Shown: positions 1-64,000 of the stretch, in pieces
Position numbering within the stretch: the first letter of the stretch is position 1
Layout of the letters: each line of letters begins with the position of its first letter
Assembly: GCA_030418115.1 (NCBI GenBank)
Contig: JAUHQD010000001.1
Coordinates: 124,001 to 188,000 of the forward strand
DNA: 64,000 nt
Source: Alteromonadaceae bacterium BrNp21-10
GTDB taxonomy: Bacteria; Pseudomonadota; Gammaproteobacteria; Enterobacterales; Alteromonadaceae
Reading direction: 5' to 3'
Program-made: the position numbers and the translations under genes
The notes under the pieces: generated by a model
The model's input: the letters and a program-made list of their open reading frames with translations, nothing else
Told to the model about the DNA's origin: nothing
The model's database searches: none

Positions 1-201
1 GTAATGGACTACACCTTATCGTCTAGGGGAATTCGCATGCCCAGTGAGCACCTGTTGCAATTGGATACGATGCGTTTTGCCGGTGCAGATATTAATATTC
101 CAAGCAATACCGAGTTGTACTTAGAGCGTCATTATGGCGATTGGCGTACTCCCAAGAAAGATTGGAACCTCAGTGAACTTAAAAATGCCACAGTGTATTA
201 A
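1..201 (+). CDS. LicD-family transferase, C-terminal fragment (5' end outside window)
   Basis: The frame is already open at base 1 and stops at TAA 199-201, so only about the last 66 residues of a longer protein are present. They include YLERHYGDWRTPKKDW, which resembles the C-terminal signature of LicD/fukutin-related transferases. Those enzymes move a phosphorylated alcohol (phosphocholine in LicD, ribitol phosphate in FKRP relatives) from a CDP donor to a sugar. The next gene, nine bases downstream, is a TagD-type cytidylyltransferase that could make such a donor, which supports the call. The donor itself is not known, and the catalytic N-terminal part cannot be examined here. Confidence 0.6.
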   Translation, partial: VMDYTLSSRGIRMPSEHLLQLDTMRFAGADINIPSNTELYLERHYGDWRTPKKDWNLSELKNATVY

Positions 202-210
202 GGCCTAACA

Positions 211-669
211 ATGAAAACGGTACTAACCTACGGAACTTTTGATCTATTTCATGTTGGTCACCTGAATATGCTACAGCGTTTACGCGCCATGGGTGATAAG
301 TTGATAGTCGGTGTATCCAGCGATACCTTTAACGAAATAAAAGGTAAAAAAAGCCTATATAGCTATGATGAGAGAGCACAAATTGTCGCGGCATTATCTT
401 GTGTGGATGAAGTGTTCCCTGAAAATAATTGGCAGCAAAAACAACAGGATATTGTTGAATATGCTGTCGATATTTTTGGCATAGGTAGTGATTGGCAAGG
501 TAAATTTGATGAACTTGAAGATCTCTGTCAGGTTGTGTATTTACCTCGTACACCCACTATTTCAACCACAGAGCTGAAAAAATCCTTATCGAAAGTGGAT
601 GCCGATAGCATACTGCAGATTAAGCAAGGGTTGGATAGCGTGCTGAATATTGTTAAAGCAATTGAGTAA
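211..669 (+). CDS. TagD-type glycerol-3-phosphate cytidylyltransferase family protein
   Basis: This 152-residue protein has the two hallmarks of the TagD cytidylyltransferase family: the nucleotide-binding GTFDLFHVGH segment with the HxGH motif at residues 14-17, and RTPTISTT at residues 113-120. TagD joins CTP and glycerol 3-phosphate to give CDP-glycerol in the cytoplasm; close relatives act on other phospho-alcohols, so the exact substrate is inferred. It sits between a LicD-type transferase fragment and a Stealth phosphotransferase, which suggests that it supplies an activated phospho-alcohol for decorating a surface glycan. The tail beyond residue 125 is slightly longer than in classical TagD. 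Confidence 0.85.
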   Translation: MKTVLTYGTFDLFHVGHLNMLQRLRAMGDKLIVGVSSDTFNEIKGKKSLYSYDERAQIVAALSCVDEVFPENNWQQKQQDIVEYAVDIFGIGSDWQGKFDELEDLCQVVYLPRTPTISTTELKKSLSKVDADSILQIKQGLDSVLNIVKAIE

Positions 670-677
670 TTAAAGAC

Positions 678-1667
678 GTGCTTGAATCACAAGGGATCGA
701 TGTTGTCATTTTTTGGGTAGATGGGGTTGATCCTATTCATCAACAAAAACGTCAGCAATATCTGCCTGATTTTCAATTGAATAACACCGAAAATACAGAG
801 CAATCTACTAGCTTGCTACGCTTCGTTCAACATGATGAACTTAAATTTTGTTTAAGATCAATTAAGAAGTTTGCTCCTTGGTATCGAAAAATATGGCTTG
901 TTGTTGATGATCAGACACCTAGTTTTCTAGATTGTGAAAAAATGCATGCCGATCGTATTGAACTTGTTCAACATCAATCCTTATTTGTTAACTGTGAACA
1001 ATATTTGCCGACCTTTAACTCTCGTACATTAGCCACACGATTACATACTTTAGCTGGGTTAAGTGAATTTTATCTTTTAGGTAATGATGATGTAATGTTG
1101 GGTAATCATATTTCCCCAAATTACTTTTTTGATCAGGGAAACCCCATTATTTATGCGGATTGGTCGAGCATTGCAGAAAAGCATAATATGACCTTACATC
1201 AACTAGGAATTGTGAATGGAGCAAAGATGGAGGGCTATGATCGAGATCATTTTTTAGTACCGAGCCACGGTTTTATTCCATTTAGAAAATCAATACAGCA
1301 GCAGCTAGCTTGTGACTTATCTCAGCAATTTTCAGATAACTGTCATTTTAGATTCCGTCATGAAAGTCAATTTCTACCAGAGTCATTGTATTATCATCAC
1401 TGTGTGAACACTGGGCAATTTATTTTAAAGAATACAGAGAAAATGGTGCATTTCAGTTTTGAGCTTTGCCGTATTGGCGCACCTGAAAAAGTTAAATTTT
1501 TATTTGACTTAATTCTTCAAGGTGAGCGTGACATGTTTTGCATCAATGAGTATCAATCACTTTACCCACGCATACCCGAAGTATTCGATATTTTGTTGAG
1601 CATCTGCGGTGGTCCTTTGTATTGTGAAATATCAGACTGCGAAAAAGGAAATGATATAGATGGATAG
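678..1667 (+). CDS. Stealth-family sugar-phosphate transferase
   Basis: The protein (329 residues, GTG start) shows the ordered conserved blocks of the Stealth family: CR1 IDVVIFWVDGVDP near residues 7-19; CR2 beginning DELKFCLRSI with a following VVDDQTP; and CR3 with FYLLGNDDVMLG followed by SPNYFF. Stealth proteins, relatives of human GlcNAc-1-phosphotransferase, transfer hexose 1-phosphate from a nucleotide sugar to another sugar and so create phosphodiester-linked glycans. No signal peptide is evident, so it should act in the cytoplasm. It follows the cytidylyltransferase by eight bases and overlaps the next gene by eight, so the three are probably co-transcribed. The acceptor is unknown. 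Confidence 0.85.
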   Translation: MLESQGIDVVIFWVDGVDPIHQQKRQQYLPDFQLNNTENTEQSTSLLRFVQHDELKFCLRSIKKFAPWYRKIWLVVDDQTPSFLDCEKMHADRIELVQHQSLFVNCEQYLPTFNSRTLATRLHTLAGLSEFYLLGNDDVMLGNHISPNYFFDQGNPIIYADWSSIAEKHNMTLHQLGIVNGAKMEGYDRDHFLVPSHGFIPFRKSIQQQLACDLSQQFSDNCHFRFRHESQFLPESLYYHHCVNTGQFILKNTEKMVHFSFELCRIGAPEKVKFLFDLILQGERDMFCINEYQSLYPRIPEVFDILLSICGGPLYCEISDCEKGNDIDG

Positions 1668-3177
1668 GAAGCCAATTATGCTTGCTTTTTCGCAGGCACT
1701 TAGTTTATCGCTGTTACATCCATATTTTTTCAAAGGGATGGTTGAACCTTTTTATACGGCATTGTCAGAACAGTTTCAGTTGATTATCGTCGACCACTAT
1801 GATGACGTGGCGGAGTCAATTAATAATGTTTCACCAGATATTATTATGATTGATCCTGGACCTGCAGTGATGCGTTCTGAGCTTCCTAACCCAGAGGTTC
1901 TGCAGCAATGTATGCTCCCTAAAGTAATTTATACCACCTTGGATGCGCATTATCATAGTCATCAAGAGATTATTGAGTTTGCAGAGAAAATAGTACCTGA
2001 TGCTATTTTTAGTCATGATTTTTATCATGATTTTTATCCTGCCAAATGGCACAAGAAATTATTTTATATACCTAATAGTTACAACCATATGCTTTTTAGG
2101 AACCGTAATCTGCCCAAAGATATTGTCTGTGGTTTTTATGGTGCTGGTTTCTTTGATGGCCAAAACTACCCTTGGCGTAAGCGCATCGCAGCACGTGTTG
2201 TTCCTGAGTTTCCATCGTACATTTTGCCTCGTCCCACTGGGTTACGTGATCATGGTATTGTTGGTGAAAATTTCGTGAAGGTAATGAATCGCACTCAATT
2301 TATATTTGGTTGTACTAGCGTTAAAGATATTCCAGTCAAAAAACTGTTTGAAATTCCAGCATGTGGCGGATTGCTGATGGTGAATGATTCTGTCGTGTTG
2401 GGGCAATTAGGATTTAAGGATGGGGTAAATTGTTGTGTTGTTGATAGCCATAATGTACTACAAAGAATACGTTTTTATTTAGATGCACCCGATGAATACA
2501 ATAAAGTCGTACATGCTGGCCAGATGTTGGTAGAAGAATTTCATCAATCTGCCCATCGCCGGCATATTTTGAATTGGTTTAAAGCATGGAAAAGAAAAGA
2601 GCGTATTGGTCGCGTTGAGCAATCGTCTTGGCTAGGGGAGTTTCAGGTAAGAATGCCTGATGAAAGTTCAATCGGTGGACTTTTCGCAGAAACAGATATT
2701 GGCAAAACGTTAAAAGCCGCCAGGAACAATTGGGCTGTTGGAAGTTATGTCGAGGCGGGGAAGTTTTACGCTGATATCAGTCAACATTGCCCCTTGTTAG
2801 CCGAATCTAGTATTGGCTATGTTGCGTCGTTAATATATCAGGGGAAATTCGAAACAGCAGCTGCATTTATAGAAAAATATGCACGACTTATGAGACATCG
2901 GAATAGCTCAGTAATTAATTTGCAGTTATTAACATACGCATTATTGTTGAAACTATTCGGGTATACCTCTTCTGAAGCAGATGAGTTTTTTGCAAATCAT
3001 GCATTATGGGATTTTAATGTAAATGTAGATCTCAACAGTGTAATTCAGAGGCTTGGAATTAGTGTGGATGAAAGCTGTTTTAGTTATACCAACACGGAGT
3101 TAGCGGAATCAACGTTCACGGAGCATATCCAAATACTTGTTGATCAGGCTAAATCGCACTTGAGTCAGGATACTTGA
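1660..3177 (+). CDS. CgeB-like glycosyltransferase with helical C-terminal extension
   Basis: This 505-residue protein resembles CgeB-type family 1 glycosyltransferases. The clearest part is the donor-binding region with KLFEIPACGGLLMVND, followed by LGQLGFKDGVNC and a short helical end, which matches the usual E-x-x-A-C-G pattern of these GT-B enzymes. Beyond about residue 340 an extra stretch of roughly 150 residues with alternating amphipathic helices looks TPR-like (AVGSYVEAGKFYADIS, then SIGYVASLIYQGKFETAAAF). It may bind a partner, but that is inference. The gene overlaps the end of the Stealth gene by eight bases. Its sugar donor and acceptor cannot be deduced. Confidence 0.7.
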   Translation: MDRKPIMLAFSQALSLSLLHPYFFKGMVEPFYTALSEQFQLIIVDHYDDVAESINNVSPDIIMIDPGPAVMRSELPNPEVLQQCMLPKVIYTTLDAHYHSHQEIIEFAEKIVPDAIFSHDFYHDFYPAKWHKKLFYIPNSYNHMLFRNRNLPKDIVCGFYGAGFFDGQNYPWRKRIAARVVPEFPSYILPRPTGLRDHGIVGENFVKVMNRTQFIFGCTSVKDIPVKKLFEIPACGGLLMVNDSVVLGQLGFKDGVNCCVVDSHNVLQRIRFYLDAPDEYNKVVHAGQMLVEEFHQSAHRRHILNWFKAWKRKERIGRVEQSSWLGEFQVRMPDESSIGGLFAETDIGKTLKAARNNWAVGSYVEAGKFYADISQHCPLLAESSIGYVASLIYQGKFETAAAFIEKYARLMRHRNSSVINLQLLTYALLLKLFGYTSSEADEFFANHALWDFNVNVDLNSVIQRLGISVDESCFSYTNTELAESTFTEHIQILVDQAKSHLSQDT

Positions 3178-3246
3178 GTGAAAAATCACGGAGTACGTCA
3201 ACTAAGTTTTCCAAGGTTTATTTGTTGCTAAGTGGTTGGAGGAATA

Positions 3247-4044
3247 ATGACTAACTCAGATTTTTTAGAGCGTTGGAAAAACATTAATTTCGCGGTGATT
3301 GTTAGTACAGGTAGAACGGGAACAGAGTTTTTTTCTCACGCGGTATCAACTTTATATCCCAATGCTTTGTGTTTGCATGAGCCTAGACCTGACGCTTTTT
3401 ATTTAGGAGTCGAAAGGATAAGGAATTCGCTGGCTGATGATGAAGTGGTCAACAAATTTCTGAAGATGCGAGAGCCCATTCTAGAAGAGTTAACACGTAC
3501 CGGTAAAACGAATTACATCGAATCCAATAATAATTTAGCAATGATATTGCCAGCACTTCTCACGCTAATCCCTGCTTTGAAAGTAATACATATTATCCGA
3601 AAGCCTGAGAGTTACATTATTTCTGCGATGAATAATGTGCAGATGAATTCTTATACCTTACTATCTGATCAGGATGCTAGACCACGTTTATGTGCAAAAG
3701 ACTACCCCAATGATCCGTTTTATAATAAGTGGCCAAATATGAGTCAGTTTGAAAGGCTTTGCTGGCATTGGGTAAAATATAATCGCATGATTGAAGCGGC
3801 AGCAAGTCACTCTAAGCACTATTGTAAGGTTTTATTTGAAGACGTCTTTGCTAGCAAAGATAAAACTGCGCTATTCCAAATATTAGATTTTTTGCAATTG
3901 GGTGAGTATGCTCAAAATGAAGTGTTGTCTATCATGGCAAATAAGAAAAATTCATCTGCTGAAAAAGTCGGAGATAAAGTCTTTAATTGGGATGAAAATC
4001 TAAGATCAAAGTTTGAAACAATAATCATGTCTAGCGGAATTTAG
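3247..4044 (+). CDS. sulfotransferase-like P-loop protein
   Basis: Near the N-terminus (residues 19-28 from the chosen start) lies VSTGRTGTEF, the loop that holds the 5'-phosphosulfate of PAPS in sulfotransferases. Later segments (KVIHIIRKPESYIISAMNN, CWHWVKYNRMIE and VLFEDVF) match the typical 3'-phosphate-binding arginine/serine block and the family C-terminal pattern. The enzyme would transfer sulfate from PAPS to a glycan. I start it at ATG 3247 because GGAGG at 3238-3242 sits four bases upstream; an in-frame GTG at 3232 has no comparable site. It is the last plus-strand gene of the glycan region and converges on the minus-strand operon nine bases away. Glycan kinases with a similar P-loop are the alternative. 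Confidence 0.65.
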   Translation: MTNSDFLERWKNINFAVIVSTGRTGTEFFSHAVSTLYPNALCLHEPRPDAFYLGVERIRNSLADDEVVNKFLKMREPILEELTRTGKTNYIESNNNLAMILPALLTLIPALKVIHIIRKPESYIISAMNNVQMNSYTLLSDQDARPRLCAKDYPNDPFYNKWPNMSQFERLCWHWVKYNRMIEAAASHSKHYCKVLFEDVFASKDKTALFQILDFLQLGEYAQNEVLSIMANKKNSSAEKVGDKVFNWDENLRSKFETIIMSSGI

Positions 4045-4053
4045 CCGAGGAGT

Positions 4054-5202
4054 TTAGATACCTTTTTTATCGGTGAGCATCGCATGCCAGCCTTGAATAA
4101 CATTATCCCATTTACTTAGTTTTGCAATAATATTAGCGTTGTTTAATAACTCGGCATTAGTCAATTTGGGGATATCTCTCAACTGACTAATTTTATTTGC
4201 AACCTCTGACACTTGCTGTATTTGGAATATCTTCACGCCTTGTTCTGTAAGTAATTGGTAGTTTAACCATGCTCCAGTAATAACTGTAGAGCCGGCATAA
4301 ATGTGCTCTTGCATTGAGCCTGATAGGGCGTCATCTTCAAGAAGTTGAACAAAAATAGAGGTTTTAATACATAACGCTGCCATCGTGTTATGAGGTATAT
4401 AATCTTGTAATATTCTGTAATCTAGTTGTGACTGCTTAAGTCTTTGTGAAACTTTACTTCGATAGTTATTGTTACCGCTGTAAGTCATTGGGAAAAGGAA
4501 TAATGTATTTTTAAATTTTATTCTATCTAGTGCATCGATTATTTCTAAATGCTGCTGGGCTGGGGAGGCATTATGACCAATAACGATAATTTCTTTACCT
4601 TGCGGCAGGTCTAATTCTTTTATCAGTAAACTTTGTGTTTCGTGGTCATCCCGAATGTTCTCAATGGTATCTAATAATTGCAGTCCAAATAAATTATTTG
4701 TGAATGTTTTTTTCTTAAGAAAGGAGGGAGATAAATAAGATTTTATTTTATTTTCCATGAACTTTGTTTGGCAATTAATCATATCGCTTTTAGATATTAG
4801 CTTTTGTAAAATATCCACTCTTGTACATTTGTTTAAATCGGATCCCCAAAATACCGAAGCCAACTTTTTACAAGACAACTTATATAATCCATATGCGTAG
4901 TGATGAATGATATTGATGTAATGAACTTGAATGAGATCGTATTTAATTTTATTTTGTCGAAACAGCGTCCATAGAGCTATGCCAATAACCCACCCAATTC
5001 TAGCCCGTTTGCCAATGTGTTTAATCCATAGGTTAGAAAAATGATTGATGTAGATGTTATCAACATTATCTACGCTGTCTAAGTCGGGAATTTTTAGGGT
5101 TAGGCAATCTATTCTTACCTCCGGAAATGCTTTTTTATATGCTGAAATATAAGTTTTGGTGAAAGGTGAGTTAATGTTTCCAATGACTAAAAGCGATTTC
5201 AC
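4054..5202 (-). CDS. GT-B glycosyltransferase, WecF (Fuc4NAc transferase)-like
   Basis: The protein of 382 residues starts at GTG with AAAGG nine bases upstream. It contains the phrases EIIVIGHNASPAQQHLE, then FLFPMTYSGNNNYRSKV and a later DALSGSMQEHIYAGS. These correspond in order to conserved parts of the WecF-like Fuc4NAc transferase group, where a short I-x-V-G-N-S-A/G motif is followed by P-L-S-Y-G and Y. The N-terminal half reads as a Rossmann-like domain (LLVIGNINSPFTKTY). It is the distal gene of the minus-strand sugar operon, so it probably transfers the amino sugar made by the upstream enzymes to a lipid-linked or protein acceptor. The actual sugar is unknown. The region is strongly AT-rich. 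Confidence 0.6.
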   Translation of the reverse strand: MKSLLVIGNINSPFTKTYISAYKKAFPEVRIDCLTLKIPDLDSVDNVDNIYINHFSNLWIKHIGKRARIGWVIGIALWTLFRQNKIKYDLIQVHYINIIHHYAYGLYKLSCKKLASVFWGSDLNKCTRVDILQKLISKSDMINCQTKFMENKIKSYLSPSFLKKKTFTNNLFGLQLLDTIENIRDDHETQSLLIKELDLPQGKEIIVIGHNASPAQQHLEIIDALDRIKFKNTLFLFPMTYSGNNNYRSKVSQRLKQSQLDYRILQDYIPHNTMAALCIKTSIFVQLLEDDALSGSMQEHIYAGSTVITGAWLNYQLLTEQGVKIFQIQQVSEVANKISQLRDIPKLTNAELLNNANIIAKLSKWDNVIQGWHAMLTDKKGI

Positions 5203-5263
5203 GGACTATTACCTTTGCATAGTGGGAAGCATGGTCTTAAATTTGCTTGTTACAATTCGTTGG

Positions 5264-5953
5264 TTAAGTTTGCGAGTATTCTATTTTGGCTCTTTCATAG
5301 TCTTCCATCATGCCAATATCTATCCAGTAGTCTTTAATTAAATAGCGCCCAACAGGAACTTGTTTTTTTAGTAGCACTTGGATTAGAGTGTCCATTCCAA
5401 AATATTGATTGTCTGGAATATAGTTAAAAATATCTGGTGTCATTGCGTAAATACCTGCCAATATTTCGAAGTTAAATTCAGGTTTTTCTTGAACGCTAGT
5501 AATGCGATTATTTTCAGTTTTAACATCACCGAAACGAAATGGTGTGGTAATGATTTTTGTCGCTACGGTTAGGGGAGTATCTTCTACAGTGTTGGCAAAT
5601 TCATAGAGTTGAGAAAATTTCAATTTGGTTAAAATATCTCCATTCATGACTAAGAATGGAGCATGTAATTTATCCTTCAACAAACTTAATGGTCCACAAG
5701 TACCTAGCGGACTATCTTCAACACTGTAATGTAAATTGATTCCGTAACGGGTACCATCGCCAAGAAATGATTGAATATATTCGGCTTTATAATTAACGGC
5801 TAAATAGATGTCGCTGCATCCGCTTTCTTTTAGCTTTTCAATTTGGATCTCAAGGATCGATTTTTCACCTAGGGGGAGCAAAGGCTTGGGCACTACTTCA
5901 GTAAATGGCCGTAAGCGACTCCCTAGTCCTCCGGCTAATATTATTGCTTGCAT
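5264..5953 (-). CDS. NDP-sugar nucleotidyltransferase
   Basis: The N-terminal signature LAGGLGSRLRPFTEVVPKPLLP (residues 6 onward) is that of sugar-1-phosphate nucleotidyltransferases, with the GGxGxRLxP nucleotide loop and the PKP lysine. A metal-binding NGDIL lies near residue 105, and the sugar-site EKPEF and IDIGMMEDYERA motifs follow. At 229 residues it is a single catalytic domain without the left-handed helix of GlmU/GlgC. Such enzymes activate glucose, mannose or heptose 1-phosphates with NTP; specificity cannot be read reliably. It lies between a LegB-like dehydratase and a glycosyltransferase in one minus-strand operon, so it probably supplies the activated precursor for that pathway. 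Confidence 0.8.
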   Translation of the reverse strand: MQAIILAGGLGSRLRPFTEVVPKPLLPLGEKSILEIQIEKLKESGCSDIYLAVNYKAEYIQSFLGDGTRYGINLHYSVEDSPLGTCGPLSLLKDKLHAPFLVMNGDILTKLKFSQLYEFANTVEDTPLTVATKIITTPFRFGDVKTENNRITSVQEKPEFNFEILAGIYAMTPDIFNYIPDNQYFGMDTLIQVLLKKQVPVGRYLIKDYWIDIGMMEDYERAKIEYSQT

Positions 5954-5987
5954 AGTTCCGCCCTTTTATTGTTGTAGTATTTACAGT

Positions 5988-6974
5988 TTAAATATTGTAA
6001 ATATTGGACTTATATTTAGATAAGTTATTTGAGTTGCTAAACCACTCTATCGTTTTTCTCAACCCTTCTTGAATTGAATTTTGGGGTAATACTCCAGTTA
6101 AGTTCCTAAATACACTGTTATCACATACAAGTCGTTGTACTTCTGAATTTTTGGGGCGTAGGCGCTTTGGATCTTGAATGAATTCCACATTTGAATCCAT
6201 TAACTCTTTAATGAGTAAAAAGGTATCAAAAATAGAAATCTCAGTACTTGAGCCTATATTGATTGCTTGCCCTATAGCTTGCTCACATTGAGCTAGAGCA
6301 TACATCGCTTCACAAGTGTCTTCGACGTAATTGAAATCTCGCGTGGTTGATACATCACCTAATTGAATGGCATCTTTGTTTGTGGCTAATTGACTGATAA
6401 TCGATGGGATAACAGCACGGGCACTTTGGCGTGGACCATAAGTGTTAAAAGGCCTCATAATGGTCACTGGTAACTCAAATGAATAATAAAAACTCATTGC
6501 CATTGAATCAGCTGCTATTTTGCTTGCGCTATAGGGGGATTGTGGCTGCAATGGGTGCTTCTCATCGATCGGAATATATTGTGCAGATCCATAAACTTCA
6601 GAAGTAGACGTATGTAAGAAGCGTTTTACGTTATTTTTTAATGCTGCTTGACACATATTCAGTGTGCCATTCACATTCACATCTACGTAGCTTTGTGGTG
6701 CTACATAGGAGTAGGGAATAGCTATAAGTGCTGCTAAGTGAAAAATAACGTCGATGTCTTTACATAGCTCGATACAAAAATTGTAATCTCTGACATCACC
6801 CACAACTACATTAATGCTGGGCAAACAATTTATTTGCTCCAACCATCCCCAATTATTGAATGAGTTATATTGAACCAGTGCAGTAATTTCGTAGCCTTTA
6901 GCGTGAAGTAATTCAACAAGGTGTGAGCCGATAAAACCATCAGCCCCCGTTACTAATGCTCTTTGTATTGTCAT
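5988..6974 (-). CDS. NAD-dependent sugar-nucleotide 4,6-dehydratase, LegB-like
   Basis: This extended short-chain dehydrogenase of 328 residues has the NAD-binding TGADGFIGSH (residues 9-18), a TSTSE active-site block at 122-126 and the catalytic YxxxK at Y148/K152, all diagnostic of 4,6-dehydratases or epimerases. The opening ALVTGADGFIGSHLVE and the VQYNSFNNWGWLE phrase closely resemble LegB, the GDP-GlcNAc 4,6-dehydratase of legionaminic acid synthesis. No neuB-like or legA-like partner is present, so a different 4-keto sugar product is equally possible. Its ATG overlaps the wbpE stop in an ATGA arrangement with AAGGAA upstream, indicating translational coupling within the operon. Confidence 0.8.
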   Translation of the reverse strand: MTIQRALVTGADGFIGSHLVELLHAKGYEITALVQYNSFNNWGWLEQINCLPSINVVVGDVRDYNFCIELCKDIDVIFHLAALIAIPYSYVAPQSYVDVNVNGTLNMCQAALKNNVKRFLHTSTSEVYGSAQYIPIDEKHPLQPQSPYSASKIAADSMAMSFYYSFELPVTIMRPFNTYGPRQSARAVIPSIISQLATNKDAIQLGDVSTTRDFNYVEDTCEAMYALAQCEQAIGQAINIGSSTEISIFDTFLLIKELMDSNVEFIQDPKRLRPKNSEVQRLVCDNSVFRNLTGVLPQNSIQEGLRKTIEWFSNSNNLSKYKSNIYNI

Positions 6975-8083
6975 AACGGGTTCCTTAATAAGCCATCCAG
7001 AATACTGTTTTTTTGTTGTAGCGTTAAATACGAATGAATGGGTATTGAGAATACATGTTCACAAAGTTTATCGCTATTTGGTGTATCCATTGAAATATAA
7101 CCCAACATTGGCTTCTGCTGGTTTAATCCTGTTGGATAATATATTGCGCAAGGAATATCATCTTTCTGCAATTTTTTAAGCCAGTATTCACGATCATTCT
7201 GTTTGCTCGTCAGAGTATATTGGGCCCAAGCTGACTGATAGTCCTGTGGTACAGAAGGGGTATTAAAATATTCATGTAACTGTGTTGAATAGTCGCTGGA
7301 AATTTGTTGACGTTTTGCTAATTCATGTTCAAAACATGTTAGTTTTTCCAATAAAATAGCCGCTTGAATGGTATCCAACCTGCTATTCATGCCGACTCTT
7401 ACATTGTCGTATTTATTTTCACCTTTACCATGGATACGAAGGGATTTACACAGCTCAGCAAGTTGATCATTGTTAGTAAAAATGGCTCCACCATCACCAT
7501 AGCAGCCTAAGGGTTTTGCTGGAAAAAAGCTAGTAGTGGCAATATCCCCAAAGCTCCCCGCTTTTTGACCCTTTATACTGCCGCCGAATCCTTGTGCAGC
7601 ATCTTCAATAAGTCGTAAGTTATGTCGTTGACATATGCGTTCTAATTCAGGGTAATTGGCGGGTAGACCGAATAGATCAACGGCGATAACCGCTTTGGGG
7701 ATTAATCCTTGTTTTTTAGCATCAGCAATACCTTGCTCAAGACTAACCGGACAAATGTTATAGGTATGGGGATCAATATCGACAAAATAAGGCGTTGCAC
7801 CCACTAAAGGGATGACTTCGGCGGTAGCAAAAAAAGAAAACGCTGTGGTGATAACCGTATCATCAGGGCCGATACCTAAGGCCATTAGCGATAGTTGCAA
7901 TGCGTCGGTGCCATTAGCGCAACTGATACAGTGTTTAACACCTACATACTCTGCTAATTGTTCCTCGAGCTCGAACACTTCTGGCCCCATAATAAACTGG
8001 CCATGGTCTAGCACCTTGGCTATACGTTTATCAATGGCGGGGCGCATATGCGCCAATTGGGCTTTTAGATCAATAAACTGCAT
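6971..8083 (-). CDS. wbpE: DegT/DnrJ/EryC1 aminotransferase, WbpE-like
   Basis: The 370-residue protein is a PLP-dependent sugar aminotransferase. The Schiff-base lysine is K190 in SFFPAKPLG, and the cofactor-binding aspartate lies in EDAAQ (160-164). CANGTDALQLSL and GMNSRLDTIQAAIL are further family blocks. The opening FIDLKAQ and the neighbours wbpD and wbpB fit WbpE, which aminates the 3-keto group of UDP-2-acetamido-2-deoxy-3-keto-glucuronate with glutamate, regenerating 2-oxoglutarate for WbpB. The start codon shares one base with the wbpD stop (TAATG). Specificity rests on context; other sugar aminotransferases share these motifs. Confidence 0.85.
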   Translation of the reverse strand: MQFIDLKAQLAHMRPAIDKRIAKVLDHGQFIMGPEVFELEEQLAEYVGVKHCISCANGTDALQLSLMALGIGPDDTVITTAFSFFATAEVIPLVGATPYFVDIDPHTYNICPVSLEQGIADAKKQGLIPKAVIAVDLFGLPANYPELERICQRHNLRLIEDAAQGFGGSIKGQKAGSFGDIATTSFFPAKPLGCYGDGGAIFTNNDQLAELCKSLRIHGKGENKYDNVRVGMNSRLDTIQAAILLEKLTCFEHELAKRQQISSDYSTQLHEYFNTPSVPQDYQSAWAQYTLTSKQNDREYWLKKLQKDDIPCAIYYPTGLNQQKPMLGYISMDTPNSDKLCEHVFSIPIHSYLTLQQKNSILDGLLRNPL

Positions 8084-8661
8084 TAGTCGAGCCGTTTAAC
8101 CTGTCCGTCATCTAAAATGTAAGTGCTGCCATCATGGGGGCATTGAGCTTGAGCTTTACCAAGGATAGGTAAAGCTAATTGCTCACCGTATTCACTCATC
8201 CAACCAATTTGTTTGGCGGGCACTCCAACCATTAAAGCGTAATCGGGTACTGATTTATTGACGACGGTACCGGCACCTATAAAAGCATATTGACCCACTT
8301 CAATGCCGCAAATAATAGTGCAATTTGCCCCTAAGGTCGCACCTTTTTTAATAAGCGTTTGGCGATATTCATCTTTACGAATAATTGCCGAACGAGGGTT
8401 GTAGACATTAGTGAATACCATTGAGGGACCACAAAAAACACCGTCCTCAAGTTCAACACCTTCATAAACCGAAACATTATTTTGAATTTTTACATTGTTG
8501 GCTATACGGACATGTTCACCAATAAATACATTTTGTCCCAGTGAGCAGCGCTCACCAATGACGGCGGTGGCACAGATGTGCACCCAATGCCAAATTCGAC
8601 TTCCTTCACCGATTTTAGCGCCAGCGTCGATGATGGCTGACGGATGTGCAACATAATCCAA
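8083..8661 (-). CDS. wbpD: UDP-diaminosugar uronate N-acetyltransferase, WbpD-like (TTG start)
   Basis: This is a left-handed beta-helix acetyltransferase. Hexapeptide repeats run through most of its 192 residues (for example IGEGSR, IGERCS, IANNVK, YAFIGAG), and it ends with the typical VPAKQIGW coenzyme A-binding segment. In the WbpB-WbpE-WbpD pathway it acetylates the 3-amino group to give UDP-2,3-diacetamido-2,3-dideoxyglucuronate. I choose TTG 8661 because AAGGA lies seven bases upstream and the protein then begins [10 protein letters not shown], aligned with known WbpD starts. An upstream TTG at 8682 would overlap wbpB and lacks a ribosome binding site. Confidence 0.87.
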
Positions 8662-8662
8662 A

Positions 8663-9805
<1,143 letters not shown>

Positions 9806-9806
9806 T

Positions 9807-9820
9807 TATGTAATTACATA
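9807..9820. promoter_or_regulatory. 14-bp perfect palindrome in the wbpB-flagellin intergenic region
   Basis: TATGTAATTACATA is a perfect 14-base palindrome about 90 bases before the flagellin start, within the 302-base divergent gap between wbpB (minus) and flagellin (plus). A weak sigma70-like pair, TTGAGC at 9793-9798 and TACATA at 9815-9820 with 16 bases between, would place the palindrome over the -10 element, as expected for an operator. No clear sigma28 or sigma54 flagellar promoter was found by eye in this gap. The binding protein is unknown. Confidence 0.4.
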
Positions 9821-9876
9821 CCTATGTTCGCTTACTTTATAACCATCGCTCTGCTATTCTTAGCAATGAGGTTTTT

Positions 9877-9893
9877 GTCAGCTGGTAACTGAC
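9877..9893 (+). promoter_or_regulatory. small hairpin in the flagellin 5' leader
   Basis: GTCAG (9877-9881) and CTGAC (9889-9893) form a five-base-pair stem with a seven-base loop, ending six bases before the GGAGG ribosome binding site (9899-9903) of the flagellin gene. The binding site itself contains a GGA. A CsrA-type repressor could occupy it, which matters because a CsrB-type RNA is encoded about 8.6 kb away. This is inference; the stem is short. Confidence 0.3.
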
Positions 9894-9909
9894 ATTGTGG
9901 AGGTAGGTT

Positions 9910-10713
9910 ATGATTAATCTAAACACGAGTAATTCTGGCACGTCGTTATTGCAGCAGTTGCAAGAAAAACAAAATACATTGTTTGAACGGCTTGCTTCTG
10001 GCAAACGAGTTAACAGTGCTGCCGATGATTCGGCAGGTCAGCAGATCATTGACCGTTTAACGTCGCAAGTGTCCGGTTATCGTCAATCGGTGACTAATGC
10101 TTACGATGGAATTTCATTATCCCAAGTCGCTGAAGGCGGCTTGTCGGGTATTTCTAATGATGTAAATCGTATCCGTGAATTGGCAGTAAAGTCTGGTAAT
10201 GGATTATTAACAGCATCAGATCGTAAGGCAATTCAGTCTGAAGTGTCACAACTTCAAGATAATATTCGTCAAACTATCGACCAAACTGAGTTTGCCGGTA
10301 AGCCGTTATTGTCTTCTGATGGCGAAATTAGTTTTCAGACTGGCGCCAATGCAGGGCAAAAAATTAACGTTGGTACTAAAGATGTCGCTTCTGGTTTAGA
10401 TGATATTTTGAATGTTGATCTAAGCACGGCAAAAGGTGCTGATGCTGCTTTAGAAGCTGCCGATGATGCTGCAGAATATGTTGGTGGTGCTCGTGCTGAT
10501 TTAGGCGCGACGCAGAATCAATTTGAAAGCGCAGCGCGGAATTTAGCGCAAACAGAAGTCAATGTGGCAGCCGCCCGTGGCCGTATTCAAGATACGGATT
10601 ATGCGCAAACCACCTCAGATAATGTGTCAGCTGGCATTCAAAGTCAGGCGGCGATTGCGGTTCAAGCTCAGGCCAATCAACAACAAGGACAAGTGTTAGC
10701 CTTGCTAGGTTAA
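9910..10713 (+). CDS. fliC: flagellin, short form
   Basis: Both conserved ends of flagellin are present. The N-terminal D0/D1 coil has ERLASGKRVNSAADDSAGQ, then NAYDGISLSQVAEGGL and RIRELAV, and the C-terminal coil has AARGRIQDTDYA and the final ANQQQGQVLALLG. At 267 residues it is close to the minimal flagellin length, with almost no variable central region (about residues 140-190). The subunit is exported by the flagellar type III system and polymerises into the filament. Start: ATG with GGAGG six bases upstream. It stands alone: no other flagellar gene follows, and a strong terminator closes the unit. It lies next to a sugar-synthesis operon, which suggests possible glycosylation. Confidence 0.93.
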   Translation: MINLNTSNSGTSLLQQLQEKQNTLFERLASGKRVNSAADDSAGQQIIDRLTSQVSGYRQSVTNAYDGISLSQVAEGGLSGISNDVNRIRELAVKSGNGLLTASDRKAIQSEVSQLQDNIRQTIDQTEFAGKPLLSSDGEISFQTGANAGQKINVGTKDVASGLDDILNVDLSTAKGADAALEAADDAAEYVGGARADLGATQNQFESAARNLAQTEVNVAAARGRIQDTDYAQTTSDNVSAGIQSQAAIAVQAQANQQQGQVLALLG

Positions 10714-10745
10714 CTCAATTTAGATTGTTGAAATATTTATGTAAA

Positions 10746-10767
10746 AGCGCCGCTCGGCGCTTTTTTT
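10746..10767 (+). terminator. Rho-independent terminator of flagellin
   Basis: AGCGCC (10746-10751) and GGCGCT (10756-10761) pair around a four-base loop, followed by a run of seven T. It lies 33 bases after the flagellin stop codon, so flagellin is probably a single-gene transcript. Confidence 0.9.
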
Positions 10768-10832
10768 GTATTTGTCCAACATGCCCTAATCTTTAGTATG
10801 ATTTGCTAATGGATCGCTATTGTTGCGATCAC

Positions 10833-11207
10833 TTACATATCGATATATTGCTGATAGGTACCGTTGCCCCACGCGATCAATTTATCATTTTCGAACAGTA
10901 GCGGCGTACATTCGTCTTGGGTGGTAATGCCATCGGACTTTGTATGCTGAGTACGATAAAACATCACTTGTACAATTTTGTCGTTTATTTTTCTAGCCTC
11001 ACTGATATCGGGGGAGCCCAAGAGTTCGATAATAACTTTTCTATCAGTGCCGACTTGTAATTTATTAACTTGTACTTTGTTAAATTGCTCGCGATCTTCC
11101 CATTCCATGGTTTTTGGATCTTGCGGATACAACTCGACAACGGCAACGGCAAATAAAACGTATGCAGCAATGCCAATAGCAACACGTTTTACTATTTTTT
11201 TGCTCAT
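10833..11207 (-). CDS. DUF3192 family protein, membrane-anchored paralogue
   Basis: The conserved half contains MFYRTQHTKSDGITTQDECTPL followed by DKLIAWGN, the signature I associate with DUF3192, a family of unknown function. A hydrophobic segment at about residues 8-23 (VAIGIAAYVLFAVAVV) serves as an N-terminal anchor; it has no lipobox cysteine, unlike the paralogue at 16537-16899. I start at ATG 11207, which has AGG six bases upstream; a longer reading begins at 11228. The protein probably faces the periplasm. It may adopt a BamE/SmpA-like fold (LQVGTDRKVIIELLGSPD resembles the start of such domains), but this is a guess from pattern. Confidence 0.75.
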   Translation of the reverse strand: MSKKIVKRVAIGIAAYVLFAVAVVELYPQDPKTMEWEDREQFNKVQVNKLQVGTDRKVIIELLGSPDISEARKINDKIVQVMFYRTQHTKSDGITTQDECTPLLFENDKLIAWGNGTYQQYIDM

Positions 11208-11230
11208 GTAATACCTATGACTCAACACAT

Positions 11231-11267
11231 ATCATCAAGTACCAGTGTAATGCTGGTACTTGATGAT
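11231..11267. repeat. 15-bp perfect inverted repeat between ppnN and a DUF3192 gene
   Basis: ATCATCAAGTACCAG (11231-11245) is followed, after a seven-base spacer, by its exact reverse complement (11253-11267). The repeat lies downstream of ppnN and upstream of the DUF3192 gene, both on the minus strand. It is much longer than a typical terminator stem and has no T-tract on either strand. It could be an mRNA-stabilising hairpin, a rare palindromic repeat or a protein-binding dyad. Confidence 0.85.
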
Positions 11268-11307
11268 GCATAGTGGATTTAACGTAAAATATGGCGAAGT
11301 GACCGAA

Positions 11308-12666
11308 TTAACGAACGACTTCATAGCAAGGATTGTAGGAGCTTCCCGGTAGTTTCATTCTTTGTTGTGCGACAAATGATTTTAATAATTCATCTAGCAG
11401 TGCCATGATTTTTGGATCACCATGGATTTGATATTTACCGTGTTCGCGAATTTCTTTTAACCCCTCTGCTTTCACGTTACCTGCGACGATGACTGAAAAT
11501 GCACGACGTAATGCCGCTGCCAATTGCGGTTTAGGTTGATCAAAATGCAGGTCAAGTGATGCAACATTGGCATGGGTGGGGGCAAAGGGTTGTTGAAACT
11601 CTGGCTCAATATACAGCGACCAATTGTAATGGTATGAGTCGCCTTTCTCGCGGCGATAATTCATCACATCTTGCTGTTGACGTTTGAGAGTGCTGGCAAC
11701 CAGCGACGGGTCATCAACAATAATGGTATACAGTTGCTGCGCTTCTTCGCCTAATGTTGCGCCGATAAAGGCATCAATTGACTGAAAATACGCCTCACAT
11801 TGTTTAGGACCAGTAAGAATAATGGGCAAGCATTGATCATGATTATTCTCGTGTAGCATTATGCCTAGTAAATACAGCAATTCTTCGGCGGTACCGGCAC
11901 CACCGGGGAAGATAACAATGGCTTGAGAAATACGTACAAAAGCCTCTAAGCGCTTCTCAATATCCGGCATGATGACGAGTTCATTAACAATAGCGTTGGG
12001 TGGCTCAGCCGCGATGATGCCGGGTTCGGTAATGCCTAAGTAACGCCCTTGAGGGTAACGCTGCTTTGCATGGCCAATAGTAGCGCCCTTCATTGGTCCT
12101 TTCATGGCGCCAGGGCCGCAACCGGTGCAAATATTTAATTCCCGTAAACCAAGTTGATAGCCGACCTCCTTGGTGTATTGATATTCTACTTCGCCAATGG
12201 AATGACCACCCCAGCACACTACCATGTTGGGTTCGACGTCGGGTTTGATGGTTTCTGCATTGCGCAGCATATCAAATACCATGTGGGTAATATGTGCAGG
12301 GTCAGTTAATTTACTGAGATTATTGTCTTCGTATTTGGCCGCCATATGTACTAAGTCACGTAGTACGGCGAATAAATGCTCATGTACGCCTTTGATGAGT
12401 TTGCCATCTACAAAGGCTAATTCTGGAGGGTTAATTAATTCAATTTTGACCCCGCGCTCACGGCGTAGTAGTTGGATATCAAAATCTTCATAGGGGGCAA
12501 ACATGCTTTCGAAGTTATCCATTTCTGCGCCACTATTGAGTACCGCTAGGCAGCAATTTCGCACGAGTCGATATAGCTCGTTGGTCGTGGATTTTTGCAG
12601 ACGGTCGACTTCGTATTGTGAAAGTTGGCTCATTGAGCCCATAGGGTTAAGTTGTACTCTATTCAT
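11308..12666 (-). CDS. ppnN: pyrimidine/purine nucleotide 5'-monophosphate nucleosidase PpnN (YgdH)
   Basis: The protein (452 residues, near the 454 of E. coli PpnN) has the LOG-type phosphoribohydrolase core: GPGAMKG at 184-190, then PGGAGTAEE at 254-262, which bind the nucleotide phosphate. The flanking N- and C-terminal regions are the PpnN-specific domains that bind (p)ppGpp in E. coli. It hydrolyses nucleoside monophosphates to base and ribose 5-phosphate in the cytoplasm and is stimulated by the stringent alarmone. The gene is followed by the long inverted repeat and preceded, 18 bases away on the same strand, by a diguanylate cyclase with which it may share a transcript. Confidence 0.95.
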   Translation of the reverse strand: MNRVQLNPMGSMSQLSQYEVDRLQKSTTNELYRLVRNCCLAVLNSGAEMDNFESMFAPYEDFDIQLLRRERGVKIELINPPELAFVDGKLIKGVHEHLFAVLRDLVHMAAKYEDNNLSKLTDPAHITHMVFDMLRNAETIKPDVEPNMVVCWGGHSIGEVEYQYTKEVGYQLGLRELNICTGCGPGAMKGPMKGATIGHAKQRYPQGRYLGITEPGIIAAEPPNAIVNELVIMPDIEKRLEAFVRISQAIVIFPGGAGTAEELLYLLGIMLHENNHDQCLPIILTGPKQCEAYFQSIDAFIGATLGEEAQQLYTIIVDDPSLVASTLKRQQQDVMNYRREKGDSYHYNWSLYIEPEFQQPFAPTHANVASLDLHFDQPKPQLAAALRRAFSVIVAGNVKAEGLKEIREHGKYQIHGDPKIMALLDELLKSFVAQQRMKLPGSSYNPCYEVVR

Positions 12667-12684
12667 TATTTTATTACCTAATTA

Positions 12685-14244
12685 TTATTGAATAACGCAG
12701 CAATTGCGACCATCGGACTTTGCTTTATAGAGGGCGCTATCAGCGCGTTCAAAGGCACTCTCGACGGTATCATCGCTGGTTAACTGTGTTGCACCAATGG
12801 ATATGGTGATGGTCACATTTTTGTTTTTGAATTTGAAAGGAATATGGGCAATATGCTCACGTATGCTTTCAAGGGGGGGACGTAATTGTTCTTGGTTGGT
12901 TTGCGGCAGTAATAACACAAATTCTTCCCCCCCCCAGCGTGCAATAAAGTCTGAACCGCGAAGCTGACGCTGAATGTGTTGTGCAATAACCTGTAAGGTT
13001 TTATCGCCGGCGGTATGTCCATAGTGGTCATTAATATTTTTAAATAAATCAATATCAATCAGTGCAAAACTTAAGGCATGGCCATAACGCTGCCAGCGCG
13101 CTATTTCCACTTCCACTCGTTCTGTGTAAGCCAGACGATTAGGGATTTGGGTTAATGGGTCGGTATGGCTGTTGGATTTTTGCTCCGATAAACGATGTTT
13201 ATAGCTAGCTGCTTGCTGCTCTAAAGTGGTTAATTGCGCTTGCATGGCGCTGAGTAAATTTATTAAGTTTAATTGCTCGTCATGGTCGGCATTTTCTCGC
13301 TCGTTCAGTGACAGACTTAAGCGTTGTAAATATTCTGCTGTTTGCTGTTTAAGTTGCTCAAGATCTTGTGCATTTTCAACCGCATCACCAATATCAACTA
13401 ACTGAGATTTAATGGCATCATTGGCTTTCTTTTTAGTTTCAAGATTAATCTCAGTATGCTTGATGGAATGATCAATAGACGCCGACATGTCGTTAAGCGC
13501 GGTATGCATGCTGATAACAAATTTTTCGGCATATTGACGTTCATCAATTACCTCTTTAAGAATTGCTTTAATGATGATCAAGCAACATTCTAGGAGTTCT
13601 TGATGGCTAATACCTTGAATAATTCGTTGGCGGATATTCTTTAGCTCTGACTCCTGTTCTTTGCTGGGGGGAAGTTGGTTAACTAATTGCAGTAATTCAT
13701 CACATATCTGTTGATGTAAAGTGTCAGTGGGGGCGGGGTGGTTAGCAATATCTTGGCTCGGTGTTGACGCACCTTCATGATTTTGTAACGCCTGTTTGTA
13801 CAAAAGCAGCGCTTGCTCAAAATGTGGCAGTGAATTGAAAATAGTGGTTTCAGCTTGCTGTAAACCCGATAAAAACGTTAACGCTTGTTGTTTAACCGCT
13901 TCTTCTACTTTATCTTCGGATTGTAATTGCTTGATGGATTGCTGTAGCAAATCCCAAGTTTTACGATTTTTAAGCTTGAAGTTATCTGCATAACGTTCAA
14001 TTAAACTATTAGTTTTATTGATACTACTTTCGGCAAGGGCAAAATTGGCTTTACCACCGAGGTGGGAACGCAGGATATTCAACTCTTCATCTAATTCTTT
14101 ATGAGCCCCATCATAGAAGCGGGTAACACGAATAATGAACTGACTCAGCAGCTCTATTTGATGCTTGAAGCTACGGATTAACTTGGTTTGGCTGTTTTTT
14201 AATGTTTCGAGTTCTTTTTTTAATTTTATAATTTCCATATTCAT
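12685..14244 (-). CDS. cytoplasmic diguanylate cyclase with long coiled-coil N-terminus
   Basis: The C-terminal third is a GGDEF domain, beginning DPLTQIPNRLAY and carrying GGEEF at residues 438-442. An intact inhibitory I-site RGSD sits at 429-432, so it should make cyclic di-GMP from GTP with product inhibition. The first roughly 330 residues have no transmembrane segment and are mostly helical with heptad-like stretches (for example LEQLKQQTAEYLQRLSLSL), plus a conserved-looking block HLGGKANFALAESSINKT. I do not recognise a named sensor domain there. It lies upstream of ppnN on the same strand. The first ATG was used; a second lies two codons later. Confidence 0.88.
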   Translation of the reverse strand: MNMEIIKLKKELETLKNSQTKLIRSFKHQIELLSQFIIRVTRFYDGAHKELDEELNILRSHLGGKANFALAESSINKTNSLIERYADNFKLKNRKTWDLLQQSIKQLQSEDKVEEAVKQQALTFLSGLQQAETTIFNSLPHFEQALLLYKQALQNHEGASTPSQDIANHPAPTDTLHQQICDELLQLVNQLPPSKEQESELKNIRQRIIQGISHQELLECCLIIIKAILKEVIDERQYAEKFVISMHTALNDMSASIDHSIKHTEINLETKKKANDAIKSQLVDIGDAVENAQDLEQLKQQTAEYLQRLSLSLNERENADHDEQLNLINLLSAMQAQLTTLEQQAASYKHRLSEQKSNSHTDPLTQIPNRLAYTERVEVEIARWQRYGHALSFALIDIDLFKNINDHYGHTAGDKTLQVIAQHIQRQLRGSDFIARWGGEEFVLLLPQTNQEQLRPPLESIREHIAHIPFKFKNKNVTITISIGATQLTSDDTVESAFERADSALYKAKSDGRNCCVIQ

Positions 14245-14600
14245 TCTTTTGTGAATACTCCAATGGATGAGGGCAATACTTGTGACGCTTACCTTTACTA
14301 TATCTATAGTTGCCTATATGTCGAATTTTGTTCCTAAATACAAAGTAAAACAATATGACAAGCAATTGCAGCGTGGTGTTATTAAAACAACAATAACACA
14401 GCAATTAATAACGTAAATTGATGATGGATAGATGACAATGTTGTTTGTATTGAGTTCATGCTGTGCATGTTGATAGGACTAACCCATGCCACTGTGATTG
14501 CTTCATTCCTCATGCTTAGCTAACCAGTTTTGATATCGGTTGTTCAATGGTAATCAGAGGAATTATAGTCGTCACAATCATTAAATATTGCCGACAATTA
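14245..14600. other. gene-free region between queF and the diguanylate cyclase gene
   Basis: No convincing coding sequence lies in this 356-base stretch. It contains one clear dyad, GTGTTATT (14376-14383) and AATAACAC (14392-14399) around an eight-base spacer. The dyad is about 130 bases upstream of the cyclase start on the minus strand and could be an operator. The promoter of the cyclase-ppnN unit must also lie here, but I could not assign its -35 and -10 elements with confidence. No T-tract terminator was seen behind queF. Confidence 0.5.
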
Positions 14601-15437
14601 TTATTGGCGGGCTAGCCGAATGTTGCCCCAGCAAGACTCAAAATTACTTCTAAAGGGATTAATGTCTAAGCCGCCTCGGCGGGTATAACGGGCATACACC
14701 GATAACTCGTTAGGTTGGCACAGTTGTTTAATATCACAAAAAATTCGTTCAACGCATTGCTCATGAAATTCGTTGTGCTGGCGGAACGAAATCAAATAGC
14801 GTAGTAAACTAGCATGGTCTATTTGTGGGCCTTGATAGCGAATGGCAATGCTGGCCCAATCTGGTTGATGGGTGATCAAACAGTTGGATTTGAGTAAATG
14901 GCTGTTAAGGGTTTCCGTTACTGTGGTCGCGTTGTTTTGCAACGTTAAGATGCTGCGGTCTGGGTTATAACAATCAACGCTAATATCCAAATCATCCAGA
15001 TTGACCCCGGGTAATTCCTGTAATTGAAATTGTTGAAACTCAGTACTGCTATAAACCTGTACATCTACCGGCACCCCCGCACAGGCCGACAAGTCTTTGG
15101 TAATCACATTTTTTACTTCGTCAAAATGCTCAAACTGGCTTTGGTTGAAACTATTGAGGTAAAGCTTAAATGACTTGGACTCAACAATATTAGGCGAACT
15201 ATAAGGCACACTGGCGGTTAAAATGGCCACGCAGGGCTTACCCTTAAGATTTAACCATGACAATTCATACCCCGTCCATAAATCGACGCCGGTAAAAGGT
15301 TGTTGTGTAACAATATTTAAGGATTCGCGATTGAGCTTTCGCGGCACTGCTTGCAATAAATGCGGCGCATATTGATCAATATACTCAACAGTTTTACCTA
15401 AACTTAGCTGATCTAAGGCTGGGTCTTTATATGTCAT
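14601..15437 (-). CDS. queF: NADPH-dependent 7-cyano-7-deazaguanine reductase QueF (long form)
   Basis: At 278 residues this is the E. coli-type two-domain QueF. The family motif is [13 protein letters not shown] (86-98). The catalytic cysteine C186 lies in [12 protein letters not shown], with the catalytic aspartate D193, each shifted by four from E. coli C190/D197. It reduces the nitrile preQ0 to the amine preQ1, the precursor of queuosine in tRNA, in the cytoplasm. GGGAAAG lies just upstream of the ATG. It diverges from syd across 61 bases, a pairing common in this group. Confidence 0.97.
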
Positions 15438-15498
15438 TCTAACTTTCCCGACGGTAGAATAGGGTATTGTACCTTGTTTAAAGTAAGCTGTTTATCCC

Positions 15499-16065
15499 AT
15501 GCAAGAAAATTTGAATCTGTGTCACGTCCTTGATGAGTTTATGCAAACGTTGCAAGCCGCACTGACCGAGTCCTTAGAGTATCCCGACAATGCACTGCTC
15601 ACCGAATTTGATGAACAATGGCCATCACCTTGTGTCATTTCGACTGACAATAATGATGATCAGAGCTGTTGGCTGCCGGTGCGTAAAACAAAAACGACGG
15701 CATTTGATAATTTAGAACAAGCAGTAAAGCTGACATTACACCCCGATATTAAAGCGTTTTATAGCCGTTATTATAGCGACCCACTGAATGCTAATTCTTC
15801 CAGAGGCGCATTGCAGCTGCTGCAAGTCTGGAATGATGACGATTTTGAGCGTCTACAGACTAACTTAATCGGCCATATTTTAATGAAGCAACGATTACGC
15901 CAGCCGGTAACGTTATTTTTTGCATTGACCGATGAAGATGATTTTATCCTCAGTGTGGATAATGCTAGCGGCGAAGTGTTGTTAGAGCAGGTCGGTCAAA
16001 AAGCTCGAGAAGTGTTATCCCCCAATCTAGCGACTTTTATTCAATCCCTTCAACCACTGATTTAG
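15499..16065 (+). CDS. syd: SecY-interacting protein Syd
   Basis: The protein of 188 residues matches Syd in length and sequence, with WLPVRKTKT, then FYSRYYSDPLNAN and the LIGHILMKQRLRQPVTLFFA block. Syd is a small cytoplasmic protein that binds SecY at the inner membrane and is thought to act in quality control of the translocon. No signal peptide or membrane span is present, as expected. It is transcribed divergently from queF and converges on a small hypothetical gene three bases beyond its stop. Confidence 0.95.
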   Translation: MQENLNLCHVLDEFMQTLQAALTESLEYPDNALLTEFDEQWPSPCVISTDNNDDQSCWLPVRKTKTTAFDNLEQAVKLTLHPDIKAFYSRYYSDPLNANSSRGALQLLQVWNDDDFERLQTNLIGHILMKQRLRQPVTLFFALTDEDDFILSVDNASGEVLLEQVGQKAREVLSPNLATFIQSLQPLI

Positions 16066-16068
16066 CCA

Positions 16069-16365
16069 TTACTTAGCTTGTTGTAACATCTTTATAGCAG
16101 CGGTGAGCTCGGCGACCTGCTGCTCTAGCTGTTGTATCCGAAGCTCTAGATTGTCATTGGCTGCAGGTTTTATGTTTGCTGGTGGAGTTGCCAATTGTGC
16201 CAGTAGCGTCTGTGGATTTTGTTTCCATTGTTGCAGTACTTTAATAATGGCCTGCATGGGCAATGGCTCCGCGCTATGGCCTTTGATGAGTGCCACACTG
16301 GGCGTCAGACCTTTTTCGCTAATATGCTGACAGGCTTGAATAATCTTTTGTTGAATGACTGACAT
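16069..16365 (-). CDS. small putative DNA-binding protein with C-terminal coiled coil
   Basis: This 98-residue protein has two parts. Residues 1-52 (IIQACQHISEKGLTPSVALIKG, then AIIKVLQQWKQNP) look like a helix-turn-helix similar to the N-terminal domain of KfrA-type proteins. Residues 70-95 form a leucine-rich coiled coil (LELRIQQLEQQVAELTAAI) that probably dimerises it. KfrA proteins bind DNA near plasmid replication genes; nothing plasmid-like is visible here, so a chromosomal role should be assumed. The match is by pattern only, and the function remains unknown. It converges on syd with a three-base gap and has its own upstream region of about 170 bases. Confidence 0.6.
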   Translation of the reverse strand: MSVIQQKIIQACQHISEKGLTPSVALIKGHSAEPLPMQAIIKVLQQWKQNPQTLLAQLATPPANIKPAANDNLELRIQQLEQQVAELTAAIKMLQQAK

Positions 16366-16536
16366 GTTTTCTCTTTAGTGATAATGACGAATAAATAGTG
16401 TGAATTACCAAGGTCGTAGCGCTATTTTAAGCTAAAAAACAAAAAATACTTTAAATACAATGCGTTAAAAGTTGGTTCCGAAATTGCATTTTATTACTTT
16501 TGGTAAATAAGTAGTTTGATTATAAACGAGGATAAA

Positions 16537-16899
16537 ATGAAAAAAACTTTAATTGCAGCAGTACTAATAACTCCCATTGTATTGAGTGGCTGTGTTGTCT
16601 CGGTTGATGGTCGAGATGATAATCATTGGAAAAAAGGCTGGAAAGATACCGAATTTCAAAATCGCCAAAAAATTTCTGAATTGTCGGTGAACTTATCTAT
16701 CGAGGATATTCGCAGCGCAATGGGTGTGGCGGAATTTAACGAATTATACCAACGAGATGGGGCAAATATACAAGTGTTATATTACCGCACCCAACGTACT
16801 GAAGATGACGGCATCACCACTAAAGATGAATGCACGCCATTAGTATTTAAAAATGGTATTTTGATTGGTTGGGGAAATACTGTGTTTTCCTCTATTTAA
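16537..16899 (+). CDS. DUF3192 family lipoprotein
   Basis: The protein begins with a lipoprotein signal: charged MKKT, a hydrophobic run, then the lipobox VLSGC, so Cys19 would be acylated in the membrane. The rest matches DUF3192, with LYYRTQRTEDDGITTKDECTPL followed by LIGWGN, and is clearly paralogous to the gene at 10833-11207. ATG 16537 is chosen because GAGG lies five bases upstream and the signal sequence starts cleanly there; the frame extends back to 16516. The gene converges on a DUF2789 gene, and the four bases TTAA contain both stop codons. Its function is unknown. Confidence 0.82.
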   Translation: MKKTLIAAVLITPIVLSGCVVSVDGRDDNHWKKGWKDTEFQNRQKISELSVNLSIEDIRSAMGVAEFNELYQRDGANIQVLYYRTQRTEDDGITTKDECTPLVFKNGILIGWGNTVFSSI

Positions 16900-17126
16900 C
16901 GCAATTGCACATTTAAATGATCAATGACGTCAGCCCAATTGGCGTCTTCATCAATGGCATTTTGCAGGAATGTCGCCTGATTTTTATTCCAAAATGGCGC
17001 ATCAGCCAATTGAGTTGACTGATTTAGGCCACGATGATTGTCGATAAAACCCTCAATAGCTTGTTCATCACTGGCTAAACCAAGTTGTTCAAATAATGTC
17101 TTAAATGAAGGGTGACTTAAGTCCAT
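16896..17126 (-). CDS. DUF2789 family protein
   Basis: This 76-residue acidic protein matches the small DUF2789 family from end to end: LFEQLGLASDEQAIEGFIDNH, the central LADAPFWNKNQATFL, and the final DWADVIDHLN-type ending (here NWADVIDHLN). No function is established. It has no signal peptide or membrane span and is probably cytoplasmic and helical. It overlaps the convergent DUF3192 lipoprotein gene by four bases at the stop codons. Confidence 0.88.
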   Translation of the reverse strand: MDLSHPSFKTLFEQLGLASDEQAIEGFIDNHRGLNQSTQLADAPFWNKNQATFLQNAIDEDANWADVIDHLNVQLR

Positions 17127-17292
17127 ATCTTCTCCTATAACATTGAAAAACCTACACTGTTTTAATTGTAGCCTATGTTGTCCACTCTGTGTGACTTAAA
17201 CGAATATTATCTATCAATGTAAATAAACTGTTAACAAAGTGTGCTGGGTAAGGTACATTTTGCGCAATTATTGCCATTACGTACTCTTATTT

Positions 17293-17931
17293 ATGATTGC
17301 TGAATTAGCACCAGTCCCAGACAAAATAAAAGCGGTGTATCTTGCTGCTGAAGATTTAAAGATTGCAGGATCAATTTTGTATCAGGCTTATCATGATGAT
17401 CCGCTGTTTAAAGATATTTTTCAGTTTGAAAAAGAAGGCTATGAGCCACGCCTGCGGGCAGCGATACGTGAAGAGCTCAACGCCTTTTGGCAAGCGAAGC
17501 AACCCATGATTGGTTTGTTCGAAGATGAACGTTTACTTGCCGTTGCTTGTTTAATCGCCCCAGATTCGACCTTCGGGCCTCAGCGTTTTTGGCACTGGCG
17601 TTTGAAAATGTTATTGACAGCTGGTTTTTTAGGTACCCGTTGTATGGTTGAGAAAGAAACGCTTATCCAGCAACATATGCCAGCCTCTCGCCATCATATG
17701 CTGTCCTTTATTGGTGTGCATCCAGATTACCAACATGCAGGTTTAGGGCATATTTTAATGAGTGCCATTGACTCGTTGATGATGGAAGATACTAATAGTG
17801 AAGGTGTTGGTGTGTATGTGACGGTAGACAAATGTTTGGCCTTTTTCAAAGACGGCCAATACGATTTAGTCGAGCAGCTAAAGGTAGGGGCCATTGCTGG
17901 GCATATTATGTTTCGTCATCGTCCGAAATAA
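17293..17931 (+). CDS. GNAT family N-acetyltransferase
   Basis: The C-terminal half has the GNAT acetyl-CoA-binding motif: LSFIGVHPDYQHAGLGHILM contains the Q/RxxGxG/A pattern (here QHAGLG), followed by DSLMMED and VTVDKCLAFF. An N-terminal domain with a hydrophobic helix (KMLLTAGFLGTRCMV) precedes it. The substrate is unknown. The start is uncertain: the frame opens at GTG 17239, but ATG 17293 gives a protein starting MIAELAPVPDK without the odd hydrophobic leader, and neither has a good ribosome binding site. It is followed nine bases later by a DUF962 gene, so the two are probably co-transcribed. Confidence 0.82.
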   Translation: MIAELAPVPDKIKAVYLAAEDLKIAGSILYQAYHDDPLFKDIFQFEKEGYEPRLRAAIREELNAFWQAKQPMIGLFEDERLLAVACLIAPDSTFGPQRFWHWRLKMLLTAGFLGTRCMVEKETLIQQHMPASRHHMLSFIGVHPDYQHAGLGHILMSAIDSLMMEDTNSEGVGVYVTVDKCLAFFKDGQYDLVEQLKVGAIAGHIMFRHRPK

Positions 17932-17940
17932 CACTCAGTC

Positions 17941-18267
17941 ATGTCCAGCATAAATAGCTTTAAGGAATTCTATCCTTATTATCTGCAGGAGCATCGCCAT
18001 CCCGTTTGCCGACGATTACATTATATCGGCAGCTTGCTGGTGATTGCTGTTTTAGTAACAGCCATTGTCCAAGCCCAATGGACATTATTGTGGTTGTTAC
18101 CGATCATTGGCTACGGCTTTGCATGGCTTGGTCATTTTGTGTTTGAAAAAAATAAACCTGCAACCTTTCAATACCCCTTCTATAGTCTTGCGGCTGATTG
18201 GATCATGCTTAAAGATGCACTACTTTCACTGCTTGGTTTCGCGACGCCGCTGGATAGGCTTAAATAG
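17941..18267 (+). CDS. DUF962/Mpo1-like membrane protein
   Basis: This 108-residue protein has the features of the Mpo1/YGL010w (DUF962) family: EHRHPVCRRLHYIG near residues 17-30 and WLGHFVFEKNKPATFQYP in the second half, with conserved histidines. Two hydrophobic segments (about residues 30-60) cross the membrane. Yeast Mpo1 is an iron-dependent dioxygenase that shortens 2-hydroxy fatty acids using these histidines; for bacterial members this role is inferred. The gene follows the acetyltransferase closely. No terminator was recognised between it and the CsrB region. Confidence 0.88.
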   Translation: MSSINSFKEFYPYYLQEHRHPVCRRLHYIGSLLVIAVLVTAIVQAQWTLLWLLPIIGYGFAWLGHFVFEKNKPATFQYPFYSLAADWIMLKDALLSLLGFATPLDRLK

Positions 18268-18322
18268 TCGCCAAGGCTTCCCATGGTGGGCAAAATCAAG
18301 CGTCTACTTTTCCTAGTCGCTG

Positions 18323-18340
18323 TGTAGGAAATATCTTACA
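18323..18340. promoter_or_regulatory. GacA/UvrY-type response regulator site upstream of the CsrB-like RNA
   Basis: TGTAGG-N6-CTTACA at 18323-18340 matches the known GacA/UvrY consensus TGTAAG-N6-CTTACA with one mismatch, and a further half-site TGTAGG follows at 18345-18350. GacA-family regulators activate the csrB/rsm RNA genes from such upstream sites, often well over 100 bases before the start. Here the distance to the likely RNA start is about 170 bases. Confidence 0.8.
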
Positions 18341-18510
18341 AACATGTAGGAATAACTAGGGTTTTTTGTACAAACATCTCATTTTAATTTATTCAATCAA
18401 CTGATTTTAAAAGAAAATTTTATAAATTCGGCGAATGTCATTTTTATTACCCCCTCTTTTTTTAATTCTAGTCACCTTTCGTTCATCAAATCGCTGTACA
18501 TTATCAACCG

Positions 18511-18831
18511 TCACAAGGAAACACGATAAGTCAGGAAGACAAAGGGATTAACTGGAAAGATTTCAGGATGAAATAGAGGGATGACCTCAGGATGAGGAAA
18601 TGGAAAGTGATGGATCACTTAAAGGGATAGCTTTTGGATGAAGCACGGTCTGGATGACCATCAATACGGATGTTGGCAAGGAGCACAGGAAGACGAGGTT
18701 TGTAAGGGAATATATAGGCCTTTCAAGGATGAAAAATAGGACGCTAGCCGTAAAGAGGCAATGGATGGTCGAGAGGGATTCTCAAAATTTATAAAAACGC
18801 GCAACTAAATAATATTAGTCGCGCGTTTTTT
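18511..18831 (+). ncRNA. csrB: CsrB/RsmZ-family CsrA-sequestering small RNA
   Basis: This coding-free stretch contains 21 GGA triplets in about 270 bases, many as AGGAUG or UGGAUG. At least seven are displayed in small hairpins: 18561-18573 (TTTCA/TGAAA), 18585-18597 (CCTCA/TGAGG), 18605-18620 (AAGTGA/TCACTT), 18630-18644, 18647-18659 (GGTC/GACC), 18721-18734 (TTTC/GAAA) and 18771-18783 (GAGA/TCTC). This is the architecture of CsrB-type RNAs, which bind many CsrA dimers and relieve their translational repression. The 3' end is a strong terminator. The 5' end is approximate: a -10-like TACATT at 18497-18502 places the start near 18508-18515; no good -35 was seen, consistent with an activator-dependent promoter. 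The GacA-type site lies upstream. Confidence 0.93.
18797..18831 (+). terminator. Rho-independent terminator of the CsrB-like RNA
   Basis: ACGCGCAACTAA (18797-18808) pairs with TTAGTCGCGCGT (18815-18826) with a single mismatch around a six-base loop, and is followed by a T-run to 18831. It also lies just downstream of the convergent DUF3301 gene and may serve both directions. Confidence 0.92.
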
Positions 18832-18855
18832 ATATCTATTACATAAGCATTGCCA

Positions 18856-19164
18856 TTAGATGCGATAGGCTGGTAGTACAGTATTTTCAATACGCAGGCC
18901 GCGCATGCTCAACTCCCCCGTAGAGCTATCTTCACCATTGCCGGAAAACTCAAAATCAAACTCACTGTACCAATCTAGCTTGCCATGATGTATGGCTATA
19001 CGAGTTTTTCGTCTGGCGACACTTACCAGTTGTAATTGGTTTTTTTCACAGTAGCGCAGCAAATATTGATTAGCGTATTCAGTAATCGCGCGGATGCGCC
19101 AAAATTGAACCACCACCACGATGATGACCAACAACATTATTATATCGAATAGGTTAAACACCAT
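18856..19164 (-). CDS. DUF3301 family membrane-anchored protein
   Basis: This 102-residue protein starts with one membrane helix (LFDIIMLLVIIVVVVQFWRIR, about residues 5-22). A soluble domain follows, with YCEKNQLQLVSVARRK and LDWYSEFDFEFSGNGEDSSTGELSMRG, matching DUF3301. Its function is unknown; the soluble part probably faces the cytoplasm by the positive-inside rule (RIRAITEY follows the helix). It overlaps the end of the upstream DUF3549 gene by 11 bases, so the two are translated from one mRNA. The pairing DUF3549-DUF3301 beside yqcC and truC is a familiar arrangement in this bacterial group. Confidence 0.88.
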   Translation of the reverse strand: MVFNLFDIIMLLVIIVVVVQFWRIRAITEYANQYLLRYCEKNQLQLVSVARRKTRIAIHHGKLDWYSEFDFEFSGNGEDSSTGELSMRGLRIENTVLPAYRI

Positions 19165-20200
19165 GTGTTGAGCTTTCCTGTTGACTGAACAGTTGTCCGA
19201 TAGCCTTTGTGAGTGCTGGTGATTTATGCTGCTGGCGAATGATGCTCAGTAACGGCGTACGTAACAATGGTATTTGCACTAGATCGGCAAAGACACCGTT
19301 AAACAATCCGTTGTCTGAATCGTGCAGTGCTAACTGGTTGATGAATAAATCCAGCAAAGTACTGTCTTGTAAATGCTGCCAATGACGACCAGCAATGACT
19401 ACCAGAATATCCATATCGACTTTTTCTTCAGAGCATAACATCGATTGAATAAATGTTTTGACCAAAGTGGTTGCCGTTGATTGCGCTAGTGCACGTAACG
19501 CCATGGCCATATCTCGAGTGTCTGTATTGTCTTGTTGTGCCCACTCTAATAGGTACTGACTAATTTGCTTATTGACGGCGATATTTTCCAAACTGCTAAA
19601 TAGCGACGTACGCACCGGTGCCGGCAATTGACTGAGCTGAGCACGGATTATTTCTGCCAGTTCGCTAATGGGGGTGTAAACAGCAAAATCACTGATCCCT
19701 TGTAGCGACAATGCTTGCCACTGGTCCTCTAGCGGATCGGCAAAATAGTCTTGTACTGCAGTAAAATACTGGCTAGCTGGTAACCCCAACTGCTGGCGGC
19801 TAGCACTGTTAAAATCGGCTAGTTGTTGTTGGTTAGGGATAAAAGTATAGGGATTTTCCGGTAATTGACCGTTCGTTGCTTCGGCTTTTTCCAAATCCTG
19901 ACCTAACGCGGTGACAATAATATGTAAGAAGTCGTTCAACGCAGCTTGGATCACTAACCCTTGTTCATCCAAGGGTAATTTTAAAAACCAAATGTAATGT
20001 TGCTGGGATAGCTGCTTATTAATAAAAACAATGCCAAACCATGCTGCCTGTTGTCGAGGAGTTGGGTGGGCGACTTGCGCCATTTCAATATCTAAGAATT
20101 GTTGAGTGGGTACGACACGCAGGCCTCGACTGAGATCAAAAACCTGATATTGGGTACCTGCTTGGAGTAAAAATTCACTAATGGTGGATATGGGCTTCAT
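19154..20200 (-). CDS. DUF3549 family protein
   Basis: The 348-residue protein matches DUF3549, with TISEFLLQAGTQYQVFDLSRGLRVV at the start, then QQAAWFGIVFINKQ and HYIWFLKLPLDEQGLV. The second half is a series of helical repeats (for example MAMALRALAQSTATTLVKTFI) suggestive of a HEAT-like scaffold. No function is known and no signal or membrane segment is present. I start it at ATG 20200, which gives the family-typical MKPISTISEF; an ATG at 20227 adds nine residues but has no ribosome binding site. It diverges from yqcC. Confidence 0.87.
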   Translation of the reverse strand: MKPISTISEFLLQAGTQYQVFDLSRGLRVVPTQQFLDIEMAQVAHPTPRQQAAWFGIVFINKQLSQQHYIWFLKLPLDEQGLVIQAALNDFLHIIVTALGQDLEKAEATNGQLPENPYTFIPNQQQLADFNSASRQQLGLPASQYFTAVQDYFADPLEDQWQALSLQGISDFAVYTPISELAEIIRAQLSQLPAPVRTSLFSSLENIAVNKQISQYLLEWAQQDNTDTRDMAMALRALAQSTATTLVKTFIQSMLCSEEKVDMDILVVIAGRHWQHLQDSTLLDLFINQLALHDSDNGLFNGVFADLVQIPLLRTPLLSIIRQQHKSPALTKAIGQLFSQQESSTHGV

Positions 20201-20376
20201 GTTATTCTTTTGGGCGTTGTGTGTCATGAATATGACGATGGATTATATACTCATGCTGCTGCAAAATGCAGGGTTTGGGCAGCAATTAAGATCGAATTAG
20301 ACAAGGTAATCGTTTATAGGCTCAGTTTTACTCAGCCAAAATGATTTACTCAGTATCAATGGCGCTAGGCAATAAC

Positions 20377-20718
20377 ATGAGCAATCACCTTATTTATCAT
20401 CAATTTGAAGAGCTGCTTCACAAGTTACAGTTGGAAATGCAAGCTAACGGTAGTTGGGGGACCAAGTTGCCATCAGCAGATGCATTGGCCAGTAGTACGC
20501 CTTTTGCTTGTGATACCCTTGCATTTGAAGAGTGGCTACAGTTTATATTTATACCCAAAATGCAGTTGTTACTTAACAACAGGCAGCCGTTACCGAGCAG
20601 TATGGGGTTGTTACCCATGGCCGAAATGCGTTTTGCCACCAACTCACACTATCGCCAGATGCTAGTTATCATCGCTGCCATTGATGCAGCCATTCATGAG
20701 CATAATCAGAAATGTTAG
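20377..20718 (+). CDS. yqcC: YqcC family protein
   Basis: The protein of about 113 residues matches the small YqcC family, with FEELLHKLQLEMQANGSW, then PFACDTLAFEEWLQFIFIPKM and the PLPSSMGLLPMAEM block. It is soluble and helical, of unknown function, and is almost always encoded next to truC. ATG 20377 is chosen from family start positions, although the frame opens at 20341. Its end overlaps the truC start by seven bases, indicating coupled translation. Confidence 0.9.
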   Translation: MSNHLIYHQFEELLHKLQLEMQANGSWGTKLPSADALASSTPFACDTLAFEEWLQFIFIPKMQLLLNNRQPLPSSMGLLPMAEMRFATNSHYRQMLVIIAAIDAAIHEHNQKC

Positions 20719-21464
20719 AAATTTTGTACCAAGATGACACCCTCGTCGCTATAAATAAGCCCGGTGGCCTGTTAGTTCATCGTAGTATGTTAGATAAACA
20801 TGCCACAGAATTTGCCATGCAAATGTTGCGTGACCAGCTTGATCAACATGTGTTCCCAGCGCACCGCTTAGATCGCCCCACAGCAGGGGTTTTATTGTTT
20901 GCCTTAAATAGTGATACAGCACGTTTGCTTGGGGAGCAATTTGCCACTCAGCAGGTTGAAAAGACTTATCATGCGATTGTCCGTGGCTTTGCACCGGAGG
21001 CGGGGGAATTGGATTATCCATTGAAGGAAGAACTGGATAAAATAGCCGATAAAAAGGCCCGTCAAGATAAGGAGCCCCAGGAAGCGGTGACGGCATACAA
21101 ACGCCTGCATACGGTTGAATTACCCTTTGCCGTGGGGCGATATGCCAGTGCCCGCTATTCATTAATGCAACTGTCGCCGAAAACCGGCCGTAAACATCAA
21201 CTCCGCCGACATATGTCCCATTTACGGCATCCCATCGTCGGTGACACAACTCATGGTGATGGTAAACATAATCGTTTTATTCGGGAGCAATTTGCCTTGG
21301 AAGGGTTAGCGTTGTGTAGTACTAATTTAACCTTAATTCATCCCCACACTGGCAACCGTATCTCGATTGATGCAAAATTACCTGATAGGTTTCAAGATGT
21401 TATTCAGCAGTGGGGGTGGTCAATGCCCTCAAGTGCTGAACAAGTAGAATATAAGGAACAGTAA
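20712..21464 (+). CDS. truC: tRNA pseudouridine(65) synthase TruC
   Basis: This RluA-family pseudouridine synthase has the catalytic motif HRLDRPTAG at residues 51-59 with aspartate D54, the same position as in E. coli TruC. INKPGGLLVHRS near the start and TGRKHQLRRHMSHLRHPIVGD in the second half are further family blocks. TruC converts U65 in certain tRNAs to pseudouridine. It is 250 residues, close to the E. coli enzyme. It lies between yqcC and a flavodoxin gene in the order yqcC-truC-yqcA seen in E. coli. Confidence 0.95.
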   Translation: MLEILYQDDTLVAINKPGGLLVHRSMLDKHATEFAMQMLRDQLDQHVFPAHRLDRPTAGVLLFALNSDTARLLGEQFATQQVEKTYHAIVRGFAPEAGELDYPLKEELDKIADKKARQDKEPQEAVTAYKRLHTVELPFAVGRYASARYSLMQLSPKTGRKHQLRRHMSHLRHPIVGDTTHGDGKHNRFIREQFALEGLALCSTNLTLIHPHTGNRISIDAKLPDRFQDVIQQWGWSMPSSAEQVEYKEQ

Positions 21465-21468
21465 CAAA

Positions 21469-21912
21469 ATGGCAGTAATTAGTATTTTTGTAGGCTCCGT
21501 GTATGGTGGAGCAACCCATGTAGCTGAACAAGTGCAGGCGGAGTTGCAGCACCAGGGAAATGAAGTGACGTTGTTTGAAGATCCCACTGTGGAAGATTTC
21601 GAAGCCGCTGAAGCATTATTAGTGTTGAGCTCAACCACAGGGCAGGGCGATATTCCTGCCGAATTAGAATCCCTCTATTTTGATTTAGAATCCAAGTTTC
21701 CATTAATGAACGGTAAGCCTTTTGGCGTAATCGGCATGGGGGACTCCAGCTATGGTGATACCTATTGTGGCGCCGGAGAAAAGTGGTTTGCATTATTAGA
21801 AGAGCTACAAGGCAAGCCAGTTAAAGAATTGCTACGTATAGATGCTATCGAGACGATGGAGCCAGAAGTTGAGGCAGTGCCATGGGCTGCCGATTGGGCA
21901 ACCCAGCTTTAA
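21469..21912 (+). CDS. yqcA: short-chain flavodoxin, YqcA/MioC type
   Basis: This 147-residue protein has the flavodoxin FMN-binding layout: VGSVYGGATHVAEQV as phosphate loop near residues 8-22, SSTTGQGDIP around residues 53-62, and GMGDSSYGDTYCGAGEKW around residues 90-107. It is a short-chain flavodoxin, an FMN electron carrier in the cytoplasm. Position directly after truC, four bases away, indicates YqcA rather than MioC. The unit ends in a large bidirectional hairpin shared with the convergent FKBP gene. Confidence 0.92.
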   Translation: MAVISIFVGSVYGGATHVAEQVQAELQHQGNEVTLFEDPTVEDFEAAEALLVLSSTTGQGDIPAELESLYFDLESKFPLMNGKPFGVIGMGDSSYGDTYCGAGEKWFALLEELQGKPVKELLRIDAIETMEPEVEAVPWAADWATQL

Positions 21913-21946
21913 TTCAGTTTTAACTTAGTCGCAGTAATATTGAAAC

Positions 21947-21986
21947 CATCTCAGCGAGCTTTTCATTGAAAATCGCCGCTGAGATG
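21947..21986. terminator. bidirectional terminator-like hairpin between flavodoxin and FKBP genes
   Basis: CATCTCAGCG (21947-21956) and its exact complement CGCTGAGATG (21977-21986) form a ten-base-pair stem. An inner stem of TTTTC and GAAAA extends it. It sits between two convergent genes and can serve both, although the T-tracts on either side are weak. Confidence 0.75.
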
Positions 21987-21989
21987 TGA

Positions 21990-22961
21990 TTATTTGATAG
22001 CAATTAAGTGAATATTAAAGATGAGCACAGAGTTGGGCTTAATCCCTTGACTGCCGCGCTGCCCATAGCCTAATTCAGCAGGAACAACGATTTCAAACTC
22101 ATCACCGACGTTCATCAGTTGCAATGCTTCTGTCCAGCCTTTAATGACCTGATTGAGTGGAAAAGTAGCTGGTTGGCCGTTCTCAATGGAACTGTCAAAA
22201 ACACTACCGTCTACCAACCTGCCTACATAATCTACCACCACAGTATCAGTGGCGAGTGGTTTACGACCCTTTCCTGCTTTTAACTGTTTAAACTGAAGAC
22301 CGCTAAGTGTTTTAACAACACTAGGGTGACTGGCGTTTGTTTTTAAATAACTAACGTTAAGACGTTTAAACTCGGCATCACTCAGTGGGCTTTTGTGTGC
22401 GTTTTCAAATTCACGAATCTTGGCTAAATCCGCTTGCGCTTTGGTAAAGGACTGGAGTTTTAGATAAAAATCGGCTCTTGCCTGATAGATAGGTTGTGCT
22501 TCTGAGGTTAGTGCTATTGAATGTGTAAAATCGGCGATGATACTTTGGGTTATTTGATTCAGTAGAGCCGGATCGTGATCGATGGTGTTTTTTAGTCGAT
22601 CATAGTCAATCTGTTGAACAAGGCCTCTGTAGTAATAAGCGGGGCCATGGTTTGGCTCCAGTTTTAATACTTGTGTTAAATTTTGATCTAATTCGGCCTT
22701 TATATTGGCCAATAGTGAGGCATCGATGGCTTCATTGTTTTCGCTAAGCGCTTGGTACTTTTGATAATAGGCTATGGCGAGAAGAAAGTGATTATCGGTG
22801 TCTGAATTACCGGCCCTTATCTGTTCTGACAAGGCCTCGATGGCCATATCATACTGTCCTTGGGTTAACCATTTATTGATGTCCCAGAATGAGGCTGCGG
22901 CGGTATTGATACTAAATAGTAAGAGGGCTAATAAGCTAACAGTTTTTAGTTTCATAAACAT
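21990..22961 (-). CDS. exported FKBP-type peptidyl-prolyl isomerase with TPR-like N-terminal domain
   Basis: A signal peptide (MFMKLKTVSLLALLLFSINTAAA) leads into a helical region of about 180 residues with TPR-like repeats (NKWLTQGQYDMAIEALSEQ, FLLAIAYYQKY, GPAYYYRG). The last 110 residues form an FKBP domain, with VVVDYVGRLVDGSVFDSS, then VIKGWTEALQLMNVGDEFEIVVP and LGYGQRG, which carry the usual active-site aromatics. It should isomerise prolyl bonds during folding in the periplasm; the repeats probably bind clients or partners. The FKBP C-terminal pattern is like FkpA/Mip, but the TPR N-terminus is not. A second ATG two codons in (22955) is an equal start candidate. Confidence 0.88.
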   Translation of the reverse strand: MFMKLKTVSLLALLLFSINTAAASFWDINKWLTQGQYDMAIEALSEQIRAGNSDTDNHFLLAIAYYQKYQALSENNEAIDASLLANIKAELDQNLTQVLKLEPNHGPAYYYRGLVQQIDYDRLKNTIDHDPALLNQITQSIIADFTHSIALTSEAQPIYQARADFYLKLQSFTKAQADLAKIREFENAHKSPLSDAEFKRLNVSYLKTNASHPSVVKTLSGLQFKQLKAGKGRKPLATDTVVVDYVGRLVDGSVFDSSIENGQPATFPLNQVIKGWTEALQLMNVGDEFEIVVPAELGYGQRGSQGIKPNSVLIFNIHLIAIK

Positions 22962-23023
22962 GCTTTGGTTTGCTTGCGATGAGAAGAGGACGCAAAGGCA
23001 TCTTGCCCTTGCGTCAGTTAGCT

Positions 23024-23848
23024 TTACTCAGCTGATCTTAGTAAAGCATTGATACCCACTTTTGAAAGCGTTTTGGCATCGACTTTCTTGACGATAATCG
23101 CCGCATATAGATTACACTTACCATCTGAAGAAGGCAGGGTACCGGAAACCACAACTGAACCTGCTGGAACACGGCCGTAGCTCACTACGCCGGTCTCACG
23201 GTCAAAAATACGCGTGCTTTGGCCAAGGTAAACACCCATTGAAATCACTGAGCCTTCTTCCACTACCACGCCTTCTACCACTTCAGAGCGCGCGCCGATA
23301 AAACAGTTGTCTTCAATAATTGTCGGATTAGCTTGTAGTGGCTCAAGAACACCACCGATGCCAACACCGCCCGACAAATGCACGTTTTTACCAATTTGCG
23401 CACAAGAGCCAACAGTGGCCCAAGTATCAACCATAGTCCCTTCGTCAACATAAGCACCAATGTTTACATAGGAAGGCATAAGCACAACATTTTTACCGAT
23501 GTAACTACCGTTGCGCACTGTTGCTGGTGGTACTACGCGTACACCTTCTGCAGCAAAACGTTCAGCACTGTAGTTAGCGAATTTTAAAGGCACCTTGTCA
23601 TAGAATTTTTCAGGAGAACTGTCCATCACCTGATTATCGTTAATGCGAAAAGACAAAAGTACGGCTTTCTTCAGCCATTGATGAACCACCCATTCGCCAG
23701 CAATTTTTTCAGCAACACGGGCTTTACCCGTGTTTAATAATTCAATAGCGTCGGTGACGGCCTGTTTAACTACTGGCTCTACTGTTGATGGGGTGATGCT
23801 TGCACGTTCTTCAAACGCAGCTTCAATGATGTTTTGTAATTCAGTCAT
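23024..23848 (-). CDS. dapD: tetrahydrodipicolinate N-succinyltransferase DapD
   Basis: The protein (274 residues, same as E. coli DapD) is a left-handed beta-helix acyltransferase with [19 protein letters not shown] and [22 protein letters not shown], carrying the hexapeptide repeats that bind succinyl-CoA. It transfers succinyl to tetrahydrodipicolinate in the lysine/meso-diaminopimelate pathway, so it also feeds peptidoglycan synthesis. Its ATG overlaps the glnD stop in an ATGA junction, making dapD the third gene of the map-glnD-dapD unit; this order is standard in gammaproteobacteria. Confidence 0.98.
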
Positions 23849-26481
23849 GATTCACTCGTGTTGTCATCTAGCGCTAAGGATAATTGTTTTTTTAGCGCTA
23901 ATTGTTGTTGTTGATCTAAAGCATTATCGTCAGCGTTGCTGAGAATAAAGACATCTTCGGCGCGTTCACCAATAGTGGTGATTTTTGCCATATGTAGGGT
24001 CAGGTTTTGTGCAACGAATACATTACTGATTTTAGCTAACAGCCCGGGTGCATCTAAGGCTTCTAAATCCAATAAGGTATGGTTCGCATGATTATTAAAA
24101 AATCGCATTTTGATGGGCACTTTTAACTGCTTCATCATGCGCGACATTTTACGGTTATTAGTATGGGTGGTTTCTTTGCCATTAAGTTGAGTCAAAATGG
24201 CCTGCTGTAAATTTTTCATGCGGCTAGGGGAGACAATCCGCTCGCCATCGTGCTCAAGAATTATAAAGGTATCGAGTACATAACCATCGCGTGTACTCAT
24301 AATGTTGGCATCATGTACCGCACAATTACGGCTATCTAATACCGACACCACTTGGGCGAATAAGCTTTTACGATCTTTAGCGTAAATAAGCACTTCGGTA
24401 CCCGCGCGTGAAGTTTCTTCGTTGAGTTCAACTAGGGTGATTTCACCTTGCTGGGATTCCGCTGCTAAAATGCATTGGCAATGCCAGGCAATTTGCTTGG
24501 GCTTAAAACGCATAAAGTAGCTGTCGTCTACGCTTTCCCAAAAGCTCAGAATGCTCGCCACAGTATGTTGGGTATCAGCCAATAGGGTTAGGGCTTCGGC
24601 TTTATGCTTTTCTAAGCGTTGGCGGAAATCTTCATTCAGGGTATGTTCGCTTTCCATGGCTTTACTGGACATCAAATACAATTCCCGTAACAAGGACGAT
24701 TTCCAGTCATTCCATAAATTATTATTGGTGGCGCGAATATCGGCCAACGTTAGCGCATAAAGATGATTCAAATAGTTTTGGTCGTGGATGTGGCCAGCGA
24801 ATTCTGCCAGCACTTCGGGATCATAAATATCACGGCGCTGAGCGACCGATGACATCAACAAGTGATTGGCCACTAGCCACTCGATCAATTTGCAATGTTC
24901 TTCATCAACATTGTGCATGGCACAAAACTGGATAACATCTTCAGCGCCAAGTTTGGAATGATCACCGCCACGGCCTTTACCTATATCGTGAAATATTGCA
25001 GCTAGAAATAACACTTCTGGATGATCAAGATTGGCCATAATCCGGCTGCAACGAGGAAACTCATTTTGCTCACCGGGGTTGGCGTATTTATAGATGTATT
25101 TGATTAAACGATGAGTGTGTTCATCCACCGTATAGGCATGAAATAAGTCAAACTGCATCATGCCGACAATATTATCCCACTGCGGTAAATACGCCTGCAT
25201 AATGCCGTGTTTGTGCATTAAATCCCATGCTAGGCCAAAACAGTTTGGTTCTTTGATCAACTCCATGAACAATTCACGGCATTGTTCACGTTCACATAAA
25301 TACTGATTTCTAAATTGGCGTCGGGCGTTGCGCAATAAGCGTAACGTGTATGAGTGGATGCCGATACATTCTGGATGCTGGGCAATTAATATGAAAAATT
25401 GCAGGATCTGTTCCTGACTCTGAAAAACATCATCATGCTGGGCGAAGATTAGGCCATCCATTAAACAGAAGTTGTTATCAATGGCTTGCTGTACTTTTAC
25501 TTTTTGATTCAGTACGTCGTACTTGAAATGTTGTAAAAGCATTTCATTAAGCTCGATGACGCGGCGTGTTACGCGGAAAAAAGCCTTCATCATTTTTTCA
25601 ACGGAAGACTTGCCTTCGGTACCATAGCCGAGCATTTCTGCGACTTCGGGCTGGTAATCGAATAACATGCGATTTTCACTGCGGCCGGCCACTAAATGTA
25701 GTGCAAAACGCATACGCCAGAGATTTTCACGACACTCTAAGAGTTCTTGCAGTTCTTCTTCACTAAAATAACCGTGCTCTACTAACTCTTGGCCATTGAC
25801 TGCGCCGAAGTGTTTTTTGGCCACCCAGCCGATACTTTGAATATCCCGTAAACCGCCGGGGTTTTCTTTAACATTTGGCTCTAGGTTATAAGTCGTATCA
25901 TTGAATCTGCTGTGGCGTTGTTGTTGTTCATAGAATTTGGCTTGAAAGAAAGCGTCACTGCGCCAGGTTTTCTCGCCTTGAATGAGTTTTTGTAAGCCAT
26001 TATAGGTATCAGCGCTACCACATAATACGCGGGATTCTAGCAAGTTGGTGGCAATAGTGATGTCATCTTTACTCAGTTTGACGCACTCCTTGATGGTGCG
26101 TACTGATTGCCCCACATCAAGGCCAATGTCCCATAACAAGGTGATGAACAGGCCGAGTTTTTCTCGGCTTTTATCAGATAGGTTTTTTTTAGAAAGAATT
26201 AATAAATCAACGTCGGAATAGGGTTGCAACTGTTGGCGGCCGTAACCACCCACAGCGACTAACGCTAGATTTTCTTTCTCAGGAAATTGTAGTAATTCCC
26301 AAGCTTTAACCAATATTGCGTCAACCACTTTAGCGCGGCCGGTGACCAGCTCATTAATGTGCGTGGTCGACAACGACTCCTGTAACCAAGCGTAACAACT
26401 GTTATTACAGTCTTTGTAGGCTTGAATGTCATCGAGGGTGGTGAATTGGCTAATCTTCTTAAGAATAACGGCTAATGACAT
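23845..26481 (-). CDS. glnD: bifunctional PII uridylyltransferase / uridylyl-removing enzyme GlnD
   Basis: The 878-residue protein has the full GlnD layout. The nucleotidyltransferase motif [20 protein letters not shown] is near residues 77-97, the HD hydrolase motif [12 protein letters not shown] is near residue 495, and two C-terminal ACT domains include [17 protein letters not shown] and [19 protein letters not shown]. GlnD senses glutamine and adds or removes UMP on PII proteins, controlling glutamine synthetase and NtrC. The start shares one base with the map stop (TAATG), and its end overlaps dapD by four bases, so the three are tightly coupled. Confidence 0.98.
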
Positions 26482-27272
26482 TAGTGTTCGATAATCCGCT
26501 CAATAGTTTCTTCGGGGCGCAATGTCAGAATTTCACAACCGTTTGCTGTTACCAGTAATGTATGTTCCCACTGTGCACTTAAGCTACGATCTTTGGTGAC
26601 TACGGTCCATTGATCCGGCATGATTTTGGAATGACGCTTACCAGCGTTAACCATGGGCTCAATGGTAAAACACATTCCGGCTTCTAACACTTCACCCGTA
26701 TCAGGGCGACCATAATGCACAACCTGTGGTTCTTCGTGGAAACCAACGCCAATTCCGTGCCCGCAATATTCACGCACAATAGAATAATTATGACCTTCGG
26801 CATGTTGTTGAATAACATGGCCAATGTCGCCTAAACGCGCACCGGGTTTAACCATGCGTATACCCTTATATAAGCATTCTTGGGTAATACGAATGAGCCT
26901 TTCAGCCATAATGCTGGGCTTGCCCACCACAAACATTTTCGAGGTATCACCGTGGTAACCGTCTTTGATGATGGTGACGTCAATGTTGATGCAATCGCCG
27001 TCTTTCAGTTTTTTGTCTGCGGGAATACCATGACAAATCACGTGATTCACTGAAGTACAAATGGATTTAGGAAAAGGCGGGTGACCATAATTTAAAGGTG
27101 CGGGAATACATTGCTGTTCATTCACAATATAGTCATGACAAATTTGGTTTAATTCATCAGTGGTCACGCCTTTTTTTACATAGGGCTCAATCATGCCTAA
27201 AACGTCTGCGGCTAATTTGCCAGCAACACGCATTTTTTCGATTTCTTCGGCGGTTTTTATAATAGCAGCCAA
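26481..27272 (-). CDS. map: type I methionine aminopeptidase (TTG start)
   Basis: The enzyme removes the initiator methionine from new proteins using two metal ions. Metal-ligand blocks are visible: NIDVTIIKDGYHGDTSKMF, then YCGHGIGVGFHEEPQV and FTIEPMV, with the final SAQWEHT. I start it at TTG 27272, where AGGA lies eight bases upstream. The protein then reads as 263 residues and aligns from its first residue with E. coli Map (MAISIKT versus LAAIIKT). The longer reading to 27293 also begins at TTG but has no ribosome binding site. The gene diverges from rpsB, as in E. coli. Confidence 0.97.
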   Translation of the reverse strand: MAAIIKTAEEIEKMRVAGKLAADVLGMIEPYVKKGVTTDELNQICHDYIVNEQQCIPAPLNYGHPPFPKSICTSVNHVICHGIPADKKLKDGDCINIDVTIIKDGYHGDTSKMFVVGKPSIMAERLIRITQECLYKGIRMVKPGARLGDIGHVIQQHAEGHNYSIVREYCGHGIGVGFHEEPQVVHYGRPDTGEVLEAGMCFTIEPMVNAGKRHSKIMPDQWTVVTKDRSLSAQWEHTLLVTANGCEILTLRPEETIERIIEH

Positions 27273-27388
27273 GCGTCGATTCCTGTTTTGCAATGAAAAG
27301 TCTTTAGTAACTGAATTCTAACAGTAATGGCCGATGCGGTGTAGCCCTAGATCCAACCAATTTTATATGGCTAGAATTGAATAAAACT

Positions 27389-27417
27389 TTGTTTCCGTGG
27401 GCTGTATATGGTATAAA
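27389..27417 (+). promoter_or_regulatory. rpsB promoter with GC-rich discriminator
   Basis: TTGTTT (27389-27394) and TATAAA (27412-27417) are separated by exactly 17 bases. The bases after the -10 (27418-27426, GCGCCGCGC) are entirely G and C, the discriminator type that makes ribosomal promoters sensitive to ppGpp and DksA. Transcription would start near 27424 and drive rpsB-tsf and possibly genes beyond. Confidence 0.82.
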
Positions 27418-27423
27418 GCGCCG

Positions 27424-27578
27424 CGCTGTTTTTACGGGTAACCGTTTTTAACAGGGTAATTACTTAAATAACACACATACATCGACACAGTAATCGGGGT
27501 GTCTGGTTCTTTTTTTATTGGGAGCCGGATCGAGGACTGGGATGTATGGAGGCCTAACCCCAATTGAGGAAATTAAAC
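27424..27578 (+). promoter_or_regulatory. rpsB mRNA leader, candidate S2 autoregulatory region
   Basis: About 155 bases of untranslated leader lie between the promoter and the rpsB ATG. The leader can form ACGG-GTAA-CCGT (27434-27445, a GNRA-type loop) and a further stem joining CTGGTTC and GAGCCGG near 27503-27528. In E. coli the rpsB leader binds S2 and represses its own synthesis; an equivalent role here is inference from position and folding potential. Confidence 0.5.
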
Positions 27579-28310
27579 ATGGCTAATACTGTATCTATGC
27601 GTGACATGCTAAAAGCTGGCGTGCACTTCGGTCACCAAACTCGTTATTGGAATCCAAAAATGAAACCTTTCATTTTCGGTGCACGTAACAAAGTTCATAT
27701 CATCAACCTTGAAAAAACTGTTCCTATGTTTAACGAAGCACTAGCTTTCGTTTCAGGTATTGCAGCGAAAAAAGGTAAAATTTTATTTGTTGGTACTAAA
27801 CGTGCTGCAAGTGATGCGATAAAAGACGCTGCTATTAAGTGTGACCACTTTTATGTAAACAAACGTTGGTTAGGCGGTATGCTAACTAACTGGAAAACAG
27901 TGCGTCAGTCAATCAAACGTCTTAAAGATCTTGAGCAACAGTCTCAGGACGGTACCTTTGAAAAATTGACTAAAAAAGAAGTTTTAATGCTTCAACGTGA
28001 AATGCAAAAGCTAGAAAGCAGCTTAGGCGGTATCAAAAACATGGGTGGTTTACCTGATTGTTTATTTGTTATCGATGCAGATCATGAGCACATTGCTGTA
28101 ACTGAAGCGAGAAACTTAGGGATCCCAGTAGTATCTGTTGTTGATACTAACTCAAACCCTGATCCAATTGACTTCATCATTCCTGGTAATGATGATGCGA
28201 TCCGTGCCGTTCATTTATATTTGGACGCAGCTGCTAACGCAGTACTAGCTGGTCGTGAAGAAAACTTGGAAGTTCAAGCTGAGCAAGACGATTTCGTCGA
28301 AGCAGAATAA
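27579..28310 (+). CDS. rpsB: 30S ribosomal protein S2
   Basis: The protein starts [32 protein letters not shown], the unmistakable S2 N-terminus, with [14 protein letters not shown], then [13 protein letters not shown] and [13 protein letters not shown] following. S2 is assembled late into the small subunit and binds with S1. At 243 residues it is the expected size. ATG 27579 has GAGGA eight bases upstream; an in-frame TTG at 27564 is not used. A partial terminator follows before tsf. Confidence 0.99.
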
Positions 28311-28337
28311 TTGTCGTAAGACCATTAAAGTTACAAT

Positions 28338-28362
28338 CAGGGGCGTTTTCGCCCCTGTTTTT
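28338..28362 (+). terminator. intergenic hairpin between rpsB and tsf (partial terminator)
   Basis: CAGGGGCG and CGCCCCTG pair perfectly (eight base pairs) around TTTT, with a short T-run after. As tsf follows at once, it probably ends only part of the rpsB transcripts, giving S2 and EF-Ts different amounts, as has been described for E. coli rpsB-tsf. Confidence 0.85.
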
Positions 28363-28391
28363 CAATAAATCTTTATCTCGAGGAAATTCAA

Positions 28392-29264
28392 ATGGCAGTT
28401 ACTGCAGCTCTAGTAAAAGAATTACGTGAACGTACCGGTGCCGGTATGTTGGATTGTAAAAATGCCTTGGTTGAAACCGATGGCGATATTGAAGTCGCAA
28501 TTGAAAATATGCGCAAATCAGGCCAAGCAAAAGCGGCTAAAAAAGCCGGTCGTATTGCTGCCGAAGGTGTTATTTTAACTAAGATTGAAAATGGTTCTGC
28601 AACCATGATCGAACTTAACTGTGAAACTGACTTTGTTGCCCGTGATGAAAGCTTTTTAGCTTTCGGTAACAAAATCATCGCCCTAGCTAATGCGAATAAA
28701 GTTAACGATGTTGATGCGTTAAATGCATTAGAAATTGATGGTGATAGTGTTTCTAAAATACGTGATACGTTAGTGACTAAAATTGGCGAAAACGTCAATG
28801 TACGTCGCGTAGTAACTATCGAAGGTGAAAACCTTGGTGCTTACGTACACGGTGGCCGTATTGGTGTTGTTTCTATCTTAACTGGTGGTGACGAAGCGTT
28901 ATCTAAAGATATCGCTATGCACGTTGCTGCGGCAAACCCAGGTTATGTTAAGCCTGAAGATGTACCAGCAGACGTAGTCGAGAAAGAAAAAGCCATTCAA
29001 ATCGATATCGCGATCCAAAGTGGTAAGCCTGCTGAAATCGCTGAAAAAATGGTTGTTGGTCGTATGAAGAAGTTTACTGGTGAAGTTAGCTTAACTGGTC
29101 AACCTTTCATTAAAGATCCTTCTGTTAATGTGAGTGCGTTACTTAAAGCCGCTAATGCTGATGTTATCAACTTCGTTCGTTTTGAAGTAGGTGAAGGCAT
29201 TGAGAAGAAATCTGAAGATTTCGCCGCTGAAGTACAAGCGCAAATGGCAGCCGCTAAAAAATAG
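28392..29264 (+). CDS. tsf: translation elongation factor Ts
   Basis: EF-Ts is recognised from [21 protein letters not shown] and the TDFVAR motif (here [11 protein letters not shown]), which contacts EF-Tu. The central and C-terminal parts ([25 protein letters not shown]) are also typical. At 290 residues it is about the usual length. It is the guanine nucleotide exchange factor of EF-Tu in the cytoplasm. ATG is preceded by GAGG with correct spacing. Gene order rpsB-tsf-pyrH-frr is universal in this group. Confidence 0.99.
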
Positions 29265-29296
29265 TGAAATCATGACTTTTTAGTCATGCCAATGTC

Positions 29297-29337
29297 ATAT
29301 AAACTTACCGCGGCTTCTTGTCGCGGTTTGTTTATAT
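29297..29337 (+). promoter_or_regulatory. extended hairpin between tsf and pyrH
   Basis: ATATAAAC and ACCGCG (29297-29312) pair with CGCGGT and GTTTATAT (29322-29337), separated by a TT/TT internal loop, around a nine-base loop. A smaller hairpin (CATGACT/AGTCATG) precedes it at 29271-29287. The second ends only a few bases before the pyrH ribosome binding site, so it could terminate, protect or regulate. Confidence 0.65.
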
Positions 29338-29354
29338 ATAAGGAATAGACATTA

Positions 29355-30092
29355 ATGAGTACCCCTAAATCTGCGTATCGACGTATCCTTTTAAAACTAA
29401 GTGGCGAAGCCCTGATGGGCGAAGAAGGTTTTGGTATTGATCCCAAAGTTCTTGATCGCATGGCTCAGGAAATTAAAGAGCTAATAGAGTTAGGTATCGA
29501 AGTAGGGTTAGTCATCGGCGGTGGTAATATCTTCCGTGGTGAAGGTTTAGCAAAAGCCGGAATGAATCGTGTTGTAGGTGACCACATGGGCATGTTGGCC
29601 ACGGTGATGAATGGCTTAGCCATGCGTGATGCATTACATCGTTCTTTTGTCCATGCGCGTTTAATGTCAGCTATCCCATTAAATGGTGTGTGCGATTCGT
29701 ACAATTGGGCCGAAGCGATCAGTAGCTTGAAATCAGGTCGTGTGGTTATTTTCTCTGCCGGTACCGGAAATCCCTTTTTTACTACAGATTCTGCGGCTTG
29801 TTTGCGCGGTATCGAAATCGAAGCGGACGCCGTTCTTAAAGGCACCAAAGTCGATGGTGTCTATGACGATGATCCCGCAAAAAATCCCGAAGCTAAGTTA
29901 TATGACAGATTGAGCTACCAACAAGTGTTGGAGCAAGAATTGAAAGTTATGGATTTAGCCGCTTTCACTTTGGCGCGTGATCATAGCGTGCCAATTCGTG
30001 TATTTAATATGAATAAAGTAGGCGCATTACGTCGTGTGGTGATGGGTGAAGATGAAGGTACCCTGATTGACCACGCAGAACGTTTAGTCTAA
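29355..30092 (+). CDS. pyrH: UMP kinase
   Basis: The 245-residue protein is a bacterial amino-acid-kinase-fold UMP kinase: [13 protein letters not shown] at the start, [14 protein letters not shown] as phosphate loop, [14 protein letters not shown] in the nucleotide-binding region and [10 protein letters not shown] in the lid. It phosphorylates UMP to UDP in pyrimidine synthesis. It follows tsf with AAGGA before the ATG and lies just ahead of frr. Confidence 0.99.
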
Positions 30093-30117
30093 TTCTCCAA
30101 ATTTAAGGAACTGACCT

Positions 30118-30675
30118 GTGATAGAAGAAATAAATAAAGATGCTGCACAGCGTATGGATAAAAGCCTTAGTGCTCTTAAAAGTCAATTATCAAAAGTGCG
30201 TACTGGCCGTGCCCATCCAGCTTTGTTAGATAGCATAATGGTATCTTATTACGGCACTGATACTCCCTTAAATCAGATGGCTAATGTGGTCGCTGAAGAT
30301 TCACGTACCTTAGCACTAACGGTATTTGATAAAAGCGCTTCACAAGCGGTAGAAAAAGCTATTATGCAATCGGACTTAGGTTTAAATCCTATGAGTGCCG
30401 GTGCGGTGATCCGTATTCCTTTACCTTCATTAACTGAAGAACGCCGTAAAGATTTGATCAAAGTGGTTCGTGCCGAAGCCGAGCAGGGCCGTGTAGCGAT
30501 CCGCAATATTCGTCGTGATGCTAATAGCGATATCAAAGAGCTGATTAAAGAAAAAGAGATCGGTGAAGATGATGGCCGTAAGGGCGAAGATTCCGTGCAA
30601 AAATTAACTGACGATCACATTAAAAAAGTGGACGAAATGTTAGCCGCCAAAGAAAAAGAGCTGATGGAGATTTAA
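30118..30675 (+). CDS. frr: ribosome recycling factor (GTG start)
   Basis: The protein (185 residues, as in E. coli) has the RRF markers [14 protein letters not shown] near residues 26-39 and [12 protein letters not shown], then RNIRRDAN in the helical domain. With EF-G it splits the post-termination ribosome. It starts at GTG 30118 with AAGGA eight bases upstream; no ATG fits. It is 25 bases after pyrH. Confidence 0.99.
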
Positions 30676-30694
30676 TCCATCTCTTCGGCGATTC

Positions 30695-31462
30695 ATGTCT
30701 TCCTCAACTAAATCTACGGCTAATGCCCTAACCATGCCCCGTCATGTTGCCATCATTATGGATGGTAACGGTCGCTGGGCTAAGTTAAAGGGTAAACTGC
30801 GTACCTTTGGCCACAAAGCTGGAGTTGAAGCCGTGCGTGCTTCTGTACGTTATGCCCGTGAAAATAATATCCAAGCACTAACCTTATTCGCTTTTAGTAG
30901 TGAAAACTGGAAACGTCCCGAAGAAGAAGTCGGGGTGTTAATGGATTTATTTACTCTAGTGTTGAAAAGCGAAGTCAAACGCCTGAATAAAAATGGTGTA
31001 CGTTTACAAGTGGTGGGTGACACTGCGCGTTTCGGCGATAAATTGGTATCGCTGATCAACAAAGCCGAAAAGCTCACCGAGCATAACTCCGAACTGGTAT
31101 TGAATATTGCTGCCAATTACGGTGGTCGCTGGGACATTGTTAATGCTTGTCAGCAGTTGGCTGCAAAAGTAAAACAAGGTGAATTGTCGGCGCAGGATAT
31201 TGATGAAACGTTATTTGATCAACACACCTCCTTGCATGGTTTGCCTGAAGTGGATTTATTGATCCGTACCGGTGGTGACCATCGAATCAGTAATTTTTTG
31301 TTATGGCAAATGGCTTACGCTGAATTGTTTTTTAGCTCAGAATTATGGCCCGATTTTGATGAGCACGTTTTTCATCAAGCCGTGTTAGACTTTTCCAGTA
31401 GACAACGTCGCTTTGGTTTAACCGGCGAACAAATCGAATCAGAGGAAGTGGCGCCTTGCTAA
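30695..31462 (+). CDS. uppS: undecaprenyl diphosphate synthase UppS
   Basis: The cis-prenyltransferase motif IIMDGNGRWAK lies at residues 20-30, with catalytic D23. The later FAFSSENWKRP and the substrate-binding RTGGDHRISNFLLWQ are typical. It adds eight isoprene units to farnesyl diphosphate to make the lipid carrier for peptidoglycan and O-antigen. Length 255. A second possible ATG (M14) lies 39 bases inside; the ribosome binding sequence of the first is weak. Its end overlaps cdsA by seven bases. Confidence 0.97.
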   Translation: MSSSTKSTANALTMPRHVAIIMDGNGRWAKLKGKLRTFGHKAGVEAVRASVRYARENNIQALTLFAFSSENWKRPEEEVGVLMDLFTLVLKSEVKRLNKNGVRLQVVGDTARFGDKLVSLINKAEKLTEHNSELVLNIAANYGGRWDIVNACQQLAAKVKQGELSAQDIDETLFDQHTSLHGLPEVDLLIRTGGDHRISNFLLWQMAYAELFFSSELWPDFDEHVFHQAVLDFSSRQRRFGLTGEQIESEEVAPC

Positions 31463-32319
31463 AACAACGAATAATTACCGCTTTGATTTTAGCGCCGCTA
31501 GTGCTTGGGGCTATTTTATTTTTACCGCTGATTGGTTTTGAAATTTCCATTGCCCTAGTTGTAGCCCTAGGTGCTTGGGAATGGGCGCAACTAGCCGGTA
31601 TTCAGAATCGTTTCGGTAAAGCTATATACAGTGGGTTGTTGTTTGCTGCCTGTGTTTATTGCTCCTACTTAGTTCCTGTTAAAGAAATTTGGTATCAGGG
31701 GCAATTGGCCGATTTATATCGCATTATTTTAAGCGCTGCCGGTATGTGGTGGGTGCTGTCTTTGCTGATGATAATTGCCTATCCAAGCTATTCGATAATA
31801 TGGCGTAACAGTATGCTGATACGCGGTGTTTTCGGGCTGCTGACCTTAGTGCCTACCTGGGTGGCTATCGTCAGTTTACGTACTTATTTATATGACATTG
31901 ACCCGTTATTTGGTGCTTCCTTGATTTTTTATGTGCTCGGTATTGTGTGGGCAGCGGATATTGGTGCATTTTTTATTGGTATCAAATTCGGCAAACATAA
32001 ATTGCGCCCCAATGTATCACCGGGCAAAACTATGGAAGGCTTAATGGGCGGCGTTTTTGCTTCTTTAGCTATTATTGGTTTTGCGGCGTTACATTATCAA
32101 GTAGATTTAGGACGGATGTGGACGCATATTCTTATCGGTGCCTTAACCGTCGGTGTTTCTGCCCTAGGTGACTTAAACGAGAGTATGTTTAAACGTTGTG
32201 TGGGTGTTAAAGACAGCGGCAATTTACTTCCCGGTCATGGTGGCATTCTCGATCGCATTGACAGCTTAACAGCGGCATTCCCAGTCTTTGCGCTTTGTTA
32301 CGTGTTGTGGATGGCTTAA
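31456..32319 (+). CDS. cdsA: phosphatidate cytidylyltransferase CdsA (TTG start)
   Basis: CdsA is a polytopic inner-membrane enzyme converting phosphatidic acid and CTP to CDP-diacylglycerol. The signature near the C-terminus is [34 protein letters not shown], split across about residues 236-271, with the family aspartates. Several hydrophobic helices precede it (for example [20 protein letters not shown]). It starts at TTG 31456 with GAGGAAG eight bases upstream inside uppS. Its stop shares one base with the dxr start. Length 287. Confidence 0.97.
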
Positions 32320-33503
32320 TGCAACAACGCGTAACTATTCTTGGTGCTACGGGGTCAATCGGCGTCAGTACTTTAGACGTTATTGCCCGTCATCCTCAAT
32401 TATTTAGTGTTTATGCGCTCACTTGTCATCAACAAATAGAAACCCTGATCCAGCAAGCCTTAGTACATCAACCACAATACTTAGTCGTTAGTGACCCTAA
32501 TTATTATGCACGTTGTCAGCAATTAGCCGCAGAAGCTAAGTTGTCTGCAGAAGTATTATGTGGTGCAGACGCTCTAAATATGGTGGCTTCTGCGCCAGAA
32601 GTGGATACAGTGATGGCGGCCATTGTGGGGGCTGCAGGGCTATTGCCCACCTTAGCCGCAGCCAAAGCAGGTAAGAAAATTTTATTGGCGAATAAAGAAG
32701 CGCTGGTAATGTCGGGTAAGTTATTTATTCAGCAAGTTCAACAGAACAACGCCACGTTGTTACCTATAGACAGTGAACACAATGCTATTTTCCAGTGTCT
32801 GCCAACCTCCTTTGAATATGCCAATTTAGCCAACGCCGGTATTGATAAAATATTACTGACCGGCTCCGGTGGACCTTTCCTTAATTGTCCACTGACAGAA
32901 TTAGCACATAAAACTCCCGAACAAGCCTGTGCTCATCCTAATTGGGATATGGGGCGTAAAATATCCGTCGATTCAGCGACGATGATGAACAAAGGGCTGG
33001 AATTGATTGAAGCCTGCTGGTTATTTGGTCTTAAGCCCGATGATATTGAAGTGGTGATCCACCCGCAAAGCGTGATCCACTCAATGGTGCAATACAACGA
33101 TGGTTCGGTGCTAGCGCAAATGGGTAACCCTGATATGCGCACTCCCATTGCTCATGCATTAAGCTACCCACAGCGTATTGATTCCGGTGTACAGCGTCTA
33201 GATTTTAAAGCCTTAAGTGATTTTTCATTTACCGCACCCGATGTCAATCGATTTCCCAATTTAGCGCTGGCTATGGAAGCGGTTAAAGCCGGTCAATATG
33301 CTAGTACAGCACTGAATGCGGCGAATGAAGTGGCGGTAGCAGCCTTTTTGCAAGGCACGTTGTCTTTTACCGGGATCGCCGAATTGAATTCAAATATTAT
33401 GCAGAAAATGCCTTCCGTTGAGTTGGACTCGGTGGATGATATCATCGCCTATGATCAGCAAATTCGTCAGCAAGCGATGTTAGCTTTGCGAGGTGCTGCT
33501 TAA
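32319..33503 (+). CDS. dxr: 1-deoxy-D-xylulose 5-phosphate reductoisomerase Dxr
   Basis: The enzyme makes 2-C-methyl-D-erythritol 4-phosphate in the MEP isoprenoid pathway. It starts with the NADPH-binding [11 protein letters not shown] and has [10 protein letters not shown], then [14 protein letters not shown] and the catalytic metal-binding [33 protein letters not shown] follows. Length 394. ATG 32319 overlaps the cdsA stop (TAATG); the frame extends upstream to 32295 but the extra residues have no counterpart in the family. Confidence 0.98.
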
Positions 33504-34855
33504 TGTTCGGTTTCCTTTGGAGCTTATTTTTCTTTGTTATTGCTATTGGTATTTTGGTGGCGGTACATGAGTGGGGGCATTTCTGGGTCGCAAGGCGCTG
33601 TGGCGTCAAAGTTGAACGTTTTTCCATTGGCTTTGGTAAAGCACTATGGCGTCGTAAAGATGCTTTAGGAACAGAGTATGTCATTGCTGCTATTCCACTG
33701 GGTGGCTACGTGAAAATGCTCGATGAGCGCGTAGACCATGTTGCAGATGAGGATTTACCCCATGCGTTTAACCGCCAGTCAGTAGGTAAACGTATTGCGA
33801 TTATTGCCGCTGGGCCTGTGGTTAACTTTCTGTTTGCCATTCTCGCATTAACCTGCATGTATATGCTGGGTGTAGATAGCGTTAAGCCGATTATTGGAAA
33901 AGTGACACCATCTTCTATCGCTGCTAAGGCAGAATTACAACCGCAATCGCAGATTGTGGCGATAGGACAAACCGAAGTAAATGATTGGCAAAGTGTGAAT
34001 CTTGAGCTGATTTCTCATATTGGTGCCAAACAGCTAGCGATTACCGTACAGCCAGAAGGTAGTAATAGCAGACAGCTAAAAACCTTAAAAATTGAAGATT
34101 GGGCATTCGATCCGGATAAACAAAGTGCCATGGCAAGTTTGGGTTTTACTCCTTTTATGCCCAAAGTATCCACCACCATTGCCTTGGTTGCTGAAAATTC
34201 CGCCGCTGAGCGTGCGAATATTGAGCAAGGTGACAAAATTATTGCATTGGATGGAACTCCTGTCCAAGATTGGGAACCAATAGTGAGTTATATTGCCGCT
34301 CGCGCTGGTGAGGATGTTACAATCCGCGTGCAGCGGAAAGCTGACACCATTGATTTATCAGTGACACTTGCAAGCCGCGAGGTTGATGGCATAGTGTCTG
34401 GATATTTAGGGGTTGTTCCGCAGCGTGAGGCGTGGCCAGAGTCATATCGTTTTACTCAACAATATGATCCGTTTAACGCATTAGTGCAGGGCTCGGTTAA
34501 AACGTGGCGTTTAATGACCTTAAGCGTAGAGATGATTGGTAAGTTGTTTACCGGTGATATGTCGGTAAAGAATTTAAGTGGACCAATATCAATTGCTCAG
34601 GGAGCAGGTGCCAGTGCCGGATACGGTTTGGTGCAATTTCTCAGTTTTTTGGCGTTGATCAGTGTTAGTCTTGGCATCATAAATTTATTACCCTTACCGG
34701 TATTAGATGGTGGCCATTTACTGTATTTCATTATTGAACTTTTAACCGGTAAAGCGGTTCCTGAAAAAGTGCAGGAAGTCGGATTTAAGATAGGCGGTAG
34801 CCTATTATTTTTGCTGATGTCTATTGCAATAATGAACGATATCACCCGCTTGTAA
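33503..34855 (+). CDS. rseP: RIP zinc metalloprotease RseP
   Basis: This site-2-type intramembrane protease has HEWGH at residues 22-26 in the first membrane helix and the second motif PLPVLDGGHL near the C-terminus, which supplies the third zinc ligand. Two PDZ domains lie between them (about residues 115-195 and 200-290). RseP cleaves anti-sigma factor RseA inside the inner membrane to release sigma E and also removes signal peptide remnants. Length 450 matches E. coli. The ATG overlaps the dxr stop by one base. Its place just before bamA links sensing and assembly of the outer membrane. Confidence 0.98.
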   Translation: MFGFLWSLFFFVIAIGILVAVHEWGHFWVARRCGVKVERFSIGFGKALWRRKDALGTEYVIAAIPLGGYVKMLDERVDHVADEDLPHAFNRQSVGKRIAIIAAGPVVNFLFAILALTCMYMLGVDSVKPIIGKVTPSSIAAKAELQPQSQIVAIGQTEVNDWQSVNLELISHIGAKQLAITVQPEGSNSRQLKTLKIEDWAFDPDKQSAMASLGFTPFMPKVSTTIALVAENSAAERANIEQGDKIIALDGTPVQDWEPIVSYIAARAGEDVTIRVQRKADTIDLSVTLASREVDGIVSGYLGVVPQREAWPESYRFTQQYDPFNALVQGSVKTWRLMTLSVEMIGKLFTGDMSVKNLSGPISIAQGAGASAGYGLVQFLSFLALISVSLGIINLLPLPVLDGGHLLYFIIELLTGKAVPEKVQEVGFKIGGSLLFLLMSIAIMNDITRL

Positions 34856-34921
34856 GCAGTCCATCATGGCTGATTTGACAATAGGGTAAAACTAAATTGA
34901 AGTTTGGAAGAATTATAACAA

Positions 34922-37387
34922 ATGAAGTTTAAACAGTTAGTTGTAGCCGGAATCTTATTGTCCAGTGCTAGCCTTGCTTCGGCAAACTCGAATAATGAGT
35001 TTGTAATAGAAGATTTAAAAGTAGAAGGGCTGCAACGCGTTGCTTTAGGTGCCGCGTTAACCTACATCCCGGTGAAAATTGGCGATGCCATGAATTCATT
35101 CCGGATCACCCAGTTGATCCGCTCTCTCTATTCTTCAACGCACTTTGAGAATATTGAAGTATTGCGTGATGGTAATACGCTAGTGATTAAGGTCAAAGAG
35201 CGTCCCACTATCAGTAACATCATCTTCGCCGATAATGACGACATTAAAGATGAGCAACTTCAGCAAAGTTTGGATGACAACAATATTTTAGTAGGTGAGC
35301 CTCTGGATAAAACCGTCCTCACCAATATCGAAAATGGCCTGAAAGACTTTTACTACAGCATTGGTAAATATAATGCGCAAGTGAACGCTATTGTCACACC
35401 TTTACCGCGTAACCGTGTTGATTTGAAAATGTCTTTTGAAGAGGGTGATGCCGCTGAAATTCAGCAAATTAACATTGTCGGTAACAAAATTTTTTCGGAT
35501 AAAGAACTGCTGGAACAAATGGAATTGCAATTTGGTGCGCCGTGGTGGGACTTTATGTCCGAAACCCGTTATCAAAAGCAAAAATTGTCTGGCGATATGG
35601 AAAAAATCCGTAGTTATTATATGGACCGCGGCTACTTACGTTACAACATGGATTCCACTCAGGTGTCGATGACACCGGATAAAACCGGTATTTATGTTAC
35701 CTTCAACATTACTGAAGGTGAGCAATATAATATTTCTGAAGTTGAGTTTAGTGGCGACTTACTAGGCAATGAAAAAGCTATTCGGGCATTAATGCCGCTG
35801 CGCCCAGATTCTATGTATAACCTAGCGTTGGTCACCTACACCGAAGAATTTATCAGTAAATATCTTGGTCGATTTGGCTATGCTTTCCCTACCGTTACCA
35901 CCATTCCAGAAATCAATGATGAAGATAAAACGGTTAAGCTGACATTGTCGGTTGAACCCGGTCAGCGTATTTATGTGCGCCGTATTAACTTTAGCGGTAA
36001 CAAATTGACCGCCGATGAAGTCTTCCGTCGTGAAGTAGTGCAAATGGAAGGAGCGTGGTTGTCGAATACCGCATTGGAGTCCAGTAAAGCACGTATTGCA
36101 CGTTTAACCTATGTTGAAGAAAATGACTTTGAAACCGTACGTATCCCCGGTCAAGATGACAAAGTGGATATTGAATTTAAGGTTAAAGAACAGGCGTCTG
36201 GTTCATTCAACGCCGGTATCGGTTATGGCGACCGCACTAAACTCAGTTTACAAGCGGGTATTCAGCAGGACAACTTCCTTGGTAGTGGCAAACAGCTAGC
36301 TCTGAATTTGAACACTATTTCCTATCAGTCCAGTGCCACTATTTCTTATACAGACCCTTACTTTACTATTGATGGTATTAGTTTAGGCGGCAGTATTTTC
36401 TATACCGCATTTGATGCGGGTGATGCTAACTTGGTGCAGTACAACAGTAAAACCTATGGTGTTGGTTTAAACTTTGGTTATCCGGTGAATGAATATAACC
36501 GTTTGAACTTTGGGATAACCTATAAGCATCAAGAAGTTACGCCGTTGCAACGTTACGAGCAAATTCGTAACTTCTACGATGTGTTTTCTGATCCTAACGA
36601 TCCCGATGCCAGCATGAATTTTGATACCTTCCAGTTAAACGCAGGTTGGTATCGTTCAACTCTTAACCGCGGTATCTTCCCAACAGCGGGTTCAATGCAG
36701 CGAGCCAATGTGAGTGCGACTACACCGAACTCCGATTTAACCTATTATAAAGTAACCTTTGATTCTAAATTTTACTTCCCGTTATCGGCAAATCAACGTT
36801 GGTCATTCTTGTCTCGTTTCCAAATGTCATATGGTAATGGCTACGGCACCATTGATGGGCATGATCAGTTCTTACCCTTCTTTGAATTTTTCCGCACCGG
36901 CGGTAGCGATTCATTGCGCGGCTTTGAAAACAATACCGTTGGACCTAAAGGTATTTACCGTACGCCGAGCAGTGTTACCGGCCCTGATGGTTCAGTCATT
37001 GTATTAGGGCCTGAGTCTGATTCCGTAGCGGCAACGCAGCGATCCTTTGGTGGTAATGCGTTAGTATTAGCCGGATTGGAGCTAATTGTACCCACGCCAT
37101 TAGTTGAAGAAGATTTTGATAACTCGGTACGTAGTAGTTTGTTTTTAGATGTAGGTAATCTTTGGGATACAGAATTCAATATTGATGAGTATGCCAATCT
37201 GAGTGCATCGCAGCGTGCACAAGTGCCAGATTTTGGTGATTTTTCTCGCTATCGTGCTTCGGCAGGTTTATCGGTACAATGGTTGTCACCAATGGGGCCG
37301 ATGATATTCAGTTTTGCTAAGGTACTGCGTCAAGAAGATGGGGACGATACTAAGTTCTTCTCTTTTAACGTAGGTCAAACATTCTAA
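34922..37387 (+). CDS. bamA: outer membrane protein assembly factor BamA
   Basis: The signal peptide ([21 protein letters not shown]) is followed by five POTRA domains, beginning [16 protein letters not shown] (to about residue 420), and a C-terminal 16-strand barrel. The barrel insertion signal ends FSFNVGQTF, with terminal phenylalanine. The barrel motif RGF (SLRGFENNT) in extracellular loop 6 is present. BamA inserts beta-barrel proteins into the outer membrane. Length 821 is similar to E. coli (810). Confidence 0.98.
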
Positions 37388-37451
37388 AACATATAATCGA
37401 ATCCATATTTATCTATAACAATAATATAGTTCGTTCAGACAGGAGAAATAA

Positions 37452-37970
37452 GTGAAAACTTTAATTAAAACATTGGCTGTAACCGCAGCATTAAGCACCT
37501 CAGTACTAAGCTCAGCCACTTTCGCAGCAGAAAAAATTGGCGTAGTTAATGTACAAGGCATTTTCCAGTCCTTGCCGCAAACAGCCGCGGTAGAAGGCGT
37601 TATTCGCGAAGAATTTAAAGATGCTTTACAAGATGTCGCGCGTTTAGAAAAAGACATCAAGTATTATATTGAAAAGCAACAACGTGATGCTGCGACTATG
37701 AGCGAAGCAGAAAAGAAAGATCTTGAATCAAAAATGATGGCGTTGCGTGACGAATACACCGGTAAAGCCAAACCGCTGCAAGACAGTATTCAAAATCGTC
37801 AAAATGAAGAGCGTAACAAAATCTTAGGTTTGATTAAGCAAACTATTGATGCTGTTGCCGCCAAAGAAGATTACGACATGATTTTAAATGCTAATGCCAT
37901 TACTTATTTAAAAGATGAAAGTGCTGACATTTCTGCCAAAGTGGCCGACCAAGTTAGTAAAATAAAGTAA
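37452..37970 (+). CDS. skp: periplasmic chaperone Skp/OmpH (GTG start)
   Basis: The 172-residue protein has a signal peptide (MKTLIKTLAVTAALSTSVL, cleaved after about TFA), then EKIGVVNVQGIFQSLPQT, matching Skp. The long central helices (DALQDVARLEKDIKYYIEKQ) form the tentacles that hold unfolded outer-membrane proteins. It trimerises in the periplasm and delivers clients to BamA, encoded just upstream. It starts at GTG 37452 with AGGAG six bases upstream. Confidence 0.95.
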   Translation: MKTLIKTLAVTAALSTSVLSSATFAAEKIGVVNVQGIFQSLPQTAAVEGVIREEFKDALQDVARLEKDIKYYIEKQQRDAATMSEAEKKDLESKMMALRDEYTGKAKPLQDSIQNRQNEERNKILGLIKQTIDAVAAKEDYDMILNANAITYLKDESADISAKVADQVSKIK

Positions 37971-37987
37971 GGTCAAATTGTTATCTT

Positions 37988-39001
37988 ATGGCCATTAGCT
38001 TAGCGGAATTAGCGCAATACATCGGTGCTCGCGTTCAAGGGGATGGAGCATTGATGATCAGCTCCATAGCCACTTTGCAAAACGCTGCCGATGGTCAGAT
38101 TTCCTTTCTATCCAATTCCAAGTATCGTAGCCAACTTGCCGATTCGTCGGCGAGTGCGGTGATTCTGCACGCTGACAATTTAGATTGTTGGTCTGCTGCG
38201 GCATTAGTGATGGATAATCCTTACATTGGCTTTGCCAAAGTTGCGCAATTATTAGATACCACTCCGAAAAGTGCCGAAGGCATTGCTGCTAGTGCGGTGA
38301 TTGATAAAACCGCGCAGTTGGGCACTAATGTGGCTATTGGTCCCAATGCCGTCATTGAATCGGGCGTAGTGTTGGCCGACAACGTGCAAATTGGTGCCAA
38401 TTGTTTTGTTGGTAAACAGACGGTAATTGGCGAAAACACTAAGTTGTGGGCTAATGTTGTGGTGTACCACAATGTACAAATAGGTAGTGACTGTTTATTT
38501 CAGTCAGGGGCTGTTATTGGCTCTGACGGTTTTGGCTATGCTAACGACAATGGGCAGTGGCTAAAAATCCCACAGTTAGGTCGTGTTGTTATCGGTGACC
38601 GAGTCGAAATCGGTGCTAGTACTACCATTGACCGCGGCGCAATTGATGACACTATTTTGGCCGATGGCGTAATTATCGACAATCAATGTCAAATTGCCCA
38701 TAACGTAGTCATTAATGAGAATACCGCTATGGCGGCCTGTAGTGTAATTGCAGGTAGTACGCGTATCGGCAAAAACTGTACGATTGCTGGGCTTGTGGGT
38801 ATCAATGGCCATATTAATATTGCTGATAATGTACATTTTACCGGTACCAGTATGGTCACTAAAGGTATCACCGAAGCCGGCGTCTATTCGTCGGGAATGC
38901 CTGTGGTAAACAACAAGCTATGGCGACGTAATGCGGTGGCGATGCGCAATTTGGACTCAATGAATCAGCGCATCAAAGCGTTAGAAAAAACGAATAAGTA
39001 A
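37988..39001 (+). CDS. lpxD: UDP-3-O-acylglucosamine N-acyltransferase LpxD
   Basis: The 337-residue protein starts with the LpxD substrate domain ([31 protein letters not shown]) and continues with left-handed beta-helix repeats. They carry the catalytic histidine segment [17 protein letters not shown], then [20 protein letters not shown]. It adds the second 3-hydroxyacyl chain in lipid A synthesis, from acyl-ACP. It lies between skp and fabZ in the standard lpx order. Confidence 0.98.
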
Positions 39002-39108
39002 CGCCATTTTTCAAAAGGTTAACACTGGTAACTGATTGTTTTCAGTCGAGTGATAAATGGAACAATGGTAAAATTACCGACTATTGCTGTAGTGGAAGGA
39101 GAACGTCC

Positions 39109-39555
39109 TTGGCAAACCCTCTTAATCAAGCTGATATTGAAGAAATCATGTCCCTTTTACCTCACAGGTATCCGTTCCTGTTGGTGGACCGAGTGACAGA
39201 AATGGAAGCCTTCAAAAGTATCAGTGCTTATAAAAATATAACCTTTAACGAACCTTGTTTTATGGGGCATTTTCCCGGTAAGCCAATTTTCCCAGGTGTT
39301 CTTATTTTGGAAGCCTTAGCGCAAGCCGCAGGTGTGTTAGGCTTTAAATCATCAGCGAAGACCGATGAACTCTATTTATATGCCGGTATTGATAAGGCTC
39401 GTTTTAGAAGCCCTGTTGTTCCTGGCGATCGCTTAGATTTAGAAGTTAAATTAATCAAAGAACGCCGTGGTATTTGGAAATTTTCTGGTGTCGCTAGCGT
39501 TGATGGCAAAGAAGCCTGTAGCGCTGAATTTATGTGTGCGATGAGGAAACTGTAA
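39109..39555 (+). CDS. fabZ: 3-hydroxyacyl-ACP dehydratase FabZ (TTG start)
   Basis: This hot-dog-fold enzyme of 148 residues has the active-site histidine in [14 protein letters not shown] and the catalytic glutamate in [24 protein letters not shown] lies between. It dehydrates 3-hydroxyacyl-ACP in fatty acid elongation and competes with LpxA/LpxD for the same acyl-ACP pool. It starts at TTG 39109, with AAGGAG seven bases upstream, since no ATG is available before the family start. The 107-base gap after lpxD shows no clear promoter. Confidence 0.97.
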
Positions 39556-39556
39556 G

Positions 39557-40330
39557 GTGACAGTGCATGCGACGGCTCTCGTCGATCCCAGCGCTGTTAT
39601 CGGCGCTAATGTCAGTATCGGTCCTTATAGTGTCATAGGGGCCAATGTCAGCATCGGTGACAATTGTAAAATTGAATCCCACGTGTTGATTAAAGGTGAC
39701 ACGCAAATTGGAAAGAATAATCATTTTTTCCAATTTGGCTCCATCGGCGAAGATTGTCAGGATAAAAAATACGCCAACGAGCCGACTAAGTTGGTGATTG
39801 GTGACAACAATGTCTTCCGTGAAGGTTGTACTATTCACCGTGGTACCGTCCAAGATCAAAGCCTAACCCAAATCGGCAACGGCAATTTATTTATGGTTGA
39901 CGTGCATGTTGCCCACGATTGCATGATTGGTGATAACAATATTTTTGCCAATAATGCCTCGCTAGCGGGTCATGTGCATGTGGGTGATTGGGTTATTATT
40001 GGTGGTATGACCGGCGTACATCAGTTTTGTCATATTGGATCCCACAGTTTTTGTGCTGCTTGTAGTTGGTTAGTGAAAGATATTCCGCCGTTTGTAATGG
40101 CAGGAGGCAGTCCGCTGGCACCTTTTGGTACCAATAGTGAAGGCTTGCGTCGTCGCGGATTCAGCAAAGACAGTATTTTACAAATCAAACGTGCCTACAA
40201 AGTGTTGTACCGAAACGGTAATACGCTTGAACAAGCACGAGACATCATTAGCTCGATGGCTGACGAAACCCCTGAATTAGGTTTGTTAGTTGATTTTCTC
40301 AGTCAACCTAACCGCGGAATTTTGCGTTAA
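39557..40330 (+). CDS. lpxA: UDP-N-acetylglucosamine O-acyltransferase LpxA (GTG start)
   Basis: The protein (257 residues) is the first lipid A acyltransferase. Hexapeptide repeats such as [22 protein letters not shown] make the beta-helix, and the catalytic histidine lies in [13 protein letters not shown]. The C-terminal helical part ([22 protein letters not shown]) is typical. It transfers a 3-hydroxyacyl group to UDP-GlcNAc. The frame opens with GTG 39557, one base after the fabZ stop. Confidence 0.98.
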
Positions 40331-40335
40331 TCCCA

Positions 40336-41505
40336 GTGAATAATCCTTCAAAGCATATTGATATACCGATGCGCATTGGCATGGTCGTCGGCGAAATATC
40401 CGGCGACATTCTTGGCTCCGGTGTAGTCAAAGCTCTGCAACAACGATATCCCACCGCAGTTTTTGAAGGTATTGGTGGCGAAAAAATGCAGGCCCTAGGT
40501 TTTAACTCCTTATACGATATGGAAGAGTTATCGGTGATGGGGTTGTTTGAGGTACTTTCCCGTTTGCGGCGCTTATTGCGCATCCGTAAAGAACTAGCCG
40601 AGCACTTTATTGCTAATCCCCCTGATGTATTTATTGGTGTTGATGCACCCGATTTTAATCTTGGGCTGGAAAAACGCCTAAAGGATGCCGGTATTAAAAC
40701 CGTACAATACGTTAGCCCCACCATTTGGGCATGGCGACCTAAGCGTATTTTTGGCATTGCCGCGGCGACTAATTTAGTGCTGAGTATTTTCCCGTTTGAG
40801 AAGCGTTTTTACGACCAGTATAAAGTGCCCTGCGACTATGTTGGCCATACCTTAGCAGATGAAATGCCGCTAGTACCTGACCGCGAAACCGCCCGTCAGC
40901 AACTTAATATTGACGCAGATGCCACTGTCATCGCCGTGTTACCCGGTAGTCGTGGAAATGAGGTTAAATTATTATTAGCGCCTTTTATTCAGGCCGCAGA
41001 AATAATGGCCCAGCAAATAGCTAATTTACAAATTGTGATCCCGGTGGCTAATGGGCGACGTAAATTACAAATTCAACAGTGGCTGGATGCTAATTCAACG
41101 TCTGTGTCCATTCGTTTAGTCGATGGCCAATCTAAACAAGTGATGACCGCCAGCAACGCTATTTTATTAGCCTCTGGCACCGCCACTTTAGAAGCAATGT
41201 TGTGTAAAAGGCCCATGTTAGTTGCCTATCGCTTTAGTCGCTTATCGGCGATATTTTTACGGCGTATGTTTAAAGCTAAATTTTTCTCGTTACCGAATTT
41301 ATTGGCTGATAAAGCGTTAGTGCCAGAATTGTTGCAAGAGCAAGTGACCCCAGAGAATATTGCCAGTACATTGTTACCATTATTAAGAAATACAGACTTA
41401 GCCATGCTCGAAGAATTTAGCGCTTTGCATCAACAATTAAAATGTCAGGCAGACCAACAGGCGGCGGTTGCCATCAGTAAATTAATCGAGGAAACACATT
41501 GTTAA
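40336..41505 (+). CDS. lpxB: lipid-A-disaccharide synthase LpxB (GTG start)
   Basis: LpxB is a membrane-associated GT19 glycosyltransferase that joins lipid X to UDP-2,3-diacylglucosamine. The N-terminus has [20 protein letters not shown], followed by [14 protein letters not shown] and the C-terminal [23 protein letters not shown] donor site. Length 389. The frame starts at GTG 40336, five bases after lpxA; an alternative ATG at 40369 would give a slightly short protein, and neither has a strong ribosome binding site. Its end overlaps rnhB. Confidence 0.97.
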
Positions 41506-42083
41506 TTGCAGGTGTAGATGAAGTTGGCCGCGGGCCATTGGTTGGCGCTGTTGTTACCGCAGCGGTGATATTAGATCCTAACAATCCCATTACTGGTTTA
41601 ATGGACTCCAAAGCCTTGTCTGAGAAAAAACGCGATGCCTTAGCCATAGAAATTAAAGCCAAAGCCTTGAGCTGGTGTTTAGGTAGAGCCGAGCCACAAG
41701 AAATTGATGAATTAAATATTTTACATGCGACCATGTTAGCCATGACCCGTGCAGTAGAAGGGCTGGCTATTCAGCCAGACCATGTGCAGGTGGATGGTAA
41801 TCGTTGCCCCCAATGGCATTACAGCAGTGAAGCGATAGTTAAGGGTGACACTAAGGTTGCAGAAATTTCAGCGGCGTCGATACTCGCCAAAGTAGCCCGC
41901 GATCAGGAAATGCAAGAGCTTGATGAGCTTTTTCCTGAGTATGGTTTTGCAAAACATAAAGGTTATCCCACGAAAGATCATATGCAAAAACTCGCCGAAT
42001 TAGGGCCAACAAAACATTATCGTATGAGTTTTAAACCGGTTGTTAAGGCCCTTGCTGAGCATGCTGGAGTCGTTAATGCTTGA
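41499..42083 (+). CDS. rnhB: ribonuclease HII (TTG start)
   Basis: RNase HII removes ribonucleotides misincorporated in DNA and RNA-DNA hybrids. The N-terminus is [22 protein letters not shown], with the catalytic DEVGRG residues; later [12 protein letters not shown] and HKGYPTKDH are family blocks. At 194 residues it starts at TTG 41499 with GAGGA six bases upstream, overlapping lpxB by seven bases. Its own end overlaps the dnaE start by eight bases. Confidence 0.97.
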
Positions 42084-45000
42084 TCCACAATTTATCCATT
42101 TACGGGTGCATAGTGATTATTCTATGTCTGACGGTTTGGCTAAGGTCAAGCCACTGGTTGGGGCGGCCAAAAACCTAAATATGCCAGCATTGGCCATTAC
42201 CGACCAAATGAATATTTGTGGTTTGGTTAAATTTTATTTAGAAGCCCATAAACAGGGTGTTAAGCCGATTATTGGCGTTGACCTGTGGATGAAAGGCGAC
42301 GAGTCCGAGCAGTTATTTCGTATTACCGCATTGGCCATGGATAACACCGGTTATCGCAATATTATTGAGTTGATCTCCAAAGCTTACAAGCGCGGCCATG
42401 TTCAAGAAAAAGCAGTCATTGATCGTAGTTGGTTGAAGGAGCTCGCTGCGGGCGTGATCCTACTCTCCGGTGGCCGTGAAGGTGATTTAGGGCAGGCATT
42501 AATTGCTAAAAATAACGAACTCGCTCGCAGTATCAGTAATTTCTATAAGCAATATTTTAGTGATCGCTATTATTTAGAATTAGTCCGAACAGGTCGTAAA
42601 GGTGAGGAAGACTATGTGCATGCAGCGGTGAGCTGGGCACAAGAGTTTGATTTACCACTGGTTGCCACTAACGACGTGTGCTTCCTCAAAGAGGCGGATT
42701 TTGATGCCCATGAAATCCGTGTCGCCATACACGATGGTTTTACTCTTGAAGATAAACGTCGTCCACAAAAATACTCTGCCGAACAGTACTTGCGTAGTGA
42801 AGAAGAAATGCTTGAGGTCTTCAGTGATATACCTGAAGCCCTCGCGAATAGTGTTGAAATAGCTAAACGCTGTAATGCCACCATGACCTTATTTGAATAC
42901 TTCTTACCTAAGTTCCCCACGGGTGATATGTCCGAAGAAGATTATCTGGTGATGATGTCCGAAAAGGGCTTGGAAGAGCGTTTAGTATTCTTGTTCCCTG
43001 ATGAATCCGAACGCCTGCAAAAACGCCCTGAGTATGACGAGCGTTTGGCGATTGAGCTTAAAGTAATCAATCAAATGGGTTTCCCTGGTTATTTCTTGAT
43101 CGTGATGGAGTTTATCCAGTGGAGTAAAGACAACGGTATTCCAGTTGGGCCGGGTCGAGGGTCAGGTGCCGGTTCCTTGGTGGCTTACGCACTTAAAATT
43201 ACCGATTTAGATCCCTTGGAATTTGATTTACTGTTCGAACGATTCCTCAATCCCGAGCGGGTGTCGATGCCGGATTTCGATGTCGATTTTTGTATGGATC
43301 GCCGTGATGAAGTTATCGCCCATGTGGCCGAGCTGTATGGCCGGGATGCGGTATCACAAATTATTACCTTTGGTACTATGGCCGCTAAAGCGGTTATTCG
43401 AGATGTGGGCCGAGTATTAGGTCATCCCTTTGGTTTTGTCGATCGCATTAGTAAGTTGATCCCACTGACTCCGGGTATGACACTGGCTGCGGCTTTTGAA
43501 GAAGAACCAAGACTTCCCGAGCTATACGACTCTGATGAAGAAGTGCGCGACCTGATAGATATGGCACGACGCCTAGAAGGCGTAACCCGTAATGCCGGTA
43601 AACATGCGGGTGGTGTGGTTATCGCACCGACGGTGATCAATGATTTCGCGCCCTTGTATTGCGACGATGAAGGCGCTAACCCGGTCACCCAGTTTGATAA
43701 GAACGATGTGGAAACTGCTGGTCTGGTTAAATTCGATTTCTTGGGTTTACGCACCCTGACCATTATTCAATGGGCGCTGGATATCATTAAGGAAAATAAA
43801 GGTATCGACATCGATATCGCATCTATTCCTATCCATGATGCTAAGTCGTTCCGTACCTTGCAGTCAGCCTCTACTACTGCGGTGTTCCAGCTAGAATCTC
43901 GTGGTATGAAGGAGCTCATCAAGAGCCTTAAACCGGATTGCTTTGAAGATATTATCGCCTTGGTGGCGTTGTTTAGGCCGGGACCATTGCAATCAGGCAT
44001 GGTAGAAAACTTCATCGATCGTAAACACGGTCGCGAAGCCATATCCTACCCCGATGCCGAATATCAACATGAGTGCCTTAAAGAGATCCTGGAGCCAACC
44101 TACGGTATTATTTTGTACCAAGAACAGGTCATGCAGATTGCCCAAGTAATGGCAGGCTACAGCCTTGGTGGCGCCGATATGTTGCGCCGGGCGATGGGTA
44201 AGAAAAATGCCGATGAAATGGCTAAGCAACGGGATGGTTTTGCCGAAGGCTCTAAAAATAACAATATCGACCCTGAACTGGCGACCAAGATTTTTGACTT
44301 GGTTGAAAAATTCGCCGGTTACGGCTTTAACAAATCTCACTCGGCGGCCTATGCCTTGGTGTCTTATCAGACCTTATGGCTGAAATCTCATTACCCTGCA
44401 GAGTTTATGGCGGCGGTGATGTCCGCTGATATGGAAACCACTGATAAAATAGTTACTTTAGTGGATGAATGTCAGAACATGGGGCTGACCATTGCACCGC
44501 CGAATCTTAATAGTGGTGCTTTTAAATTCACTGTGGATAGTAACGGCCATATTATTTACGGTATCGGTGCTATTAAAGGTGTGGGTGAAGGGCCGGTTGC
44601 AGCCATTATAGAGGCACGCAAAAAGCATAATGGTTTTAAAGACTTATTTGATTTTTGTGCCAAGGTGGATTTAAAGAAAATTAACAAACGGGTGCTAGAA
44701 AAGTTAGTGCTAGCCGGCGCCATGGATACTTTCGGTGCCCATCGGGCGTCATTAATGGCGACCCTACCGGACGCCATGGCGGCGGCAACACAGCATAAAG
44801 CCGCAGAAGCCCACGGTCAGGAAGATATGTTCGGTTTATTAACCACCGAACCTGACGATATCAAACAGACCTTTATTGATGTCCCCCTGTGGCCGGACAA
44901 AACCTGGTTGGATGGCGAAAAACTAACCTTAGGTCTTTATCTTACAGGCCATCCTATTAATCAGTACATCACCGAATTAAAACAATATACTCAATGCCGT

Positions 45001-45537
45001 TTGGTTGATTTGAAACCAGCTAAAGGCGTGCAAATTACTGCTGCTGGTTTAGTGCTAAGTGTACGCCAATTGGTTAACAAAAAAGGCCGCCGTTGGGCCA
45101 TTGTTACTCTCGATGATAAAAGTGCGCGTATGGAAGCGAAGTTTACGCCGGAGATGTTTGAACAGTTTGAAGAAGTACTACAACCGGATAAAATCTTATT
45201 GATTTCGGGACAGGTCAGCTTTGATCAGTATAATGGTAGCAATACAATTAACGCCCGCGATGTTATAGACATTGTCCAAGCAAGAGAAAAATTTGCCAAA
45301 TCTTTAACATTAGAGTTGGATTCAGGCTGGTGTCAGCCCTCACATATGGCTAAACTGCAGGCATTACTGCAACAATATAGTGGTGGCAGTTGTCCGGTGT
45401 TAGTGAATTACCAACATCCAGACGCATCCGCCAGTGTGGCATTAGGTGCCAGTTGGTATATCACACCAGAAGACCAACTATTATACGAATTAGCGCAATT
45501 ACTAGATAAATCACGGGTTTCGTTGTGCTTTAGCTAG
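42076..45537 (+). CDS. dnaE: DNA polymerase III alpha subunit DnaE
   Basis: The replicative polymerase of 1153 residues (E. coli 1160) opens with the PHP domain [15 protein letters not shown] and has the catalytic aspartates in [10 protein letters not shown] near residue 400. [16 protein letters not shown] and [28 protein letters not shown] are further polymerase blocks. A C-terminal OB fold follows near residues 980-1080. ATG 42076 has GGAG seven bases upstream and matches the family start; the frame opens at 42040. rnhB-dnaE-accA is conserved order. Confidence 0.99.
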
Positions 45538-45564
45538 GTTTGCCAAAAAATATTAGGTAGTGGA

Positions 45565-46521
45565 ATGAACACAAACTTCTTGGATTTCGAGCAACCAATT
45601 GCAGAATTGGAAGCCAAAATAGAAGAACTTAGAATTGTTAGCCAAAATGGCGATTTTGATGTCAGTCTAGAAGAGGACATTAGTAAGTTGCGCGAAAAAA
45701 GCGCGGATTTAACTCGGAAGATATTTTCCGATCTGGATGCGTGGCAGGTATCTAAATTAGCTCGCCATCCCAAACGTCCTTACACTCAAGATTATATTGA
45801 CCGTTTATTTACCGACTTTGATGAGTTAGCCGGTGATAGAACCTATGCCGACGATAAAGCGATTATTGGTGGTCTTGCCAATTTCGAAGGTCAGCCAGTG
45901 ATGATCATTGGTCATCAAAAAGGTCGAGATACTCAAGAAAAAATCAAACGTAACTTTGGTATGCCAAAACCGGAAGGTTATCGCAAAGCGCTGCGATTAA
46001 TGGAAACCGCCGAGCGTTTTAATATACCTATTCTAACTTTTATTGATACTCCTGGCGCTTACCCGGGTGTAGGTGCTGAAGAGCGTGGCCAAAGTGAAGC
46101 CATCGCTAGAAATTTAAAAGTGATGGCCGCCTTAAAAGTGCCAACTATTTGTACGGTTATTGGTGAAGGCGGTTCTGGTGGCGCTTTAGCCATTGGCGTT
46201 GGCGATCGCGTTAACATGTTGCAATTCAGTACTTACTCGGTGATTTCACCGGAAGGCTGTGCGTCTATTTTATGGAAGAGTGCTGACAAAGCGCCGTTGG
46301 CTGCTGAAGCCATGGGTGTTGATGCGCAAAGAATTAAAGAATTAGACTTAATCAATACTATTGTTGATGAGCCTTTAGGGGGCGCACATCGTGACTTCGA
46401 TGCCACGGCCGCTAATCTTAAAGCCTGTATTAAGCAGCAATTAATGCAGTTGAAAAGTTTGTCTACCGAGGAATTGTTAGATCAACGCTATCAGCGACTA
46501 TTGTCATTTGGCTACTGCTAA
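45565..46521 (+). CDS. accA: acetyl-CoA carboxylase carboxyltransferase subunit alpha
   Basis: The 318-residue protein begins [20 protein letters not shown] and has [31 protein letters not shown], then [24 protein letters not shown], the classical AccA sequence. With AccD it transfers carboxyl from biotin to acetyl-CoA, giving malonyl-CoA for fatty acid synthesis. It follows dnaE by 27 bases. No terminator was recognised between it and tilS. Confidence 0.99.
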
Positions 46522-46615
46522 GCAGCGTAATCTCTTAGCCGCTGTGGCCAACGTCGCTCTATATTGAATTGATACTGGCCATGGCAAAAAAACTCTTAAC
46601 CAAAATGGAGTTAGT

Positions 46616-47953
46616 ATGAACAACTCCATTCAAATGCTTTTACAGCAACAATTATCCATTTCTCCGCGTACCATTGCTGTTGCCTACAGTGGCGGTGTGG
46701 ATTCTCATGTCATGCTGCATGCCCTCTGTCAATTAAGAGCGCAGTTTCCCCAACATCAATATTGCGCCGTGCATATTCATCATGGCCTAAGCGACAATGC
46801 TGATGATTGGTTAGTCCATTGTCAGCAGACCTGTGTGCAATTAGCCATTGAATTTATTGGCCATAAAGTGTTGGTTAACCAAGGACCACGCACTAGCCTA
46901 GAAGCAACCGCTCGTGATGCACGTTATCAAGCCATTGAGTCACTGGTGCCTGCCAACAGTTTAGTCTTACTGGCCCAACATCAAAATGATCAATTAGAAA
47001 CTGTCTTGCTGCAGCTTAAACGTGGCGCAGGCCCTAAAGGATTATCGGCCATGGCAGGGCTTAAATCAGCAAGTAATGGAATAGAATATGCGCGGCCATT
47101 GCTAGCTCTGAGTCGTTCACAAATTGAAGAATACGCCCAACAACAACAATTAAATTGGATTGAAGATGAGTCCAATAGTAATGAGGCTTTTGATCGCAAT
47201 TTTTTGCGTCAGCAAATTATTCCCTCATTGTTGAGCCGCTGGCCAGGTATGGCTAAAGCGGTGAGTCGCTCAGCGGCCTTGTGTGCCGAGCAACAACAAT
47301 TATTGGACGAGGTAAGCCACAACCATTTAATGCGCATACAGGACGACCAGCTACGGCTTAATATCCATTTATTGAGTGAACTCTCCAGTGCATGGCAAGC
47401 GCAAGTGGTTAGATTATGGTTAAGTCAGCAATCCATCCCCATGCCGCCAGCCGCCATCATTGAACTCTTACCTAAGGAACTGTTACAAACTGCAGACGAT
47501 AGTCATGCTTGTTTACAGTGGCAGCAATGGCAGTTGCGCAAGTACAACGGCTTATTGTATGTATTAACTGCGCCAGCTGAAGTGGAACTAGAACTAATTA
47601 GTTGGCAAGGGCAGGCGTTATTTAATATCGGCGAAAATCAGCCAGCATTGCTTATTGATAGCAATGATAACGGTGGCCAGTTATTGCAATTAGCCACCGC
47701 AGCGGTTGATATTCAAATTGGTTTTGGCCGTTTAGGGACGGTCTTCAAACCTAAGGGTGAAAGACATTCCAAGCCATTAAAAAAATGGATGCAGCTTTGG
47801 CAGATACCACCATGGCAACGGCAACAGATCCCGCTGGTTTTTGTGGATGGTCAGTTGGCGATGGTCATGGGTTATGGCGTTGCCGAAGCATTTAGCCAAG
47901 GCCAAGTTAATTATTGGATCAAGCAAGATAACTGCGACATCACGCGCAAATAA
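46616..47953 (+). CDS. tilS: tRNA(Ile)-lysidine synthetase TilS
   Basis: TilS converts the wobble cytidine of tRNA-Ile(CAU) to lysidine, giving AUA specificity. The PP-loop motif is SGGVDS at residues 25-30, followed by HHGLSDNADDW and the HQNDQLETVLLQLKRGAG region. The C-terminal substrate-binding domain ends near residue 430. Length 445. ATG has GGAG five bases upstream. A short hairpin just beyond the stop separates it from a convergent diguanylate cyclase. Confidence 0.96.
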   Translation: MNNSIQMLLQQQLSISPRTIAVAYSGGVDSHVMLHALCQLRAQFPQHQYCAVHIHHGLSDNADDWLVHCQQTCVQLAIEFIGHKVLVNQGPRTSLEATARDARYQAIESLVPANSLVLLAQHQNDQLETVLLQLKRGAGPKGLSAMAGLKSASNGIEYARPLLALSRSQIEEYAQQQQLNWIEDESNSNEAFDRNFLRQQIIPSLLSRWPGMAKAVSRSAALCAEQQQLLDEVSHNHLMRIQDDQLRLNIHLLSELSSAWQAQVVRLWLSQQSIPMPPAAIIELLPKELLQTADDSHACLQWQQWQLRKYNGLLYVLTAPAEVELELISWQGQALFNIGENQPALLIDSNDNGGQLLQLATAAVDIQIGFGRLGTVFKPKGERHSKPLKKWMQLWQIPPWQRQQIPLVFVDGQLAMVMGYGVAEAFSQGQVNYWIKQDNCDITRK

Positions 47954-47960
47954 CAACAGA

Positions 47961-47980
47961 AGCGGCAAAACCTTGCCGCT
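47961..47980. terminator. bidirectional hairpin between tilS and a diguanylate cyclase gene
   Basis: AGCGGCAA and TTGCCGCT form an eight-base-pair stem around a four-base loop. It lies eight bases after the tilS stop and thirteen before the stop of the convergent GGDEF gene. No long T-run follows, so its strength as a terminator is uncertain. Confidence 0.65.
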
Positions 47981-47992
47981 AACTAAGCTGTA

Positions 47993-48883
47993 CTAAGCAC
48001 ACTTCACACCATTTTTGCCGTTTTGTTTGGCTGTGTACATAGCCTCATCAGCACGTTGGAATAACGTATGGCTGCTGTCCGAAGGCAAATACACCGCACT
48101 ACCAATGCTGGCGGTTAAATTATGTTTAATTAACAAACCGTGATTTGCCATGGCATGAATAATACGGATCGAGACTTTTTGATTTAGCAACTCATCGGCA
48201 TCTTCCAATAGGCAACAGAACTCATCCCCGCCAAAACGAAAGGCGTAGTCGCTGTCACGTAGGCAGTCCTGCAATAAACCTGCAAAGGTAATTAGCAGCT
48301 GGTCACCCAATAAATGTCCGTATTGGTCATTGGCTTTTTTGAAGTGATCAAGATCCAGTACTAGTAAACCGAAGCTGCTGTTATTGCGCTGGGAGTGACT
48401 AATTAATCGACGAATGCTTTCATCAAAGTGGCTACGATTACCTAAGCCAGTCAGATTGTCTTTAAAACACAGGCGTTTTATCTGGTCATGTTCAACGGCG
48501 ATTAACAATGGTTGTTGCAAACAGCTTTGTAGGTCGCATAGCAGTTTTGATTCGCGAGACGTTAATTTTCGTTGGCTGTGATAAGTCAGCGATATTTTGC
48601 CCTGATTGCCGTGAGTGATATGTAGATCAAAGTCATGCTCGGATTCGCTACAATCAGCAAAAATATTGCTGTTACCTGCATACTCAAAGGTAATACCGGT
48701 AATAGGTAAATGCCGTTGTACCTGATCGGTATAAGTGTGCAATAAGGTTGGCAAATCGATGCTGGAGGTTAATTTTTGCATCAAAGCATACAATTGGTAG
48801 TAACTTAGATTTTTGTTACTACCGGTATGGACGTTAACAAAACCGTCGCTAGCAGTATCATAAATAGGGCTGAGTTGATCCAA
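47993..48883 (-). CDS. cytoplasmic diguanylate cyclase (TTG start)
   Basis: The 296-residue protein ends in a complete GGDEF domain, with GGDEF at 218-222 and the inhibitory RDSD at 209-212. DNLTGLGNRSHFDESI marks its beginning. The first 125 residues have no membrane helix and look like a degenerate GAF-type sensor (QLYALMQKLTSSIDLPTLLHTYTDQVQ). It should make cyclic di-GMP. It starts at TTG 48883, with CGGGA about eight bases before; no upstream ATG exists in frame and the first internal ATG would delete a third of the sensor. Confidence 0.88.
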   Translation of the reverse strand: MDQLSPIYDTASDGFVNVHTGSNKNLSYYQLYALMQKLTSSIDLPTLLHTYTDQVQRHLPITGITFEYAGNSNIFADCSESEHDFDLHITHGNQGKISLTYHSQRKLTSRESKLLCDLQSCLQQPLLIAVEHDQIKRLCFKDNLTGLGNRSHFDESIRRLISHSQRNNSSFGLLVLDLDHFKKANDQYGHLLGDQLLITFAGLLQDCLRDSDYAFRFGGDEFCCLLEDADELLNQKVSIRIIHAMANHGLLIKHNLTASIGSAVYLPSDSSHTLFQRADEAMYTAKQNGKNGVKCA

Positions 48884-49000
48884 AGTCGTATCCCGCTAAA
48901 AGTTTGACACGGTTGTCGTATGTTGAGTACTCATACAATTAATGTGCCAATGAGGTGAATACGACGTTTAGTGGTTGCTGAAGGCAGAGAGAAGAGGGGG

Positions 49001-50131
49001 CTAGATATTCAGAAAATCTCGCAGTTCTTCTTGCCGGTCCATGGCATCCTTGAAGCCGATGTTAATCAATTCTCGGCAAAAGAATTTATCGAACAGCAAG
49101 TAGCTGGGTAAGCTGGATTCCGCATCCGGCTTGAGTCCCACAAGATGCAGTAGGGTTTTAATACCATTTGGCAGGCGGTGATAATGCACTGCGGCAATTT
49201 CGTTAAAATTGATACTCGGGTTAATCACCATGGTTTCTATTTTTTCTAAATTGGTTGATTGGCGCTGCTTAAGGGTAAGCAAATCTAAGGTTTGATTAAT
49301 GCGCTGGGCCCGTTCAATATCGGCATTTAGCGTATCGGCAAAAATAGTATCCAATAAGTGACCCGTAATAGCGGAAGCACTGGGATGATGTTCCTGTGCT
49401 GCGCTGGCAAATTTTATCTCCGGCTGATCCACACCAATAGTCAAAATTTTCCGTGCCCCTAAATGAATAGGCGGACTCAGGGGGGACAATTGATGTACAG
49501 AACCATCGCCATAAAATTGATGATCAATTTTAACACTGGGAAATACCAGTGGAATGGCGGAAGAGGCCATCAAATGTTCGACATTAATTGTGCTACGAAT
49601 ACCACAGCGTTGCGCCCGTACCCAAGGTTCGACTGTGCCATCACTTTGGTAAAAACTAACAGAGTCGTGACTGGTATAGCTGGAAGCATTGACGCAAATG
49701 GCGCGTAAATGACCGCGGGATATATTGGTTTCTATCCGCTTAAAATCCAGCAATTTATGTAGTAACTGCCTAAGCGGTGCATTATTTAATAAACTGCTGG
49801 CTTTCTTTTGGCGATCCGCTGCGCTCAAACCAGAAAAGTAGTTCTTCATCATATGGCTGAACACTGAGGTAAAACGACTTTCATAAATTTGATTGGTATG
49901 CATGTTTTTCCACACCCAATCCAGTTTACGTACCCCTAAATGAAAACATGAAGCAAAACAAGCTAGAGTAGTGGCGTTAATGGCGCCAGCAGATGTGCCG
50001 CAGATAATCGGAAAGGGCAAACTATTGTTGCGCGGGATAAAGCTAGTCATGGCTTTTAAAACGCCCACCTGATATGCCGCACGGGCACCACCACCGGTTA
50101 ACATTAATGCATATTCACGCCGTTCGGTCAT
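49001..50131 (-). CDS. patatin-like phospholipase
   Basis: The protein has the patatin elements in order: the oxyanion loop LTGGGARAAYQVGVLKAM at the start, the nucleophile elbow GTSAG (within ICGTSAGAINA) and the catalytic-dyad aspartate in FYGDGSVHQLSP. These act as acyl hydrolases, usually on phospholipids; the substrate and location are unknown. There is no signal peptide. I start at ATG 50131, giving MTERREYALMLTGGG (376 residues). The frame extends to GTG 50203, but the extra 24 residues look like noise. Confidence 0.88.
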   Translation of the reverse strand: MTERREYALMLTGGGARAAYQVGVLKAMTSFIPRNNSLPFPIICGTSAGAINATTLACFASCFHLGVRKLDWVWKNMHTNQIYESRFTSVFSHMMKNYFSGLSAADRQKKASSLLNNAPLRQLLHKLLDFKRIETNISRGHLRAICVNASSYTSHDSVSFYQSDGTVEPWVRAQRCGIRSTINVEHLMASSAIPLVFPSVKIDHQFYGDGSVHQLSPLSPPIHLGARKILTIGVDQPEIKFASAAQEHHPSASAITGHLLDTIFADTLNADIERAQRINQTLDLLTLKQRQSTNLEKIETMVINPSINFNEIAAVHYHRLPNGIKTLLHLVGLKPDAESSLPSYLLFDKFFCRELINIGFKDAMDRQEELRDFLNI

Positions 50132-50342
50132 GATCGACAAACATCCTTCAAACAAAATTACGGTATTTGAGTTACTGCTGGTATTACTAACGTAAACAAT
50201 CACTTGTGTCTAGTTATTGTAGCAAGTGCAGGGTTATTTATTATGCTTTGGCGTTTTTTGTGAGATTAGGGTTCAGCTTTTAGTAATCGAACAACGATTG
50301 ATAGGCGAGCCACTGTATGCAGCTCGCTCAGAATCATCAACC

Positions 50343-50984
50343 TTAACGTTCAGATGCGCTGATCACTTCTGGTTCGGCTATGCCTTCAGCTATCCAATCT
50401 TGCATCGCCGGCAAGTTATAGATGGTTTGGCAATAACTGGCAATTTGTGCAGATGCCGGTGCTACATCATAGGCTGCAAAGCGCATCACAACCGGTGCAA
50501 AGAACGCATCTATAATGCCGAAATCCCCGAATAAAAATTCCCCTTGATTCATCTCTAAACACTGTTGCCAAATGTGTTGAATACGTTCGATATCGGCCTG
50601 TAACGGCGCATCTATCTCAATGGCTGCCGGCGTACGCCGACAGTTCATGGGCATTTGATTGCGCAGCGCAAAGAAGCCCGAATGCATTTCTGAGCATAGG
50701 CTGCGTGCCACTGCCCGTTGTTTTTCGTCTAAGGGCCAAGCCTGCGCCCGAGGAAAACGTTCGTTGAGATATTCTAAAATCGCTAGTGAATCCCAAATTC
50801 GTAACTCATCATCCACCAGTATGGGCACTAAGCCTGCAGGTGATTGCGCCAGTAATTGTTGTTTACTGTTATCGGCATATAGGGGAATCTTCTGTTCATC
50901 GAAGTGCAGCCCTTTGACCCGCATAAATAGCCATGGTCGCAATGACCAAGAAGAATAATTTTTGTTACCGATAATCAGTTGCAT
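50343..50984 (-). CDS. glutathione S-transferase family protein
   Basis: The 213-residue protein has a thioredoxin-like N-domain starting LIIGNKNYSSWSLRPWLFMR, with a YSSWS active-site segment, and the GSH-binding cis-proline and ESLA-type motif (AGLVPILVDDE, then WDSLAILEYLNERFP). The helical C-domain follows. The substrate is unknown; such enzymes conjugate or reduce glutathione-linked compounds in the cytoplasm. AAGGA lies six bases before the ATG. It is a single gene with its own upstream region. Confidence 0.9.
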   Translation of the reverse strand: MQLIIGNKNYSSWSLRPWLFMRVKGLHFDEQKIPLYADNSKQQLLAQSPAGLVPILVDDELRIWDSLAILEYLNERFPRAQAWPLDEKQRAVARSLCSEMHSGFFALRNQMPMNCRRTPAAIEIDAPLQADIERIQHIWQQCLEMNQGEFLFGDFGIIDAFFAPVVMRFAAYDVAPASAQIASYCQTIYNLPAMQDWIAEGIAEPEVISASER

Positions 50985-51157
50985 AGTCGTCCTTGTAAAT
51001 TACTGAATCGTTTGTTGTTGGTGATAACGTTTTCAATTATAGAGTAGTGATAACAGAAAACGTTTTAATTTAACTGACTAAGCTAACAGCATGCCTGAAT
51101 TTTGGTCAACTCGATGAGTTGTGTGATTAAAGATGTTAAGGATGAATAATCTAGACA

Positions 51158-52033
51158 TTAATCTATGTTTAGTAGGTAATCAGGCCGATCGGATATCAAT
51201 CCGTCAACACCCATTTTTTTTAGATCGCGCATTTGCCAGGGGTCATTAATAGTCCAAGCGTGTACCTTTAAACCTTTGGCGTGGGCGTTTTCAATAAAAT
51301 CTGGCGTGATCACGGTTAATCCGCTGCTATACACAGGTACTTGCAGAGCGTTACCTTTGGGGCTGAATAACCCCGATAAGCCTAATTTACTCAAGAGCAC
51401 AAAGACGGTGGTTTCCGCAGAGGCCATCGAAGTGGCAACATCAGGGCAATGCTGACGAAATTCGTCTAATGCATCTTGATGAAACGAACCGATGATGACC
51501 TTATCTTGCATTTTGTATTGATGAATAGTGGTGCATAAATTGTTAACAATAGACGGCGATTGCTGCTTTATTTCAATGGTCATTAATTTGTCATTGAAGT
51601 GAAAAAATACTTCATCCAAAGTGGGGATGGTAATTTCCTTATCCCTAAATATTTTATCATCTTTAGGTGTGGCTTCTAACCAGTGATAACCGGCATCGAG
51701 CTTTTTTAATTCAACTAAGGTTTTCTCTTTAATTAAGCCCGTACCGTCGGTGGTACGATCGACGGTTTCATCATGCATGACGACCAAGAAGCCGTCTTGG
51801 CTTTGATGGATATCCATTTCTAACATATCCACACCTAATTTTGCTGCCTTCTCAAAAGCATACAGGGTATTACTCGGCCACAATAAATAGCCACCTTGAT
51901 GGGCAATAGTTAAAAATTGTGGATGTTGTGTAAATAACGTAGAGCGTGGAGCGTTGCTGGCGGTGAGGTAGCCTACGCCGAGTAAAAAGATAATACATAG
52001 CAGCAGAGCCAGTAGAGCGCGTTTTATCGTCAT
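51158..52033 (-). CDS. glycerophosphodiester phosphodiesterase with N-terminal membrane anchor
   Basis: After a membrane helix (LLALLLCIIFLLGVGYLT, residues 7-24), the protein carries a GDPD domain. AHQGGYLLWPSNTLYAFEKAAKLGVDMLEMDIHQSQDG holds the metal-binding residues, and VVMHDETVDRTTDGTG has the catalytic histidine. The later KVHAWTINDPWQM is also typical. It hydrolyses glycerophosphodiesters to glycerol 3-phosphate plus an alcohol, probably on the periplasmic side. Length 291. It is a single minus-strand gene 59 bases after the cysZ stop. Confidence 0.92.
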   Translation of the reverse strand: MTIKRALLALLLCIIFLLGVGYLTASNAPRSTLFTQHPQFLTIAHQGGYLLWPSNTLYAFEKAAKLGVDMLEMDIHQSQDGFLVVMHDETVDRTTDGTGLIKEKTLVELKKLDAGYHWLEATPKDDKIFRDKEITIPTLDEVFFHFNDKLMTIEIKQQSPSIVNNLCTTIHQYKMQDKVIIGSFHQDALDEFRQHCPDVATSMASAETTVFVLLSKLGLSGLFSPKGNALQVPVYSSGLTVITPDFIENAHAKGLKVHAWTINDPWQMRDLKKMGVDGLISDRPDYLLNID

Positions 52034-52091
52034 TATTATCAGCCAACTAAACTCATGGATGGTTTAATCTTCGCCTGTTAGTGGCCTAGCA

Positions 52092-52826
52092 TCAACGAAA
52101 TTTTTCACGATACTGATCTACCCACATAGCAGTGGCCCCACAAATGGCCACAGGCATCACCACAAAATTGATGATCGGCAGCATGGCAAACAACGTCACA
52201 GTTAAGCCAAAGCTATAACTACGGCTCTTATTTTCAGATAGTTGTTGGCGCATTTCCTGAAAGGATATTTTGTGGTTATCGAAAGGATAATCACAATATT
52301 GAATAGCCATAATCCAAGCGGTAAATAAAAACCAAATCAGTTGGCCAAATACCGGTACAAACAAAAAGATTAAAAAGAAACCAATGGCGCGAGGGATGTA
52401 ATACACCAATTTTGACCATTCACGGGAGAGGGTGCGGGGTACGTCTTTAATAATATCACTCAGGCCGCTGTCGCCCATGGGTTGATTGGTTAAGTGCAAT
52501 TCCACTTTTTCCGCTAATAGCCCATTGAATGGCGCGGCAATCCAGTTGGCAATGGAGCTAAATATAAACGAGAACACCACCAGTATGGCAATGACCGCTA
52601 ATGGCCATAATAAATAGTCTAACCAGCTTAACCAGTCGGGAATATAACCATCTAACCATAAAAAAACCGCATCTAGTTGCTGGTATAAATAATAAAAGGC
52701 GCCAGTAAATAGCAATAAGTTGACCATTAACGGTACAAATACAAACAGGCGAATGCCTTTAACCTGAATCAGATCAAAGCCCTGAAAAAAGTAACTCACG
52801 CCGCTACGGTCATTGCTGTGTGACAT
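52092..52826 (-). CDS. cysZ: sulfate transporter CysZ
   Basis: The 244-residue membrane protein matches CysZ: YFFQGFDLIQVKGIRLFVFVPLMVNLLLF at the start, with about four membrane segments, and the conserved APFNGLLAEKVE and FGLTVTLFAMLPIINFVVMPVAICGAT. CysZ imports sulfate for cysteine synthesis. GAAGAAG lies just before the ATG. In E. coli cysZ neighbours zipA and ligA; here it diverges from smc, which precedes zipA and ligA. Confidence 0.94.
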   Translation of the reverse strand: MSHSNDRSGVSYFFQGFDLIQVKGIRLFVFVPLMVNLLLFTGAFYYLYQQLDAVFLWLDGYIPDWLSWLDYLLWPLAVIAILVVFSFIFSSIANWIAAPFNGLLAEKVELHLTNQPMGDSGLSDIIKDVPRTLSREWSKLVYYIPRAIGFFLIFLFVPVFGQLIWFLFTAWIMAIQYCDYPFDNHKISFQEMRQQLSENKSRSYSFGLTVTLFAMLPIINFVVMPVAICGATAMWVDQYREKFR

Positions 52827-52913
52827 TCTTCTTCGATTCCCTGTAGTTTGAGTTAGATCATGCTGATGTCGAGTTACATTGTATCGACATGAACAACGGA
52901 TAGAAAAGTGAAT

Positions 52914-52942
52914 TTGTTACAAATAAAGACTTCTGATACATT
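52914..52942 (+). promoter_or_regulatory. candidate smc promoter
   Basis: TTGTTA (52914-52919) and TACATT (52937-52942) are separated by 17 bases and lie about 80 bases upstream of the smc start, in the gap between the divergent cysZ and smc genes. The match to the sigma70 consensus is moderate. Confidence 0.5.
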
Positions 52943-53019
52943 CGATGCATAAAAGCAATATCATGGATGGCCGCGAACTTCATCGCGCTATAAAAACAAT
53001 AATTGAACCCGAATAATTA

Positions 53020-56000
53020 ATGCGCTTAAAAAAGATTCGACTGGCAGGATTTAAATCCTTCGTCGACCCAACCAATATCCCTTTTCCGGATGATATGACC
53101 GCGATTGTCGGGCCTAACGGCTGTGGCAAATCTAATGTTATTGATGCCGTGCGTTGGGTATTGGGGGAAAGCTCAGCTAAAAATTTGCGCGGCGATGCCA
53201 TGACCGATGTTATCTTCAATGGCTCCACCGGTCGTAAGCCGGTATCCCAATGTAGCGTGGAGTTGGTGTTTGAAAATGCCAGTGAACGATTACAGGGCGA
53301 ATTTGCTAAATATGATGAACTCTCCATTAAGCGGGTCGTCACTCGTGAAGCCATTTCTACTTATTACCTTAATGGCACTAAATGCCGCCGTCGAGATGTG
53401 ACCGACCTGTTTTTAGGTACCGGTTTGGGGCCACGCAGTTATGCCATCATTGAGCAGGGCATGATCTCGCGCTTAGTGGAATCCAAGCCTCAGGAATTAC
53501 GTATCTTTATTGAAGAAGCTGCGGGGATTTCAAAATATAAAGAGCGTCGCCGGGAAACCGAAAATCGCATTCGTCACACTAACGAAAATCTTGACCGTCT
53601 AGCCGATGTACGTGGCGAATTAGGTCAACAGTTAGAAAAACTGCAACGCCAAGCCGCTGCCGCCAAACGCTATAAAGATTTAAAATCCGAAGAGCGTAAC
53701 TATAAAGGTCAATTAGCGGCGTTACGTTGGTTAAAATATACAGACTTGATTGAAACGTTGGAAAAGCAAATTGCTGAGGTAGAAAATCAATTACAGTCTT
53801 TCATTGCCGAGCAGCGGGGCAGTGAAAAAGGTATGCTCAGTTATCAGTTCAAACAGCAGGAATTCAAACAGCAGTTGGATGATGTGCAGCAGCAGTCTTT
53901 TAAACTGGGCAATGAGATAACCCGCCTAGAACAAAGCCAAATTCACCAGAAAGTGCGAGCGCAACAAATCACCTCTGAACTACAGAGTTTGCACGACAAT
54001 ATCGTTGAAAATGAAAGCCATAATGAGCAAGAACAACAGTTGATAGAAGAGCTGCACATGCAGCTAGAAAAGGCCGAACCGGATCATGAATTATCCCACC
54101 AACAATTAGAGCAGGCGCAACAAGCACTGATTGAAAGTGAACAGCATTTTGACCAACAACAACAACAGTGGCGCGCTCAAGAGCAGGCGCAAATGCAGCG
54201 TCAACAACAATTACAATTACTCAAAAATCAGTTGCAGAGCTTACATGCTATGCAACTGCGTACCGGCCAGCGCCTGAGTGAGTTGCAGCAAGAGCGTCTT
54301 GAATTGGACGAGCCACAACTACAGCAACAACTTGAAGACGAGCAAGTAAAAGCGCAACAAGCTGAAACTCAGTTGAGCCAATTTCAACAACAACAGCAAC
54401 AACAACTGCATGCGCTGGAACAGTTACAACAGAGTATTAAAGACGCCGAAGCCAGCAAGCTGGAGCTCATTGGTCAACAACAACAATTGGCCGCAGAAAC
54501 AGCCTCGTTGAATACTTTGCAGGCCAGTCAAAATACCGGTCAGGAATTACAACAGTGGTTGGCCGAGCAGCAGGTAGAACATCAGCCCTTGTGGCAATAT
54601 TTACAGGTGGAAGCAGGTTGGGAACTAGCGGTGGAAACCGCATTACAACAATGGTTACAGACGCAAATAGTCGAAGATAAAATGCCGTTACCAGCCATTG
54701 CCGGTGCGCGCTTGTTATTTGCACAATCTATGACCACACAAAAACCGGCGAACTCGTTGGCAGCTAAGGTACAAAGTCAGCGTGTACCCACGGTATTAAC
54801 CCAAATTCTGCTAGCCGATTCCGCCGAGCAGGCGATGTCGATGAGGTTATCCGCTGAGCAGTCGGTTATTAGTAAAGACGGTTTTTGGTGTAGCGCTGAA
54901 TGGGCCATGCGAGCTGGTCAAGATCAACAAGCTAGCCTAATGCAACGGGCTAAACAAATTGATAGTAATCAGCTGCAATTGGCCGAGCTAGCTAGCCAAA
55001 TTACTGAACTACAGCAGCAATTAGAAAACCTAAACGAACAACAACAGCAGGCTAAATCCACTTTAGATAACACTCAACAACAGCGCCAGAGTGCCCAAGA
55101 TACACTTAGCCAAGCTAAAGCGCAGTTGCACATTGTGCAGCAGCAACAAACACAAAATCAGCAACGTCAGCAAAAAATTGCCGGTGATATAGCGCGCCAA
55201 CAGCAGCAAGTAGAAGAAGAAGCCTTGCAGCAAGAGGAAATCGCCATGCAATTGGAAGAGCTGGAAATGAGTGCAGAAAGCGATGACGGCGAATCGGTAC
55301 ATGACATTGCCATAAAACGCGAACGTTGCCAGCAACAAATTAGTCAACATCGCCAACAGCTGGAACAAATCAAAAATCGTCAACACCAGCATGCGCTGCA
55401 GTTGCAAGGCGTTACTAGCCAGTTACAAAGTCGTCAGCAGGCTTTAGGGCGTAATCAGCAATTGTTGCAACAAATGCATGAACGAAGAGAAGCGCTGAAA
55501 ACCGAGCAACAAGACATGTTGCTGCCAATGGAAGATCACGCCGAACAATTACAGATTTATTTGCAACAGCACTTAGAAATGGAACAACAGAAAAGCCAAC
55601 TGCAAGATGAGTTGGCAGAAGTAGAAAGCTTTTTGGCGGACAATCAAAAAGGCCAACAAGCGGTGGTGGATAAAATCCATCAATTACAAACCAAGCAGCA
55701 AAGTTTGCAGCTGGAATGTGAAGGCCATCGAGTGCGAGCTAAAGCGGTAGTTGAACAATTACCGGATATCGATATGGGGCTCAAAGAACTATTGGAAGAG
55801 ATGCCAGCCGAGGCCGAAGAGCGCGAATGGCAACAACGCTTGGAGAAATCTACTGCCGCCATTGGTCGTTTAGGAGCGGTAAACCTTGCAGCAGTGGAAG
55901 AATTTGAAGTGCAATCCGAGCGCAAGGCCCATTTGGATGAGCAGCATCAGGATTTGGTCGATGCCATGGACACCCTCGAAGCGGCTATTCGTAAAATCGA

Positions 56001-56484
56001 TAAAGAAACCCGCAGCCGCTTTAAAGATACATTCAATGCGGTGAATGCAGACTTACAAATACTGTTCCCGAAAGTCTTTGGTGGCGGTGCTGCCAGTTTA
56101 GAATTGACCGACGATGACCTGTTGGAAACCGGCGTGGCGATCATGGCGCAACCACCGGGTAAGAAAAATAGTACAATTCACCTTCTTTCTGGTGGAGAAA
56201 AAGCCTTAACCGCTTTATCATTGGTGTTCGCGATTTTTCGCCTGAATCCAGCGCCGTTTTGTTTGCTGGATGAAGTGGATGCGCCATTGGATGACGCCAA
56301 CGTAGTACGTTTTTGTAAATTGGTGTCGGAAATGTCGAAAAGCGTACAGTTTATTTACATTAGCCATAATAAAATTGCGATGGAGATGGCTTCCCATTTG
56401 ACAGGTGTAACCATGGCGGAACCCGGTGTTTCGCGAATGGTAGCAGTAGATGTGGAAGAAGCCGTAGCACTCGCGGAAGCATAA
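53020..56484 (+). CDS. smc: chromosome segregation protein SMC, unusually glutamine-rich coils
   Basis: The 1154-residue SMC has the N-terminal ATPase half with the Walker A GPNGCGKSN near residues 32-40 and a C-terminal half with LLSGGEKALTALSL and the Walker B FCLLDEVDAPLDDANV. A hinge of about 150 residues lies around 510-660. The antiparallel coils between them are extraordinarily rich in glutamine, with runs of five to seven. SMC compacts and segregates the chromosome with ScpA and ScpB, whose genes are not here. It precedes zipA by ten bases. Confidence 0.97.
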   Translation: MRLKKIRLAGFKSFVDPTNIPFPDDMTAIVGPNGCGKSNVIDAVRWVLGESSAKNLRGDAMTDVIFNGSTGRKPVSQCSVELVFENASERLQGEFAKYDELSIKRVVTREAISTYYLNGTKCRRRDVTDLFLGTGLGPRSYAIIEQGMISRLVESKPQELRIFIEEAAGISKYKERRRETENRIRHTNENLDRLADVRGELGQQLEKLQRQAAAAKRYKDLKSEERNYKGQLAALRWLKYTDLIETLEKQIAEVENQLQSFIAEQRGSEKGMLSYQFKQQEFKQQLDDVQQQSFKLGNEITRLEQSQIHQKVRAQQITSELQSLHDNIVENESHNEQEQQLIEELHMQLEKAEPDHELSHQQLEQAQQALIESEQHFDQQQQQWRAQEQAQMQRQQQLQLLKNQLQSLHAMQLRTGQRLSELQQERLELDEPQLQQQLEDEQVKAQQAETQLSQFQQQQQQQLHALEQLQQSIKDAEASKLELIGQQQQLAAETASLNTLQASQNTGQELQQWLAEQQVEHQPLWQYLQVEAGWELAVETALQQWLQTQIVEDKMPLPAIAGARLLFAQSMTTQKPANSLAAKVQSQRVPTVLTQILLADSAEQAMSMRLSAEQSVISKDGFWCSAEWAMRAGQDQQASLMQRAKQIDSNQLQLAELASQITELQQQLENLNEQQQQAKSTLDNTQQQRQSAQDTLSQAKAQLHIVQQQQTQNQQRQQKIAGDIARQQQQVEEEALQQEEIAMQLEELEMSAESDDGESVHDIAIKRERCQQQISQHRQQLEQIKNRQHQHALQLQGVTSQLQSRQQALGRNQQLLQQMHERREALKTEQQDMLLPMEDHAEQLQIYLQQHLEMEQQKSQLQDELAEVESFLADNQKGQQAVVDKIHQLQTKQQSLQLECEGHRVRAKAVVEQLPDIDMGLKELLEEMPAEAEEREWQQRLEKSTAAIGRLGAVNLAAVEEFEVQSERKAHLDEQHQDLVDAMDTLEAAIRKIDKETRSRFKDTFNAVNADLQILFPKVFGGGAASLELTDDDLLETGVAIMAQPPGKKNSTIHLLSGGEKALTALSLVFAIFRLNPAPFCLLDEVDAPLDDANVVRFCKLVSEMSKSVQFIYISHNKIAMEMASHLTGVTMAEPGVSRMVAVDVEEAVALAEA

Positions 56485-56494
56485 AAAGATTTTG

Positions 56495-57778
56495 ATGGAA
56501 GAATTACGCCTACCCTTATTGATTTTAGGAATATTTGCCATAGCCGGTATTCTCGTACACGGTTTATGGACTATTCGTAAAAATGCCCAGAAAAAAGCCA
56601 CCCGTGCCGATACGATCAAAGCGCTGAGTGAACAGTCGGACTCACGTCAGCGTGATAATGGTGACGGTTTTGACGAACATGGAATTGGCAAAGTTCGTGT
56701 TATTCAGGTGGAAAACGATCCACATACGGATGGTGACGATGTCGTGGTTGATCGTAATAGTCGACCTACGAATAAGCGCAGTGAGCCGGTTTTTAGCAGC
56801 GATATTGATGATGCTGTCCCAAATGCGGCACCGCCTGCGAGTAAGCCAAAACTTCAAGACGAACAGCCTAATGTCTCGCAGGCCTCTGCTCAGGTTGCCG
56901 CAACAAAGGCTGCTACAGCGAGTCAACAAGCTAGCAGTGGTGCTAACACTGCCAATGCTAAACCGGCTAGTAATGACTATCCGGATCCACCGGCGTCGTT
57001 ATTACTCAATACCGGTGAAGGTAAATCACAATTTTTTGAGCAGGCCCATAAGCCTGAAACTCAAATTCAAAAAACAGAATTTTTAGAAGATACACCGTTA
57101 GTGGAAGAGCCCGAAGCGCCGGTTGTGCCAGCAGAAAAAGCCAAAAAAATCAGCTTAGCTGAGCAGGCCAAAAAGCTGGTTAGTCGTGAAAAACCGCTAC
57201 GCCGTGCACGCCGCACCGAACCTAAAGTGGATGAAGAACAGCTACGCATTGACTTTGATGATCAGCCAATTGCCGATACTAAAGCGGAAGAAGCTGCCAA
57301 GGCCGACAGCGCTGTTGCCCCAGCCAAAGAACAAAACAATGCACCACCAGAGCAGGAAGTTTTAGTACTTAATGTCAAAATGCCTAATGATGGCATTATG
57401 CAAGGCTCGGCGTTGTTACCTATGTTACTAACCTTAGGGTTTAAATTTGGTCAGCATGATATTTTTCATCGCCATGTGAATAGTAATGGTAAAGGCCCGA
57501 CGTTATTTAGTTTGGCCAACATGTTTGCTCCCGGTGTGTTTGATATCGACAATATGGAAACCTTTAAAACTCAGGGCGTATCGTTGTTTATGGTATTGCC
57601 CATCGAAGGCGACCCCCATCAGGTTTTCAATATGATGCACAATGCGGCACGTAAGATTGCCGATGAATTTGGTGCACAAATTTTAGATGCTCGCAGAGCC
57701 TTATTGACTAAGCAGGCGTTGCAACAATATGTGGACAAAATTCGTGAATCCGAGCGTCGTCGCAAAATTAAACGCTAA
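56495..57778 (+). CDS. zipA: cell division protein ZipA
   Basis: ZipA anchors FtsZ to the inner membrane. The N-terminal helix (LRLPLLILGIFAIAGILVHGLW, near residues 4-25) is followed by basic residues, then a long acidic, alanine- and proline-rich linker to about residue 280. The C-terminal FtsZ-binding domain (VLNVKMPNDGIMQGSALLPM, then FHRHVNSNGKGPTLFSLANM) completes it. Length 427. ATG 56495 is used; a preceding TTG at 56492 is in frame. Between smc and ligA. Confidence 0.95.
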   Translation: MEELRLPLLILGIFAIAGILVHGLWTIRKNAQKKATRADTIKALSEQSDSRQRDNGDGFDEHGIGKVRVIQVENDPHTDGDDVVVDRNSRPTNKRSEPVFSSDIDDAVPNAAPPASKPKLQDEQPNVSQASAQVAATKAATASQQASSGANTANAKPASNDYPDPPASLLLNTGEGKSQFFEQAHKPETQIQKTEFLEDTPLVEEPEAPVVPAEKAKKISLAEQAKKLVSREKPLRRARRTEPKVDEEQLRIDFDDQPIADTKAEEAAKADSAVAPAKEQNNAPPEQEVLVLNVKMPNDGIMQGSALLPMLLTLGFKFGQHDIFHRHVNSNGKGPTLFSLANMFAPGVFDIDNMETFKTQGVSLFMVLPIEGDPHQVFNMMHNAARKIADEFGAQILDARRALLTKQALQQYVDKIRESERRRKIKR

Positions 57779-57846
57779 CGGCGTTTAATTGCGTAAAAAG
57801 TATTAACTAGGCTGACTCATTTCCATTAGCCAGCCTATTATTGATT

Positions 57847-57863
57847 CTGCCCATCATGGGCAG
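57847..57863 (+). terminator. hairpins in the zipA-ligA gap
   Basis: CTGCCC and GGGCAG pair around a five-base loop (57847-57863). A second dyad (TAGGCTG and CAGCCTA, 57808-57837) precedes it. Neither has a clear T-run, so attenuation between zipA and ligA is possible but unproven. Confidence 0.45.
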
Positions 57864-57893
57864 ACAATACCTTTCTCAAATAAATCAGTTTAG

Positions 57894-59930
<2,037 letters not shown>

Positions 59931-59931
59931 A

Positions 59932-60351
59932 ATGGAAATTCAATTCGCACTGGATGAACAGCAAATTAAAGATTGTTTCGAGGTGATGGTGCATTTGCGC
60001 CCACAATATTCACAATCGGCCTTTGTGGAGCAAGTGCAAAAACAAATGCAGCAAGGTTATCAGCTAGCCTTTGTGCGCCATAATAACCGCGTGGTAGCCG
60101 TGAGTGGTTTTGTGATTGGCGAAAAGCTGGCGTGGGGTAAGCATGTTTATATTGATGATTTGGTCACCGATCCGCAAGCCCGCAGTTGCGGAGCGGGTAA
60201 GGCGTTACTGGACTGGATTGTTGAGTATGGCCGAGGGCAACAATGTCAGGAGTTACACTTGGATTCTGGCGTTCAACGCTTCCTAGCTCATAAATTTTAT
60301 CTTCGCGAAGGTATGAAAATCGCCAGTCATCACTTTTCTCGTAGTCTGTGA
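59932..60351 (+). CDS. GNAT family N-acetyltransferase
   Basis: This 139-residue single-domain GNAT has the acetyl-CoA motif DDLVTDPQARSCGAGKALLDWIV, with the glycine-rich A segment (SCGAGK). Downstream, LHLDSGVQRFLAHKFYLREGMKIASHHF is typical of acetyltransferases. The substrate is unknown. ATG 59932 has GGAG six bases upstream inside the ligA end; ATG 59920 would overlap ligA. It is probably co-transcribed with ligA and overlaps the next gene by four bases. Confidence 0.88.
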   Translation: MEIQFALDEQQIKDCFEVMVHLRPQYSQSAFVEQVQKQMQQGYQLAFVRHNNRVVAVSGFVIGEKLAWGKHVYIDDLVTDPQARSCGAGKALLDWIVEYGRGQQCQELHLDSGVQRFLAHKFYLREGMKIASHHFSRSL

Positions 60352-60818
60352 AATTACTGCTACCGCTAAAACATTATGATGAACAGGGGCGGGTAAAGCC
60401 TTTAGTCTCGATTATTTGTTGTTTAGCCTTTCTCTGCCGTGGCTACATTCTATTTATCTTGTCGATGTCCTATCGGCAAGACAGTACTTTTTTATTGCGA
60501 TTATTCTATCCACAAACCCATGACTTTTATGCCAGTCTGGCTGTGGGGTTACCGGCTTTTATTATTGTGGCCTTGGTTGTTTATCGCGATAAAATATGGC
60601 GTGCAGAGCGGCTGTATTACTTTAAGTTAATTTGGCCATTATTGCTGCTGTCGTTAGTGGCCGATGGGGCGTTACATTTGTTGATGGCCCAACAAAGTCA
60701 TTGGGCGTTTAGTTGGGTTATTGCGGGCACATTATTGATTGATGCCAGTTGGCTGTTTTACGTTTCTCGCAGCCGCTATCTAGACGTTATGCTAGGTGAT
60801 TGGGTCAAAAAAGTTTGA
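60348..60818 (+). CDS. DUF2919 family membrane protein (GTG start)
   Basis: The 156-residue protein has about four hydrophobic segments and begins MKLLLPLKHYDEQGRVKPLV, matching the YfeZ/DUF2919 family. Its function is unknown; it should lie in the inner membrane. The GTG start shares four bases with the end of the GNAT gene (GTGA), implying translational coupling. A seven-base-pair hairpin follows the stop codon. Confidence 0.85.
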   Translation: MKLLLPLKHYDEQGRVKPLVSIICCLAFLCRGYILFILSMSYRQDSTFLLRLFYPQTHDFYASLAVGLPAFIIVALVVYRDKIWRAERLYYFKLIWPLLLLSLVADGALHLLMAQQSHWAFSWVIAGTLLIDASWLFYVSRSRYLDVMLGDWVKKV

Positions 60819-60846
60819 GTTTGGCTGTTCTGACGTTTAGCTGCAT

Positions 60847-60864
60847 GGCCTGAGTATTCAGGCC
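60847..60864. terminator. hairpin between DUF2919 gene and a convergent hypothetical gene
   Basis: GGCCTGA and TCAGGCC pair perfectly around GTAT. It lies between two convergent genes and probably ends both transcripts, although a long T-run is absent. Confidence 0.6.
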
Positions 60865-60872
60865 TACATATT

Positions 60873-61286
60873 CTATTGGGTACTATTACCAACAGCTAGA
60901 TCAAAATAACTTTTCACGCTAATTTGACTGTCATTGACTAAACGCTGATAGCAAATGCCCGCGAAGGCGTAAGTCTTTCCGGCATACTCCAGCACAATAT
61001 AGGGCGCATCTGGATTAGATTCATCGTATTGCCAGTTACCACCGACCACGTTTTTAAAAATCTCGCCCACATAAGCACCGTAAATATTGCACAGGGTAAA
61101 AACGGCTTGGTCTTCCAGTGCTTGGTCTTTATATTTCTCTATCCAACTTAGTAATACATCATCAATAACAGCGATGCTATCAGTGGAGTTATCTAACTCG
61201 ATGCTAAATTCATCTTTGGTGGTAAGGATGGCATTTTGGGCGCTGTCCGCCATTAATTGATTGAGTTCTTCTTGGGTCATGTCCAT
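60873..61286 (-). CDS. small acidic protein of unknown function
   Basis: This 137-residue acidic protein shows no signal peptide, membrane helix or catalytic motif. The middle reads CNIYGAYVGEIFKNVVGGNWQYDES, then VLEYAGKTYAFAGICYQRLVN, a pattern of a glycine-rich turn and beta strands reminiscent of DUF3806-type domains, but I cannot assign it confidently. An ATG at 61280 is an alternative start. It converges on the DUF2919 gene and diverges from the PanE-like gene across about 140 bases. Confidence 0.6.
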   Translation of the reverse strand: MDMTQEELNQLMADSAQNAILTTKDEFSIELDNSTDSIAVIDDVLLSWIEKYKDQALEDQAVFTLCNIYGAYVGEIFKNVVGGNWQYDESNPDAPYIVLEYAGKTYAFAGICYQRLVNDSQISVKSYFDLAVGNSTQ

Positions 61287-61428
61287 AGCAGTTCTTATTC
61301 TTAGTTAGAGTTGTTTGCGACTCTGGTTTGCTTTATATAGTTGATAGTAAAGGGCTAAAGGGTGATTAGCAAATCATCCGCGGCGAATGGCTAGAATATT
61401 CTTCACTCTGCAGTACTAGGGGAAACAC

Positions 61429-62445
61429 ATGAATCAACATTGTATACTGGGTGCCGGACTCATTGGCAGTTATATTGGCGGTGTGCTGCACAGTCGTGGT
61501 TATCCGGTACATTTTGTACGACGACGAGCGACTGAGCGCGTCGATCTGCACCTGACAGACTATCAAGGCCATCAACAAACTATTCCCGACATCGACTATT
61601 TGGCCGTTGCCAATTGTGCAGACATTATCCATAGCGATATTGATTATCTTTGGCTGACGGTAAAGTGCACCGCTATCTCACAAAGCTTAATCGATATGCA
61701 GGACCTAATTTCGAAGAAAACCATAATTCTGTGCTGCCAAAATGGCATCGGCAGTGAACAATTAGTGCAGCAGGCTTTTCCGAATAACAGCGTATTACGG
61801 GTGATGGTGCCCTTTAACGTGGTAGAAGCGCAATCCGGCCACTTTCATCGCGGTTCTGAAGGGCATTTAGTCATAGAGCAAGATCAGCAAGGGCATGCAA
61901 CTACCTTGCAGCAAGCTCTGTATTGTGAACTACTGCCCACGTCAGTGTGTGCAGATATGCAAGCCATGCAATGGGCCAAATTACAGTTAAACCTCAGCAA
62001 TGCCGTTAATGCGTTATCGAATATGCCAGTCAAAGCGATGTTACAACAGCGAGGGTACCGCTTGGTGATTGCAGCTTTAATGCAAGAGTTATTACAAGTG
62101 GCTCAAGCTAAAGGTTTTGAGCTACCCCGTTTGACAGCGCTACCGGCGCATTGGTTGCCTTTTGTGTTGCGCTTACCCAATGGTCTTTTTAGTCTATTAG
62201 CCAATAAAATGTTGGCGATTGACCCGACGGTAAGAACGTCAATGTGGTGGGATGTCCATCACCAGCGGGCCACCGAAGTTAATTTTTTGAATGGTGCTGT
62301 TGTCGCCCATGGTCAAAGGTTGAATATACACACGCCTTGCAATCAGCGTATTGTTGATTTGATCAAGCAGGCCGAAACAAGGAAATCTATGCAAGCTTTC
62401 AGTCCTGCTGAGTTGTTGAAGGCTATAGTGGGGAAGGACTGCTAG
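61429..62445 (+). CDS. ketopantoate reductase-family (PanE/ApbA) oxidoreductase
   Basis: The 338-residue protein begins with the NADP-binding CILGAGLIGSYIGG. Its catalytic lysine lies in WAKLQLNLSNAVNAL, and the C-terminal RTSMWWDVHHQRATEVNFLNG carries the family serine, aspartate and glutamate. It probably reduces ketopantoate to pantoate for vitamin B5, but relatives act on other 2-keto acids and no other pan gene is near, so the symbol is withheld. GGGGA precedes the ATG. Confidence 0.9.
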   Translation: MNQHCILGAGLIGSYIGGVLHSRGYPVHFVRRRATERVDLHLTDYQGHQQTIPDIDYLAVANCADIIHSDIDYLWLTVKCTAISQSLIDMQDLISKKTIILCCQNGIGSEQLVQQAFPNNSVLRVMVPFNVVEAQSGHFHRGSEGHLVIEQDQQGHATTLQQALYCELLPTSVCADMQAMQWAKLQLNLSNAVNALSNMPVKAMLQQRGYRLVIAALMQELLQVAQAKGFELPRLTALPAHWLPFVLRLPNGLFSLLANKMLAIDPTVRTSMWWDVHHQRATEVNFLNGAVVAHGQRLNIHTPCNQRIVDLIKQAETRKSMQAFSPAELLKAIVGKDC

Positions 62446-62477
62446 GGGAGGCCGAACGTGGCAAATGTAAGGTGCCT

Positions 62478-63380
62478 TTAGTTTTCTATGACCCGCGCTT
62501 TGCCAGATTTTTTAGCTAGATACATGCCTTCATCGGCACGGAACCGCAAGCTGTCGATATTGTCTTGCTCGGTTACCAGAGTGACACCGATGCTGGCAGA
62601 AAGTGGACTGAGTCCGTAAGGGGTATTCTGTTTTAATTGTTCTAATATGCGCTCACCTACCTTAGAGGCTTGTTCAAGATCAGCACCAATCAACAGCATT
62701 TCAAACTCTTCACCGCCGCTGCGGCAAATAATATCGCCCTTGCGTGCACAATCTGTCAGTATTTTACCGACTTCGCTCAACACGCGATCACCCATTAAAT
62801 GGCCATGCTCATCGTTAAGCATTTTAAAATCATCAAGGTCCATGGATAGCATACTATTGTGTTGAGGTTGGCGTTGCATTTGCAGTAAATATTGAGTAAC
62901 CATAGTTTCAAAAAAACGGCGGTTATGTACCTTGGTGAGTTTATCCAATGTCGACAATCGGTAGGTGTAGGTTACCCATATCGCAGCGCCATAAGCGACT
63001 AATATGCCGCCGATAAAATAAAGGGTATCGCCAATTCTAGGCCAGTGTACGGAATTAATAATGATCACTTCATCAATGGCGTCGGCAATAGTGCCGATTT
63101 GGGTCATCAATAATCCAACCAATAAAAATATCTTAATTTTCTTTTTTAAGGGGATCAGTGCAATAAAGCTGTACATAAATAAATGTATGCTGGCATTACC
63201 AAACTCTAGTAATAGGTCAATCTCATCGTATGCATTCATGCCAGCGCCGACGGCGTAAGCAGCATATACACATAAGCTGGTGATTAGCAGGTTGATCGCA
63301 ATAAATAGCGTGCCTCTAGCATTTAGTTTGCCACCACCCTGCTGAAACGATTCCTTTATTTGCTTGATTGAAGCGACCAT
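62478..63380 (-). CDS. membrane-bound diguanylate cyclase
   Basis: The 300-residue protein has four or so hydrophobic segments in its first 145 residues (for example GTLFIAINLLITSLCVYAAY, IGDTLYFIGGILVAYGAAIW) and then a GGDEF domain, starting DKLTKVHNRRFF. GGEEF is at 222-226 and the inhibitory RKGD at 213-216. It should make cyclic di-GMP at the inner membrane. The short membrane part has no recognised sensor name. AAGGG lies five bases before the ATG. Confidence 0.9.
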   Translation of the reverse strand: MVASIKQIKESFQQGGGKLNARGTLFIAINLLITSLCVYAAYAVGAGMNAYDEIDLLLEFGNASIHLFMYSFIALIPLKKKIKIFLLVGLLMTQIGTIADAIDEVIIINSVHWPRIGDTLYFIGGILVAYGAAIWVTYTYRLSTLDKLTKVHNRRFFETMVTQYLLQMQRQPQHNSMLSMDLDDFKMLNDEHGHLMGDRVLSEVGKILTDCARKGDIICRSGGEEFEMLLIGADLEQASKVGERILEQLKQNTPYGLSPLSASIGVTLVTEQDNIDSLRFRADEGMYLAKKSGKARVIEN

Positions 63381-63775
63381 TTAAACCCTTTTGTTTGCGT
63401 TGGCGTGATTTGGCCATTGCTGGTTATCTTGACTCAACTTCCCGAGTTCATATGACAACCGATCCAATAGTTCTCAGTGTAATATAAAAAAATATCATTG
63501 ACGTTATAATTAACATATTAATTGTTCTAATTAATTGATTTTTATTATTTTTGTGAACATTTTTGGATGTCATGCGCATTAACCTAACAGTTAATGCCGG
63601 TGCTGATTAAGCATTATCGCTGGCTTTTAGGAGCCTTGGTAATCGGATAGTAGATTAGCGAAAACAGCGACATACTATTTAACAAATTAGTCGATTATTT
63701 TATGGCTTTACTACTGCAATGCTAAGCGCATTAGCTTTAAGCTATAACAAATTTTAGGAACGTCGGAATCGTATT
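63381..63775. other. gene-free AT-rich region before the XdhC-family gene
   Basis: No gene is visible in these 395 bases. The centre (63481-63560) is strongly AT-rich. A perfect eight-base inverted repeat, GCATTAAC (63576-63583) and GTTAATGC (63590-63597) around six bases, without T-tail, is a candidate operator. The promoters of the flanking divergent genes must lie here, but no confident pair was found. Confidence 0.5.
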
Positions 63776-64000
63776 ATGGCCAACCATTTATGCCGCTTAC
63801 TTGAACAATGGCAACCGCAAAAGAATGAGTTTGATTGGGTGCTCGCCACCATCATCAAAACCGATGGTTCCTCGTACCGTAAGGCCGGTGCAATGATGCT
63901 CATCAACAGTATGGGGCAATACTTTGGTTTATTAAGTGGCGGTTGTCTTGAGTCGGACATTATGCGTCAGGCCCAGCAATGCTGGCAGACAGGGTGTAAT
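63776..64000 (+). CDS. XdhC/CoxI family protein, N-terminal part (cut by window end)
   Basis: An open frame runs from ATG 63776 to the window edge (75 codons). It reads WVLATIIKTDGSSYRKAGAMMLI, then GLLSGGCLESDIMRQA, the signature of the XdhC/CoxI N-terminal domain. XdhC proteins insert the sulfurated molybdenum cofactor into xanthine dehydrogenase-type enzymes. GGAA lies seven bases upstream. A molybdenum hydroxylase or molybdopterin cytidylyltransferase gene may follow beyond the window, but this cannot be seen. Confidence 0.85.
   Translation, partial: MANHLCRLLEQWQPQKNEFDWVLATIIKTDGSSYRKAGAMMLINSMGQYFGLLSGGCLESDIMRQAQQCWQTGCN

Follow-up and report, generated by a model that had tools for sequence, protein, structure and literature searches.

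A putative divergent csrB gene preceded by a UvrY box in the syd–yqcC region of an Alteromonadaceae genome

We analysed a stretch of 64,000 nucleotides (the window) from the genome of Alteromonadaceae bacterium BrNp21-10, in which a gap is flanked upstream by an Mpo1-like gene (17941-18267, +; PF06127, the DUF962 gene of the initial annotation) and downstream by a convergent DUF3301 gene (18856-19164, −; PF11743). ORFs of at least 60 aa were absent from both strands within 18317-18855, which agrees with the earlier description of a coding-free gap between these two genes. The region before the gap contains queF (14601-15437, −; TIGR03138, 405.7 bits), syd (15499-16065, +; PF07348, NF003439) and a GNAT acetyltransferase gene (17239-17931, +; PF00583), which adjoins the site in many relatives too. 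The DUF3301 gene is followed by a DUF3549 gene (19154-20227, −; PF12069), yqcC (20341-20718, +; PF04287, DUF446), truC (20712-21464, +; NF008321, 384.6 bits) and a yqcA-type flavodoxin gene (21469-21912, +; NF005989, 173.2 bits versus a cut-off of 160). The resulting order, queF(−) syd(+), the RNA(+) described below, yqcC(+) truC(+) and the yqcA-type flavodoxin gene(+), is the mirror image of that in E. coli MG1655, queF(+) syd(−) csrB(−) yqcC(−) truC(−) yqcA(−). Unlike in E. coli, the syd and yqcC genes of the window are separated by additional genes encoding the GNAT, Mpo1-like, DUF2789, DUF3301 and DUF3549 proteins as well as by small ORFs. Orthology with csrB would be the simplest reading of this neighbourhood. 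The DUF3301 protein of the window has its nearest named relatives in Aestuariibacter sp. AA17 (65% identity) and Bowmanella denitrificans (56%).

The plus strand of the gap carries 21 GGA triplets between 18517 and 18776, as had been counted before, and TCC is absent from 18511-18834. A triplet count over the 64,000-nt window revealed that the next densest 325-nt stretch has 12 GGA on the plus strand and 11 on the minus strand. When 18510-18834 (+) was folded, the z-score was −3.24 and none of 100 shuffled sequences was equally stable. The GGAs are not buried in this fold: 19 of the 21 are mostly unpaired in the ensemble, with a mean unpaired probability of 0.77 versus 0.47 for the other triplets. 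A similar difference (0.64 versus 0.39) was obtained for the strongest CsrB match from another family (206 bits). The hairpin-loop probability exceeds 0.5 for eight of the 21 GGAs. A stem scan against 300 GGA-preserving shuffles found ten GGA loops that can be closed by a stem of at least 4 bp (shuffle mean 4.9; ten reached in 4/300) and seven that can be closed by at least 5 bp (reached in 1/300), and for 3-bp stems there was no significant excess (13 loops versus 11.7 in shuffles, 112/300 reaching that number). The initial annotation had proposed at least seven GGAs in tiny hairpin loops, a number borne out by both the fold and the scan.

The putative RNA begins with a 5' signature, GTCACAAGGAAACACGA (18510-18526, +), that is conserved in alignments of relatives. 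It is followed by a hairpin GTC-AGGAA-GAC (18530-18540, +), whose GGA has a hairpin-loop probability of 0.82, and by a possible hairpin ATTTC-AGGAT-GAAAT (18560-18574, +), which is missing from the minimum-energy fold and, with a GGA hairpin-loop probability of 0.30, represents a minority form. The stem scan further suggested possible GGA hairpins CCTCAGGATGAGG, AGTGATGGATCACT, GCTTTTGGATGAAGC, GGTCTGGATGACC, TTTCAAGGATGAAA and GAGAGGGATTCTC between 18585 and 18783 (+), with hairpin-loop probabilities of 0.26, 0.91, 0.87, 0.09, 0.83 and 0.60, respectively. Since the probabilities of CCTCAGGATGAGG and GGTCTGGATGACC are low, these two hairpins are weak in the ensemble.

The strong terminator noted earlier at the end of the gap was recognised by both sequence reading and folding as a hairpin with a six-U run (18793-18831, the run at 18826-18831), to which no strand was assigned in our feature list. 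A consensus scanner listed a terminator at 18793-18831 on the minus strand only. The element is near-symmetric, having an A-run as well as a U-run, and thus may end both the RNA and the convergent DUF3301 gene. These features bear on whether the gap encodes a free RNA or belongs, as a long leader or cis-acting element, to one of the adjacent genes. Although its position in an intergenic gap beside genes would suit a leader, the downstream DUF3301 gene is convergent, the RNA has its own terminator and the next identified gene on the same strand is yqcC at 20341, which makes a leader or cis-element exceedingly improbable.

A search with the Rfam covariance models, reported by E-value, assigned 18510-18834 (+), about 325 nt, to RF00018 (CsrB) with 46.8 bits and E 1.5e-11. 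The alignment covers model positions 1-356 of 356, and the boundaries of 18511-18831 proposed by the initial annotation are thereby right to a base or so. When the whole genome was searched at E ≤ 1, this locus was the sole RF00018 match (E 2.1e-11). RsmY, RsmZ and CsrC were not listed for the RNA at E ≤ 10, in a listing from which four lower-scoring, unnamed matches of the same clan that overlapped others had been omitted, and CsrB was the best match. With regard to the proposed CsrB/RsmZ-family label, csrB orthologue is a better name for it than RsmZ-like RNA. Since the score lies under the RF00018 gathering score of 71 bits, which is a library threshold and not a biological feature, the window csrB is missed by routine annotation. 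At Rfam's own thresholds, the window yields only a match away from the gap, namely a t44 RNA. This RNA (RF00127; 27454-27558, +; 73.8 bits) we take to be the rpsB leader.

Among 59 genomes searched with RF00018 at E ≤ 0.01, 24 gave a match. Matches were found in 11 of the 35 genomes of the same family (that of the window included) and in 13 of the 24 genomes of other families of the order, nine of the latter above the cut-off. As none of the 11 same-family matches reaches the cut-off, the csrB sequences of the whole clade have apparently diverged from the Rfam CsrB model. A count of csrB genes that relies on Rfam may come out too low for such clades. The match could also be explained by composition, the gap then being a functionless purine-rich intergenic stretch. 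The match carries a bias of 12.7 bits, and in a lax search (E ≤ 1) RF00018 matched five of 14 control genomes, namely E. coli and four others; at E ≤ 0.01, E. coli was the only control genome that matched. We therefore turn to the conservation of the gap in relatives, which bears on this explanation.

All but one of 59 family genomes contain the DUF3301 gene, and up to ~4 kb downstream of it was taken from 57 relatives, excluding the genome of the window; three of these regions (L076, L106, L112) end early at contig ends. A GGA-dense block, defined as at least 15 GGA per 325 nt on the csrB strand, was present in 31 of the 57 regions, while no region had such a block on the opposite strand, where the maximum was 14 GGA per 325 nt. 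The densest 325-nt stretch was bimodal, with 15-28 GGA in these 31 regions and 3-12 GGA in the 26 regions that have no block beside DUF3301. Among these 26, five genomes (G010, G061, G067, G068, G082) have a strong match elsewhere to R1, a model of the 5' end described below, and two (G018, G023) have an RF00018 match elsewhere.

The 5' signature is invariant at 12 of 17 positions in an alignment of ten putative RNAs (A1) and at 15 of 17 positions in a second alignment of ten sequences (A3). The GTC-GAC stem at 18530-18540 is invariant in all ten rows of A1, and 96.7% of its cells are paired in A3. For the hairpin at 18560-18574, both sides have changed in four of the five pairs in A3, with 74% of the cells paired, which indicates compensatory changes in the relatives. 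Since the alignment of the whole RNA (A1; ten sequences, 624 columns) contains many gaps, covariation was counted in the 5' part only, on the ten sequences of A3 with L067 kept; RNAalifold retained 11 pairs on the whole of A1. The two 5' hairpins jointly gave a covariation score of 0.367, which exceeds that of each of the 500 shuffles and of each slid version; since the structure came from the window itself, this test favours the unslid form. Among five measures of covariation, the number of pairs and the number of pair types did not exceed the shuffles (135 and 141 of 500, respectively). The conservation of the 5' signature across genera, the compensatory pairs, the GGA blocks confined to the csrB strand in 31 of 57 regions and the fixed distance of the box presented below all speak against a match by composition, and we consider a functionless stretch hardly credible.

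Two models of the 5' end were built from the relatives. For R2, a badly placed row (L067) was dropped from alignment A4, and the resulting alignment (A5) of eight relatives gave a model of 68 positions from which the window had been left out. Run on 16 loci, R2 scored the window with 64.7 bits (E 5e-18) and Bowmanella denitrificans (L003) with 41.1 bits; its matches in L105 and L111 were weak. At E ≤ 1, R2 gave no match in the block-free control loci L112, L113 and L115, nor in L014, although RF00018 matches L014. The other model, R1, whose training set includes the window and L067, matched 29 of 59 family genomes at E ≤ 0.1 and 19 at E < 1e-6, nine of the latter being outside the training set; its second-best match inside the window had E 0.29. 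In 14 of the 24 relatives in which the RNA could be delimited, the RNA begins directly with GTCAGGA, and none of these 14 genomes scored below E 1e-3 with R1. R1 is therefore not a census, and such a clade-specific 5' model is useful for part of the family.

The upstream region contains a candidate activating site for UvrY/GacA, TGTAGGAAATATCTTACA (18323-18340, +). It fits the box consensus TGTAAGN6CTTACA given in PMC3171408 and PMC4682653, and no other site in the 4.2-Mb genome matches TGTARGN6CYTACA perfectly; the reversed-pattern control gave no match. Boxes with one mismatch numbered 15 genome-wide versus 17 for the reversed control. As this count is no higher than that of the control, only the perfect site is informative and further members of the regulon are not nameable. 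In a set of 35 genomes, zero to two perfect boxes occur per genome, several of them distant from any csrB match, and a perfect box alone is thus no proof of csrB. The box lies 187 nt ahead of the 5' signature, with its centre ~179 nt before 18510; the UvrY box of E. coli csrB is reported to be centred at −183/−182 (PMC4682653). The spacing was examined in 33 blocks (32 relatives and the window), eight relatives being not delimitable. The box was present in 17 of the 24 delimited relatives, with a spacing of 184-189 nt in 16 and 203 nt in one. A box of the relaxed form lies no more than 500 nt upstream of 21 of the 31 blocks with at least 15 GGA, and such boxes occur only 22 times in the 130 kb of these 31 loci. 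For the other ten blocks, among them the one in the congeneric genome G001, no box could be recognised over that distance.

A candidate −10 element, TACATT (18497-18502, +), was identified by reading the sequence, and transcription would be expected to start near 18510. Relatives have a T/A-rich stretch at the equivalent position, and a consensus scan of 18270-18900 listed no sigma-70-like promoter on the plus strand. Because E. coli csrB has an IHF site between its box and promoter, we also looked for one here. A single near-consensus site was found at 18395-18407, but it is not claimed because the number of such sites in the window is near chance (131 versus 109 expected; reached in six of 100 shuffles).

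The sequences of RNAs that act as sponges through GGA hairpins are weakly constrained, and such RNAs could have several independent origins. It is thus conceivable that a CsrA-binding RNA of the RsmX/Y/Z or Aln1 type arose separately and resembles CsrB by chance; for Alteromonas, the description of Aln1a-c is of three sRNAs encoded within 404 bp (PMC5864184). Such an origin would, however, leave the E. coli-like placement between syd and yqcC, the box spacing as in E. coli csrB, the length of about 325 nt and the full-length RF00018 alignment to coincidence, and we regard it as very improbable. The csrB reading is supported by the full-length RF00018 match, the match of the model built without the window, the sole perfect box and the neighbourhood shared with E. 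coli. We are thus highly confident that this genome has its csrB orthologue at 18510-18834 (+), encoding an RNA that would be activated by phosphorylated UvrY and would titrate CsrA via its GGA motifs. Judged from its sequence, it is a divergent csrB, and searches with RF00018 and R1 revealed no second copy. The gene thus belongs to a well-known family, in which it had been overlooked, and is not new in kind; its biology is the expected one.

The genome encodes both partners of such an RNA. A single CsrA was found at E ≤ 0.001 (73 aa; 120.2 bits versus a cut-off of 73), and its gene lies downstream of an alaS-like gene in our own reading of the locus (L120). UvrY is encoded directly upstream of uvrC (357.1 bits versus a cut-off of 280). 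No BarA orthologue was found in the genome above the cut-off, the best hybrid kinase reaching 583 versus 890 bits. The contig that also holds csrA (G000:C31) encodes two large hybrid sensor kinases (L123, L124) whose cores resemble BarA but score below its cut-off. Beyond the presence of the gene and its partners, the following steps are modelled on the established CsrA/CsrB pathway. Phosphorylated UvrY would bind the box at 18323-18340 and activate the promoter just before 18510, and the RNA of about 325 nt would terminate at the hairpin and U-run at 18793-18831. Its GGA motifs, perhaps as many as ten or so lying in small hairpin loops, may then bind several CsrA dimers, which would be kept off their target mRNAs. 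With a single csrB and the only perfect UvrY box of the genome, UvrY might even be a one-target regulator in this lineage, a suggestion that we make tentatively and hold to be rather doubtful. If it were true, the whole BarA/UvrY output would pass via one RNA, without the enterobacterial CsrB/CsrC redundancy.

The window RNA resembles E. coli CsrB in its queF-syd-csrB-yqcC-truC-yqcA neighbourhood, in the UvrY box ~180 nt upstream, in its many GGA motifs and in its length (about 325 nt versus 369 nt). In contrast to this likeness, its sequence is too distant for blastn, which against 5,426 E. coli genomes gave chance matches only, on plasmids of four, and it falls below the Rfam cut-off. One copy was found in the genome of the window, whereas E. 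coli is described as having CsrB and CsrC (PMC4682653). The likeness to CsrB1/CsrB2 of Shewanella oneidensis, drawn from their description, lies in the upstream box TGTAAGN6CTTACA and the AGGA/ARGGA-rich RNA; these RNAs are reported to be ~420 nt long and dependent on BarA/UvrY, and their two copies are split by a transposase gene, versus one copy here (PMC3171408). Alteromonas belongs to Alteromonadaceae, and so does Bowmanella, which together with Aestuariibacter is the closest named relative of the window. Alteromonas macleodii Te101 is reported to express the CsrA-sponge RNAs Aln1a-c at a very high level; they are presented as analogues of CsrB-C rich in A(N)GGA motifs, and CsrA binding is inferred there too (PMC5864184). 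Unlike the RNA of the window, they are described as three RNAs, encoded within 404 bp, and their neighbour genes are given as locus tags only in that report. The view that the window RNA is an unlisted member is right with respect to the Rfam cut-off, but CsrA-sponge RNAs had already been reported in Alteromonas (PMC5864184). The present result supplies a likely RNA partner of CsrA for a bacterium of a marine family. A computational survey of csrB genes was reportedly made by Kulkarni et al. in 2006, and an earlier prediction in relatives is possible.

Several other arrangements were observed in the genomes searched. In G067, a csrB match away from DUF3301 (G067:C11:207457-207838, L139) consists of three consecutive R1 matches with 30 GGA per 330 nt. 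G014 has an RF00018 match ~218 kb from its DUF3301 gene (G014:C1:4395981-4396314) and also a 21-GGA block beside DUF3301 (L114), and perhaps has two sponge RNAs. G042, which belongs to a different family within the order, has five tandem RF00018 matches above the cut-off, ~700 nt apart (G042:C1:4533806-4536939; L008, L030). GGA peaks alternate with GGA-free spacers in L008, in which no UvrY box of the relaxed form was found, and the G042 genome has no perfect box. In G035, overlapping RF00018 matches extend over ~730 nt (G035:C1:595028-595758), perhaps representing a very long or tandem csrB, and two more RF00018 matches are located at 68-70 kb.
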